The position numbers and the translations under genes were made by a program. The notes under the pieces were generated by a model. That model saw nothing but the letters and a program-made list of their open reading frames with translations, made no database searches and was not told where the DNA came from. Positions 1-39,170 of a stretch of 39,170 nt of DNA are shown piece after piece. Source of the DNA: Melioribacteraceae bacterium (GTDB taxonomy: Bacteria > Bacteroidota > Ignavibacteria > Ignavibacteriales > Melioribacteraceae); NCBI GenBank assembly GCA_021647785.1, contig JAKIUC010000042.1, forward strand, positions 1 to 39,170. Direction: 5' to 3'. Positions within the stretch are counted from its first letter, which is position 1, and every line of letters starts with the position of its first letter.

Positions 1-192
1 AAAACCTCTGTTGGAGGGGCGTCCTCTTGATTTATGAATAATACCAACAACTCCTTCTTGATCATAGGATAGCTTTATCCTATAGAGCTGACGCTCACTT
101 ATTCCTAATAATTCTGCTGCTACCTTTGTCGTTATTTTTCTAGCCTTTACTTCTTCTAACAATTTAACTCTGTCATGTTCTTTTATACTCAT
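1..192 (-). CDS. ISNCY/IS1202-family transposase, N-terminal part (truncated by window edge)
   Basis: 64 codons are visible, starting at ATG 192 and running off the left edge. The peptide opens MSIKEHDRVKLLEEVKARKI, continues with a helix-turn-helix (VAAELLGISERQLYRIK, residues 24-40) and then SRGRPSNR (55-62). This order of an MSIKEHDR start, a wHTH and an H+SRGRPSN motif is characteristic of ISNCY (IS1202/ISDol1-like) transposases, whose catalytic DDE domain would follow downstream. I prefer the ATG at 192 over the upstream in-frame ATG at 210 because AAGGA lies about seven bases before it. Whether the gene is intact cannot be judged here. Confidence 0.8.
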   Translation of the reverse strand, partial: MSIKEHDRVKLLEEVKARKITTKVAAELLGISERQLYRIKLSYDQEGVVGIIHKSRGRPSNRGF

Positions 193-282
193 CAGTAATT
201 CCTTTCTCATACTAATATCCTTTTTTTTGGAATACTAATATGTCTTTTTTACTGACATTTCTATCGAGTCGTATCTATGACA
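1..282 (-). mobile_element. Right end of an ISNCY/IS1202-like insertion sequence (left part outside the window)
   Basis: The minus-strand transposase start at 192 is preceded (190-282) by a non-coding tail. Read on the minus strand, this tail begins TGTCATAGATACGACTCGAT at 282 and carries a second TGTCA at 256-252 and a GACA/TGTC dyad around 241-256. From general knowledge, IS1202-type ends start with TGTCA and contain internal repeats of it, so I place the element boundary at about 282. The other terminus and any target duplication lie outside the window, so the boundary is an inference. Confidence 0.55.
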
Positions 283-390
283 TTTTTAAAGAGTTATAAC
301 ATGCGGAATAAACCTAACCTTGTAAATTAGAATTATCCTCAATATATTACTTACCCTAAAGGAATAGTTTTCAACAATAGCAAAACTGAT

Positions 391-2238
391 TTGAATAAAC
401 TCAAAGTTATTTTTCAAATATTATTTTTATTTCTGACAACTACTTATTCACAGAATATAGAAATTCCTAAACTTGCTCTAACCGGCGTCTCTATTGACGT
501 TTCGATAGATTCAATACCAGATAGTGTTAAAACTGTTCAGCTATTTCTACTTGGTGGTACTCAATCATATGCTTACAAATGGGATGTTGTTGATGGAAAA
601 ATTTCAAGAAAAATAATTATTGATGTTTCCCAAAACTATGAAACTAAAAATAGTCTCTTTCCAAACAAGTCACATTACATAAGAGTTATTCCCGGATGGC
701 TTTCGATAGTGCCACCGCTAATTGCTATTTTTCTTGCACTAATGCTTCGGCAAGTTATAGTTTCACTCTCTATCGGAATTTTTTCAGGAGCACTTATTTA
801 TTATAACTTTGATCCGGTAACTGCTTTGCTGCGGTTTGCCGATACTTTAATTTTGAATGTTCTAATTGATAAAGACCATATGTTTATAATTCTCTTTACA
901 TTATTAATTGGTGGAGTTGTTGGAGTTATATCTGCAAATGGTGGAACAACAGGGCTGGCAAAACAAATTACAAAATTAGCAAAAACTGCAAAGAGTGGAA
1001 TGATTTCGAGTTGGCTACTCGGTATTCTAATCTTTTTTGATGATTACGCAAACTCACTTATCATTGGAAACATGATGAGACCAATTACAGATAAGTTGAA
1101 AATATCGAGAGAAAAACTTGCTTATATTGTCGATTCTACAGCGGCACCAATAGCAAGCATAGTAATAATCAGTACTTGGGTGGGGTACGAAGTTGGATTA
1201 ATTTCAGATGGATTAAACTCAATTGGTTCAAGCCAAAATGCTTATGATGTTTTTATCAGTTCAATTCCATATAGTTTTTATCCCATTGCAGCATTATTTT
1301 TTGTCTTTATAACATCATTTATGGAACGAGATTTTGGACCAATGCTTGCATCCGAAAAGAGAGCGAGAAACTCAAAAACCCCTATTGCGAGTGATAATTT
1401 TGAACAGGGCAAAACAATTGAAGAAGTTAATGCAAAGTGGTACAACGGTGCAATTCCAATTTTGGTAATTCTTTTTGGTACTGTAATTAGTCTTTTTTAT
1501 ACCGGAATAAGTAGCCTTAATGCTGAAGGCATTTCAGAATACTCACTCCAAAATATAATTAATCATGCAGATTCTTTTGCATCGCTTTTGTGGGCTAGTT
1601 TTATTGCATCAATAGTTGCTATTGGTATTACTGTGTCGCAACGCATTTTAACACTTCAAAAAGCTGTGGCAGCTTGGGAGAAAGGAATTCAATCGATGTT
1701 AGCTGCTGTAATTATTTTGATTTTTGCTTGGGGGATTAGTGCAGTAACAAACGACCTTAAAACGGCTGATTATATTATTTCTCTTTTAAGTGATACAATA
1801 GACCCAAGATTGCTACCCGCAATTGTATTTCTTATTTGTGCTGCAATTGGGTTTTCTACAGGAACTAGTTGGGGTACGATGGCAATAGTAATGCCAATTG
1901 TAATTCCGCTAACCTACTCCGTTGCGGTTTCGTTTGGGCTTGATGATAATAATGTGCAGATAGTTATGTATGGTGTGGTAAGCTCTGTACTTGCCGGGTC
2001 TGTGTTTGGCGACCATTGTTCGCCCATTGCAGATACAACAATTCTAAGTTCGCTTGCATCAAAATGTAACCACATCGATCACGTAAAAACTCAATTACCA
2101 TATGCAATTGTTGTTGGTAGTTTTTGCCTTTTATTAGGGAGCATTCCCGCAGCGTACGGAGTTAATCCATTTATATCAATTGCAATGATATTTGGTGCGT
2201 TAACTTTGTTCTTAAAGTTTTATGGAAAGAAGGTTTAA
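391..2238 (+). CDS. nhaC: NhaC-type Na+/H+ antiporter with secreted N-terminal extension
   Basis: Predicted inner-membrane Na+/H+ exchanger of the NhaC (IT superfamily) group, 615 residues. Residues about 1-20 look like a signal peptide ending ...TTYSQN. Residues 21-100 form a short soluble segment on the outer side, and the polytopic transporter starts near residue 101. Family-type motifs are NGGTTGLAKQ (183-192), FFDDYANSLIIGNMMRP (215-231), STGTSWGTMAIVMPI and GDHCSPIADTTILSSLASKC near the C-terminus. Typical NhaC proteins have about 450-530 residues, so the N-terminal extension explains the extra length. The only start in frame near the signal peptide is TTG at 391, with no clear Shine-Dalgarno, so the start is less certain than the gene. 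It appears monocistronic. Ion specificity cannot be read from the sequence. Confidence 0.88.
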   Translation: MNKLKVIFQILFLFLTTTYSQNIEIPKLALTGVSIDVSIDSIPDSVKTVQLFLLGGTQSYAYKWDVVDGKISRKIIIDVSQNYETKNSLFPNKSHYIRVIPGWLSIVPPLIAIFLALMLRQVIVSLSIGIFSGALIYYNFDPVTALLRFADTLILNVLIDKDHMFIILFTLLIGGVVGVISANGGTTGLAKQITKLAKTAKSGMISSWLLGILIFFDDYANSLIIGNMMRPITDKLKISREKLAYIVDSTAAPIASIVIISTWVGYEVGLISDGLNSIGSSQNAYDVFISSIPYSFYPIAALFFVFITSFMERDFGPMLASEKRARNSKTPIASDNFEQGKTIEEVNAKWYNGAIPILVILFGTVISLFYTGISSLNAEGISEYSLQNIINHADSFASLLWASFIASIVAIGITVSQRILTLQKAVAAWEKGIQSMLAAVIILIFAWGISAVTNDLKTADYIISLLSDTIDPRLLPAIVFLICAAIGFSTGTSWGTMAIVMPIVIPLTYSVAVSFGLDDNNVQIVMYGVVSSVLAGSVFGDHCSPIADTTILSSLASKCNHIDHVKTQLPYAIVVGSFCLLLGSIPAAYGVNPFISIAMIFGALTLFLKFYGKKV

Positions 2239-2561
2239 GTGGTTGGGAGGGTTTAAGGGTTTGGCTATGCGTAGTGCGGGTTTCCGAATTGCTTCGCTTT
2301 CAATTTACTACTAAATTTTATACGAACTATCCCGATGCATCGGGAAATTTACTACTGTCTCGGCTATTATTTTTATACTTTGTTGTGGAATATTTATCAT
2401 GAAATTCAATTTCTATATTCTGAAATTGTTTCCAATCTGTTATTTCAAGTTTTTTAAATCTCATATGTTCTTTCTAATGCACCACAACGACCTTGCTATG
2501 AGCAGTCCCGAGTCTTTTTTCGGGATTGATTATAGCTTTTGTTGTGCGTTCGTACTTTTTT
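2239..2561. other. Intergenic region between convergent genes, with palindrome
   Basis: No credible gene. It contains a 16-bp perfect palindrome TCCCGATGCATCGGGA at 2330-2345 and, further right, the nested dyad listed separately. A 66-codon open frame at 2399-2599 has composition typical of translated intergenic DNA and overlaps the methyltransferase 3' end. Confidence 0.7.
2483..2546 (-). terminator. Nested foldback downstream of the R-M operon
   Basis: Three nested inverted pairs share one axis: CACAAC (2483-2488) with GTTGTG (2541-2546), GCTAT (2495-2499) with ATAGC (2532-2536), and TCCCGA (2506-2511) with TCGGGA (2520-2525). It lies 16 bp past the methyltransferase stop. On the minus strand the loop is A-rich and no clean U-tract follows, so terminator function is only likely; it may instead be an intergenic repeat unit. 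Confidence 0.4.
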
Positions 2562-3614
2562 TTATGTTTCTGCTTTTTCAAGTTCTATTTGTGGGATGAG
2601 TTCTAATTGAATTGATTTATTTAGAATTTCAACATCAAATCCATTGTTATCAATATTGCACTCATCAACTTTATAGATGGCTTCTTTTTCGGTGGGAATT
2701 AAGGATTTACTTTTAAGTTTTGTCTTTGCAAAATCTACTGTTCTCATTGGTTCAGGGATATTAAAATACTCTGATATATTATCCCAATCCTTATTTCTGA
2801 TTGTAACTACATCATTTAAATAAAAGCTAACAAAATTAACTCCTAATTTAAAGTTTGGTTCGACACTTTTAAGTTTCTCGTTAGAAATATTCACATAGTC
2901 TTCATCTAATTCAAACCCAATAAATTTGCGACCAAGCCGTTTAGCTGAAATTGCTGTTGTTCCAGTTCCTGAAAAAGGGTCCAAAACAATATCATTTTCA
3001 TCTGTAGAAAGTAAAATTAGTCTGTCTAAAAGATGAATTGGCAATTGACACGGATGTGGGTCTCGTTTTTTATTGTGTTTTATCCTATGAATATCAGTCC
3101 ATACATCAGAAACTAAAGGACCAAAAGGATGCAATTTGTCTTTTTTTCCACCATAATCCTTTAATAAAAAGCCTTGTTTTCTGTCTCTTTTGTGTGGATA
3201 TCTAAGTTCATTTATTTTAGTTCCCTTTGTTTCTTTGGTGTAGAAAAGTATTCCATAGTTTGCTGGTTGCAAAGATTTTCCCATTGGAGCAGTAGGTGCA
3301 TCCCAAGAAATCCAATGCTTGAAATAAGCAGTTTCATTTAAAAATGTTGAAAAAAATGTTAACCATTTAGGGATGTTATGAACAAAAATTGAACCAGTAG
3401 GTTTTGTAACTCGAACCATTTCAAAAATCCACTTTTCGCACCAATTTATATATTCCTGAAACTCTAATTTATCCTTATAAGAATTATAGCCTTTTTTTAA
3501 ATTGAATGGTGGATCAGCAAATGTCATATCTACTGAGTTGTCTGGAATTTTTTTGAATGTTTCTAAACAATCTCCTTGAATTATTTTATTTGTATATTTT
3601 TCAATTGTACTCAT
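2562..3614 (-). CDS. Beta-class site-specific DNA methyltransferase (N6-adenine or N4-cytosine)
   Basis: 350 residues. Amino-methyltransferase motif IV is DPPF at residues 34-37. The AdoMet-binding motif I is near the C-terminus (DPFSGTGTT, 212-220), followed by an acidic strand FIGFELDEDY (231-240). The order IV, variable target-recognition region, I is the beta class. DPP(F/Y) usually marks adenine-N6 methylation, but N4-cytosine cannot be excluded. A tail of about 90 residues follows the catalytic core. The gene is last in the operon: its ATG overlaps the endonuclease stop codon by one base (TAATG), which suggests translational coupling. It would protect one strand of an asymmetric site, with the second methyltransferase protecting the other. 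Confidence 0.9.
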   Translation of the reverse strand: MSTIEKYTNKIIQGDCLETFKKIPDNSVDMTFADPPFNLKKGYNSYKDKLEFQEYINWCEKWIFEMVRVTKPTGSIFVHNIPKWLTFFSTFLNETAYFKHWISWDAPTAPMGKSLQPANYGILFYTKETKGTKINELRYPHKRDRKQGFLLKDYGGKKDKLHPFGPLVSDVWTDIHRIKHNKKRDPHPCQLPIHLLDRLILLSTDENDIVLDPFSGTGTTAISAKRLGRKFIGFELDEDYVNISNEKLKSVEPNFKLGVNFVSFYLNDVVTIRNKDWDNISEYFNIPEPMRTVDFAKTKLKSKSLIPTEKEAIYKVDECNIDNNGFDVEILNKSIQLELIPQIELEKAET

Positions 3615-4588
3615 TACTTAATCTTTTCTTTTAATAATTCTTCAAATCTTTTCAACTCGTCTTTATGAAAAGTAAAAACATCTTCGTAAGCTGTAACCAT
3701 TCTTTTTAAGTCTCCTTTCCGCACATACCAGCCAATACCATCAACAAAACCAATGAATGTTGCTTTTGGATAATGTTCTTTTATTAAAGCATCAATTGAT
3801 ATTTCAGTTTTTGATTTATCACCTTGCCCTGAAGATGTAGTTGCAAGAAATGAGCTCTCTATAATAATTAAAGGATTTTGTTTATTTGGAATAATAAAAT
3901 CCATAGTTCTTTTATTGTCTGGTGCATTATCAATTAATTCTGTTAAATCTCCAGTTTCAAAAGAAATATCAAGTTTATCAAGTATTCCCTCAACAATTAT
4001 TTCAGGGTTGTTTCCTTTCTTTCCTGAGTAACTACCTTTCTCTTTGTACCTAATTAAGCTATCAATCAATTCAGGAATTTCGAACTTCAATTTAGATATG
4101 CTTAATTTTTTTAATTCAAACAGAGGAATTGTTTCAGCCAAAAATGGGATGGATGCTCCTTCAAAAAAAATGTTTACTATACCTTTTCTGAAATGTTCAT
4201 TTTCCTTGATGAGTTTTAAAATGGTACTATCTGACCATTCTTTTATATTTTCTGGTGATTTTTCATTATACCATTTTTCTTTATAAACAAGTTTATTCAA
4301 TTCTGGATAATTAACGATTCTAATGATTGTAGTTAATCGTTTTAAATATTCATTTGAGAAACCTGATAATGCTAATAAAGCCCTTAAACCATTTTCTTTT
4401 TCTGAAATTAATTCTTCAAATATCTCTCTCTTAAGTCCTTCGGTCTCAACTCTGTTCTTAACATTTAATAATGTTTCTTTTAGTGAGTTTATATATCCTT
4501 CATAATTTTCTTCAAACTTTGGATTGAAAAAATAAAAGGTATTTCTACTTATTACTGTTTGAAATTTACTTTCTGTTGTTTTTTTCAT
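3614..4588 (-). CDS. Putative type II restriction endonuclease (PD-(D/E)XK-like)
   Basis: 324 residues from the ATG at 4588. That start lies just after the upstream methyltransferase stop (TGAAATG); an in-frame TTG at 4603 would overlap that gene and is less likely. The protein is not confidently assigned to a named family. Its position between two methyltransferases in one operon is the main evidence. A possible catalytic core lies in the C-terminal third: D230 in TMDFIIPNK, then a beta-strand PLIIIESSF with E244, followed by TTSSGQGDKSK and later GFVDGIGWYV (280-289). DpnII-like endonucleases have a comparable E-x-N/K strand followed by a DG(I/L)GW strand. Here the expected lysine position is serine, so the metal site would be a variant, perhaps using a lysine of GDKSK. 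The N-terminal 200 residues are helical and unrecognised. Confidence 0.65.
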   Translation of the reverse strand: MKKTTESKFQTVISRNTFYFFNPKFEENYEGYINSLKETLLNVKNRVETEGLKREIFEELISEKENGLRALLALSGFSNEYLKRLTTIIRIVNYPELNKLVYKEKWYNEKSPENIKEWSDSTILKLIKENEHFRKGIVNIFFEGASIPFLAETIPLFELKKLSISKLKFEIPELIDSLIRYKEKGSYSGKKGNNPEIIVEGILDKLDISFETGDLTELIDNAPDNKRTMDFIIPNKQNPLIIIESSFLATTSSGQGDKSKTEISIDALIKEHYPKATFIGFVDGIGWYVRKGDLKRMVTAYEDVFTFHKDELKRFEELLKEKIK

Positions 4589-4589
4589 T

Positions 4590-5822
4590 TCACTTTTTCT
4601 CAAAAATCAATATATATTCTTCTTTCATAGTATTTCTCATTCCTTTAATTGGTTTTAAAATACTTTTCACTAATTTTAACCCATAATTACGTGCTGAGTC
4701 TATTACAGTTTGCTCTAACCTGATACCCCCAGTTTGATTAGTATTTGAACCAATTATTATTACAAGATATTTGTTCTTTTTCAAAACTCTTGACGCTTCA
4801 TTACAAAACCTATCCATATCGCTAAAATAGGTTTCTAGTTTTTCATTTTTACCTTTCCCTTTTAACCCGATTAAATCTTTTTTTAATTCATTCGTATTAA
4901 TACCTAAATATTCTAATTGGTCTTTATCATTTTCAACATAATCTATTGCAAAGGAATATGGCGGTGAAGTAATAATACCATCAACAAAATTATCGTCTAA
5001 TTCTATTTTTAAAGCGTTTGATTTTTCCAAAATATTAACTTGACCAATATTACAATCAAAATATTTGTTCTGAATAAAACTTTTTACAGTTTCAATATAA
5101 CGAGTCAGCACTTTTTCAAATAGTTGTTTATGATTTGAACGAACAACTCTTTTTGAATAACCAAGTGCATCTAAAAAAGCTAAGAATGCAAGGTCGTAAA
5201 TTTTTTGTTTTTCTTTATCGACTTTCCCTAGCTTTTTTTCAATATTACCTTTGATGAAAAACTCAAATAAATCATTAGAATTTAATTTGATTTCTTGAAG
5301 TAACTTCAAATCAATACTCAATGCTTCATATTTAGTTTTTATCATTAATTGACAAAAAGGACTTACATCAATAGCATAAGAATTAATACCCATTAAGGCA
5401 GCTTCAACATTGGTTGTACCACTTCCTGCCATCGGATCTAAAATAGTTTCTCCTTTTTTTATACCGAGAATGTTAATTAATCCTTTAATTAATTGTGGAT
5501 GAAATTTACCGCGATAAGGGAACAAGCTATGCGTTGCATAACCAGTCGAGAATAATCCATTTTTAAAATATGAATTTGACATTGTTGAACGATTATCGCT
5601 AACTGATTTAGGAATTTCAGAATACCTTAAAAAATGAATACTATCTTTATTATCAAAACTTTTTGCATAAGCTGTTCTTTGTAAATAATCTTTTTTAAGA
5701 AGTGTTTGGTATTCAAGATAAGCCAATTCATATTCAAATAATTCTGTTACAGACGGCAAAAGTTCAACTCTGTTTTCAAATAATTTTTCTGTGGCTGATT
5801 GTATTTTATAAAATTTACTCAT
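4590..5822 (-). CDS. N4-cytosine-type DNA methyltransferase (TRM11/SPPY group)
   Basis: 410 residues. Motif I comes first (ETILDPMAGSGTTNVEAA, starting at residue 125, with DPMAGSGTT at 129-137), preceded by GKFHPQLIKGLI. Motif IV follows much later as SPPY (286-289) in GIITSPPYSFAIDYVE. SPPY is typical of N4-cytosine methyltransferases, and the FHPQL...DP.AGSGTT arrangement resembles the TRM11-like group of type II enzymes. It is the first gene of the R-M operon (order: this gene, endonuclease, beta-class methyltransferase), so protection would be made before the nuclease. The upstream region to 5920 holds a strong dyad that could be a control site. The start ATG at 5822 has no upstream in-frame rival. 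Confidence 0.87.
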   Translation of the reverse strand: MSKFYKIQSATEKLFENRVELLPSVTELFEYELAYLEYQTLLKKDYLQRTAYAKSFDNKDSIHFLRYSEIPKSVSDNRSTMSNSYFKNGLFSTGYATHSLFPYRGKFHPQLIKGLINILGIKKGETILDPMAGSGTTNVEAALMGINSYAIDVSPFCQLMIKTKYEALSIDLKLLQEIKLNSNDLFEFFIKGNIEKKLGKVDKEKQKIYDLAFLAFLDALGYSKRVVRSNHKQLFEKVLTRYIETVKSFIQNKYFDCNIGQVNILEKSNALKIELDDNFVDGIITSPPYSFAIDYVENDKDQLEYLGINTNELKKDLIGLKGKGKNEKLETYFSDMDRFCNEASRVLKKNKYLVIIIGSNTNQTGGIRLEQTVIDSARNYGLKLVKSILKPIKGMRNTMKEEYILIFEKK

Positions 5823-5899
5823 ATAACAAAAGTAGTCATATTTTATATTTCTTGAATGATTTTATTTAAATTGATTTGATAGTATGACGCACAACATCC

Positions 5900-5920
5900 C
5901 TATACACACACTGTGTATAG
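5900..5920. promoter_or_regulatory. Perfect 9-bp inverted repeat upstream of the R-M operon
   Basis: CTATACACA / TGTGTATAG with a 3-base spacer, centred about 88 bp before the first methyltransferase start at 5822. Position and symmetry fit an operator, but no controller gene is present nearby. The GTGTATA half also recurs at the ends of two intergenic repeats (about 22043 and 38999), so it may belong to that repeat family instead. Confidence 0.35.
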
Positions 5921-6009
5921 CAGGACTTTAAACTATTTATTTGTTTTTATACTTACTTAATTTAACAAATTGAAATATAGAGCCAAAATAGGTGAAGTAT
6001 ATTTTGGAA

Positions 6010-6117
6010 ACCTCTGTAAGAGTCTCCCAGACAATTTAGTTGTTATATACCAACAACTTACGACAATGAAATTCCGACATGTTCCGTTTTCGGAAAAACC
6101 ACTTCATTGTTGGTATA
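6010..6117 (-). repeat. Intergenic foldback repeat, copy A (fullest copy)
   Basis: An 11-bp perfect inverted repeat TATACCAACAA (6046-6056) / TTGTTGGTATA (6107-6117) encloses ACAATGAA (6063-6070) / TTCATTGT (6103-6110) and an inner TTCCG...CGGAA pair. On the minus strand it reads TATACCAACAATGAAGTGG and ends near a GAGACTCTTACAGAGG segment (about 6010-6030). The 29-bp core TCCGACATG...AAACCA (6073-6101) is identical to 18712-18740. It lies between the R-M operon and the EamA gene. Confidence 0.75.
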
Positions 6118-6185
6118 CATTCAAACTTATGTGTACAGTAACACAGATTTATTGGTGATGTAATAATCTTTTAGGGAATAAATTG

Positions 6186-7076
6186 CTACATAGAATTTTT
6201 TCTATTTCCTCTATTTATTAACCCAACTCCAAATAGAATTATAACTGCTGCTAAAATTATTTCAATGCTCAGTATTTCATCCAAAACAAGCCAACCGGCA
6301 AAGAGAGCTATTATAGGATTTACATAAGCATAAGTTGTAACAAATGAAATTGGAAGATGCTCTATAGCATAAATATATGAACCGTAAGCTATGAGCGAGC
6401 CAAATATTGCGAGATAAATTAAAGCTAAAACTCCATTTTGTGTAAAAGCAAAATGCTCCGCTTCCCCAATTGAAAATCCAACAATAATTTGGAATGTTCC
6501 GCCAATAGTCATTTGTGTAGCTGCGCTTGCAAAAGGATTTACATCTATTTTTCTGTGTTTCGAATAGACAGTTCCAATTGCCCAAGCAGTAACCCCAACA
6601 TAAATTGCAATAATTCCGAAGAGATATTCTGTGTCGAGAAGTAGTGTGAAATTATGCCCGAATATTAAAAGTATTCCACCAAAGCCAATAAGTACGCCAA
6701 ACAAAATTGTTTTGTTAAACGCCACTTTTTTAAGAATTAAAGTTTCAATTAAAACTATCAGCATTGGTACTGTTGTAATTAATAATGCTGTTAATCCGCT
6801 TGGTATCCATTTTTCAGCAAAAGTTATTAATCCATTTCCTAAGCCAATAAGTAGAATGCCAATAGTTGCTATGGGTAGTAAATCCTTTTTTGATGGAAGT
6901 GGAATTCCGCGTAATTTAAGAAACAGTAAAATTAATGGTCCAACAAGGAGCCACCTCATACCGGAAAAAAGAAAAGGAGGCATTTCCAAAACTCCAATTC
7001 TTATAACGAGATAGGTAGTTCCCCAAATAATACAAATTGATAGCCAAGCAAGATATGCTTTTTTTTTAGTAGTCAA
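6186..7076 (-). CDS. EamA/DMT-family transporter
   Basis: 296 residues with ten predicted membrane helices arranged as two EamA repeats (about 7-140 and 150-290). The first repeat has the usual W-x-x-x-C-I-I-W-G-T-T-Y-L start (residues 11-22). The second ends with NPIIALFAGWLVLDE, the classic EamA motif around the ninth helix. DMT transporters of this kind are usually exporters of amino acids, purines or other metabolites from the cytoplasm; the substrate here is unknown. It is a monocistronic minus-strand gene. A strong GC-rich hairpin lies upstream at 7136-7161 and repeat copy A just downstream. Other open frames across it are shadows. Confidence 0.9.
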   Translation of the reverse strand: MTTKKKAYLAWLSICIIWGTTYLVIRIGVLEMPPFLFSGMRWLLVGPLILLFLKLRGIPLPSKKDLLPIATIGILLIGLGNGLITFAEKWIPSGLTALLITTVPMLIVLIETLILKKVAFNKTILFGVLIGFGGILLIFGHNFTLLLDTEYLFGIIAIYVGVTAWAIGTVYSKHRKIDVNPFASAATQMTIGGTFQIIVGFSIGEAEHFAFTQNGVLALIYLAIFGSLIAYGSYIYAIEHLPISFVTTYAYVNPIIALFAGWLVLDEILSIEIILAAVIILFGVGLINRGNRKNSM

Positions 7077-7135
7077 TAAATTCTCAATAATTAGAACTCA
7101 ATTTAGTGATTTGTATAGCTAACCGAAATTATGCA

Positions 7136-7161
7136 ATTAGAATCCGCCGTGGCGGACTAAT
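7136..7161. repeat. GC-rich short hairpin
   Basis: ATTAG-AA-TCCGCC-GT-GGCGGA-CTAAT: a 6-bp GC stem extended by 5 bp across a two-base bulge. It stands out sharply from the AT-rich surroundings and has the look of a dispersed palindromic element rather than a terminator, because no U-tract follows on either strand. Confidence 0.5.
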
Positions 7162-7222
7162 GTATAATCTGAGTATAATTGTAGATTGATATTATTATAA
7201 GCTGCAATATATCAACCTTTTA

Positions 7223-7424
7223 ACCCACCCCTAAATCCCCTCCGAGGAGGGGACTTTTTAAAGATTTGTTTCGTGAGAGAAGTGGGGATTTTTTAGATAT
7301 CTTTTTTCGTGAGAGGGGTATTCCAAAATATATTTCGCAAGGGGTAAAATAATTGCCATACCCCACCATTGTGGGGTATGGCATCACAAAAAGTCCCCTC
7401 TTGGGAGGGGATTTAGGGGTGGGT
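7223..7424. repeat. Inverted-repeat element with 37-bp GC-rich arms
   Basis: The left arm (7223-7259, beginning ACCCACCCCTAAATCCCCTC) and the right arm (7388-7424) are reverse complements at about 35 of 37 positions. Between them is a second perfect hairpin of 13 bp, TGCCATACCCCAC / GTGGGGTATGGCA (7354-7366 and 7371-7383) with a CATT loop. The element is far more GC-rich than its surroundings and directly abuts the DUF559 pseudogene. I recall CCCCTAAATCCCC-type repeats beside DUF559 genes in other Bacteroidota, but could not check this. Confidence 0.8.
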
Positions 7425-7446
7425 GAAGGTAAAAGTAAAAGTTGAT

Positions 7447-7820
7447 TTATTCTTTAGAATTCTCAATAATCCAATCTTCTATTCTTTTAAGTACTCCTTC
7501 AGTATTGTGTCTAACTTCCAAATCATCAAACCGAAGTACTGTTGCACCAAGTTGTTTTAAACGGTTGTCGCGTTTTTTGTCTTTATCTTCATTGCCGTAG
7601 TGGCTTTCTCCATCAATTTCTATTGCGAGAAATAAATTTTTGCAATAGAAATATCTACAATGTAGTTATCAATTGGTTTCTGTCTGTCAAAATCATAGCC
7701 AAGTAATTGTTTTCCTTTTAAGTAATTCCACATAAGTATTTCGGTGAAGGTCATATTATTTCTTAGTTTTCGTGCAAACTTTTTTAGTTTTGGGTTATAT
7801 GGGATGATTTTTCTTCTCAT
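7447..7820 (-). pseudogene. DUF559 endonuclease-domain protein, frameshifted
   Basis: The N-terminal frame from ATG 7820 reads MRRKIIPYNPKLKKFARKLR, then MTFTEILMWNYLKGKQLLGYDF and DNYIVDISIAK, before an early stop at about 7620. The next frame continues the family exactly: FYCKNLFLAIEIDGESHYG, then RDNRLKQLGATVLRF and a stop at 7447-7449. Adding one T in the ATTTC run near 7640 restores IVDIFYCKNLFLAIEIDG, so this is a single-base deletion (or sequencing error) in a gene of about 124 codons. DUF559 proteins are small PD-(D/E)XK (Vsr-like) nuclease-fold proteins of uncertain role; the expected E-x-DG and R-D-x-x-R residues are present once the frame is repaired. Confidence 0.82.
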
Positions 7821-8092
7821 TGGCTATGTAAGTTACAATATGTTTCCCTTGTAACCCAACCCTAACAAAAACAATTAACCGAAAAAGAAAGAATAGTACC
7901 GTTTAACAAATATTTACGAAATTGTGTTTAATTCTGTAAATTGGATAGTGGAATTTATTTCTGCAAATTAGTATTGATATTTAGATTAGCGTTCGACTTA
8001 GCTAACACCGAAGGCTCACCCCAAAAGTCTCAATACAATGCAAGTTTGGCACTCTTAAGTTTTGTTCAAAAAAAATACTACTTAAATAGTTT
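7821..8092. other. Intergenic region without recognisable gene
   Basis: About 270 bases between the DUF559 remnant and the membrane-fusion remnant. A CCCTTGTAACCCAACCCTAAC stretch near 7838-7864 weakly echoes the arm of the 7223-7424 element. Nothing else was seen. Confidence 0.5.
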
Positions 8093-8694
8093 ATGGAATA
8101 TCTAAAAAAATTCTCCTTTGTTGTGTACTTATTATTTGGATTCCAATTAAAATTCCGAATAACATTACAGCGTACGCAAAAATATTACCTTCCAAAGAAT
8201 TTATAGTTGTTAAGGGTTCAAATGGTCAGATAATTTCGCACCTTGTAAATAATTTTACCGGACTGGTGGAAAATGTTAAAACTATTCAAGTTGATAGAGA
8301 AGATTTTGCATCTCTAAGTGTAAATGTTTCAGACTCAAATGTTTTGAAAGGAGATACTATTGCAATTTTTTCATCGAGCCACACCAATTTTATAATTGAA
8401 GAAAAAACTGGTGCCAAAGCAGAAGATGTCTTTTTAACAAAAGAGAAAATTAAAAGTCTGAAAAAACAAAAAGAAGTTTTAGAAAAAAGGATTTCCGATT
8501 ACAAAATTGTTGCCCCATTTGATGGTACAACTTTTGGGTTAAACTCATTAGATACACTCTTCACAATATCTAAATCTAATTCTTATGTAGTACTAATTCC
8601 AATAAATGTTGATATTTCAAATTCGATAAAAATTGGGCAGAGTATCAATTTTCCTGATTCCGATAGTTTATATAATATTAAAATAGAAACACGA
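8093..8694 (+). pseudogene. HlyD/RND-type membrane-fusion (adaptor) protein remnant
   Basis: The start ATG at 8093 gives MEYLKK in one frame. After a run of seven A residues (about 8102-8109) the sensible reading moves to the next frame: ILLCCVLIIWIPIKI, a membrane anchor, then AKILPSKEFIVVKGSNGQI. The ATG-initiated open frame from 8266 is therefore the middle of a broken gene. Later segments are a short coiled coil (LKKQKEVLEKRISDYKI), the lipoyl-like half APFDGT and a beta-barrel part SYVVLIPINV. Adaptor proteins of this kind bridge inner- and outer-membrane export channels. At about 60% of the usual length, the coiled-coil hairpin is internally deleted and the C-terminus is replaced by VTC-like sequence. 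Confidence 0.6.
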
Positions 8695-8999
8695 GACCCA
8701 CAGAGCAAAATGATAATTGGGCAAAATTATTTTATTTATAAATCTTATTTTCAAACGACGAATAAAAAATTGTTCAGCGGTATCTACGAGTGTACTATAC
8801 GTGAAGGAGTTTATAAGAGAAAAAAAAAATTAGAATTCGTGGATATAACCGTACATCGCACAATTCAAAAATGTTTTTGGAAATTAAAAAGAAAATTGGT
8901 TCACATATTTATAAAAACCGCATACGTATTTTGTTTAGTGAGCTGCAAAACTTTTTGGAAAGTAAAAACTCTGACTTAATAGAATCGGATATTATATAA
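8695..8999 (+). pseudogene. VTC-domain (polyphosphate polymerase-like) remnant
   Basis: This continues directly, in frame, from the adaptor remnant. DPQSKMIIGQNYFIYKSYF, then KLFSGIYE and REGVYKRKK, resembles the central VTC domain (Y-x-x-x-S-x-Y-F-D-T ... Y-K-R-K-K-I-R-I-R-G-Y). After a run of nine or ten A residues near 8820 the family-like reading moves to another frame: IRIRGYNRTSHNSKMFLEIK, then KKIGSHIYKNRIRI, ending at 8997-8999. The N-terminal ~50 and C-terminal ~80 residues of a VTC domain are missing. VTC-domain proteins are usually found with DUF4956 and CotH genes. I regard this as a decayed fragment. Assignment rests on motif memory only. Confidence 0.5.
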
Positions 9000-9010
9000 G
9001 ATTTAAAAAG

Positions 9011-9100
9011 GTTAACCAGAATTTTGATTTAGTAAGCCAACTTCAAAAAATTGCGGGAATTAATAATATCAATCTCTTTTCTGATGAAGAGGAGTTTTGA
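9011..9100 (+). pseudogene. C-terminal scrap of an unidentified protein
   Basis: 29 residues from VNQNFDLVSQLQKIAG to NINLFSDEEEF, then a stop. The A-run just before it (9004-9008) again looks one base short, since preceding codons read DLKK in the matching frame. The 'L-x-x-I-x-G-I-x-x-I-x-L' pattern is like the end of an ACT-like or DUF4956-type domain, which would fit a VTC neighbourhood, but this is a guess. Confidence 0.25.
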
Positions 9101-9132
9101 TTTACATAGTTTTAAATAGGAATAGTACAAAT

Positions 9133-9140
9133 TAGTTTTG
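9133..9140 (+). promoter_or_regulatory. Candidate Bacteroidota-type -7 box (TAGTTTTG)
   Basis: Matches TAnnTTTG, 33 bp before the nuclease start at 9174. No convincing -33 element was seen, so this is a weak candidate. Confidence 0.25.
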
Positions 9141-9173
9141 TATTTTCACATTCAAAAAAATTAGAGACTATGT

Positions 9174-9929
9174 ATGCAAAAATTTACTGATAATAATATT
9201 TTTTTAAAAGAAGATGTTCACGAGTATCAACTACACGATGATCCGGAAATGGAATTTACGTCATGTACAACTTTCGCAAAGTACTTCTTTCAACCTTTCG
9301 ACAAAATTGGAATAGCCAATAATCTTACATCCAATAATCCAAATTATATCTCTATGACACCTCAATTACTTGTTGAGCAATGGGATAGTATTGCTGAGGA
9401 GGGTACTATAATCCATAATGAAATAGAGCAATTTATAAAACACAAAGTGGATAAACCAACAAGAGTAAAAAGTAAGGTAGCAATTGAGTGGATTAAAAAT
9501 AATTTCACAGATAGATATGAAGTTTTTTCAGAGGTTATTGTTTACTCTAAAGAGTTAGCACTTGCTGGTTCAATAGATATACTCCTTTATGATAAGGAGG
9601 AAAAATCTTATAAAATATTAGATTGGAAAACCAACAAAAAAATAGATACCACTTCTTATAGAAATAGAATGGGAAATCACCAAGCAAGTTCGAACCTTCT
9701 CGATTGTAATTTTTTCCATTACTCAATACAGCTTTCACTTTATCGATACATTTTGGAAAAGCATTACAATATAGAAATAACAGGAACTGCAATTTCACAT
9801 CTTACAGATGAAAAGGTAATATCTTATAAAACAAACTATCACAAAAGTGAAATAGAAAAAATGCTTAAGGCTGATAGAGTTGCTCTTAAGAAAAAAGCGG
9901 AAGATAGTTTAACGAAAGAATTTATTTAG
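9174..9929 (+). CDS. RecB/Cas4-like PD-(D/E)XK nuclease-family protein
   Basis: 251 residues. The full RecB-family nuclease signature is present in order: G-T-I-I-H (77-81, metal-binding His), L-A-G-S-I-D (130-135, Asp135), I-L-D-W-K-T (148-153, Asp150 and Lys152) and Q-L-S-L-Y (186-190). This is the pattern of Cas4, AddB and phage-type exonucleases, acting on DNA ends with Mg2+ or Mn2+. There is no four-cysteine Fe-S cluster as in Cas4/AddB and no helicase domain. It appears to be a stand-alone gene: no cas genes, CRISPR or recombination genes are adjacent, so its biological role is open. It may be part of the accessory segment that starts near 7130. A strong terminator follows at 9965. Confidence 0.8.
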   Translation: MQKFTDNNIFLKEDVHEYQLHDDPEMEFTSCTTFAKYFFQPFDKIGIANNLTSNNPNYISMTPQLLVEQWDSIAEEGTIIHNEIEQFIKHKVDKPTRVKSKVAIEWIKNNFTDRYEVFSEVIVYSKELALAGSIDILLYDKEEKSYKILDWKTNKKIDTTSYRNRMGNHQASSNLLDCNFFHYSIQLSLYRYILEKHYNIEITGTAISHLTDEKVISYKTNYHKSEIEKMLKADRVALKKKAEDSLTKEFI

Positions 9930-9964
9930 TGTAATTATTAGTCTGTTTTAAAAATCATAAAAAA

Positions 9965-10002
9965 AACCCACACGAGAATAGAGAATTATAATCGTGTGGG
10001 TT
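9965..10002. terminator. Bidirectional intrinsic terminator
   Basis: 11-bp perfect stem AACCCACACGA / TCGTGTGGGTT with a 16-base loop, flanked by A-runs to the left and a T-rich stretch to the right. It lies between the convergent nuclease (plus) and giant secreted protein (minus). Confidence 0.85.
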
Positions 10003-10044
10003 GAATTTTATTATTTACTTATTTGAAGTTAGCAACATAAGATA

Positions 10045-13000
10045 CTATTTCAATAAAAGTGCTTTTTTAACTTGAGTAAAGTTCTTTTTAGAATCCAAGC
10101 CATAAGCTCCAATACGGATAAAATATATTCCACTTGGTAAATTGGAGGCATCCCACGTAATTTCGTAAAAACCTGAATTCATATTTTGATTTACCAATTC
10201 CTTCACTAACTCGCCAAGAGAATTATAGATTATTAGCTGAACATCCGAGTTCTCTGGTAATCCGAAACGAATATTAGTAGTAGGGTTATATGGATTTGGA
10301 TAATTTTGCAATAATACAAATTCATCAGGTATTTCTTCTGAAAGATATTCATATACACCAGTTACCTCTTCAACTTGCACAGTTATTGATGATTCTGCAA
10401 ATGCACCTTCTAAATCAGTAACTTTTATTGTAAGTGTCTCTTCACCAGAATAGTTCGTGTTTGCAGATACTGTGAATTCACCTGTATCAGTGTTAAATGA
10501 CACAAAAAGATTGTTACCACCAGTGATTGTAAATTCGTAAATCAATTCGTTATCAAAATCCTCTACATCACTTACATAATCCCACAAACTAATCACTACA
10601 GTTGAATCAATACTAATTGTAATAGAGTTAGGCAATCCTTCAATAACTGGAGCATCATTAACTGGTGTAATCGTAAATATTGCATTATCATTATCTGATA
10701 AACTACTCGGGTCGGTTGCAGTAAAATTAATAGTTTCACTTCCAAACCAATCTTGATTAGGAGCAGTAATTGTAGCAACTCTATTTCCATCAATTGCAAT
10801 TATCAGTTCTGTGTTTCCACTATAGCTCCAAGTTATTTCACTATCCGGATTATCAGCATCAGTTACAAAATTATCCAATTGGATTGTAGTAAAATTGCTC
10901 CCCTCCGCTATTGTTTGATCTGGAATATCTGCGACTACAGGATTATCATCAACAGAATTTACTGTAAATACTGCGTCATCACTATCACTCTGGTTAGTTG
11001 GGTCGGTAGCTGTAAATGTAATAGTCTCGCTTCCATTCCAATCTTGATTTGGTGCAGTAATAGTTGCAACTCTGCTTCCATCAATTGCAACTATCAGTTC
11101 TGTGTTTCCGCTGTAACTCCAAGTTATTTCACTATCAAGATTATCAGCATCGGTTACAAAATCATCAAGATTTATTGAAGCAAAACTACCACCTTCTGTA
11201 ACTGTTTGATCTGGAATATCTGAAACAACAGGTGTATCATCTACAGAATTTATTGTAAATGCTGCGTCATCACTATCGCTCTGGTTTGTAGGGTCAGTAG
11301 CTGTAAACGTAATAGTTTCGCTACCGTTCCAATCTTGATTTGGTGCAGTAATAGTTGCAACTCTGCTTCCATCAATTGCAACTATCAGTTCTGTGTTGCC
11401 ACTGTAACTCCATGTTATTTCGCTATCCGGATTATCAGCATCGGTTACAAAATCATCAAGATTTATTGCTGCAAAACTACCACCTTCATTAATTGTTTGT
11501 GAAGGTATATCCCCCACAACAGGAGGATTGTTTACTTCCAACACAACAAATGTTGCTTGGTCACTATCACTATCGTTGCCAGGGTCTGTAGCAGTAAAGG
11601 TTATAGTTTCACTTCCAAACCAGTCTGAATTTGGTGTAGTAATAGTAGCTATTCTACTACCATCAATGCTTACTGTTAACGCTGTATTACCACTATAACT
11701 CCAAGTTATTTCACTATCCAAATTATCAGCGTCAGTTACAAAGTTATCTAACTGGATTGTTGTAAAACTACTTCCTTCATTAATTGTTTGGTTAGGAATA
11801 TCACTAACTACCGGTGAATCGTTAACTGGAGTAACCGTGAATGTAGCTTGGTCACTATCACTAGCACTACCAGGATCTGTAGCAGTAAAAGTTATGGTTT
11901 CACTTCCATTCCAATCCTCATTTGGTGTAGTAATAGTAGCTATTCTACTACCATCAATGCTTACGGTCAACGCTGCATTACCACTGTAACTCCAAGTAAT
12001 TTCACTATCCGGATTATCCGGATCAACTACAAAGTTATCTAACTGAATTGTTGCAAAACTGCTCCCTTCTGCAATTGTTTGGTCTGGAATATCACTAACA
12101 ATCGGGTCTGTCGATTTAGTAGTAAATGACCACACGTTTGAATATGGACTCTCGCCATTACTATTAACGGCTTTTACCCTCCAATAATAGAGTATGCCTG
12201 AATTAAGAGCAGAGACTTCTTTAGAGGTTGCAGCAATACTACTTTCATTAAATACTATATTACTGAATTGCTGGTCAGTTGCAACTTCTAAAGTGTAAGT
12301 TGAAGCATACTGAGGCTCATTCCAGCTAAGTGTTAAAGTAGTTTCTTGTTCGGTTGAACCATCAGTTGGGGTTTGCAATGTTGGAGTACCTGGTACTGAT
12401 GATGTTAAAAATTGGCGATCATTAAAAGCTCCCGGAGATGGATTTGAAGAATAGTCCCAACTAAAATCTGTATAGTTTGTACCTGCACCTTGTAACGCAA
12501 ATGATTGACCACCAACAAAATTTCCCATATCTATACTTGTCATTCCAGTTGCATCTCCAGCAGTAGCAGTAAAAGTTCCGCCATAGCTAAAAAATTGCCC
12601 TTCAACCACAGTACCAGTATAGCTTAATGCAATTCCGGCAGGTTCTTCCTGTAATTGATTTCCCTCAAATGTATAAACATATGTTTGATAATTCCCAGTT
12701 TTAGTACCCAATGTTAATTGATCTAATGTTAATGTTTGATAAACTGTTCCATTAGTTCCTTCATAAAGGTGGATTGAATAATCGGCTAAGTTCGTAACAC
12801 TTTCATCCAACCCAATTTCTATAAATTCATTTTCAGCTGATATAACATTTTGCTTGATGTTGGAACTATTTCCACTCATATTAAAGAACTCATTCAAAAA
12901 TGTAGCTGTGGCTTCACCCTCTGATGGTCTTGGGCTTTCAGCATATACATTTTGAATCCACAATTTTTTCGTGCTTCCGTTTCTTTGCATAGTTATAACA

Positions 13001-14214
13001 TCATTACCATTAGAATTTTCAGATGTACTAACAGTTAAAGTTTCTGTTGTTAACCATTTTCTATCAGCATTATCTGCATTCATTTGATCTCTATCATGAG
13101 TAATTGATATATTTCTTTTCCCACTTTGAAATTCTTCTAAACCAGAAACTGTAACAGCATGACCGTTCCAAGAACTATCAGATTCCTTATACCATAAATA
13201 GTCAATCTCAACATCTTCACCGGAAGCCATCATTTGTTTTATAAATTCCCAATCAGGCCATGGATTTGAGGCTCTATTAAAGTTTTTTGCAATGGATTTT
13301 CCTGAAGTACTAGAAATATTTGTTGATTCCCACACAGATTGAAATTTAACATCAATTGGTAAATTTTGTGATTCAATAAAATCTAATTTACCTTTAATAG
13401 TATTCTCTGGAACAACTCCTTTCTCTTTTGCCCTATTCATTTTTTTACTTAGTTCAACAAGTTTTTGTCTAGTTGACTGCATGTTTGCTGGAAATGAAAT
13501 TTCATCAAATTCATCTTCTAACCAACTCATACTTTGTGAATGGGCAGCTGGTACACAAGCATTTAGGTCACCGGCATAACCTCCATCTACACCAGGGTTG
13601 GAGCTGTTATCCAAATCTACACCTCGTATTTTTCTTGGTCCTACCCTAGTAGTAACTGGATCTCCTACAGGCTGATCTGGTGGCACTGTTCCAGGAGAAT
13701 CATTAATGCCAACAGGCGTTGTAATAATTAGATTATACGCAAATACTGCATACGTTAATACTGCAACTTCTAAAGTGGTTAACCACGTTGATGGATCAAG
13801 TGGATAATACCCAATAGAACGAAGCAAGTGTACGTATATTACTAATACTGTTGGATAGACATAATCTTCTGTTCCCTCAATACCTTGTGTAGTTTTAGCA
13901 ATTGAGTTTAAATTAAATGATGTAGAGATTGAGAACCTTTCGGCACCAACTTCACTTATATTAGGTAAATATAAATTCTCAACAATCATTCCAAATGGAC
14001 CACTATAATCTGCCCAATCTGCCCCTAAACTTAAATACATTCCATCAGTCCCTGGAGTGTATTCCACAACAACAAATCCCTCTTTATACGTACTCCCATA
14101 TTCGATTAACTCACTATCAGTATTGTAAATTTTAACATCAAAATCAGATTGGGAAAAAATAGACAGTGGGAAAATTAATAATAGAATTATAAATCTTATA
14201 GTTCGCATAGTCAT
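10045..14214 (-). CDS. Large T9SS-exported protein: C39-like peptidase domain, FN3, five 97-residue repeats
   Basis: 1389 residues from the ATG at 14214; GAGAGG lies five bases upstream, so I prefer it to the first ATG at 14229. Domains in order: signal peptide (to about residue 22, ...SIFSQ); a region of about 170 residues of unknown type; a putative papain/C39-like cysteine peptidase (Cys220 in NACVPAAHSQSMSWL, His352 in WNGHAVTVSG, possibly Asp374); a lamin-tail-like segment beginning FLNEFFN and containing EFIEIG; a fibronectin type III domain (PGTPTLQTPTDGS to WSFTTK); five tandem cadherin-like repeats (704-1188); a sixth divergent repeat; and a T9SS type A sorting domain (QNYPNPYNPTTN to KKALLLK). 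It should be exported across both membranes and anchored or released at the surface. Role: adhesin or surface peptidase; the substrate is unknown. Peptidase assignment is from motifs only. Confidence 0.85.
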   Translation of the reverse strand: MTMRTIRFIILLLIFPLSIFSQSDFDVKIYNTDSELIEYGSTYKEGFVVVEYTPGTDGMYLSLGADWADYSGPFGMIVENLYLPNISEVGAERFSISTSFNLNSIAKTTQGIEGTEDYVYPTVLVIYVHLLRSIGYYPLDPSTWLTTLEVAVLTYAVFAYNLIITTPVGINDSPGTVPPDQPVGDPVTTRVGPRKIRGVDLDNSSNPGVDGGYAGDLNACVPAAHSQSMSWLEDEFDEISFPANMQSTRQKLVELSKKMNRAKEKGVVPENTIKGKLDFIESQNLPIDVKFQSVWESTNISSTSGKSIAKNFNRASNPWPDWEFIKQMMASGEDVEIDYLWYKESDSSWNGHAVTVSGLEEFQSGKRNISITHDRDQMNADNADRKWLTTETLTVSTSENSNGNDVITMQRNGSTKKLWIQNVYAESPRPSEGEATATFLNEFFNMSGNSSNIKQNVISAENEFIEIGLDESVTNLADYSIHLYEGTNGTVYQTLTLDQLTLGTKTGNYQTYVYTFEGNQLQEEPAGIALSYTGTVVEGQFFSYGGTFTATAGDATGMTSIDMGNFVGGQSFALQGAGTNYTDFSWDYSSNPSPGAFNDRQFLTSSVPGTPTLQTPTDGSTEQETTLTLSWNEPQYASTYTLEVATDQQFSNIVFNESSIAATSKEVSALNSGILYYWRVKAVNSNGESPYSNVWSFTTKSTDPIVSDIPDQTIAEGSSFATIQLDNFVVDPDNPDSEITWSYSGNAALTVSIDGSRIATITTPNEDWNGSETITFTATDPGSASDSDQATFTVTPVNDSPVVSDIPNQTINEGSSFTTIQLDNFVTDADNLDSEITWSYSGNTALTVSIDGSRIATITTPNSDWFGSETITFTATDPGNDSDSDQATFVVLEVNNPPVVGDIPSQTINEGGSFAAINLDDFVTDADNPDSEITWSYSGNTELIVAIDGSRVATITAPNQDWNGSETITFTATDPTNQSDSDDAAFTINSVDDTPVVSDIPDQTVTEGGSFASINLDDFVTDADNLDSEITWSYSGNTELIVAIDGSRVATITAPNQDWNGSETITFTATDPTNQSDSDDAVFTVNSVDDNPVVADIPDQTIAEGSNFTTIQLDNFVTDADNPDSEITWSYSGNTELIIAIDGNRVATITAPNQDWFGSETINFTATDPSSLSDNDNAIFTITPVNDAPVIEGLPNSITISIDSTVVISLWDYVSDVEDFDNELIYEFTITGGNNLFVSFNTDTGEFTVSANTNYSGEETLTIKVTDLEGAFAESSITVQVEEVTGVYEYLSEEIPDEFVLLQNYPNPYNPTTNIRFGLPENSDVQLIIYNSLGELVKELVNQNMNSGFYEITWDASNLPSGIYFIRIGAYGLDSKKNFTQVKKALLLK
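10651..12105 (-). repeat. Five tandem 291-bp repeats encoding cadherin-like domains
   Basis: Each unit is 97 codons and begins P-(I/V)-V-x-D-I-P-x-Q-T, then carries SEITWSYSGN, IDGSR-(I/V)-ATIT, (W/F)GSETI-(T/N)-FTATDP and a D/N-rich linker. The units are highly similar at DNA level. Units 3 and 4 (about 10942-11523) share long identical coding stretches, which points to recent duplication or gene conversion. Such arrays act as extended stalks in surface proteins. Confidence 0.9.
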
Positions 14215-14335
14215 AAATACCTCTCTCATATGATTAAAAATATATTATTTAAATAATATTGAGTTTCTATTTTAAAAAATCTATTAAAACTTAATAATTA
14301 GCATTTACTTTCAAGAATAGTAGATATTCGCCACA

Positions 14336-14395
14336 TATACCGAAAATGAAGTGGTTTTAGGAGTTTCATTGTCGGAAGTTTTAGGTATATAACAG
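14336..14395 (+). repeat. Intergenic foldback repeat, copy C
   Basis: Begins TATACCGAAAATGAAGTGG, continues TTTCATTGTCGGAAGTT and ends GGTATATAACA. It matches the minus strand of copy A in order and spacing, with the central segment shortened. The outer ATATACC/GGTATAT and inner AATGAA/TTCATT pairs are kept. Thirteen bases to its left (CATTTACTTTCAA, 14302-14314) also occur beside copy B (18696-18708). Confidence 0.65.
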
Positions 14396-14785
14396 AAGCA
14401 GTAAGTTATAAAAGGTTTAAGGTTCGTAACATTATTGTATGGCAGTTTTTTTATTGGATATTTAGAATAGTATTGTAAAAGTCTAATTACAAATGTATCT
14501 ATTAGGAAAAGGTTTAGTCTACTTTTCATTTTAGAACAAGATTAATTTATAAAATAATCGATGAGAAAAGGAAAAATATATTTAATTAAAAATGCTACCT
14601 ATATAAGAAGTAAATTAAAATAGTTATAAAAAAAGCCAATTTCAAATTATTTTATAGAATCTTAGAAATCAGAATCTTAAAAATTACTAAATCAACAAAA
14701 TAAAATTTAGTCTTCATTCTCAAATCCAATTTCATCGTATCCTTTTTACATTTTTATTTTACTACCAATACAATGTTAAATAGAC

Positions 14786-14812
14786 TTGAATGATATTTTT
14801 TATTTAACTTTG
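14786..14812 (+). promoter_or_regulatory. Candidate promoter of the acetyltransferase operon
   Basis: TTG (14786-14788) and TAACTTTG (14805-14812) fit the Bacteroidota -33 TTG / -7 TAnnTTTG pattern, with a slightly short 16-bp gap, 57 bp before the ATG at 14870. Confidence 0.4.
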
Positions 14813-14869
14813 CAATTATCATCTAAAGCAGATATTTGATATCTGTATAACCTATTAACACAAGAGCAA

Positions 14870-15355
14870 ATGAATTATTCAAATTTTGTTATTAAAACCG
14901 GAACAATAGAAGATGTAGAGACTATCTACAATTTTATCTATCAACTGGCTGAATATGAAAGGCTCACAGAGGAAGTAACAACAACTCCGGAAGAACTGGC
15001 AAAAACACTATTTTCATCAAATACTCATGTGCATACTATTATTGGATATTACGAAAACAAACCAGTGGGATTTGCTCTCTACTTTTTTAACTACTCAACA
15101 TTTAAAGGTAAATCGGGATTGTATTTAGAAGACTTGTTCGTGATTCCAGAAATGCGTGGCAAAGGTTTTGGCAAATTATTGTTAACTGAACTAGGCAGAA
15201 TTGCTAAAAAGAATAACTGTGTGAGATTTGAATGGTCAGTACTAGACTGGAATAAACCAGCAATTGATTTTTACAAAAACCTTGGTGCAAACACGATGGA
15301 TGAGTGGATACTGTTTCGATTAACAGAAAATGGAATTGATAAATTAATTAAATAG
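14870..15355 (+). CDS. GNAT acetyltransferase, spermidine/thialysine (SSAT/SAT2) type
   Basis: 161 residues, a complete single GNAT domain. The acetyl-CoA loop is RGKGFG (96-101). The surrounding blocks follow the spermidine/spermine N1-acetyltransferase group closely: QLAEYERL (25-32), YSTFKGKSGLYLEDLFVIPE, RFEWSVLDWNKPAIDFYKNLGA, and EWILFRL near the end. The human homologues acetylate polyamines (SAT1) or thialysine (SAT2). In bacteria this group may act on polyamines, lysine analogues or other amines, so the substrate is inferred only from family. First gene of a three-gene operon; the channel gene starts 7 bp after its stop. Confidence 0.83.
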   Translation: MNYSNFVIKTGTIEDVETIYNFIYQLAEYERLTEEVTTTPEELAKTLFSSNTHVHTIIGYYENKPVGFALYFFNYSTFKGKSGLYLEDLFVIPEMRGKGFGKLLLTELGRIAKKNNCVRFEWSVLDWNKPAIDFYKNLGANTMDEWILFRLTENGIDKLIK

Positions 15356-15362
15356 GATTTTT

Positions 15363-16580
15363 ATGGAAACCACAATAAATAATTTTTCCGAATGGTTGCA
15401 AGTTAACCCCCTTCTTTATACCCTGATAAAAGGGGCGATAATAGTTTTAGGAGCTTTTTTAATCTATCTAATTACGCACAAGATATTAATCACCTCAGTT
15501 AGAAAAATAGTTGCAAAAACTAAAACCGAATTTGATGATATTCTTCTGAAAGAAAAACTGCTTAGACGTTTTTCTTATATTTTGCCAATTATTTTTCTTC
15601 AGCAATTTACTTTTTTCAATTCAGGAATAGATACAAAGATTGATAATATTCTTGAAGCGATGGTTGCTCTATTTATAATTCTAATAATAAATAGTCTGCT
15701 CGATTCTTTCGTTGAAATAATTTCAAAATTTGAAAAATTCAAAGACCGTCCACTTAAAAGTTATGCACAGGTAATTAAAATAATTATAATAATAATTGGT
15801 GCTATTTTAATTTTTGGAATTATAACCGGACAGAACTTTTGGTCTTTGTTTGCTGGGCTTGGGGCAATTAGTGCCGTACTACTTCTCGTATTTAAAGATA
15901 CAATAATGGCGTTTGTTGCAAGCATCCAAATTGCCTCTTACGATTTAGTTAAAGTTGGCGACTGGATTGAAATACCCTCTCTTGGTGTTGATGGTGATGT
16001 AATGGATATGGCACTGCACACAATTAAAGTCCGCAATTTTGATAAAACTATTACAACCGTACCAACAAACAAATTGATTGAGCAATCGTTTAAAAATTGG
16101 CGAGGAATGCAAAACACAGGTTCCCGAAGAATTAAACGTGCAATTTATATAGATATTTCAAGCATCAAATTTTTATCTGATGAAATGATTAACCGATTTA
16201 GTAAATTTCAACTTATATCAGAATATTTAAAAGATAAAAAAGATGAAGTTGAAAATGATAATAATGAAAAAGGAGTTGATACTTCTGAATTAGTAAATGG
16301 AAGAAGACTTACAAATGTTGGAACATTCCGTGAATACCTTAAAGCATATCTTCGCAGCAGAAGTGATATTAATGACAATTTAACTTTCCTGATAAGACAA
16401 CTATCTCCTGGAGCCGAAGGACTTCCAATAGAGATTTATGTTTTTGCAAATACTACAGATTGGGTAAAATATGAGGAAATTCAATCAGATATTTTTGACC
16501 ACTTAATGGCAATTGTTCCACAATTTGAATTGAAGGTTTTTCAAAATCCGACAGGAAATGATTTTAGAAAATTAAATTAA
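15363..16580 (+). CDS. MscS-superfamily mechanosensitive channel, YbdG/MscM-like
   Basis: 405 residues, close to YbdG (415). Several N-terminal helices (about 15-40, 70-90, 100-118, 138-155) precede the pore-lining helix (FAGLGAISAVLLLVFKDTIM) and the conserved beta-domain entry YDLVKVGDWIEIP with TIKVRNFDKTITTVPTNKLI. The C-terminal domain (RRIKRAIYIDIS to FELKVFQNPTG) carries a YbdG-type insertion rich in charged residues. The channel opens under membrane tension to release solutes during osmotic downshock. It lies between the acetyltransferase (7-bp gap) and the ThDP enzyme (10-bp gap), so it is co-transcribed; no obvious functional link among the three. Confidence 0.88.
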   Translation: METTINNFSEWLQVNPLLYTLIKGAIIVLGAFLIYLITHKILITSVRKIVAKTKTEFDDILLKEKLLRRFSYILPIIFLQQFTFFNSGIDTKIDNILEAMVALFIILIINSLLDSFVEIISKFEKFKDRPLKSYAQVIKIIIIIIGAILIFGIITGQNFWSLFAGLGAISAVLLLVFKDTIMAFVASIQIASYDLVKVGDWIEIPSLGVDGDVMDMALHTIKVRNFDKTITTVPTNKLIEQSFKNWRGMQNTGSRRIKRAIYIDISSIKFLSDEMINRFSKFQLISEYLKDKKDEVENDNNEKGVDTSELVNGRRLTNVGTFREYLKAYLRSRSDINDNLTFLIRQLSPGAEGLPIEIYVFANTTDWVKYEEIQSDIFDHLMAIVPQFELKVFQNPTGNDFRKLN

Positions 16581-16590
16581 GAGTTAATTA

Positions 16591-17742
16591 ATGAAAGCAA
16601 CTGTTTCAGATACAATTGCAATTGCCCTTAAAGATTTGGGTGTTGATATTATAACACACGTTCCAGGCTTTGGAGGCTCGGAAGCTTTTGAGAGCTATAA
16701 AAAGATAAATTTCAAAACACCCCCTATTTCATTTCATGAAGAAGTGGCATATACAATTTGCCACGGTGCAAGTATTGTTGGCAAACGCTCGGCATGTTTT
16801 ATAAAAGCTCAAGGTATAGCTAAAGCCGCCAACAGCGTGGTTGATTCTCTCTACACATCGGTTACTGCCGGATTTGTAACTTTTATTTTTGATGATAATG
16901 TTGGTAACCATTCTGATAATATTATGGAAACAGAAGCACTTTTAAAAGGACTCTCACTCCCATATATTATTGCCGATACTATAACTATTTATGACGATGT
17001 TATAACTGCTTTTCATAAATCTGAAAAAGTGAATCTTCCTGTTGCAATAATAATTAATGCTGCTGAAATCTTTAACGAAACCGAGTTTGAACAGCAAAGC
17101 TTTCGAAAGAACTTTATTTATGAGCGTGATATTCTTCAACATGTTGTGCATCCTCTCTTTGCACAATACCAGTATGATGTTTTCAAAAGTAAAAAAAATG
17201 GAAATCTTAATTCAGAAATTAAGAAACCGAAATTAATTCAAGTACCTGATGAAATTCCTGAACGCTCTAAAGATGCTGTAAAAAGATATCAGCAGTTTTT
17301 TAATATATTCCAAAACTTTAAGGGTGATATTGTTACAGGTGATACTAGTTCATCCAGTAGTTACGCACTTCCGCCGTATGATGCAATAGATATTGTTACA
17401 TATATTGGCGGTTCAATACCACTTGCCATAGGTGCCTATCTTGCAGGCAACCGCTACACATGGGCTATGACTGGCGATTTCGGATTTATAGCAGCAGGAC
17501 ATCTTGGATTATTAGAAGCATCTCTCAGACAAATTCCTCTCAAAGTTGTAATCTTTAATAATAAACAAGCAGCTGCTACTGGCGGACAGCCTATACATCG
17601 TACAACACTTTATAAAATTTTGGCTGGATATGAAAATTATATCCGTAATATTTCAAACCCCGAAGACCCATTTGAGGTTACCGAAATATTGGACGAAGCC
17701 ACACAAGCAGATGAGTTAAGAATTATTATTGTTAACTATTAA
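16591..17742 (+). CDS. ThDP-dependent enzyme related to indolepyruvate oxidoreductase alpha subunit
   Basis: 383 residues. The N-terminal half has the pyrimidine-binding fold with the catalytic glutamate region SFHEEVAYTICHGASIVGKR (residues 48-67). The C-terminal half has the pyrophosphate-binding motif GD-F...NN (295-324) and AAATGGQPIHR, which mirrors the ATGHQ segment of IorA. The segment NHSDNIMETE also recalls IorA. Full-length IorA proteins have over 550 residues with a middle domain and a 2[4Fe-4S] ferredoxin tail; both are missing here and no IorB gene is adjacent. It could therefore be a non-oxidative 2-oxo-acid decarboxylase (as in sulfopyruvate or phosphonopyruvate decarboxylases) or act with a distant partner. 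Last gene of the operon. Confidence 0.72.
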   Translation: MKATVSDTIAIALKDLGVDIITHVPGFGGSEAFESYKKINFKTPPISFHEEVAYTICHGASIVGKRSACFIKAQGIAKAANSVVDSLYTSVTAGFVTFIFDDNVGNHSDNIMETEALLKGLSLPYIIADTITIYDDVITAFHKSEKVNLPVAIIINAAEIFNETEFEQQSFRKNFIYERDILQHVVHPLFAQYQYDVFKSKKNGNLNSEIKKPKLIQVPDEIPERSKDAVKRYQQFFNIFQNFKGDIVTGDTSSSSSYALPPYDAIDIVTYIGGSIPLAIGAYLAGNRYTWAMTGDFGFIAAGHLGLLEASLRQIPLKVVIFNNKQAAATGGQPIHRTTLYKILAGYENYIRNISNPEDPFEVTEILDEATQADELRIIIVNY

Positions 17743-17851
17743 TTGGGAGAAATAATTCAATAGGTTTTTATTCTAATATATTTATGTCTTGTTAAAATTA
17801 TTTTTTTGCTATATTTTTAAATAGTATCTTTTAACAAATTCAGGTAACAAA

Positions 17852-18535
17852 ATGCTAAAGAAAAAATTCTTAATTCTTGTTTCAATTCTACTTTTAACAT
17901 TCACATTTAATTCATTTGCCCAAAACGATGAAGTTCCAATTGATTTAACGGGTAAGTGGGCATTACAATTTCAAATTGATCGCTATTTTACTTTAAGTGA
18001 TTTTCAGGGAGGAACTATTTCGAGTAAATATCATTTCAGTAATAATTCTGCAGTAAGGTTTGGTGTAACTCTTGGATACGAAGCTATGGATAGGGAAATA
18101 TACTCTAAAGACATATACACTGACACCACTTTGATTGAAGATTACAAAGGAGATTTATCAAGTACCACTATCAGACTTGCTCTTCAATACCTACATTATT
18201 TAGAAATGAATAATTCTGTTTCAGCTTTTTTGGGTGCTGGGGTTAATTATGCAATGACACCAAGAACAGAGGATATAAAGGAATACAGAGTGGAGGAAGT
18301 AGAACATTCTAGTTATGGTTTGGATTTGGTGATGGGTGTTGAATGGTTTGTTCGTTCAAATATTGGAATACATGCTGAATACGGTGCGGGATTTGGATAT
18401 TCGAATAGTGAATATACATATAAAAGAGTTTCGCGATATAGTGATAATAATGAAATGAATTCAGCTTATTCAAAAACTTCTGGTTTTAGACTTTATGAAA
18501 ACAGAGTAAAATTTGGGGTATCAGTATATTTTTAG
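17852..18535 (+). CDS. Outer-membrane beta-barrel protein
   Basis: 227 residues. A clear signal peptide (MLKKKFLILVSILLLTFTF, then NSFAQN) is followed by alternating amphipathic strands such as KWALQFQIDRYFTL, SAVRFGVTLGYEAM, TIRLALQYLHYLEM, VSAFLGAGVNYAM and IGIHAEYGAGFGY. It ends ...VKFGVSVYF with the terminal phenylalanine needed for outer-membrane insertion. The size fits an eight-stranded OmpA/OmpX-like barrel. No ligand-binding or OmpA peptidoglycan domain. Function unknown. It stands alone, 109 bp after the ThDP enzyme and before a long-range inverted repeat. Confidence 0.82.
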   Translation: MLKKKFLILVSILLLTFTFNSFAQNDEVPIDLTGKWALQFQIDRYFTLSDFQGGTISSKYHFSNNSAVRFGVTLGYEAMDREIYSKDIYTDTTLIEDYKGDLSSTTIRLALQYLHYLEMNNSVSAFLGAGVNYAMTPRTEDIKEYRVEEVEHSSYGLDLVMGVEWFVRSNIGIHAEYGAGFGYSNSEYTYKRVSRYSDNNEMNSAYSKTSGFRLYENRVKFGVSVYF

Positions 18536-18540
18536 AAACT

Positions 18541-18628
18541 AAACCTCCTTGGTTTTATAGTGATAGGAACTCTTTACGCTTTTTATTATAGATGTTTCTT
18601 ATTCACACTTGAAAAATCTAGGAGGTTT
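18541..18628 (+). terminator. Long-loop inverted repeat followed by T-run
   Basis: AAACCTCCT (18541-18549) pairs perfectly with AGGAGGTTT (18620-18628), which is followed by more T residues. It starts 6 bp after the barrel gene stop. The 70-base loop is unusually long for a terminator; transcription may end here, or the loop may hold a small structured RNA. Confidence 0.45.
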
Positions 18629-18690
18629 TTTATAAACATTGATTTCAAATATTCTACTCTTTAAATTTGGTTTGTAATTTTAATTTAATA

Positions 18691-18756
18691 TAACAACATT
18701 TACTTTCAAAATCCGACATGTTCCGTTTTCGGAAAAACCATTTCATTGTCGGTATA
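18691..18756 (-). repeat. Intergenic foldback repeat, copy B (partial)
   Basis: On the minus strand it starts at 18756 as TATACCGACAATGAAATGG and shares an identical 29-bp core (18712-18740) with copy A. It then diverges, ending in TGTTGTTATA. The second TTTCATTGTCG arm seen in copies A and C is missing. Confidence 0.7.
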
Positions 18757-18774
18757 ATTCAAATTCATTCGCTC

Positions 18775-18830
18775 TTTCACAAACACACTCGGCTCGGCAG
18801 TAAAACCTCTTACTGTTCATGTTTGTGAAA
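18775..18830 (+). promoter_or_regulatory. Two-tier hairpin in the leader of the TonB-dependent receptor
   Basis: TTTCACAAACA (18775-18785) pairs with TGTTTGTGAAA (18820-18830), 11 of 11. Inside it CAGTAA (18798-18803) pairs with TTACTG (18810-18815). A third small perfect hairpin, CTGCAAT-CTTC-ATTGCAG, follows at 18862-18879, 28 bp before the receptor ATG. No cobalamin-box (GCCACTG) or other known riboswitch signature was seen. It could be attenuation/leader structure, or simply dispersed repeats. Confidence 0.4.
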
Positions 18831-18906
18831 TTCCATTTTAACTATTTAACAAAAATTTATTCTGCAATCTTCATTGCAGTAATTACATTAATTTTTAAGG
18901 AATGTT

Positions 18907-20733
18907 ATGAAATATTTTACACTTTTATTATTGATATTTTTAATCAATACAATTTTTGCACAAGATTCATTAAACCACAAATTGGATGAAGTTGTTGTAA
19001 CTTCATTACATCGTCCAACACTGCTTTTTGATGTAAACAAAAGTATAGAAATAATTCCATCGCGAAAAATTGAAACTGCACCAATAAACAGTGTGTTGGA
19101 CTTTTTAAGTTACTCTAACTCAGTTGAACTAAGCCAGCGTGGAGCAAACGGAGTACAGGCTGATATTGGAATACGTGGCGGTAACTTTGAGCAAACACTA
19201 ATTTTGCTTGATGGAATTAAAATTGTTGACCCGCAGACTGGACATCATAATTTAAATTTACCAATAACAATTTTAAATATTGAACAGATTGAAGTTGTAA
19301 AAGGTAATTCATCAAACATCAATGGTGCAAACGCTTTTAGCGGTTTGATAAATTTTAGAACTAAGCGAAACAAACACAATAGCTTTGCTCTACAATTAGA
19401 GGGTGGAGATTTTGGACTCTACTCCGGCTCACTTTTTGGAAGTTACAACATTGGAAACCTAAGCAATAATATCTCTTTCGAGAAAAATTATTCCAACGGC
19501 TACCGCGAAAATACAGAATATGATATTACTAATGTTTCCTACGGTGCAGCCTATACTACTTCCAAAAGTGTGTTTGATATTTTTGTTGGATACAATGAAA
19601 AATCATTTGGAGCAAATAGTTTTTATACAGTAAAATTCCCTTTGCAGTACGAGGAGACAAAAACTACATTCGCAAAAGTCTCTGCAGAATATGGAGATAA
19701 CAACCTAAACTATTCTGCCAAAATGTATTGGCGTAAAAATGATGATGAATTCTTATTAGATAAAACAAATCCATCATTTTATAAAAACAATCACACAACT
19801 AATATTTATGGAGGTGAAGTTGATTTATTTCTCAAGTCCAATATTGGCGGAACATCAGTTGGTGGTGAATATGTTTATGATAAAATTATTAGCAGCAATC
19901 TCGGCAACCATAATAGAAACAGATTTGGAGTATTCATTGAACACAAGTTCCCTAAGTTTAAAAAAATTAGTTTTGGAGTGAGCGGATTTCTTTATCGCTA
20001 TTCAACAATTGGAAAAAAGCTATGGCCTGGTCTGGAGTTGGGATATTCTGTGACAGAAAACATACATCTATTCGCCAACTTCAGTCGTGGCTTCAGAATT
20101 CCAACTTACACAGAATTGTTTTACAGTAGTCCAACTACTAAAGGTAATCCATACTTAACTTTTGAAGAGACAACAAACTACGAAGTTGGCGGTAAGTATT
20201 TCAATTCATATTTTACTGCTTCCACTACCCTATTCTACAAAAATGGCAGTAATATTATTGACTGGGTTAAAAGAGAGGTTACTGATGTTGATTTACCTTG
20301 GAGAGCAATGAACATAGCTGAACTTACTACCAGTGGTATTGAAGTTAATTTTACAACTGCTCTAAATAAAATATATTCTAAGCAACCAATAAATTCGGTA
20401 AGTATTAAATATACATATTTGAATTCTGATTACACTAATAATACAATCCTCATATCACGCTATTTGCTAAAATATTTAAAACATCAGGGAATTTTATCAA
20501 TCAATCATAATTTATTTTTGAATATAAAAGCTGATTGGTATTTCCGTTACGAGGAACGCTACAATTTGGAGAATAATTTTGTAACTGATTTAAGAATTAA
20601 TAAATCATTTAATTATTTTGATATTTTTGTTAAGGCTACAAATCTATTTAACGTTGATTACTTTGATTTTATTGGAGTTCCACTGCCTGGGCGTTGGGTT
20701 ACAGGGGGAGTTAAATTAAAAATAGGAAAATAG
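18907..20733 (+). CDS. TonB-dependent outer-membrane receptor
   Basis: 608 residues. Signal peptide at 1-19 (...NTIFAQ), then a TonB-box-like KLDEVVVTS (26-34) and a plug domain with NGVQADIGIRGGNFEQTLIL, LDGIKIVDPQTGHHN and IEQIEVVKGNSS, as in BtuB/FecA-type receptors. From about residue 155 a 22-strand barrel follows, with the usual RGFRIPTYTELFYSSP ... NPYLTFEETTNYEVGGKY segments. It ends GRWVTGGVKLKIGK rather than in an aromatic residue. No N-terminal carboxypeptidase-like domain, so it is not a SusC type. The compact size is like BtuB-type vitamin or siderophore receptors, but the ligand cannot be told and there are no ABC-transporter neighbours. AAGGA precedes the start. Confidence 0.92.
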   Translation: MKYFTLLLLIFLINTIFAQDSLNHKLDEVVVTSLHRPTLLFDVNKSIEIIPSRKIETAPINSVLDFLSYSNSVELSQRGANGVQADIGIRGGNFEQTLILLDGIKIVDPQTGHHNLNLPITILNIEQIEVVKGNSSNINGANAFSGLINFRTKRNKHNSFALQLEGGDFGLYSGSLFGSYNIGNLSNNISFEKNYSNGYRENTEYDITNVSYGAAYTTSKSVFDIFVGYNEKSFGANSFYTVKFPLQYEETKTTFAKVSAEYGDNNLNYSAKMYWRKNDDEFLLDKTNPSFYKNNHTTNIYGGEVDLFLKSNIGGTSVGGEYVYDKIISSNLGNHNRNRFGVFIEHKFPKFKKISFGVSGFLYRYSTIGKKLWPGLELGYSVTENIHLFANFSRGFRIPTYTELFYSSPTTKGNPYLTFEETTNYEVGGKYFNSYFTASTTLFYKNGSNIIDWVKREVTDVDLPWRAMNIAELTTSGIEVNFTTALNKIYSKQPINSVSIKYTYLNSDYTNNTILISRYLLKYLKHQGILSINHNLFLNIKADWYFRYEERYNLENNFVTDLRINKSFNYFDIFVKATNLFNVDYFDFIGVPLPGRWVTGGVKLKIGK

Positions 20734-20780
20734 GTAGTAATATAATTTAAAGGGTTCTTATTTTTTCTCTTTAAATAAGT

Positions 20781-20788
20781 TATATTTG
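20781..20788 (+). promoter_or_regulatory. Candidate Bacteroidota-type -7 box (TATATTTG)
   Basis: Matches TAnnTTTG, 45 bp before the ATG at 20834, in the gap after the TonB-dependent receptor. No clear -33 element. Confidence 0.3.
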
Positions 20789-20833
20789 TTTATATTTTTA
20801 TAAAACATTTTTATCAATTAAACAGAGGTAATC

Positions 20834-21916
20834 ATGAAAATTGTTATCTCATTTCTATTAGTTTTCTCAACTTTACTCTTTTCACAAACTAACTATTACC
20901 CTGATAAATTAGTTTCAAAATATGGAGGAGTACAAGGGTGTTTTTTAGTGGAAATAAATGAAAACTATATTACTACAAAAGCTAAAAATAATTCTAGAAC
21001 AAAATTTTTCTTAACTACACTTGATGAAATTATAATTGATGGCTTAGGAACGGTTTACACAACTTCAACAGGATTTAATAAAACATTAGATTCTATTAGC
21101 ACATTTTTGAATGAAAGAAACTCAAAGTATTCTAAATTAAACGAGCAAGAAACTAAATTGGTTAGCGAAAATATACCCCGCTTCAATAGTGATAAAAAAT
21201 TCTTTTTTGCCATTCATTATTTTCCTTCCATAACAAAGCAATTACTTTTTACATATAATCCTTATTACTATAGCATTTCTCAAAGTAGTTATATGGACCA
21301 AATTTATCGCCCCATCTATTTTGAACTTGAACAAAATATTGTTTCAATGGAATCTCAATTTGGATTTAATGTTCGTAATAATTTTTTTGTTACTCTATCT
21401 CTTGGATATAGCAGCGATTTGTATAAAAGCAGATCCACAACAACCAACTTTAATACAAGTGATAATAGTGGTATAAAGAGAGTTACTGAAAGTCAGAATT
21501 CTATGGACAAATTTCTGTTTGAGTTTGGTATTAAATATTATTTTGGAAACTTTGAGATTAATAATGTAAATCCTTTTATAACTTTTAGTATTGGTAAACA
21601 ATTTGCTTTTGTTGATAATTACAATAACACTTATGTACAAGGACAAAACAATGACTATTCATTTACTAACAATGAAAATGAGTTTATGGAAGGATTAAAT
21701 TCACCTATATTTGCATCTATCGGTTTTGGGGCAGAATACTTTATTGCAAAATCATTTTCACTCTCTGGCTTTTTTAAAACGAAATATAACTCAGCATCTG
21801 CAACATATACATGGAAAGAGACTCACGCGGGAAATGTTACTAACCAGGGGGAACAGGATGTCGAAAATAAAAGTGTGAAATTTAAAACTGGAATAGGTTT
21901 AACTTTCTTCTTTTAA
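20834..21916 (+). CDS. Exported protein with C-terminal outer-membrane beta-barrel, unknown function
   Basis: 360 residues. Signal peptide MKIVISFLLVFSTLLFSQ. The N-terminal part (20-115) is a soluble segment with GVQGCFLVEINENYITTKAK, resembling small 'label' domains seen in Bacteroidota lipoprotein-like or barrel proteins, then a charged helix (LNERNSKYSKLNEQETKLV). From about residue 125 amphipathic strands follow (FFFAIHYFPS, SQFGFNVRNNFFVTLSLGY, KFLFEFGIKYYFG, FASIGFGAEYFI) and the protein ends KTGIGLTFFF. I do not recognise a family. It is 100 bp after the receptor gene with its own candidate promoter. Confidence 0.75.
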   Translation: MKIVISFLLVFSTLLFSQTNYYPDKLVSKYGGVQGCFLVEINENYITTKAKNNSRTKFFLTTLDEIIIDGLGTVYTTSTGFNKTLDSISTFLNERNSKYSKLNEQETKLVSENIPRFNSDKKFFFAIHYFPSITKQLLFTYNPYYYSISQSSYMDQIYRPIYFELEQNIVSMESQFGFNVRNNFFVTLSLGYSSDLYKSRSTTTNFNTSDNSGIKRVTESQNSMDKFLFEFGIKYYFGNFEINNVNPFITFSIGKQFAFVDNYNNTYVQGQNNDYSFTNNENEFMEGLNSPIFASIGFGAEYFIAKSFSLSGFFKTKYNSASATYTWKETHAGNVTNQGEQDVENKSVKFKTGIGLTFFF

Positions 21917-21930
21917 AATTTTCTAAAAGA

Positions 21931-22056
21931 TATGCCGACAATGAAATGTCTGTCCCATAGGGATGCCTTTGGTATGAGACTCTCCCAAAGGTCTGTAAGA
22001 GTCTTACAGACCTACGGAGGAAATTCAAAAGTAGATATTGTGTTGTGTATAGCTGA
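21931..22056 (+). repeat. Intergenic foldback repeat, copy D, with added 11-bp hairpin
   Basis: It begins TATGCCGACAATGAAATG and then differs from the other copies, with TCCCATAGGGATGCC and GGTATGAGACTCTCCC. A perfect 11-bp stem AGGTCTGTAAG / CTTACAGACCT with loop AGT follows at 21989-22013. Its GTAAGAGTCT is shared with the tail of copy A (6017-6024). The copy ends near TTGTGTTGTGTATA (22039-22051), which also closes copy F. Confidence 0.6.
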
Positions 22057-22069
22057 AAATAGCATCAAA

Positions 22070-22097
22070 ATAGGGTTGTATTTATCTACAACCCTAT
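22070..22097. terminator. Intrinsic terminator between convergent genes
   Basis: 11-bp perfect stem ATAGGGTTGTA / TACAACCCTAT with a 6-base loop TTTATC. It is 35 bp past the stop of the deoxyhypusine-synthase-like gene (minus), where the following minus-strand sequence is TTTTGATG. It probably serves both directions. Confidence 0.75.
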
Positions 22098-22131
22098 ACT
22101 AACTAACTCATAATAATAGCTCTAATATTTA

Positions 22132-23154
22132 TTAAAAAAGCTTCGTTAGCTCTTTCTCCTCTCTTTCCTTCCAACTCCCTTTGTGATAAGCATAGCCAGT
22201 AATTAAAGGTAGTGCAAGCGTAGCTTCCGAGTAAACCATCTGCTCATAAGTTGTTTCTACTTTACCCCAACTACTTGCTTCTTTAAGTGTAGAACTGGAG
22301 AGAGCACCGTCACGAACATCGGCAACAGTTATTTGTACGGCATACTTGTGCATTGGTGCATCTTCTTGTAAAAGCTCAGCAGCAACAACAATATCTTGAG
22401 TAAAGTTTTTAGGAACACCGCCGCCAACCATAAATATTCCGGTATCTTTACTCGCCATTTTCAACTTGGTTAGTTCTAAAAAATCTTTTCCAGAATCGAA
22501 TGAAAGATGTTTCTCCGGATTTTTATGCTGGTGCATTACAATTCCGAAGCCTGCGGAGCAATCGGAAAATGCAGGAACAAAGAGGGGAACATTTTTTTTG
22601 TACGCTTTATAAATTATGCAATCATCAACTTTGGGTCCGCCATTTTCATCCAAGTATTTTCCAAAATGCCAGAGCAGCTCTCGTGATGAATAAGGACGCG
22701 GCTCTAACCCATCAAATATTTCTGCTGTTGTATCATCACAAATTCTTAATTCATCTTCGTCAATAAATGTATCATAAATTCTATCAATATGAAGTTCACG
22801 CAGTTCGTTATCGTCAACATCAGGTGAGCCAATGTAGTGTTTATAGCCAAGTGCTTCAAAGAAATCTTGGTCAACCATCAATGCACCGGTGGATACAATT
22901 GCATCAACCATATTATTATCAACTAAATCGTGGACTATCTTCTTCAATCCAGCACTGAACAAAGAGCCAGCAAGCGTTAAGATTATTGCTGTCTCTTTAT
23001 CCTTAAGCATCATGTCATAAATATTAGCTGCACGGCTTAAATCCCTTGCAGAGAATGACATCTTCCTCATCGATTCAACCAATGGAACTACATTGTGCTC
23101 TTTAATATTAATATGTTCAATTACTTCTTTTAAATAATCTTTTTTCGTTAACAT
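22132..23154 (-). CDS. Deoxyhypusine synthase family protein (bacterial)
   Basis: 340 residues, about the length of eukaryotic deoxyhypusine synthase. The catalytic lysine that forms the enzyme-imine intermediate is conserved: SSWGKV with K298. NAD-site elements are also seen (LTLAGSLFSAGL, IVSTGALMVDQDFFEALG, PAFSDCSAGFG, GGGVPKNFTQDI). Family enzymes use spermidine and NAD+ to transfer an aminobutyl group. Bacteria have no eIF5A, and bacterial members are thought to make homospermidine or act on other amine acceptors, so 'deoxyhypusine' should not be taken literally. The gene starts 15 bp after the AAA ATPase stop on the same strand and may be co-transcribed with it. Arginase and an SSAT-like enzyme elsewhere in the window suggest an active polyamine metabolism. 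Confidence 0.9.
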   Translation of the reverse strand: MLTKKDYLKEVIEHINIKEHNVVPLVESMRKMSFSARDLSRAANIYDMMLKDKETAIILTLAGSLFSAGLKKIVHDLVDNNMVDAIVSTGALMVDQDFFEALGYKHYIGSPDVDDNELRELHIDRIYDTFIDEDELRICDDTTAEIFDGLEPRPYSSRELLWHFGKYLDENGGPKVDDCIIYKAYKKNVPLFVPAFSDCSAGFGIVMHQHKNPEKHLSFDSGKDFLELTKLKMASKDTGIFMVGGGVPKNFTQDIVVAAELLQEDAPMHKYAVQITVADVRDGALSSSTLKEASSWGKVETTYEQMVYSEATLALPLITGYAYHKGSWKEREEKELTKLF

Positions 23155-23168
23155 TATTAATTTCTCTA

Positions 23169-24293
23169 TTATAATTTAAATTCTCTTTCAATCCATCTCT
23201 GTAAAAATACATTTTCTAACTGATATTTTTCATCAATAAAAGTAACGAGTTCCTTTTGCAGCAAAGCTTTTAATGCTAAAGTAACTGAACTTGGCGAACT
23301 GAGATTATGTTTTTTAATAAAACTTTGTGCAGCTATTTGCTCAATTCCATCTTCTAACGAAATTGCCTTTAACAAGTTCCATTGGTTTTTTGGCAGCAGC
23401 ATTTTTATTTGATTATAAGAATCTCCGTTCTCTAACAGTACATTATACATTGTCTGCTTAACTAATTTAGTGTCAATATTATCCACTCCACTTGCAAACA
23501 ATTTATTACAAATATACTGAACAAAAAATGTATGGCTTTTTGTCCAGTCCAAAATAAACTCTATGCTTTCAGAAGAAATATTTTTTCCATTCTCTGAATA
23601 TTTTCGAGAAATAAATTTTGAATACTTCTTTCTATCAATTTTTGTTAAGTACATTAACTCGGTGCTTTGATAAAACGGTCGCTTTTTATCTGTAAACATT
23701 GAAATTATTAGACGCTTACTACTCCCAGCAAAAAGATATGATATGTTTTTCGTTTTTTGCATATAACTTCTTAATAGCTCTTCAATATTTTTTTCAGGAT
23801 ATGATGCTATTTGCTGAAACTCATCAATTGCAATAACTACCTTTTTCCCCGATGACTCAATGTATTCAATAATTTTATTTAATGACTGCTTCGCCTCGGC
23901 AGAAGATTCAATTGAAAGTTGAACAGATGTGTTTTCAGTGAGCGGGTCAAAGGATATTGTTGGTTTTAAACTTGAAAATATTTCTTTAATTATTTTTATA
24001 AACTTGGAGCTTGTTGTGTCCAGCTTTCCAATTACACTATCGCCAAGTACATTTACAAACTCAGCTAAATTTGATGTTGAGTGTATATCGAGATAAAACA
24101 ACTCGTATTCTTTTTTTAATTTAAAAAATACATGTCGGATTAAACCAGTCTTGCCAATTCGACGAAGCGAATAGAGAGTTAAATTACGGTCATTATTAAT
24201 TGCTTCAATAATCCTTTTAGTTTCACTCTCTCTATCACAAAAATATTTGGGAGAGATATAACCTGTTGTATTGAATGGATTAAATGTTTTCAT
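23169..24293 (-). CDS. Archaeal-type AAA ATPase (STAND-like) with C-terminal winged helix
   Basis: 374 residues. It opens NPFNTTGYISPKYFCDRE, the usual entry of this ATPase group. Walker A is SLRRIGKT (42-49) and Walker B is VVIAIDEF (152-159), with a sensor-like strand SYLFAGSSKRLI near 190. The last ~80 residues look like a winged helix (LLKAISLEDGI, then ALLQKELVTFIDEKYQLENVFLQRWI). Proteins of this group (COG1672) are found in archaea and many Bacteroidota; cellular roles are largely unknown, and some couple NTP hydrolysis to regulation or defence. A double dyad just upstream (24314-24344) suggests tight control. The deoxyhypusine-synthase-like gene follows 14 bp downstream. Confidence 0.83.
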   Translation of the reverse strand: MKTFNPFNTTGYISPKYFCDRESETKRIIEAINNDRNLTLYSLRRIGKTGLIRHVFFKLKKEYELFYLDIHSTSNLAEFVNVLGDSVIGKLDTTSSKFIKIIKEIFSSLKPTISFDPLTENTSVQLSIESSAEAKQSLNKIIEYIESSGKKVVIAIDEFQQIASYPEKNIEELLRSYMQKTKNISYLFAGSSKRLIISMFTDKKRPFYQSTELMYLTKIDRKKYSKFISRKYSENGKNISSESIEFILDWTKSHTFFVQYICNKLFASGVDNIDTKLVKQTMYNVLLENGDSYNQIKMLLPKNQWNLLKAISLEDGIEQIAAQSFIKKHNLSSPSSVTLALKALLQKELVTFIDEKYQLENVFLQRWIEREFKL

Positions 24294-24313
24294 ACTGTTT
24301 TTATGTTTTGTTA

Positions 24314-24344
24314 TTACATATTTTATGTTACATATTTTATGTAA
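24314..24344 (-). promoter_or_regulatory. Tandem palindromic operator-like site upstream of the AAA ATPase
   Basis: The 14-bp unit TTACATATTTTATG occurs twice back to back (24314-24327, 24328-24341). The second copy, with the next bases, forms a perfect 7-bp dyad TTACATA-TTT-TATGTAA (24328-24344), and the first gives a one-mismatch version. The pair sits 21-51 bp before the ATPase start codon, where a promoter would be, and thus looks like a two-site repressor or activator operator. Confidence 0.5.
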
Positions 24345-24391
24345 TACAATTTACAGAATGATTTATTTATATAAAAGTATTTTAAAATAAA

Positions 24392-24427
24392 AATTCTCCA
24401 GTAATTAAAAACTACTACTGGAGAATT
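24392..24427 (-). terminator. Intrinsic terminator of the symporter operon
   Basis: 12-bp perfect stem AATTCTCCAGTA / TACTGGAGAATT with a 12-base loop, followed on the minus strand by TTTTATTTTAAAATAC. It lies 52 bp past the symporter stop. Confidence 0.85.
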
Positions 24428-24478
24428 CTTATTAAACCATCTACCCAATAAACGGATATGTTATGTGGTGAGAGAAGC

Positions 24479-26602
24479 TTACATCTCTTTCTCTGCTGTT
24501 AAGACTTTACCATCCACAAATACACCATTTAATAGGTGCTCATTGTTCAACATAACAATCCCATCTTCATCATGTGGTTCGCCATAAACTGTATGTACAG
24601 ATTTTAATCCGCCAAATATTTTACGAGCATCGCAGAGATAAACCAAATCGCCAACATTAGCTTTCATTCTAACCATATCATTTTTAGAGAAGTTAGCAAT
24701 GTCGTCATCCCCTTCTTTCATTTTCCATTTTATTTTAATTAGTTCACCTTCTTCATCATTAACTTTACTCCCTTTAAATATCTCTTTCGCTCTATCTAAT
24801 GACCATACAGTTAAACCTTCTGTTTGTGCTACCGCATCGTACTTAACCGTGTAAGTAGTAACTATTGCAACTGCCGAAATCATAATTAAAATTCCAATAA
24901 ACTGTAAACCAAATGTTCCAATGTTAAAAACAACAAATGTAAATAGAACAACTGCAAGAGCTATTAATGCATAATTAATCTGTTTATGATTTGATTTACT
25001 TCTAATTTTAGAAACAATAGTATGTTGAATAGAGGTTGAATAAGTTACAATAACAGCAACTGCACCACAAACAAATAAATTATAGAATGCTCTGATATAT
25101 GAATATGGATGATCGTGATTCATCTCAATTCCGTGAGCAAATGGCGTTATTAAATTTGCATCGTGAAGACCAAGAATCATTAGTGCAACACCCCCAACAA
25201 AAGTGGCAATAACTGCACTTGGTGTAAATTTTTTCCAAAATATTCCAAGGAAAATTGCAATAACAAGTGGCGGAGTTAAAGTTGAATGAAAGTACCCATG
25301 AGCTTCGTAAACAGTTGGGAAACTTTTAAATGCTAGAACAGAGACAACACCTAAAATAGTAATTGCAACTGATGCCCATCGAGCAGCAGCAAGTTCACGT
25401 TTATCTTTTTTTCTTGTCTTCTTTTCTTCTTTCCCTTTTCTAAAATATTTTTCAACAGGTCTATAAATATCGTTGATATAAATAGCGGCTGTTGCGTTTA
25501 TTAAAGTATCAACGGTTGACATTAGTGCGGCGGTTAAGGCTGCCATAATAAACCCGAACACTCCAGGAATCGCAACTATATTTGCAACAACTACAAAAAT
25601 CTGATCAGGAGATGTTGTAGGCGGCACCAATTCCGGATTAGAAACTGAAAGAGCTTTCCCAATCCAGCCAGCGTTTCCAACTACAACAGCAGATAGCGGA
25701 AGCATAAATAGAATATTAAACGTAGCTGCTTTTCTTCCTTCATCAACACTCTTGGTTGCCATAAACCTCATTATTAAGCCCATGTTCATGAATAAAAATC
25801 CAACAGAACCAGCTACGCCATCCTGCCAAAAAATTCCAACAAAATTAAAATCGGGTGGTTTCGAAAAATCTGCAAGTGGTAATTTCCAGGTAGTTGGAAG
25901 TAAATTCCAAAAGGTTTCAAAACCACCAAGATACGAGATACCAAGAAAGAACAATAAAAACCCTGCAAAGAGAAGCACAAAACCTTGAAGTAAATCTGTA
26001 AAGATAACAGCAGTCTGACCGCCAAAGGTAATATAAATTCCAGTTATGATTGCAATCACAATAATTGCTCCCATCAAAGTTATATCAAAGTGCATCCCCA
26101 AAAGCATAAAGTTTTCCGGAAGCATTGGTATTACTGCCTTCCCGAGTGTTAAAAACCCAATACCAATATATCCAATCATATAAAGCAAAAGTAAAACCGT
26201 TGCGAGAAACCTTGCAGAGGGAGAGAATCGTTTTTCAAAATATTCTGGAATTGACCGAATTTTTGTGTAAACAATAATTGGAAGCCATCCAAAAAGGAAA
26301 AGTGGTATAAAAAACCAATCGTTGATGTACGTCATTGTTGATGAGAACCCGTACTCAAATCCTTTTGCGGAATACTTAACAAAGCTATGGCTGCCAACTC
26401 CTGTAGCAACAATAGAAAATGCAATAAGCCACCATGCAAAACGTCTTCCTCCAAAAAAGAAATCCTTGGTGCTTCTATTATATCTTCCAAAATAACTACC
26501 GAAAAGCATGATTACAATAAAATAGACAACCATCACTATCCAATCGGTTGATGAGCCTATACTATGAAATGTTGTTTGTATATTACTTGATGTTGTTTCC
26601 AT
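24479..26602 (-). CDS. Sodium:solute symporter (SSS family) with C-terminal cytoplasmic domain
   Basis: 707 residues, with a 12-14 helix LeuT-fold transporter. Family features: STKDFFFGGRRFAWWLIAFS near residue 43, IRSIPEYFEKRFSPSAR, ITFGGQTAVIFTDLLQGFVL in helix 5, and MAALTAALMSTVDTLINATA around residue 360 (Na+-site helix). A basic cytosolic linker (FRKGKEEKKTRKKDKRE) interrupts the helices. The last ~115 residues after the final helix form a soluble domain (starting LTVWSLDRAKEIF) with KANVGDLVYLCDARKIFGGLKS, unusual for SSS proteins and possibly regulatory. The substrate is not evident; solute uptake driven by Na+ is the family role. It begins 3 bp after a 91-codon membrane protein gene, with which it should form an operon. 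Confidence 0.9.
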   Translation of the reverse strand: METTSSNIQTTFHSIGSSTDWIVMVVYFIVIMLFGSYFGRYNRSTKDFFFGGRRFAWWLIAFSIVATGVGSHSFVKYSAKGFEYGFSSTMTYINDWFFIPLFLFGWLPIIVYTKIRSIPEYFEKRFSPSARFLATVLLLLYMIGYIGIGFLTLGKAVIPMLPENFMLLGMHFDITLMGAIIVIAIITGIYITFGGQTAVIFTDLLQGFVLLFAGFLLFFLGISYLGGFETFWNLLPTTWKLPLADFSKPPDFNFVGIFWQDGVAGSVGFLFMNMGLIMRFMATKSVDEGRKAATFNILFMLPLSAVVVGNAGWIGKALSVSNPELVPPTTSPDQIFVVVANIVAIPGVFGFIMAALTAALMSTVDTLINATAAIYINDIYRPVEKYFRKGKEEKKTRKKDKRELAAARWASVAITILGVVSVLAFKSFPTVYEAHGYFHSTLTPPLVIAIFLGIFWKKFTPSAVIATFVGGVALMILGLHDANLITPFAHGIEMNHDHPYSYIRAFYNLFVCGAVAVIVTYSTSIQHTIVSKIRSKSNHKQINYALIALAVVLFTFVVFNIGTFGLQFIGILIMISAVAIVTTYTVKYDAVAQTEGLTVWSLDRAKEIFKGSKVNDEEGELIKIKWKMKEGDDDIANFSKNDMVRMKANVGDLVYLCDARKIFGGLKSVHTVYGEPHDEDGIVMLNNEHLLNGVFVDGKVLTAEKEM

Positions 26603-26605
26603 ATC

Positions 26606-26881
26606 CTACCAATATAATGCTACTAATGTGAAAATTATGTGAAAGGCTACAAAATAGAAGTAACCAAAAATTAAAACTCTGTACCAATACCGATGGCGTT
26701 TCTTTTTTAAATCAATTGCTTTGCTCTTCCTAATAATTATCATTCCAATTAAAAAGAAGATTCCTCCCACACCATATAGGTAGAGAAGAGGAAGCCAAGT
26801 GTGCGAAATTTCTGGCATGTTTTTACCTAATATTATTAGAATATTGAAAGGCAACATAATGAGGAATGAAATTAGTTGCAA
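26606..26881 (-). CDS. Small membrane protein encoded with the symporter, unknown function
   Basis: 91 residues (or 71 if the ATG at 26821, MPEISHTWLP, is used). Two clear helices: LPLLYLYGVGGIFFLIGMII and VLIFGYFYFVAFHIIFTLVA, separated by a basic loop (RKSKAIDLKKKRHRYWYR). With the longer start a third, N-terminal, helix appears. The stop is 3 bp from the symporter start, so the two are co-transcribed and probably translationally coupled. Small two-helix partners occur with some SSS transporters (for example the acetate-permease companion), but this is not that family by eye. It may be an accessory subunit of the transporter. Confidence 0.7.
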   Translation of the reverse strand: MQLISFLIMLPFNILIILGKNMPEISHTWLPLLYLYGVGGIFFLIGMIIIRKSKAIDLKKKRHRYWYRVLIFGYFYFVAFHIIFTLVALYW

Positions 26882-26961
26882 CTAATTTGAAGAAGAATGT
26901 GTACTTTTTAAAAGGTAAATTTAGTCAGGGTTACATAATTTGGGCATACTAAAAAATAATG

Positions 26962-27492
26962 TCATCTAAACTTCATAAACTCTTTCTGGCTATTATATGA
27001 TACTTTAGATGTTGATATCGGTACTTTAGCACTTTTATTTTTATCAGAGTTTATAGCACTGAGATATAAAAGTGCAATCCAAAAAACATAGATTAACACT
27101 CCAATTGTTTCACCCCAAAAATGTGAAACTTTAATTGAAAGTGAAAATTCATTTTCAAAGAAGGAAAAATCTGTAAATGCGTTTATATTTATTAGCCCTA
27201 AAATTGCTCCAACCCCAGCAATAATAATATATTTCGTAATTAAAATTTGATTTTGCTTAACACCAGAGTACCCTGCATATAAAAACATTCCGAATCCGAA
27301 ACTTAAAAAGGCAATTATTAAATCTTGATAAATATATGAAGGTACGTTATAATAGATAAAGAGAATTGGAATTTTAAATCCGAAAATGTGTGCTAAAGTA
27401 ATTAAGAAAAAATAGATAGCCCCACCCAGTAACGACCAACTAAGAAGTTTATGTGAATTTTTTATATGTTCTTTTTTTAGAAAATTAAACAT
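26962..27492 (-). CDS. Polytopic membrane protein, unknown
   Basis: 176 residues. Four or five membrane helices (about 17-37, 55-75, 86-104, 122-147), with a short charged N-terminus (MFNFLKKEHIKNSHKLL) and a cytosolic tail of about 28 residues rich in Ser/Lys. The pattern L-G-G-A-I-Y-F-F-L-I-T-L-A-H in helix 1 and SHFWGETIGVLIYVFWIA in the last helix, with histidines in the membrane, recalls haem-copper oxidase or NorB-type fragments, but no full family match can be claimed. It is 80 bp upstream of the small membrane gene of the symporter operon and divergent from ccmC. Confidence 0.6.
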   Translation of the reverse strand: MFNFLKKEHIKNSHKLLSWSLLGGAIYFFLITLAHIFGFKIPILFIYYNVPSYIYQDLIIAFLSFGFGMFLYAGYSGVKQNQILITKYIIIAGVGAILGLININAFTDFSFFENEFSLSIKVSHFWGETIGVLIYVFWIALLYLSAINSDKNKSAKVPISTSKVSYNSQKEFMKFR

Positions 27493-27955
27493 TGCAACGT
27501 CCTAAAATAGATTGTCATTCTGGTTTTTTATAATGCATAATTGAGGATTAAAGCAATTGATATTATGGGAAATTTCTTCATTCCACTTTCTTCTGTTCTG
27601 TATTGATACAATCTAAAAAATATTACGATAAAAAGATAGCTGTAGAGATGTAGCAAGCTATTGTATTGTCACCTAAATCCTTCCCGCAAAAAGAGCGGGA
27701 CAAGTTGTTTTTTTTGTTAAGATATTTTTTACAAAAAGAGTTTATTTCTTTTAAAAACCGAATATCGAACAAGGAATTTTAAATGTTGAAGTAGTAAAGT
27801 TCTGAAGTCATTATTTACTAATTTTTCAATTCATTTCCATTTGTTTAACAGAAACAGAAGAAATATGAATAGGGTACTTCGTTTTTCAATTGTAAATTAA
27901 ATTTGTTATATCTATTTTTCATCTCTGAATAATACTTTATGAAAGACTTTTTAAT
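27493..27955. other. Intergenic region between divergent genes, with repeat-like pieces
   Basis: 463 bases. It holds a TCCCGC / GCGGGA hairpin (27682-27687 and 27695-27700, loop AAAAAGA) with a T-run at 27706-27715, oriented like a plus-strand terminator although no plus gene precedes it. It also holds a CGAATATCGAACAAGGAATT segment (27759-27793) that I remember as a dispersed intergenic repeat of Bacteroidota. A TAnnTTTG-type box (TAAATTTG, 27898-27905) lies 50 bp before ccmC. No gene recognised. Confidence 0.5.
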
Positions 27956-28666
27956 ATGAAAATTGATTTTTTATGGAAAGGACTACTTTACATTTCAATG
28001 TCCTTTGTAATTATTGGGGGCATTTCGTTTCCTCTTGTTACAGAAGTTACAGAATGGTATCATTTCCCTTTCATTCCTGGACTTGGGGAGCAAGCCAAAA
28101 TTATTTTTTTCCACGTACCAACTGCTTGGATTGCAACCCTCTCGTTTTTACTTGCAATGGTATATGGAGTAAAATACTTAAGCAGTAATAATTTAGATGA
28201 TGATGCAAAATCCCTTGCAGCTCTGCAAATTGGGATGGTCTTTGTAATTCTTGCAACAGTAACTGGCTCTCTGTGGGCAAAATTTGCATGGGGTTCTTTC
28301 TGGCATTGGGATCCGAGAGAAACTTCTATTTTTGTTTTGCTCCTAATTTATGGCTCTTTATTTGCACTACGTTCTGCTATCGAAAATGAGGATAAAAGAG
28401 CAAAGCTTTCAGCAGTTTATTCAATAATTTCATTTTTAACTGTTCCATTTTTTGTCTTTATTATGCCAAGAATTATGGCTGGTTTACATCCAGGCTCTGC
28501 AAATGAGGATACTATAGGTCCAGTACTTGAATTGAAAATGAATGGAAATATGCAATTAATATTTTTCATCTCGTTAGCAGCATTTTCAATCTTATATTTC
28601 TGGATGTGGAGTATAACGTACAAATCAATAATAATTAAAGATAAACTTTCTAAGAAATATATTTGA
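27956..28666 (+). CDS. ccmC: Cytochrome c maturation protein CcmC (haem handling)
   Basis: 236 residues, six helices, with the tryptophan-rich haem-binding WWD motif WGSFWHWDPRE (112-122). The two external haem-ligand histidines are expected at H53 (FFHVPTAW) and H178 (GLHPGS). CcmC loads haem onto CcmE at the outer face of the inner membrane. The protein is close to the usual ~245 residues. It heads a tight ccmC-ccmD-ccmE-ccmF cluster: ccmD follows 7 bp after the stop. CcsA-type proteins also carry WWD motifs, but the neighbours settle the assignment. Confidence 0.93.
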   Translation: MKIDFLWKGLLYISMSFVIIGGISFPLVTEVTEWYHFPFIPGLGEQAKIIFFHVPTAWIATLSFLLAMVYGVKYLSSNNLDDDAKSLAALQIGMVFVILATVTGSLWAKFAWGSFWHWDPRETSIFVLLLIYGSLFALRSAIENEDKRAKLSAVYSIISFLTVPFFVFIMPRIMAGLHPGSANEDTIGPVLELKMNGNMQLIFFISLAAFSILYFWMWSITYKSIIIKDKLSKKYI

Positions 28667-28673
28667 GGTTAAT

Positions 28674-28820
28674 TTGGAAGGACTAACAAATTTTTTACAC
28701 GAAAATGCAATTTATATTGTATTAATAATAACACTAATTATTTGGACTGGAATTTTTCTGTTTCTCTTATCGACCGATAAACGATTGAAAGAGATTGAGA
28801 AAGAATTAAAGGAGGATTAA
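28674..28820 (+). CDS. ccmD: CcmD-like small membrane protein
   Basis: 48 residues from a TTG start at 28674. It reads MEGLTNFLHENAIYIVLIIT, then LIIWTGIFLFLLSTDKRLKE, and a charged helix to the TAA at 28818-28820. The single membrane helix followed by a lysine/glutamate-rich cytosolic tail, the size and the place between ccmC and ccmE are all as in CcmD, which tethers CcmE to CcmC/CcmAB. AGG lies just before the TTG. Its stop abuts the ccmE start with no gap. Sequence conservation of CcmD is always low, so context carries the call. Confidence 0.82.
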   Translation: MEGLTNFLHENAIYIVLIITLIIWTGIFLFLLSTDKRLKEIEKELKED

Positions 28821-29213
28821 ATGAAAAATAAATATTTTTTTGGCGGTTTTATAATAGTTGTATTTTTTGGAATTATGGGATATTTATTTACCCAAACAAA
28901 TATAAAATATGAAGAGGATTTTGCTCTAATTGAAAAAAGCAGTGGTACAATTAAAGCTACTGGAAGTTGGGTAAAAGAAAAAAAATATCAGATAGATAAA
29001 CAAAATCGGATATTCTCGTTTTATATGGAAGACCATAACGGGAAAGAGTTGAAAGTTATTTATAAAGGAGCAATTCCTAATAATTTTGAAGCTTCTACAA
29101 GTGTTGTGGTTACTGGCAAATATGAGAATGGTAAATTTTATGCTTCAGATATTTTAACAAAATGTCCATCCAAGTATGAAACTGAATATGAGGCAAGTCA
29201 AAAGACTTCATAA
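28821..29213 (+). CDS. ccmE: Haem chaperone CcmE, CxxxY variant
   Basis: 130 residues: N-terminal membrane anchor (FFGGFIIVVFFGIMGYLF, residues 6-23), then the OB-fold haem-carrier domain (IKATGSWV, FYMEDHNGKELKVIYKGAIP, SVVVTGKYENGKFYASDIL). At the haem attachment site the usual HxxxY is replaced by C115-P-S-K-Y119. CxxxY-type CcmE proteins, attaching haem through cysteine, are known from Desulfovibrio and archaea. CcmE receives haem from CcmC and passes it to the CcmF lyase. AGGAGG in the ccmD 3' end (from 28810) serves as ribosome binding site. A hairpin follows at 29231. Confidence 0.9.
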   Translation: MKNKYFFGGFIIVVFFGIMGYLFTQTNIKYEEDFALIEKSSGTIKATGSWVKEKKYQIDKQNRIFSFYMEDHNGKELKVIYKGAIPNNFEASTSVVVTGKYENGKFYASDILTKCPSKYETEYEASQKTS

Positions 29214-29230
29214 GTAACAAAAATATTTAG

Positions 29231-29264
29231 AAAGCCTAACTTCTTAATTTGGGGTTGGGCTTTT
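29231..29264 (+). terminator. Terminator-like hairpin between ccmE and ccmF
   Basis: AAAGCCTAAC / GTTGGGCTTT (10-bp stem with one G-T pair, 13-base loop) ending in TTTT. It could lower read-through into ccmF rather than stop it fully, as no promoter is obvious for ccmF. Confidence 0.55.
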
Positions 29265-29299
29265 ACAGTTTTTGAATATAGAATAGAAAGGAAATAAAA

Positions 29300-31711
29300 A
29301 TGGTTGGAAATATTCTTCTGACATTTGCTTTGTTGGCATCTGTTTTTTCCATTGTTATGTATTATCTAACTTACAGAGGTTATAGTAATACTTTAAAATT
29401 AGCACGTGCAAGTTACCACGCTACTGCAATTTCTGTGCTTGGGGCATCCGCTTACCTAATGAATGCTATCTTAAACCACCAGTATGAATTTAAGTATATT
29501 TACGATTACTCCAACAGCGACCTTTCACTCGGTATGCTGATGTCCACGTTTTATGCGGGTCAGGAAGGGAGTTTCATGCTTTGGCTTCTGCTAACTGCTT
29601 TATCGGGAATTGCACTACTTGAATATACATCGAAACATGGCGATTTGGAGAGCCGTGTGATGATGGTTTTTTCGTTAGCAACTGCATTTCTATTGGTGAT
29701 GGTAAGCCCTGGACTTAAAAATCCGTTTACACTAATTTGGTTAGACCCCACTTATGTTGCTATAAAAAATATTAACCAAACGTATTTATCACTTCCATTT
29801 CTTCAAGATTTTCTCTTTACTGATCAATCAACAAACGCCAGTTTAGTTTTAATAAATGAAAAATTGGCTGGTCTTCTTACAAGCAATGGTATTACCATAA
29901 ACGACTTTATTGCTTTTGGAAAAGGATTGAACCCATTACTAAATAATTTTTGGATGCAGATACACCCTCCATTCCTTTTTATTGGGTTTGCAATGTCAAC
30001 GGTTCCATTTGCATTTGCATTTGCTGCACTAATCAAAAATGATTATCACGATTGGGTTGCCCCTTCACTACCATGGCTGCTTGGTGCAATGATGGTGCTG
30101 GGTCTGGGAATAATGCTTGGCGGTTATTGGGCATATATAATTCTTGGTTGGGGTGGCTATTGGGGTTGGGATCCTGTTGAAAACTCATCACTTGTTCCTT
30201 GGATTATTGGTGTTGCAGGTGTACACACAATGCTGATTCAGAATAGAACCAAGACAAAAGAGCATCCTGGAAAATTTATTAAAACAAATTTAATATTATC
30301 AATATTAACATATTTGTTGGTGCTATACTCTACATTCCTAACTCGCAGTGGTGTACTTGGCGATGCTTCTGTACACTCTTTTTCCTCTCCAGGAATGGTA
30401 ACATATTTTTTACTTGCTCTTTTTATTGGAACTTTCACAATACTCGGATTTGGTGCAATAATTTACCGCTGGAAATATTTAGAAAAAACATTTACTGTTG
30501 AAGAGAACATTCTTTCTCGTGAATTAGCTCTCTTTACTGGTTCAGTTATGCTTATTGCTTCAGCCGTAATAATACTTGCAGGAACCTCGGCTCCAATTTT
30601 TGGCTCTGCTGTTGAGATAAGCTTTTACGATGATATGAATCTTCCAATTGCAATTTTAATGGGTTTACTTAATGGTGTTAGTCTAATTCTAAATTGGAAA
30701 AAGACAAAAGAGAAAACACTTATTGAAGGTTTGAAAATTCCGTTTGCAGTTACTTTTGTAATTACACTATTTACAGCACTTGTTGGCGGCTTCACAGAGG
30801 TAATGTCAATCATATTTCTCTTTTCAGCCTATTTTACACTTGTTGTAAATTCTATTATTGCTTATAAAGTATTTAAGGGAAACGCCTCGTTTGTTGGGGG
30901 TTACGTTACCCACATTGGCTTTGCTATATTTATGCTTGGAGTTATTGCAACTGGTTGGTTTTCAAAAGATTTACAAGTTGAACTGATAAAAGGGGAAACA
31001 AAATCAGCATTAGGTTTCGACCTTACTTTTATTGGTCATAATCCTATAGAAAATGGCAAAAAATTTGCTTTCAATATTGAGGTTAACGATAATGGTTCAA
31101 AATCGTACATTGCTCCTGTTATGTATATTTCAGATTTTAACCAAAGCCTAATGCGAGACCCCGATATAATAAATCTTGTTGTAAAAGATCTTTATGTTTC
31201 GCCAGTAAGTTTCGAGGAAGAAAAAATATCAAGCAGTAATGGACACGAACATGAAACTTCTCTTTCCAAAGGCGTCACTTTTGAATTTCATGATTCCAAA
31301 ATTACATTCACTAAATTCAACTTTCCGCAAAATGCAATGAACTCAATGCAATCTGGAACTGATTTTTATATTGGTGCTGTTCTTGAAATTATACATAATG
31401 GAAAAACATATAGTATTGAACCAAAGATGAAAAGTGTTGATGGAGAAAGAGTTTTTGAACATGTAACAATTGAAGAAGCAAACCTCAAAATTGAAATGGT
31501 AAATTTAGATGCTTCCGGAACAATTGATGTTGTAATTACTGAACTATCTGACGGTACAAATCACGAAACCCAAGTTACAAAAGGTGAATCTCTGTGGGTT
31601 GATGTTAGCGTTAAACCATTTATGAATCTTATATGGATTGGAACCTTTGTAATATCTCTTGGGTTTATTATTGCTATGGTTAGAAGAACAAAAGAAGCGA
31701 AGAGAACCTAA
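29300..31711 (+). CDS. ccmF: Cytochrome c haem lyase subunit CcmF
   Basis: 803 residues, longer than the ~650 of proteobacterial CcmF, with an extra loop (about 150-210) and an extended periplasmic C-terminal region. The WWD haem-binding motif GWGGYWGWDPVENSSLVPW spans 283-301. Other family blocks are YAGQEGSFMLWL (85-96), IHPPFLFIGF (221-230, with a haem-ligand His) and STFLTRSGVLGDASVHSF. CcmF carries the ligation step, joining CcmE-delivered haem to CXXCH cysteines of apocytochromes. ccmA, ccmB, ccmG and ccmH are absent from this cluster. GAAAGGA precedes the ATG. Confidence 0.95.
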   Translation: MVGNILLTFALLASVFSIVMYYLTYRGYSNTLKLARASYHATAISVLGASAYLMNAILNHQYEFKYIYDYSNSDLSLGMLMSTFYAGQEGSFMLWLLLTALSGIALLEYTSKHGDLESRVMMVFSLATAFLLVMVSPGLKNPFTLIWLDPTYVAIKNINQTYLSLPFLQDFLFTDQSTNASLVLINEKLAGLLTSNGITINDFIAFGKGLNPLLNNFWMQIHPPFLFIGFAMSTVPFAFAFAALIKNDYHDWVAPSLPWLLGAMMVLGLGIMLGGYWAYIILGWGGYWGWDPVENSSLVPWIIGVAGVHTMLIQNRTKTKEHPGKFIKTNLILSILTYLLVLYSTFLTRSGVLGDASVHSFSSPGMVTYFLLALFIGTFTILGFGAIIYRWKYLEKTFTVEENILSRELALFTGSVMLIASAVIILAGTSAPIFGSAVEISFYDDMNLPIAILMGLLNGVSLILNWKKTKEKTLIEGLKIPFAVTFVITLFTALVGGFTEVMSIIFLFSAYFTLVVNSIIAYKVFKGNASFVGGYVTHIGFAIFMLGVIATGWFSKDLQVELIKGETKSALGFDLTFIGHNPIENGKKFAFNIEVNDNGSKSYIAPVMYISDFNQSLMRDPDIINLVVKDLYVSPVSFEEEKISSSNGHEHETSLSKGVTFEFHDSKITFTKFNFPQNAMNSMQSGTDFYIGAVLEIIHNGKTYSIEPKMKSVDGERVFEHVTIEEANLKIEMVNLDASGTIDVVITELSDGTNHETQVTKGESLWVDVSVKPFMNLIWIGTFVISLGFIIAMVRRTKEAKRT

Positions 31712-31715
31712 AAAA

Positions 31716-31743
31716 CGGGTTACGGGTTACGGGTTACGGGTTA
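31716..31743 (+). repeat. Tandem heptamer (CGGGTTA)x4
   Basis: Four perfect copies of CGGGTTA, 4 bp after the ccmF stop and 2 bp before a terminator hairpin. Simple-sequence repeat of this type can change copy number by slippage. Confidence 0.9.
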
Positions 31744-31745
31744 CG

Positions 31746-31773
31746 AAGTTGCGAGTTTTTTAACTTGCAACTT
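31746..31773. terminator. Bidirectional terminator between ccmF and the sensor kinase gene
   Basis: AAGTTGCGAGTT / AACTTGCAACTT (12-bp stem, one G-T pair) with a TTTT loop. It is 35 bp after the ccmF stop and 7 bp past the kinase stop on the other strand. Confidence 0.75.
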
Positions 31774-31780
31774 GTATCTC

Positions 31781-33178
31781 TCACTCTAATATTAATCTTG
31801 TTATCTCTAACGTAAAAATTGTTCCTTGCGGTTTGTTATCAATTATCGTTATACTTCCACCCATTTTGTTCACAACAATTTTTACTAAGTTAAGTCCTAA
31901 TCCGTGTCCTTTAATTCCATTGCTTTCCACATTACTCCCTCTGTAGAATCTATCAAAAACCTTACTCTTTTCATTATCAGGAATTCCAATTCCATTATCA
32001 CAAACAGAAATAATTATACTATTAGTTTTCTCTTCAACAATAACTTTAACTTCACTTTTCTCTGAAGAATATTTAAGTGCATTATTAATTAAATTTTCTA
32101 AAACCATTTTAAAATAATCGGCTTCACCTTTTAGATAAATATTTTCAGGAATACTTATTGTAACACGATTATTTTTATCTTCTTCCATAATTTCATTCTG
32201 CAATAAATTTGTTAAGCTAAAAACTTTGCTGCTGTCAGTACATACGGCACAATCTTTAGCAAGTATTAATAGAGTTCTAACAATATTAATCATTTCTGAT
32301 GTTTGTTCATCAATAGTCTCTAATGTTTCTTTATATTCATCTGCCGAACGCTCTTTCTTAAGAATATACTCCAACTCTGTTTTAATAGCTGTTAGGGGAT
32401 TCATTAGTTGATGTGAAGCATTATCAGAGAATTGTGATATTTGGTTTATCTGGAATTCTAATCTGTTAAACAAATCATTAAGTGTTGCTTTCAATCTTCC
32501 TAATTCATCTTCAGTATCAGCCTCATAATCTATTCGGTTACTTAAATTTGTAGCAGTAATCTCCTCCGCTATTTCAATAATTTTGTTTATTGGTTTCAAA
32601 GACCGTTTTGCAAAAATAAGACTTACTATTAAAAAAAGAATAAACGCTAACGGAAGTGTTAATAAGTTGAAAGAAATAATACCTTCAATTGCACTATTAA
32701 CCGATGTTTTTGGCGTTGCAAGTTGGATGTAGCCCAATAGTTTCCCTTCATTGATGATTTTTGAATAACAAACTCTTAAGCCCTTAAAATCAACTTTTTC
32801 ATTCGTAAAAAGAAATTTATCATCAAATTCAATAATTCTAATTGGCAAATTTTGAAATGTTTCAAGGTTTTTGCTCTGAAATAATAATTCTTTATCAATA
32901 TTATAGATTTGAAGAAAGAAAGAATTATCAGATATATGTAGCATATCAAATTCTTCAAACTCTTTTCCATTAAGTACCACAATCGTATCTTCGTTAAATA
33001 CTATATTTACAGAAATATGTTCAACTTCGTGCTTTAATCTTGTATCAACATTATCTATAAAATAGTAGTTTATTTGCAGCACTGTAAAAAAATTAAAAAT
33101 CAGATACCCTATAAATAATACTACAGTAAAGATTGTAGCATTCTTTTTCACACTCTTTGTAATCAATGGTTTCTTCAT
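31781..33178 (-). CDS. Sensor histidine kinase (heavy-metal/CusS-like architecture)
   Basis: 465 residues from the ATG at 33178, five bases after the regulator stop; an in-frame ATG at 33214 would overlap the regulator by 32 bp. Architecture: helix 1 (16-36), a periplasmic domain of about 130 residues, helix 2 (168-190), HAMP (KRSLKPINKIIEIAEEIT onward), dimerisation and phosphotransfer helix with the phospho-acceptor His256 in SDNASHQLMNPLTAIKTEL, then a HATPase_c domain (N box ENLINNALKYSS, G1 CDNGIGIPD, G2 GHGLGLNLVK). The LxNPLTAIK pattern and layout resemble CusS/heavy-metal sensors, but the signal is unknown. With the regulator it forms an operon divergent from the octaheme cytochrome. 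Confidence 0.9.
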   Translation of the reverse strand: MKKPLITKSVKKNATIFTVVLFIGYLIFNFFTVLQINYYFIDNVDTRLKHEVEHISVNIVFNEDTIVVLNGKEFEEFDMLHISDNSFFLQIYNIDKELLFQSKNLETFQNLPIRIIEFDDKFLFTNEKVDFKGLRVCYSKIINEGKLLGYIQLATPKTSVNSAIEGIISFNLLTLPLAFILFLIVSLIFAKRSLKPINKIIEIAEEITATNLSNRIDYEADTEDELGRLKATLNDLFNRLEFQINQISQFSDNASHQLMNPLTAIKTELEYILKKERSADEYKETLETIDEQTSEMINIVRTLLILAKDCAVCTDSSKVFSLTNLLQNEIMEEDKNNRVTISIPENIYLKGEADYFKMVLENLINNALKYSSEKSEVKVIVEEKTNSIIISVCDNGIGIPDNEKSKVFDRFYRGSNVESNGIKGHGLGLNLVKIVVNKMGGSITIIDNKPQGTIFTLEITRLILE

Positions 33179-33182
33179 AATT

Positions 33183-33851
33183 TTAATTAGAGATAAATAA
33201 ATATCCCTCTCCATAAACCGACTTAATAAATTTATTACCAGTACATTCTTCTAATTTATTTCTAAGATGTTTTACTGTTACGTCCACAACATTTGTAGAT
33301 GGGGAAAACTTTAACTTCCAAACATCTTCGCAAAGAGTTTCCCTACTAATTATCTCCTCTCTATTTTCCAAAAAATATTTGAGTAATTCAAACTCCATTT
33401 CAGGAAGTTTAATTGATTCAGTTTCTGTTTCAAGAATATGTGTAATAAGATTTAGAGACAAATTGTTAAATTCAATTACATTTTTCGAAAACTTATCTCT
33501 TCTTATTATGGCATTTACTCTTGCAAGTACTTCTTCAAACGAGAATGGTTTTGTTACATAATCATCAGCTCCACAATTTAGAGCTTCAACTTTGTTGGTA
33601 AGGTTTGTTAATGCAGTAAGTAAAATAATTGGGGTTTGGTTATTTGCACTCCTAATTCTCTTGCAAACATTTATACCTGTTACCTTTGGTAGTCTCCAAT
33701 CTAAAAGAATTAAATCGAACTTTTCTTTTGAAACAATATCAAGAGCTGTAGCCCCATCATAACAAAGAGTAGTTTTAAAGCCTTCATCATTAAAATTTTT
33801 CTTTAATGAGTTAGCAATTTTTTTTTCATCCTCTACAATTAATATCTTCAT
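33183..33851 (-). CDS. OmpR/CusR-type response regulator
   Basis: 222 residues from the ATG at 33851. GGAAG five bases upstream decides for it over the ATG at 33866. Receiver domain: acidic pocket VEDE (6-9), phospho-acceptor D51 in LILLDWRLP, switch residue T in LLTALT and K in DDYVTKPF. The C-terminal winged helix ends with VVDVTVKHLRNKLEE and FIKSVYGEGYLF, the OmpR/PhoB pattern. It is the first gene of the regulator-kinase pair. Dyads in the 33867-34006 gap could be its binding sites, which would make the cytochrome and its own operon the likely targets. Confidence 0.93.
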   Translation of the reverse strand: MKILIVEDEKKIANSLKKNFNDEGFKTTLCYDGATALDIVSKEKFDLILLDWRLPKVTGINVCKRIRSANNQTPIILLTALTNLTNKVEALNCGADDYVTKPFSFEEVLARVNAIIRRDKFSKNVIEFNNLSLNLITHILETETESIKLPEMEFELLKYFLENREEIISRETLCEDVWKLKFSPSTNVVDVTVKHLRNKLEECTGNKFIKSVYGEGYLFISN

Positions 33852-33866
33852 TTTACTTCCCTTCAT

Positions 33867-34006
33867 AAATCAAATATATGAAATATCATTTAAAAAGTGT
33901 TTAATAGAATTGTGAAAAATTTTTCATAATTATTTCCTTTCAAAGAGCAAACAACATTTTTACATTATGAATGTAAATTTAATTAATTAACAATATGGAG
34001 GATGTA
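33867..34006. promoter_or_regulatory. Divergent control region with two dyads
   Basis: The gap between the response regulator (minus) and the octaheme cytochrome (plus). TGAAAAATTTTTCA (33913-33926) is a perfect 14-bp palindrome. TTTACATT-ATG-AATGTAAA (33959-33977) is an 8-bp inverted repeat 30 bp before the cytochrome ATG. OmpR-family regulators bind paired half-sites, so either could be an operator. Unproven. Confidence 0.4.
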
Positions 34007-35962
34007 ATGAAAAAAGCATTACTAATTTTATTATCACTTTTCTTTGCTTCAAATTTTATTTTTTCACAAACTTTTGTTGGTCCAGAAAAGTGCATGCAAT
34101 GTCATAGCAATATGTCTGGCTGGAGAACATCACTACATGCAAATGGATTTTCAGTAGTTTTGGACGACTCAAAAACAATGCAGCCGCTATATGGTGTGGT
34201 TAACGATTATGATGACAACGGCATTGATGATTTTCATGATGGATTGAATTTCAATGATATCTCGAGTGTTTTTGATCCATTTAAACCTAATGCACCTATT
34301 CTCGCATATTCAGCTGCGGCTGGATATACGGTTACTATTGGTGAAGTAACAAGCAGGGTACACTTAACATACGGTACTGCTCTTTTTAAACAGCGTTATG
34401 CATTAAAGATGCCATCTGCAAGTGGTGCACTTTCAGCAGATCTTTACATTGGTCCTATTCAATATAATGATAAAAATCATAGTTATGCTCTTTACAATGC
34501 TCAAGTTTGGTGGGTTTATGTTGATGGACAACCAACTAACGAACCAATTTTTACCGCAGCATCTACATTGGCAGATATAGCTACGAATAAGAAAAGTATA
34601 TCAAAAGGTTGTATGGGCTGTCACACCACAGGATTTGTAGTGAATCCTAAAGATGCTAATGGAGAGTGGACGATGACAGGCGGTGCAATTGACCCTGCCA
34701 CAGTGGGAATGTACACTGATAATAACATTTATGATTTTGATGGAGACGGCGTTAAAGAACAAATGAACACTGGTTGTGAATCATGCCACGGAGCTGGCAG
34801 CGATCATGCTTCTACTCCTACAAAGGATAATATTATTAATCCACTTACTGATTTAACGGCTGAACAAGGAAATAACCTATGCGGAATGTGCCACAACAGA
34901 GGTAAAAGTAAACCAAACAATACTTTTAGTTATCCTTATGATGATGCAAATATGCAAGGTTGGGCTATTGGTGATATGGTTACAGATTACTTTACAGATG
35001 GCGGCGGCTATTATGGTGATAAAGTATCTGACGGACCTAAGAGTTCAAAAAAACATCGCCAGCAATTTCTTGATTTTTACCAATCAAGCAAACCTACTTT
35101 TCAATACAAAAATGTAACATGTTTCGATTGCCATGATGTTCATAATGATAACAAACACCACATGCGAAGAGAAATTGTAGAAGATGACTCAACAGGAGCG
35201 GAACTAATTATTGCTACTGATAACGATAACAATACTCTTTGTTTAGCTTGCCACGCTACACATGGCGATTTTGAGGCAATAACAAAAGAGATGGTTGCAG
35301 ACTATGATAATAACGTAACAGGAATTGGAGAAATTGTATCGGCACATACAAACCATAGTTACGATCCGGAAAACGGTCCTTCAAGATGTAGCAAATGTCA
35401 TAATCCTAAAACAATTAAAAGTGCTTTACCTTATGATATTCATTCTCATACTTTTGAAGCAATACCACCTCAAAAAACGAATGAATTTGCAATGCCAAAC
35501 TCATGTTCAGTAAGCTGCCACAGAAGTATAGAGAATAGTGCAACACCAATGTTTAATACTGGTGTGGATGCTTCCCTTACCGATTGGAGTGAAGCTTCTG
35601 ATGTAGCCCTTGCAACAAAGTTGATGGAATACTATGGACCAGATGGTTCTTGGTGGAATCATACAGTTAGTGTTGAAAGGATTTCTAATAATATTCCTTC
35701 TGAGTTTGTACTTGGTCAAAACTACCCAAATCCATTTAACCCAACTACATCAATCGATTTTTCAATTACACAACAAAGTGATGTAAACATTACAGTATAT
35801 AACGCTGTTGGGCAAGCAGTAGAAGTATTAGTTAATGATAACGTACCTGCTGGTACTTATAAAATAAACTGGAATGCCTCAAGATTTGCAAGTGGTGTTT
35901 ACTTCTACAGAATGGATGCCGGCGAATTTGTAAAAACTCAGAAAATGATTCTGCTTAAATAG
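34007..35962 (+). CDS. Octaheme c-type cytochrome with T9SS sorting domain
   Basis: 651 residues from the ATG at 34007; GGAGG at 33997-34001 decides against the ATG at 33995. A signal peptide (MKKALLILLSLFFASNFIFS) is followed by seven CXXCH sites at residues 29-33, 202-206, 257-261, 292-296, 372-376, 412-416 and 461-465, plus a CX3CH site (C500-S-V-S-C504-H505). CX3CH has been seen as a variant haem-c site in other multihaem proteins. Asp/Asn-rich spacers such as YDDNGIDDF and YDFDGDGVKE look like Ca2+-binding loops. The C-terminus (from ~565) is a T9SS type A domain, with QNYPNPFNPTTS. The protein would be matured by Ccm in the periplasm, then exported to the surface, where it could move electrons to external acceptors. 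The reaction is unknown. Confidence 0.9.
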   Translation: MKKALLILLSLFFASNFIFSQTFVGPEKCMQCHSNMSGWRTSLHANGFSVVLDDSKTMQPLYGVVNDYDDNGIDDFHDGLNFNDISSVFDPFKPNAPILAYSAAAGYTVTIGEVTSRVHLTYGTALFKQRYALKMPSASGALSADLYIGPIQYNDKNHSYALYNAQVWWVYVDGQPTNEPIFTAASTLADIATNKKSISKGCMGCHTTGFVVNPKDANGEWTMTGGAIDPATVGMYTDNNIYDFDGDGVKEQMNTGCESCHGAGSDHASTPTKDNIINPLTDLTAEQGNNLCGMCHNRGKSKPNNTFSYPYDDANMQGWAIGDMVTDYFTDGGGYYGDKVSDGPKSSKKHRQQFLDFYQSSKPTFQYKNVTCFDCHDVHNDNKHHMRREIVEDDSTGAELIIATDNDNNTLCLACHATHGDFEAITKEMVADYDNNVTGIGEIVSAHTNHSYDPENGPSRCSKCHNPKTIKSALPYDIHSHTFEAIPPQKTNEFAMPNSCSVSCHRSIENSATPMFNTGVDASLTDWSEASDVALATKLMEYYGPDGSWWNHTVSVERISNNIPSEFVLGQNYPNPFNPTTSIDFSITQQSDVNITVYNAVGQAVEVLVNDNVPAGTYKINWNASRFASGVYFYRMDAGEFVKTQKMILLK

Positions 35963-36005
35963 TATCAAATGATACTAACTAAAAGTAGTTATTTATACTA
36001 TAACA

Positions 36006-36040
36006 AAAACCCTCTCTAACATTGTGTTAGAGAGGGTTTT
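36006..36040. terminator. Strong bidirectional terminator
   Basis: 16-bp perfect stem AAAACCCTCTCTAACA / TGTTAGAGAGGGTTTT with a 3-base loop, and T-runs on both strands. It lies between the convergent cytochrome and arginase genes. Confidence 0.95.
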
Positions 36041-36064
36041 CTATTTTAAATATTTCCGAAATAA

Positions 36065-36991
36065 TTATAGAATTCTCTTTCCCATACTGGATGCAACAAG
36101 CTCGGCAGCAAACTCGGCACTTCTATTTTTATTATCGAGAATTGGATTTGTCTCAGCAATTTCAAGTGATGCCATACAGCCACACTCCGCAATTGTTTCC
36201 ATAATTAGATGTGTTTCGCGGTAACTTAAACCGCCAGGAACGGGAGTTCCAACACCAGGGGCAACATCAGGGTCAACAGAATCGAGGTCAAAACTTACGT
36301 GTATGTGATCAACACGTTCTTTTAACTCTTTTAGAATTTTAGTGATAATAAAGTTTATTCCTTTTCTATCAATATCTGTCATTGTATAAACTTGAAGGTT
36401 TAGATCCTGAATTGTTTTTCTCTCTCTCGAATCAATACTTCGTATTCCAAGTAATGCAATATTTTCTGGCTCTACTTTTGGGGCAAAGCCTTTGATGTGA
36501 GTAAGAGCTTCATTTCCTAATCCGAGAGCAGCAGCAACTGGCATACCATGAATATTGCCCGAAGGAGTAGTCTCTTCGGTGTTCATATCGGAGTGTGCAT
36601 CAATCCAAATTACTCCAAGTCTTTTATTGCTCTTTTTACAATGAGCTGCAATACCTGCAATTGAACCAAGTGCAATTGAATGGTCGCCCCCAAGACAGAG
36701 TGGGAAATGTCCAGCATCTAAAGACTTTTCAACCATTAAAGCAAGTTCCTCAGAGGTTTTAACAATCTCCTTTAAGTACTTCAATTTTGTATGTTTAACA
36801 GATTGCTTCTCTTGATTCTGAATATAGATATCGCCCAAATCAACAACATCATAACCCATTTTAATTAGTTTGTTCTCAATGCCAGCAATCCTCAATGCTG
36901 ATGCACCCATATCAACGCCACGCCTATCAGCACCAAGGTCCATAGGAAATCCGATTACATCAATTCGTTTTGTGTTTTTTACTTTATTCAT
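36065..36991 (-). CDS. rocF: Arginase
   Basis: 308 residues, the usual length. The ureohydrolase Mn2+ motifs are all present: GGDHS (101-105), DAHSD (131-135) and SFDLDSVDPD (233-242). The NTEETTPSGNIHGMPVA block is the arginase form (N-T-x-x-T-x-x-S-G-N-x-H-G-M-P) that binds the arginine alpha-amino/carboxyl end, rather than agmatinase. The N-terminal GFPMDLGADRRGVDMGASALR is also typical. It hydrolyses L-arginine to ornithine and urea in the cytosol and feeds polyamine or proline synthesis. Monocistronic, with a strong terminator downstream and the purine permease divergent. Confidence 0.93.
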   Translation of the reverse strand: MNKVKNTKRIDVIGFPMDLGADRRGVDMGASALRIAGIENKLIKMGYDVVDLGDIYIQNQEKQSVKHTKLKYLKEIVKTSEELALMVEKSLDAGHFPLCLGGDHSIALGSIAGIAAHCKKSNKRLGVIWIDAHSDMNTEETTPSGNIHGMPVAAALGLGNEALTHIKGFAPKVEPENIALLGIRSIDSRERKTIQDLNLQVYTMTDIDRKGINFIITKILKELKERVDHIHVSFDLDSVDPDVAPGVGTPVPGGLSYRETHLIMETIAECGCMASLEIAETNPILDNKNRSAEFAAELVASSMGKRIL

Positions 36992-37117
36992 TTTTTACCA
37001 TAAGTTTTTTCTTTGATGTTAAAATTAAATAATCTTTCTCTAATTTTTTGTAATTTTCTGCAAATAAAAATTAAACGTTAATCTGTAAAAAAATATTACA
37101 ACTCTAAGAGGAAAGGA

Positions 37118-38419
37118 ATGATTGCAAAGTATTTTCAATTTGACGAACTAAATACAAACTATAAAAAAGAAGTTGTTGCGGGATTTACAACCTTTGTAAC
37201 AATGGCGTACATCATTATTGTTAATCCAAAAATACTTGAAGCTGCAGGCATTCCAGTTGGACCATCAATGGTAGCCACTATTATCAGTGCATTCTTTGGT
37301 ACACTGGCAATGGGAGTCTATGCAAAGCGTCCTTTTGCAATTGCTCCATATATGGGCGAAAATGCTTTTATTGCTTTCACGGTTGTTAAGGTACTTGGCT
37401 TTAGCTGGCAAACGGCACTCGGTGCTATTTTTCTCTCTGGTGTTTTATTTACAATTTTAACAATTACAAAAGTTAGAGGGTGGCTCGCAAATGCAATTCC
37501 TGAATCTCTAAAAATTGCTTTCGCTGTAGGAATTGGTTTCTTCCTTGCCTTTATTGGACTTAATGAAACCGGTATAATTACACTTGGCGTTCCTGGTGCT
37601 CCAGTTAAGGTTGGTAATTTGCATACAACCTCCAATTTGCTTGCTATTGTTGGGCTTCTATCCATTGCAATTTTAATGATTAGAAAAATGAATGCTGCAA
37701 TTTTAATCGGAATTATTTCCACAACCATTCTTGGATTTGTTTTCGGTGCAACACAAATTCCGGATAATTTTGTAAGTATGCCACCGGATGTTTCAGAAAT
37801 ATTTTTACAACTTGATATTACTGGTGCAATAACTTGGGGGTTTCTTGCCGTAATTCTCACAGTTTTTGTTATGGATTTTGTTGATACAATGGGTACACTA
37901 ATCGGTGTCTCCTACCGTGCTGGTTTTCTCGATAAAGATGGCAATCTACCGGAGATTGAAAAACCAATGCTTTGTGATTCAACGGCAACAATAGTTGGTG
38001 CATTATTTGGTACAACAACAACTGGAACATTCATCGAATCTGCTGCTGGTATTGAAGCTGGTGGGCGTTCTGGCTTTACATCGGTTGTTACAGCGCTTCT
38101 TTTTCTTGTTGCTCTCTTCTTTACCCCAATATTAACAGTGGTTCCGCCTTATGCGTATGGCTCTGCCCTTATCATTGTTGGAATGCTAATGTTACGTCCA
38201 ATAACAAAATTAAATTTTGATGACTTAACAGATGTAATACCTGCATTTATTACAATTGCATTAATGAGTTTTACATATAATATTGGAATTGGAATGACCG
38301 CCGGATTTGTACTCTATCCTATTGCAAAACTTGTTGGCGGCAAATCGAATGAGATACATCCTGCAATGTGGATTTTCTTTAGAGTATCAATTTTGTTTTA
38401 TGTTTTTTATCCTTATTGA
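37118..38419 (+). CDS. NCS2-family purine permease (AzgA/PbuG-like)
   Basis: 433 residues. It starts FQFDELNTNYKKEVVAGFTT, then FVTMAYIIIVNP. Transport-domain motifs are PYMGENAFIAFTVV, IGFFLAFIGL, VFVMDFVDTMGTLIGVSYRAG and LFGTTTTGTFIESAAGIEAGGRSGFTSVV, all of the AzgA/PbuG group of H+-coupled guanine, hypoxanthine or adenine importers. Fourteen helices (7+7) are expected, and the length is normal. AGGAAAGGA directly precedes the ATG. It appears monocistronic. Which purine it carries cannot be read. Confidence 0.92.
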   Translation: MIAKYFQFDELNTNYKKEVVAGFTTFVTMAYIIIVNPKILEAAGIPVGPSMVATIISAFFGTLAMGVYAKRPFAIAPYMGENAFIAFTVVKVLGFSWQTALGAIFLSGVLFTILTITKVRGWLANAIPESLKIAFAVGIGFFLAFIGLNETGIITLGVPGAPVKVGNLHTTSNLLAIVGLLSIAILMIRKMNAAILIGIISTTILGFVFGATQIPDNFVSMPPDVSEIFLQLDITGAITWGFLAVILTVFVMDFVDTMGTLIGVSYRAGFLDKDGNLPEIEKPMLCDSTATIVGALFGTTTTGTFIESAAGIEAGGRSGFTSVVTALLFLVALFFTPILTVVPPYAYGSALIIVGMLMLRPITKLNFDDLTDVIPAFITIALMSFTYNIGIGMTAGFVLYPIAKLVGGKSNEIHPAMWIFFRVSILFYVFYPY

Positions 38420-38522
38420 TAATAGATATAACATGAATTAGGATTTAGAACATCGCTTTGCCAAACAGAAATTAATTGAGTAATTTAACCAAAGCAAAAT
38501 ATTTAAATTATAGACCTAAATT

Positions 38523-38765
38523 ATGAATTTACAGTCGCAAAAAATATCATTTGTACAAGAATTTCTCAACCTACAGAGTGAAGAAACAATCTTGTTGTTT
38601 GAAGAGTTGTTAAGAAAATCTAAAAGGCACCTTGCAAATAATGAGTTACATCCAATGACTTTTGAAGAATTCAACAAAAGAATTGATATATCTTTAGAGG
38701 ACTCTAAAGAGGGGCGATTAATAGAATCTGAAGAATTATTATCCGAGATAGAAAAGTGGAGTTGA
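38523..38765 (+). CDS. Small antitoxin-like protein without detectable toxin
   Basis: 80 residues, helical and acidic: MNLQSQKISFVQEFLNLQSE, TILLFEELLRKSKR, and a C-terminal MTFEEFNKRIDISLEDSKEG ... SEELLSEIEKWS. The 'M-(T/S)-x-E-E-F-x-x-R-I-D-x-S-L-E-D-S-x-x-G' block is frequent in Bacteroidota antitoxins paired with RelE/ParE toxins. A toxin would be expected to overlap the stop. A TTG directly overlapping it gives only LKKYS before a stop, so a toxin is missing or decayed. It is 103 bp after the purine permease. Confidence 0.6.
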   Translation: MNLQSQKISFVQEFLNLQSEETILLFEELLRKSKRHLANNELHPMTFEEFNKRIDISLEDSKEGRLIESEELLSEIEKWS

Positions 38766-38904
38766 AAAAGTATAGTTAACCAACGAAGACTCAAAACACA
38801 TTTTTCATCTTTCACCTCTACTATTTTATATTTGAAAAAATGGTTTTATCTTCTATTCTATTTATATAATCTATACCTCCTTCTACAACTATATTATTCT
38901 TTAC

Positions 38905-39008
38905 TATACCGACAATGAAATGGTTTTCGGATTTTTAAAGTTGAAAGTTGTCGGCACATAACAACAAAATTGTCATGCAGAGCGGGATAATTTGTGTTGT
39001 GTATATAT
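38905..39008 (+). repeat. Intergenic foldback repeat, copy F
   Basis: Begins TATACCGACAATGAAATGG, then TTTTCGGATTTTTAAAG, AAGTTGTCGGCACATAACAA and AAAATTGTC (to about 38974), and closes with TTGTGTTGTGTATATA (38993-39008). The order parallels the minus strand of copy A. It lies just upstream of rimO. Confidence 0.65.
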
Positions 39009-39044
39009 AATAATAAGAAAACAACAAATTTCAGGAGACTTCTT

Positions 39045-39170
39045 TTGAAGAAACAAAAAATTGGAATAATAACAATGGGCTGTTCAAAAAACGCTGTGGA
39101 TTCAGAACGTTTAATGGCTCAATTAAAAACAAATGATTTCGAAATAGTGGACGACCCAAACGATGCGGAC
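39045..39170 (+). CDS. rimO: Ribosomal protein S12 methylthiotransferase RimO, N-terminal part (cut by window edge)
   Basis: 42 codons from a TTG start; AGGAG at 39033-39037 supports it. The peptide has KKQKIGIITMGCSKNAVDSE followed by RLMAQL, the N-terminal methylthiotransferase domain start with the first auxiliary-cluster cysteine in GCSKN-x-V-D-S-E, which is the RimO form (MiaB has GCQMN). RimO is a radical-SAM enzyme that methylthiolates an aspartate of S12. The rest, including the radical-SAM cysteine motif, is outside the window. Confidence 0.9.
   Translation, partial: MKKQKIGIITMGCSKNAVDSERLMAQLKTNDFEIVDDPNDAD

Follow-up and report, generated by a model that had tools for sequence, protein, structure and literature searches.

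The locus described here encodes an octahaem c-type cytochrome that is predicted, from the domain at its C-terminus, to be tagged for cell-surface export by T9SS, and we consider it probable that the locus as a whole comprises a surface-displayed electron-transfer cytochrome together with its own switch. The combination of octahaem, T9SS tag, two-component pair and recurring promoter element suggests a little-noticed route for surface respiratory wiring. All coordinates refer to the window, i.e., the whole stretch of 39,170 nt that was analysed, from contig JAKIUC010000042.1 of a Melioribacteraceae bacterium (GCA_021647785.1). The regulator/kinase pair is divergent from the cytochrome gene, and ccmC-ccmE-ccmF lie beyond the kinase:

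27956..28666, plus strand, ccmC-like cytochrome c maturation gene (TIGR01191, 106.9 bits, below the cut-off of 186)
28821..29213, plus strand, ccmE (PF03100, 62.1 against a cut-off of 24.6)
29300..31711, plus strand, ccmF/nrfE-type haem lyase gene (PF16327, 93.4 against a cut-off of 28.7)
31781..33214, minus strand, histidine kinase (HAMP, HisKA, HATPase_c)
33183..33866, minus strand, OmpR-type response regulator (Response_reg and Trans_reg_C)
33913..33940, plus strand, 28-bp conserved element 5' of the cytochrome gene, proposed regulator site (promoter comparison, pattern scans)
33995..35962, plus strand, octahaem c-type cytochrome, OcwA homologue with T9SS tail (ORF, profiles, motifs, structure comparison)
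34091..35521, plus strand, overall span of the eight haem motifs (residue positions converted to window coordinates)
34091, 34610, 34775, 34880, 35120, 35240 and 35387, plus strand, CXXCH motifs (residues 33, 206, 261, 296, 376, 416 and 465)
35504-35521, plus strand, CX3CH motif (residue 504)
35723..35950, plus strand, T9SS type A sorting domain, residues 577-652 (PF18962, TIGR04183)
36010..36036, plus strand, likely terminator of the cytochrome gene (12-bp stem, 3-base loop, then a T-rich stretch; read from sequence)

The open reading frames of the kinase, regulator and cytochrome and the 128-bp gap (33867-33994) lie where a preliminary description had placed them, and motif and profile scans bear out its count of seven CXXCH motifs, one CX3CH motif and a T9SS domain in the cytochrome. 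A GGAGG immediately 5' of the ATG at 34007, read from sequence only, suggests that this is likely the true start, which would give a protein of 651 aa and a gap of 140 bp. An N-terminal signal sequence was judged to be present by eye.

A profile scan based on the alignment of the family yielded 65 loci (L045-L109); a scan with the single cytochrome protein as query found no loci. Gene context was read in 46 of the 65 (L045-L090). The alignment consists of the window protein and 39 of the loci, 40 sequences in all, with truncated loci (L051, L064, L067, L073, L083, L085, L089) and distant ones (L091-L109) left out. Nine of the 39 (L046, L047, L050, L056, L066, L074, L075, L076, L081) seem to coincide with contigs of the family genomes, and L048/L049 and L053/L054 are near-copies, so that the family counts do not represent independent events. 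Haem sites 2-7 are CXXCH in all 40 sequences and site 1 in 39, the exception (L050) having been assigned a late start codon, while at site 8 the motif is CX3CH in 37 sequences and CXXCH in the other three (L061, L086, L088). The haem motifs exceed chance, as the sites are nearly invariant across the 40 sequences. Histidines 48, 271, 354, 383, 423, 451, 454 and 485, which lie outside the motifs, are conserved in 37-40 of the 40. The octahaem is present in 10 of 79 family genomes; a search of the source genome for a nonahaem homologue gave three weak matches, each of them confined to the C-terminal stretch of the query (593-740 of 740) and outside its haem part.

The cytochrome carries the C-terminal Por_Secre_tail domain of T9SS type A cargo, scoring 42.2 bits with PF18962 (cut-off 27) and 44.5 bits with TIGR04183 (cut-off 23). 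The source genome also encodes SprA, C25 peptidases that we infer to be of the PorU type, and at least 150 further T9SS-tail matches. In the predicted structure (mean pLDDT 86.5), the tail resembles two T9SS tails, 8qb1 with Z 8.7 and rmsd 2.4 over 77 residues and 8glk with Z 8.1 and rmsd 2.5 over 75, a match that is non-specific since unrelated Ig-like domains tie with both; the top Foldseek rows are Ig-like domains of approximately 100 residues. The tail is found in 35 of the 40 aligned sequences and is absent from four Acidobacteriota and one 'Deltaproteobacteria' record. That the Acidobacteriota homologues have the same haem sites without a tail would be in keeping with a protein that stays periplasmic, the tail being vestigial or a mere fold module. 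However, all five tail-less homologues come from phyla other than those of the tailed ones, and SprA is present in the source genome, making a periplasmic location very improbable.

The haem part of the protein matches OcwA by profile comparison (E 1.9e-28) and, less strongly, the undecahaem of the Carboxydothermus S-layer (E 9.1e-6); the corresponding structure comparisons gave Z 18.5 and rmsd 5.2 over 364 aligned residues, and Z 11.8 and rmsd 3.4 over 277. Homology to OcwA extends over the haem core, but the window protein, like the rest of the aligned family, has eight motifs, not the nine haems with two open-site haems of OcwA, and we therefore class the window protein as a relative of OcwA and not as its orthologue. 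The OcwA haem without a counterpart is haem 7 by two MAFFT modes, although loss of haem 5 also fits the spacing; a local phmmer search with the haem 5-8 stretch returned weak matches (best E 0.1). In the octahaem sulfite reductase MccA, haem 2 is bound by CX15CH, whereas the family has CXXCH at site 2 in 40 of 40 sequences. Neither the octahaem tetrathionate reductase model TIGR04315 nor the OmcA/MtrC family model TIGR03507 matched the window cytochrome at E up to 0.001, and the MtrC/MtrF domain PF22113 scored 31.8 against 30 bits in a local match over the haem motifs.

The eight conserved histidines outside the motifs had prompted a reading in which all haems are bis-histidine ligated, as in a pure wire, which was dropped as unproven because the OcwA alignment places His354 in a distal pocket. 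His354, conserved in 38 of 40 sequences, aligns with the first histidine of the HH281/282 haem-2 pocket of OcwA, and the residue after it is His in 33 sequences and Arg in five. This raises the alternative that the protein is not a wire to solids but an enzyme at the surface acting on a small soluble oxidant such as nitrite or hydroxylamine, in which haem 2 would have an open distal side under a histidine pocket, as in OcwA; OcwA slowly reduces nitrite and hydroxylamine (PMC6703420). We regard this alternative as doubtful, given that the window protein has Arg at position 355 and that inspection by eye of the 46 loci, whose genes are partly annotated, showed no recurrent substrate-specific gene next to the octahaem. 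Moreover, OcwA has both abilities, so that even such an enzyme would be compatible with electron export, and the same source describes OcwA as a surface terminal reductase.

The preliminary description had proposed that T9SS may carry the multihaem protein to the surface rather than a porin-cytochrome conduit. The first half of this proposal is supported by sequence, with a cargo tag on a real octahaem alongside SprA and C25 peptidases; the second half is not supported, as two candidate conduits are encoded on other contigs of the source genome, and relatives encode the octahaem beside homologues of conduit parts. Protein export and electron export are different steps, and the best reading is that T9SS carries the protein and a conduit carries the electrons. 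Conduits of this kind have been reported in Ignavibacteria (PMC4245776, PMC7399161). In the source genome, a cluster on contig C12 encodes 4-haem, 436-aa, 14-haem, 6-haem and NrfH-related proteins, each of which has a counterpart by homology in at least one locus with the octahaem, though the five occur together in no single locus; at L077, the octahaem and homologues of the 6-haem, barrel and 14-haem proteins occur in a row. The haem proteins of the C12 cluster are clear. Its 436-aa protein is a barrel candidate by eye, the model of its homologue (L077 plus three relatives) having a pLDDT of 33, and the barrel candidates gave no family match in profile scans; the lipoprotein signal of the 6-haem protein was likewise seen by eye only and was not flagged by our script.

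The direction of electron flow is not fixed by sequence, and the octahaem might instead draw electrons inwards, with Fe(II), an electrode or a partner cell as the donor; one genome (G016) has a mono-haem protein, barrel-like by eye, beside the regulator pair. Against such uptake, which we consider improbable, relatives encode, near the octahaem, quinol-type cytochromes related to NapC/NrfH as well as a cytochrome b-type protein, and the description of OcwA is that of a reductase (PMC6703420).

The pair beside the cytochrome is an OmpR-type two-component system, with receiver and Trans_reg_C domains in the regulator and HAMP, HisKA and HATPase domains in the kinase. It is not PorXY by the PorY model NF052314 (114.4 against a cut-off of 350), nor is the kinase a heavy-metal sensor of the CztS/SilS/CopS type (TIGR01386, 184.9 against 292.55). 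The dyads that had been pointed out in the gap are non-significant alone (389 of 2000 shuffles equalled the best arm, and 140 of 2000 the best loop-free arm), but the one at 33913-33926 lies within a conserved 28-bp element; the exact dyad at 33959-33977 was found in none of the 12 other promoters. Between promoter pairs, the element is 84% identical, compared to 41% in the flanks (13 promoters, 78 pairs; the pattern was built from six of the promoters and served to select all 13). Allowing up to 3 mismatches, a 21-bp portion of the element matches twice in the window, and two or more matches arose in 27 of 100 shuffles. A direct-repeat reading gave best 7-mer identities of 0.70 at offset 10, 0.69 at 11 and 0.70 at 12; since no offset stands out, a direct repeat is not claimed.

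In 20 family genomes, the pattern, with one position relaxed partway through the analysis and before this count, has 19 sites at up to 2 mismatches, and the reversed-pattern control has none. Six gaps served to derive the pattern, so that the seven sites in those six genomes are there by construction. Among the 12 elsewhere, eight precede haem-protein genes (three in G001, two in G002 and one each in G003, G008 and G018), three look like chance matches (two in G016, one in G044) and one is at a contig end (G012). G002, G008 and G018 are without the octahaem and have other T9SS multihaems behind the element instead. The octahaem and the element occur in G003 without a kinase match, and the octahaem in G034 with neither; in G032, the kinase is split across two frames. 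In public loci with an OmpR-type pair, the element is on the plus strand in 7 of 7, with 0-5 mismatches. Regulation of the cytochrome by the adjoining pair, as originally proposed, is therefore supported by sequence, in that the element goes with the pair across genomes; the element could also be read by a factor other than the pair's regulator. In that case, the pair might control the ccm genes, which flank it in 10 of 12 resolvable genomes, or only itself. This is distinctly improbable, however, as the element precedes a T9SS multihaem gene even where the pair is not divergent (in G018, the kinase and cytochrome genes flank it and all genes point the same way), is also present before a second cytochrome gene in G002, and occurs once at 0 mismatches in the source genome, before the cytochrome.

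From the haem motifs, the T9SS tail, the OcwA homology, the element with its co-occurrence with the pair, and the conduit-type genes, we infer the location of the protein, binding by the regulator, and the path, direction and acceptor of the electrons as follows. Ccm proteins would attach haem in the periplasm, after which T9SS would export the folded haem protein and fix it on the outer face. There, the octahaem may serve an external acceptor as a terminal carrier or reductase of the OcwA type. From the quinol pool, electrons would reach the octahaem via a NapC/NrfH-related cytochrome and a porin-cytochrome conduit, for which the C12 cluster is the best candidate. The divergent OmpR-type pair would sense a cue and act on the 28-bp element that precedes the cytochrome.

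A broader possibility, which we take seriously without yet leaning towards it, is that respiratory multihaems are regularly exported by T9SS in Ignavibacteria and related phyla. In Ignavibacteria, a slot beside ccmCEF and an OmpR-type pair of its own would then house interchangeable T9SS multihaems (octahaem, nonahaem, short octahaems) behind the same 28-bp element, replacing MtrC-type lipoproteins as the outer end of the conduit. For the way in which these phyla place haem proteins on the surface for extracellular respiration, the tail names a route and so makes it testable. If true, T9SS moves a folded protein bearing eight attached haems. Haem motifs plus a T9SS tail would provide a simple genome marker for electroactive bacteria, including those that lipoprotein or porin searches may miss, and the regulator-element pair provides a handle for finding the inducing signal.

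Compared with MtrABC/Pcc conduits, the octahaem likewise lies beside a decahaem and a barrel candidate in 4 of 4 Acidobacteriota loci (the decahaem being above the DmsE family cut-off in 2 of 4), and with multihaem and barrel candidates in Calditrichota and KSB1; in contrast, the outer cytochrome in the window bears a T9SS tail and falls outside the MtrC/OmcA family, and the conduit genes are apart from the octahaem gene in the source genome. The tail exceeds both cut-offs that define T9SS type A cargo proteins (PF18962/TIGR04183), but the cargo here is a multihaem cytochrome; no such cargo, nor any T9SS-multihaem link, was found in the literature searched, whose reach excluded most subscription journals and preprints. 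A Methylococcus secretome paper (PMC4257694) reportedly names T9SS and c-type cytochromes. The undecahaem S-layer cytochrome of Carboxydothermus ferrireducens (PDB 6qvm) shares weaker homology and, according to its PDB title, a surface location, whereas it has more haems, no T9SS tail and a Gram-positive host. OcwA, the nonahaem of Thermincola potens (PDB 6i5b), has in common with the window protein a homologous haem core, the histidine at the haem-2 pocket and a Met-Pro before the last haem motif; unlike OcwA with its nine, the window protein has eight haem motifs, the last of them CX3CH, and it has a T9SS tail and a Gram-negative type envelope to cross.

Re-analysis of the open reading frames and a motif count agree with the preliminary description of the genes, the gap and the haem count at the octahaem locus. 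The window is the entire contig C91 of a 4.25-Mb genome (G000), which is 99% complete.

31781-33214, minus strand: histidine kinase
33183-33866, minus strand: OmpR-type regulator, forming the pair with the kinase
33913-33940: 28-bp conserved block (the element), proposed regulator site
33995-35962, plus strand: octahaem cytochrome, seven CXXCH and one CX3CH

The T9SS tag assigned to the cytochrome likewise stands, its C-terminal type A tail scoring over curated cut-offs. The genome encodes SprA as one 2294-aa frame, together with two C25 peptidase matches and at least 150 further T9SS-tail matches; a second copy of the octahaem haem part was not found in it at E up to 0.01. Past the kinase gene sit ccmC, ccmE and a ccmF/nrfE-type gene, and between ccmF and the kinase gene we noticed by eye four tandem copies of GGGTTAC (31717-31744). 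Elsewhere in the window, 22132-23154 scores over the cut-off of the 1,9-bis(guanidino)-5-aza-nonane synthase model (NF002699, 577 over 500), and an arginase-family gene is located at 36065-36991. Contig C87 of the same genome encodes a second T9SS-tagged multihaem protein of 560 aa with 8 CXXCH (L039:6266-7948), and the surrounding 14-kb stretch has no element within 4 mismatches.

Regulation of the cytochrome by the neighbouring pair, as originally proposed, appears right as far as sequence tells, through the co-occurrence of element and pair. The 28-bp pattern derives from a block shared by six regulator-octahaem gaps. It has one site in the window genome at 0 mismatches; two more appear at 3 mismatches, equal to the reversed control. 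Across 20 family genomes (G-numbers), up to 2 mismatches gave 19 sites in 14 genomes versus 0 for the reversed control, with 7 of the 19 in the six source genomes and 12 elsewhere. Single sites precede the octahaem in G003 and T9SS 8-haem genes in G008 and G018, and two precede T9SS nonahaems in G002. The three sites of G001 lie before an N-terminal fragment of a nonahaem homologue, the octahaem and a putative lipoprotein with two haems; the longest ORF called for the last of these runs across the site. The contig of G012 ends directly past its site, and matches in G016 (two) and G044 (one) fall in or over unrelated genes. At 4 mismatches the element also precedes a T9SS 8-haem gene in G016 and the octahaem in G073; G034, whose octahaem comes without a kinase match, lacks a site at up to 4 mismatches. 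Since all genes in G018 are co-directional and the element lies between the kinase and cytochrome genes, it belongs to the cytochrome gene.

Of 46 public loci (L-numbers) scanned, three had too little upstream DNA, leaving 43. Wherever an OmpR-type pair adjoins the octahaem (7/7), the plus strand bears the element, differing at 0-5 positions; L052 (4 mismatches) and L064 (5) lie outside the pattern derivation and have it at 94-97 nt. L046, L050 and L076 carry it with 2, 1 and 4 mismatches. The remaining 33 comprise 32 with 7 or more mismatches and L081 with 5 on the opposite strand, so L064 is backed by place and strand, not by score. About 11 loci beyond the OmpR-pair group have a different, longer regulator near the octahaem, judged NtrC-like by eye from its length and tail. 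Many Calditrichota/KSB1 loci have a 118-145-aa ORF directly 5' of the octahaem (L048:7515-7901, L060:4485-4880 and others); the one scanned is receiver-domain-like (PF00072, 29.7 bits; cut-off 30.2).

Across genomes, the pair tracks the gene slot and not the octahaem. At E up to 1e-60 the kinase is matched in 11/16 genomes tested, including three without the octahaem (G002, G008, G016), and is absent from G003 and G034 among the ten octahaem genomes; G012 and G018 bring the genomes with the pair to 13. A complete T9SS multihaem gene adjoins the pair (two genes off in G016) in all ten genomes whose contig shows one; outside these, G001 has a 93-aa N-terminal fragment alone, G073 is placed by contig ends that resemble each other by eye, and the G012 contig breaks off. 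Proteins replacing the octahaem have T9SS tails above cut-off in 5/5 scanned. Of 12 resolvable genomes (G005 not among them), 10 have ccm genes flanking the pair, at a distance of one or two genes in G006, G016 and G048; G032 and G073 do not. The kinase of G032 is broken into two frames. Between the pair and the T9SS 8-haem gene, G016 encodes, at L130:10691-12417, a small mono-haem protein and a 434-aa protein with a single N-terminal CXXCH, which has no NCBIfam match and by eye resembles a fused cytochrome-porin.

The suggestion that T9SS serves rather than a porin-cytochrome conduit did not hold: the window genome has candidate conduit rows on contigs C12 and C25, and relatives encode the octahaem beside C12 homologues. 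PMC4245776 and PMC7399161 have previously described porin-cytochrome clusters from Ignavibacteria. The C12 row reads 4-haem, 436-aa barrel candidate, 14-haem, 6-haem and NrfH-related, and the C25 row (L036:3171-8476) 20-haem, 28-haem and 530-aa barrel candidate; the last two are about 50% identical to proteins adjoining the octahaem in L081. All five C12 proteins have homologues in octahaem-bearing loci (NrfH-related 47-68%, 6-haem 37-38%, 4-haem 38-48%, 14-haem 33%; barrel candidate 27% over a cut-off fragment and 28% over 388 residues in L077), with no single locus holding all five. One 17-kb contig of G032 carries the octahaem with homologues of four (4-haem, barrel candidate, 14-haem, 6-haem), and L077 has a nonahaem, the octahaem and homologues of the 6-haem, barrel candidate and 14-haem proteins in a single direction.

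All four Acidobacteriota loci encode the octahaem next to a decahaem and a barrel candidate of 610-667 aa, with the three on the same strand. The decahaems score 201.3 (L078), 201.1 (L080) and 154.3 bits (L084) against the DmsE family (cut-off 192.2), L072 has a decahaem homologue at 37%, and three of the four barrel candidates weakly match the GSU2204 family. In several Calditrichota/KSB1 loci the octahaem has barrel candidates, NapC/NrfH-related cytochromes and further multihaem proteins as neighbours; L027/L074, which L054 resembles by eye, has a cytochrome b-type protein along with a 9-haem one, and L068 a NiFe hydrogenase. Because conduit-type genes and C12 homologues stand beside the octahaem in other genomes, we read T9SS and the candidate conduit as putative partners. 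In the vicinity of the octahaem a second nonahaem, about 850-930 aa long, is found repeatedly (L045:4136-6871, L054:76-2688, L070:850-3537, L077, L083, L090, L126:5209-7968), with a T9SS tail in both scanned (L045, L126). In some Neomarinimicrobiota (L062, L067, L082) the octahaem and another multihaem part lie within a single long frame, with 15 to 23 CXXCH.

The octahaem is carried by 10/79 family genomes, the window genome included, and matches 65 loci in the public collection. Titles of the 39 records aligned with it name Ignavibacteriales, Melioribacteraceae, Chlorobiota, Bacteroidetes, Calditrichota, KSB1, Neomarinimicrobiota, Cloacimonetes, Acidobacteriota and some others. Such bin labels are fallible: L053 bears the title Actinomycetota but resembles the Calditrichota record L054 closely. 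The T9SS tail is present in 35 of the 40 aligned sequences and was not found in L072, L078, L080 and L084 (Acidobacteriota, one titled Solibacteraceae) or in L088 (titled Deltaproteobacteria), whose start is lipoprotein-like by eye. With the tail missing in five of 40, the haem core is thus wider in distribution than the tail. The literature searched, within the limits of that collection, yielded no link between T9SS and multihaem proteins.

Two proteins of solved structure matched a profile built from 38 sequences (E threshold 0.001), namely OcwA, the nonahaem surface reductase of Thermincola potens (1.9e-28), and the Carboxydothermus ferrireducens undecahaem (9.1e-6). The predicted octahaem model (mean pLDDT 86.5, pTM 0.74) superposes on OcwA with Z 18.5 and rmsd 5.2 over 364 residues at 22% identity, and on the undecahaem with Z 11.8 and rmsd 3.4 over 277 residues. 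According to PMC6703420, OcwA is a terminal reductase at the cell surface; two of its haems have an open site, with a His-His motif over each, and its last haem is His-Met. His354 of the octahaem aligns with the first OcwA pocket and is His in 38/40 aligned sequences; the next position is His in 33/40 and Arg in the window protein, and Met500, preceding the CX3CH motif, is kept in 39/40. From the pocket alignment and the kept Met500, it is therefore possible that haem 2 is open and the last haem His-Met. We file the octahaem as a new variant among OcwA-like surface cytochromes, with eight haems, a CX3CH motif, a T9SS tail and its own regulator.
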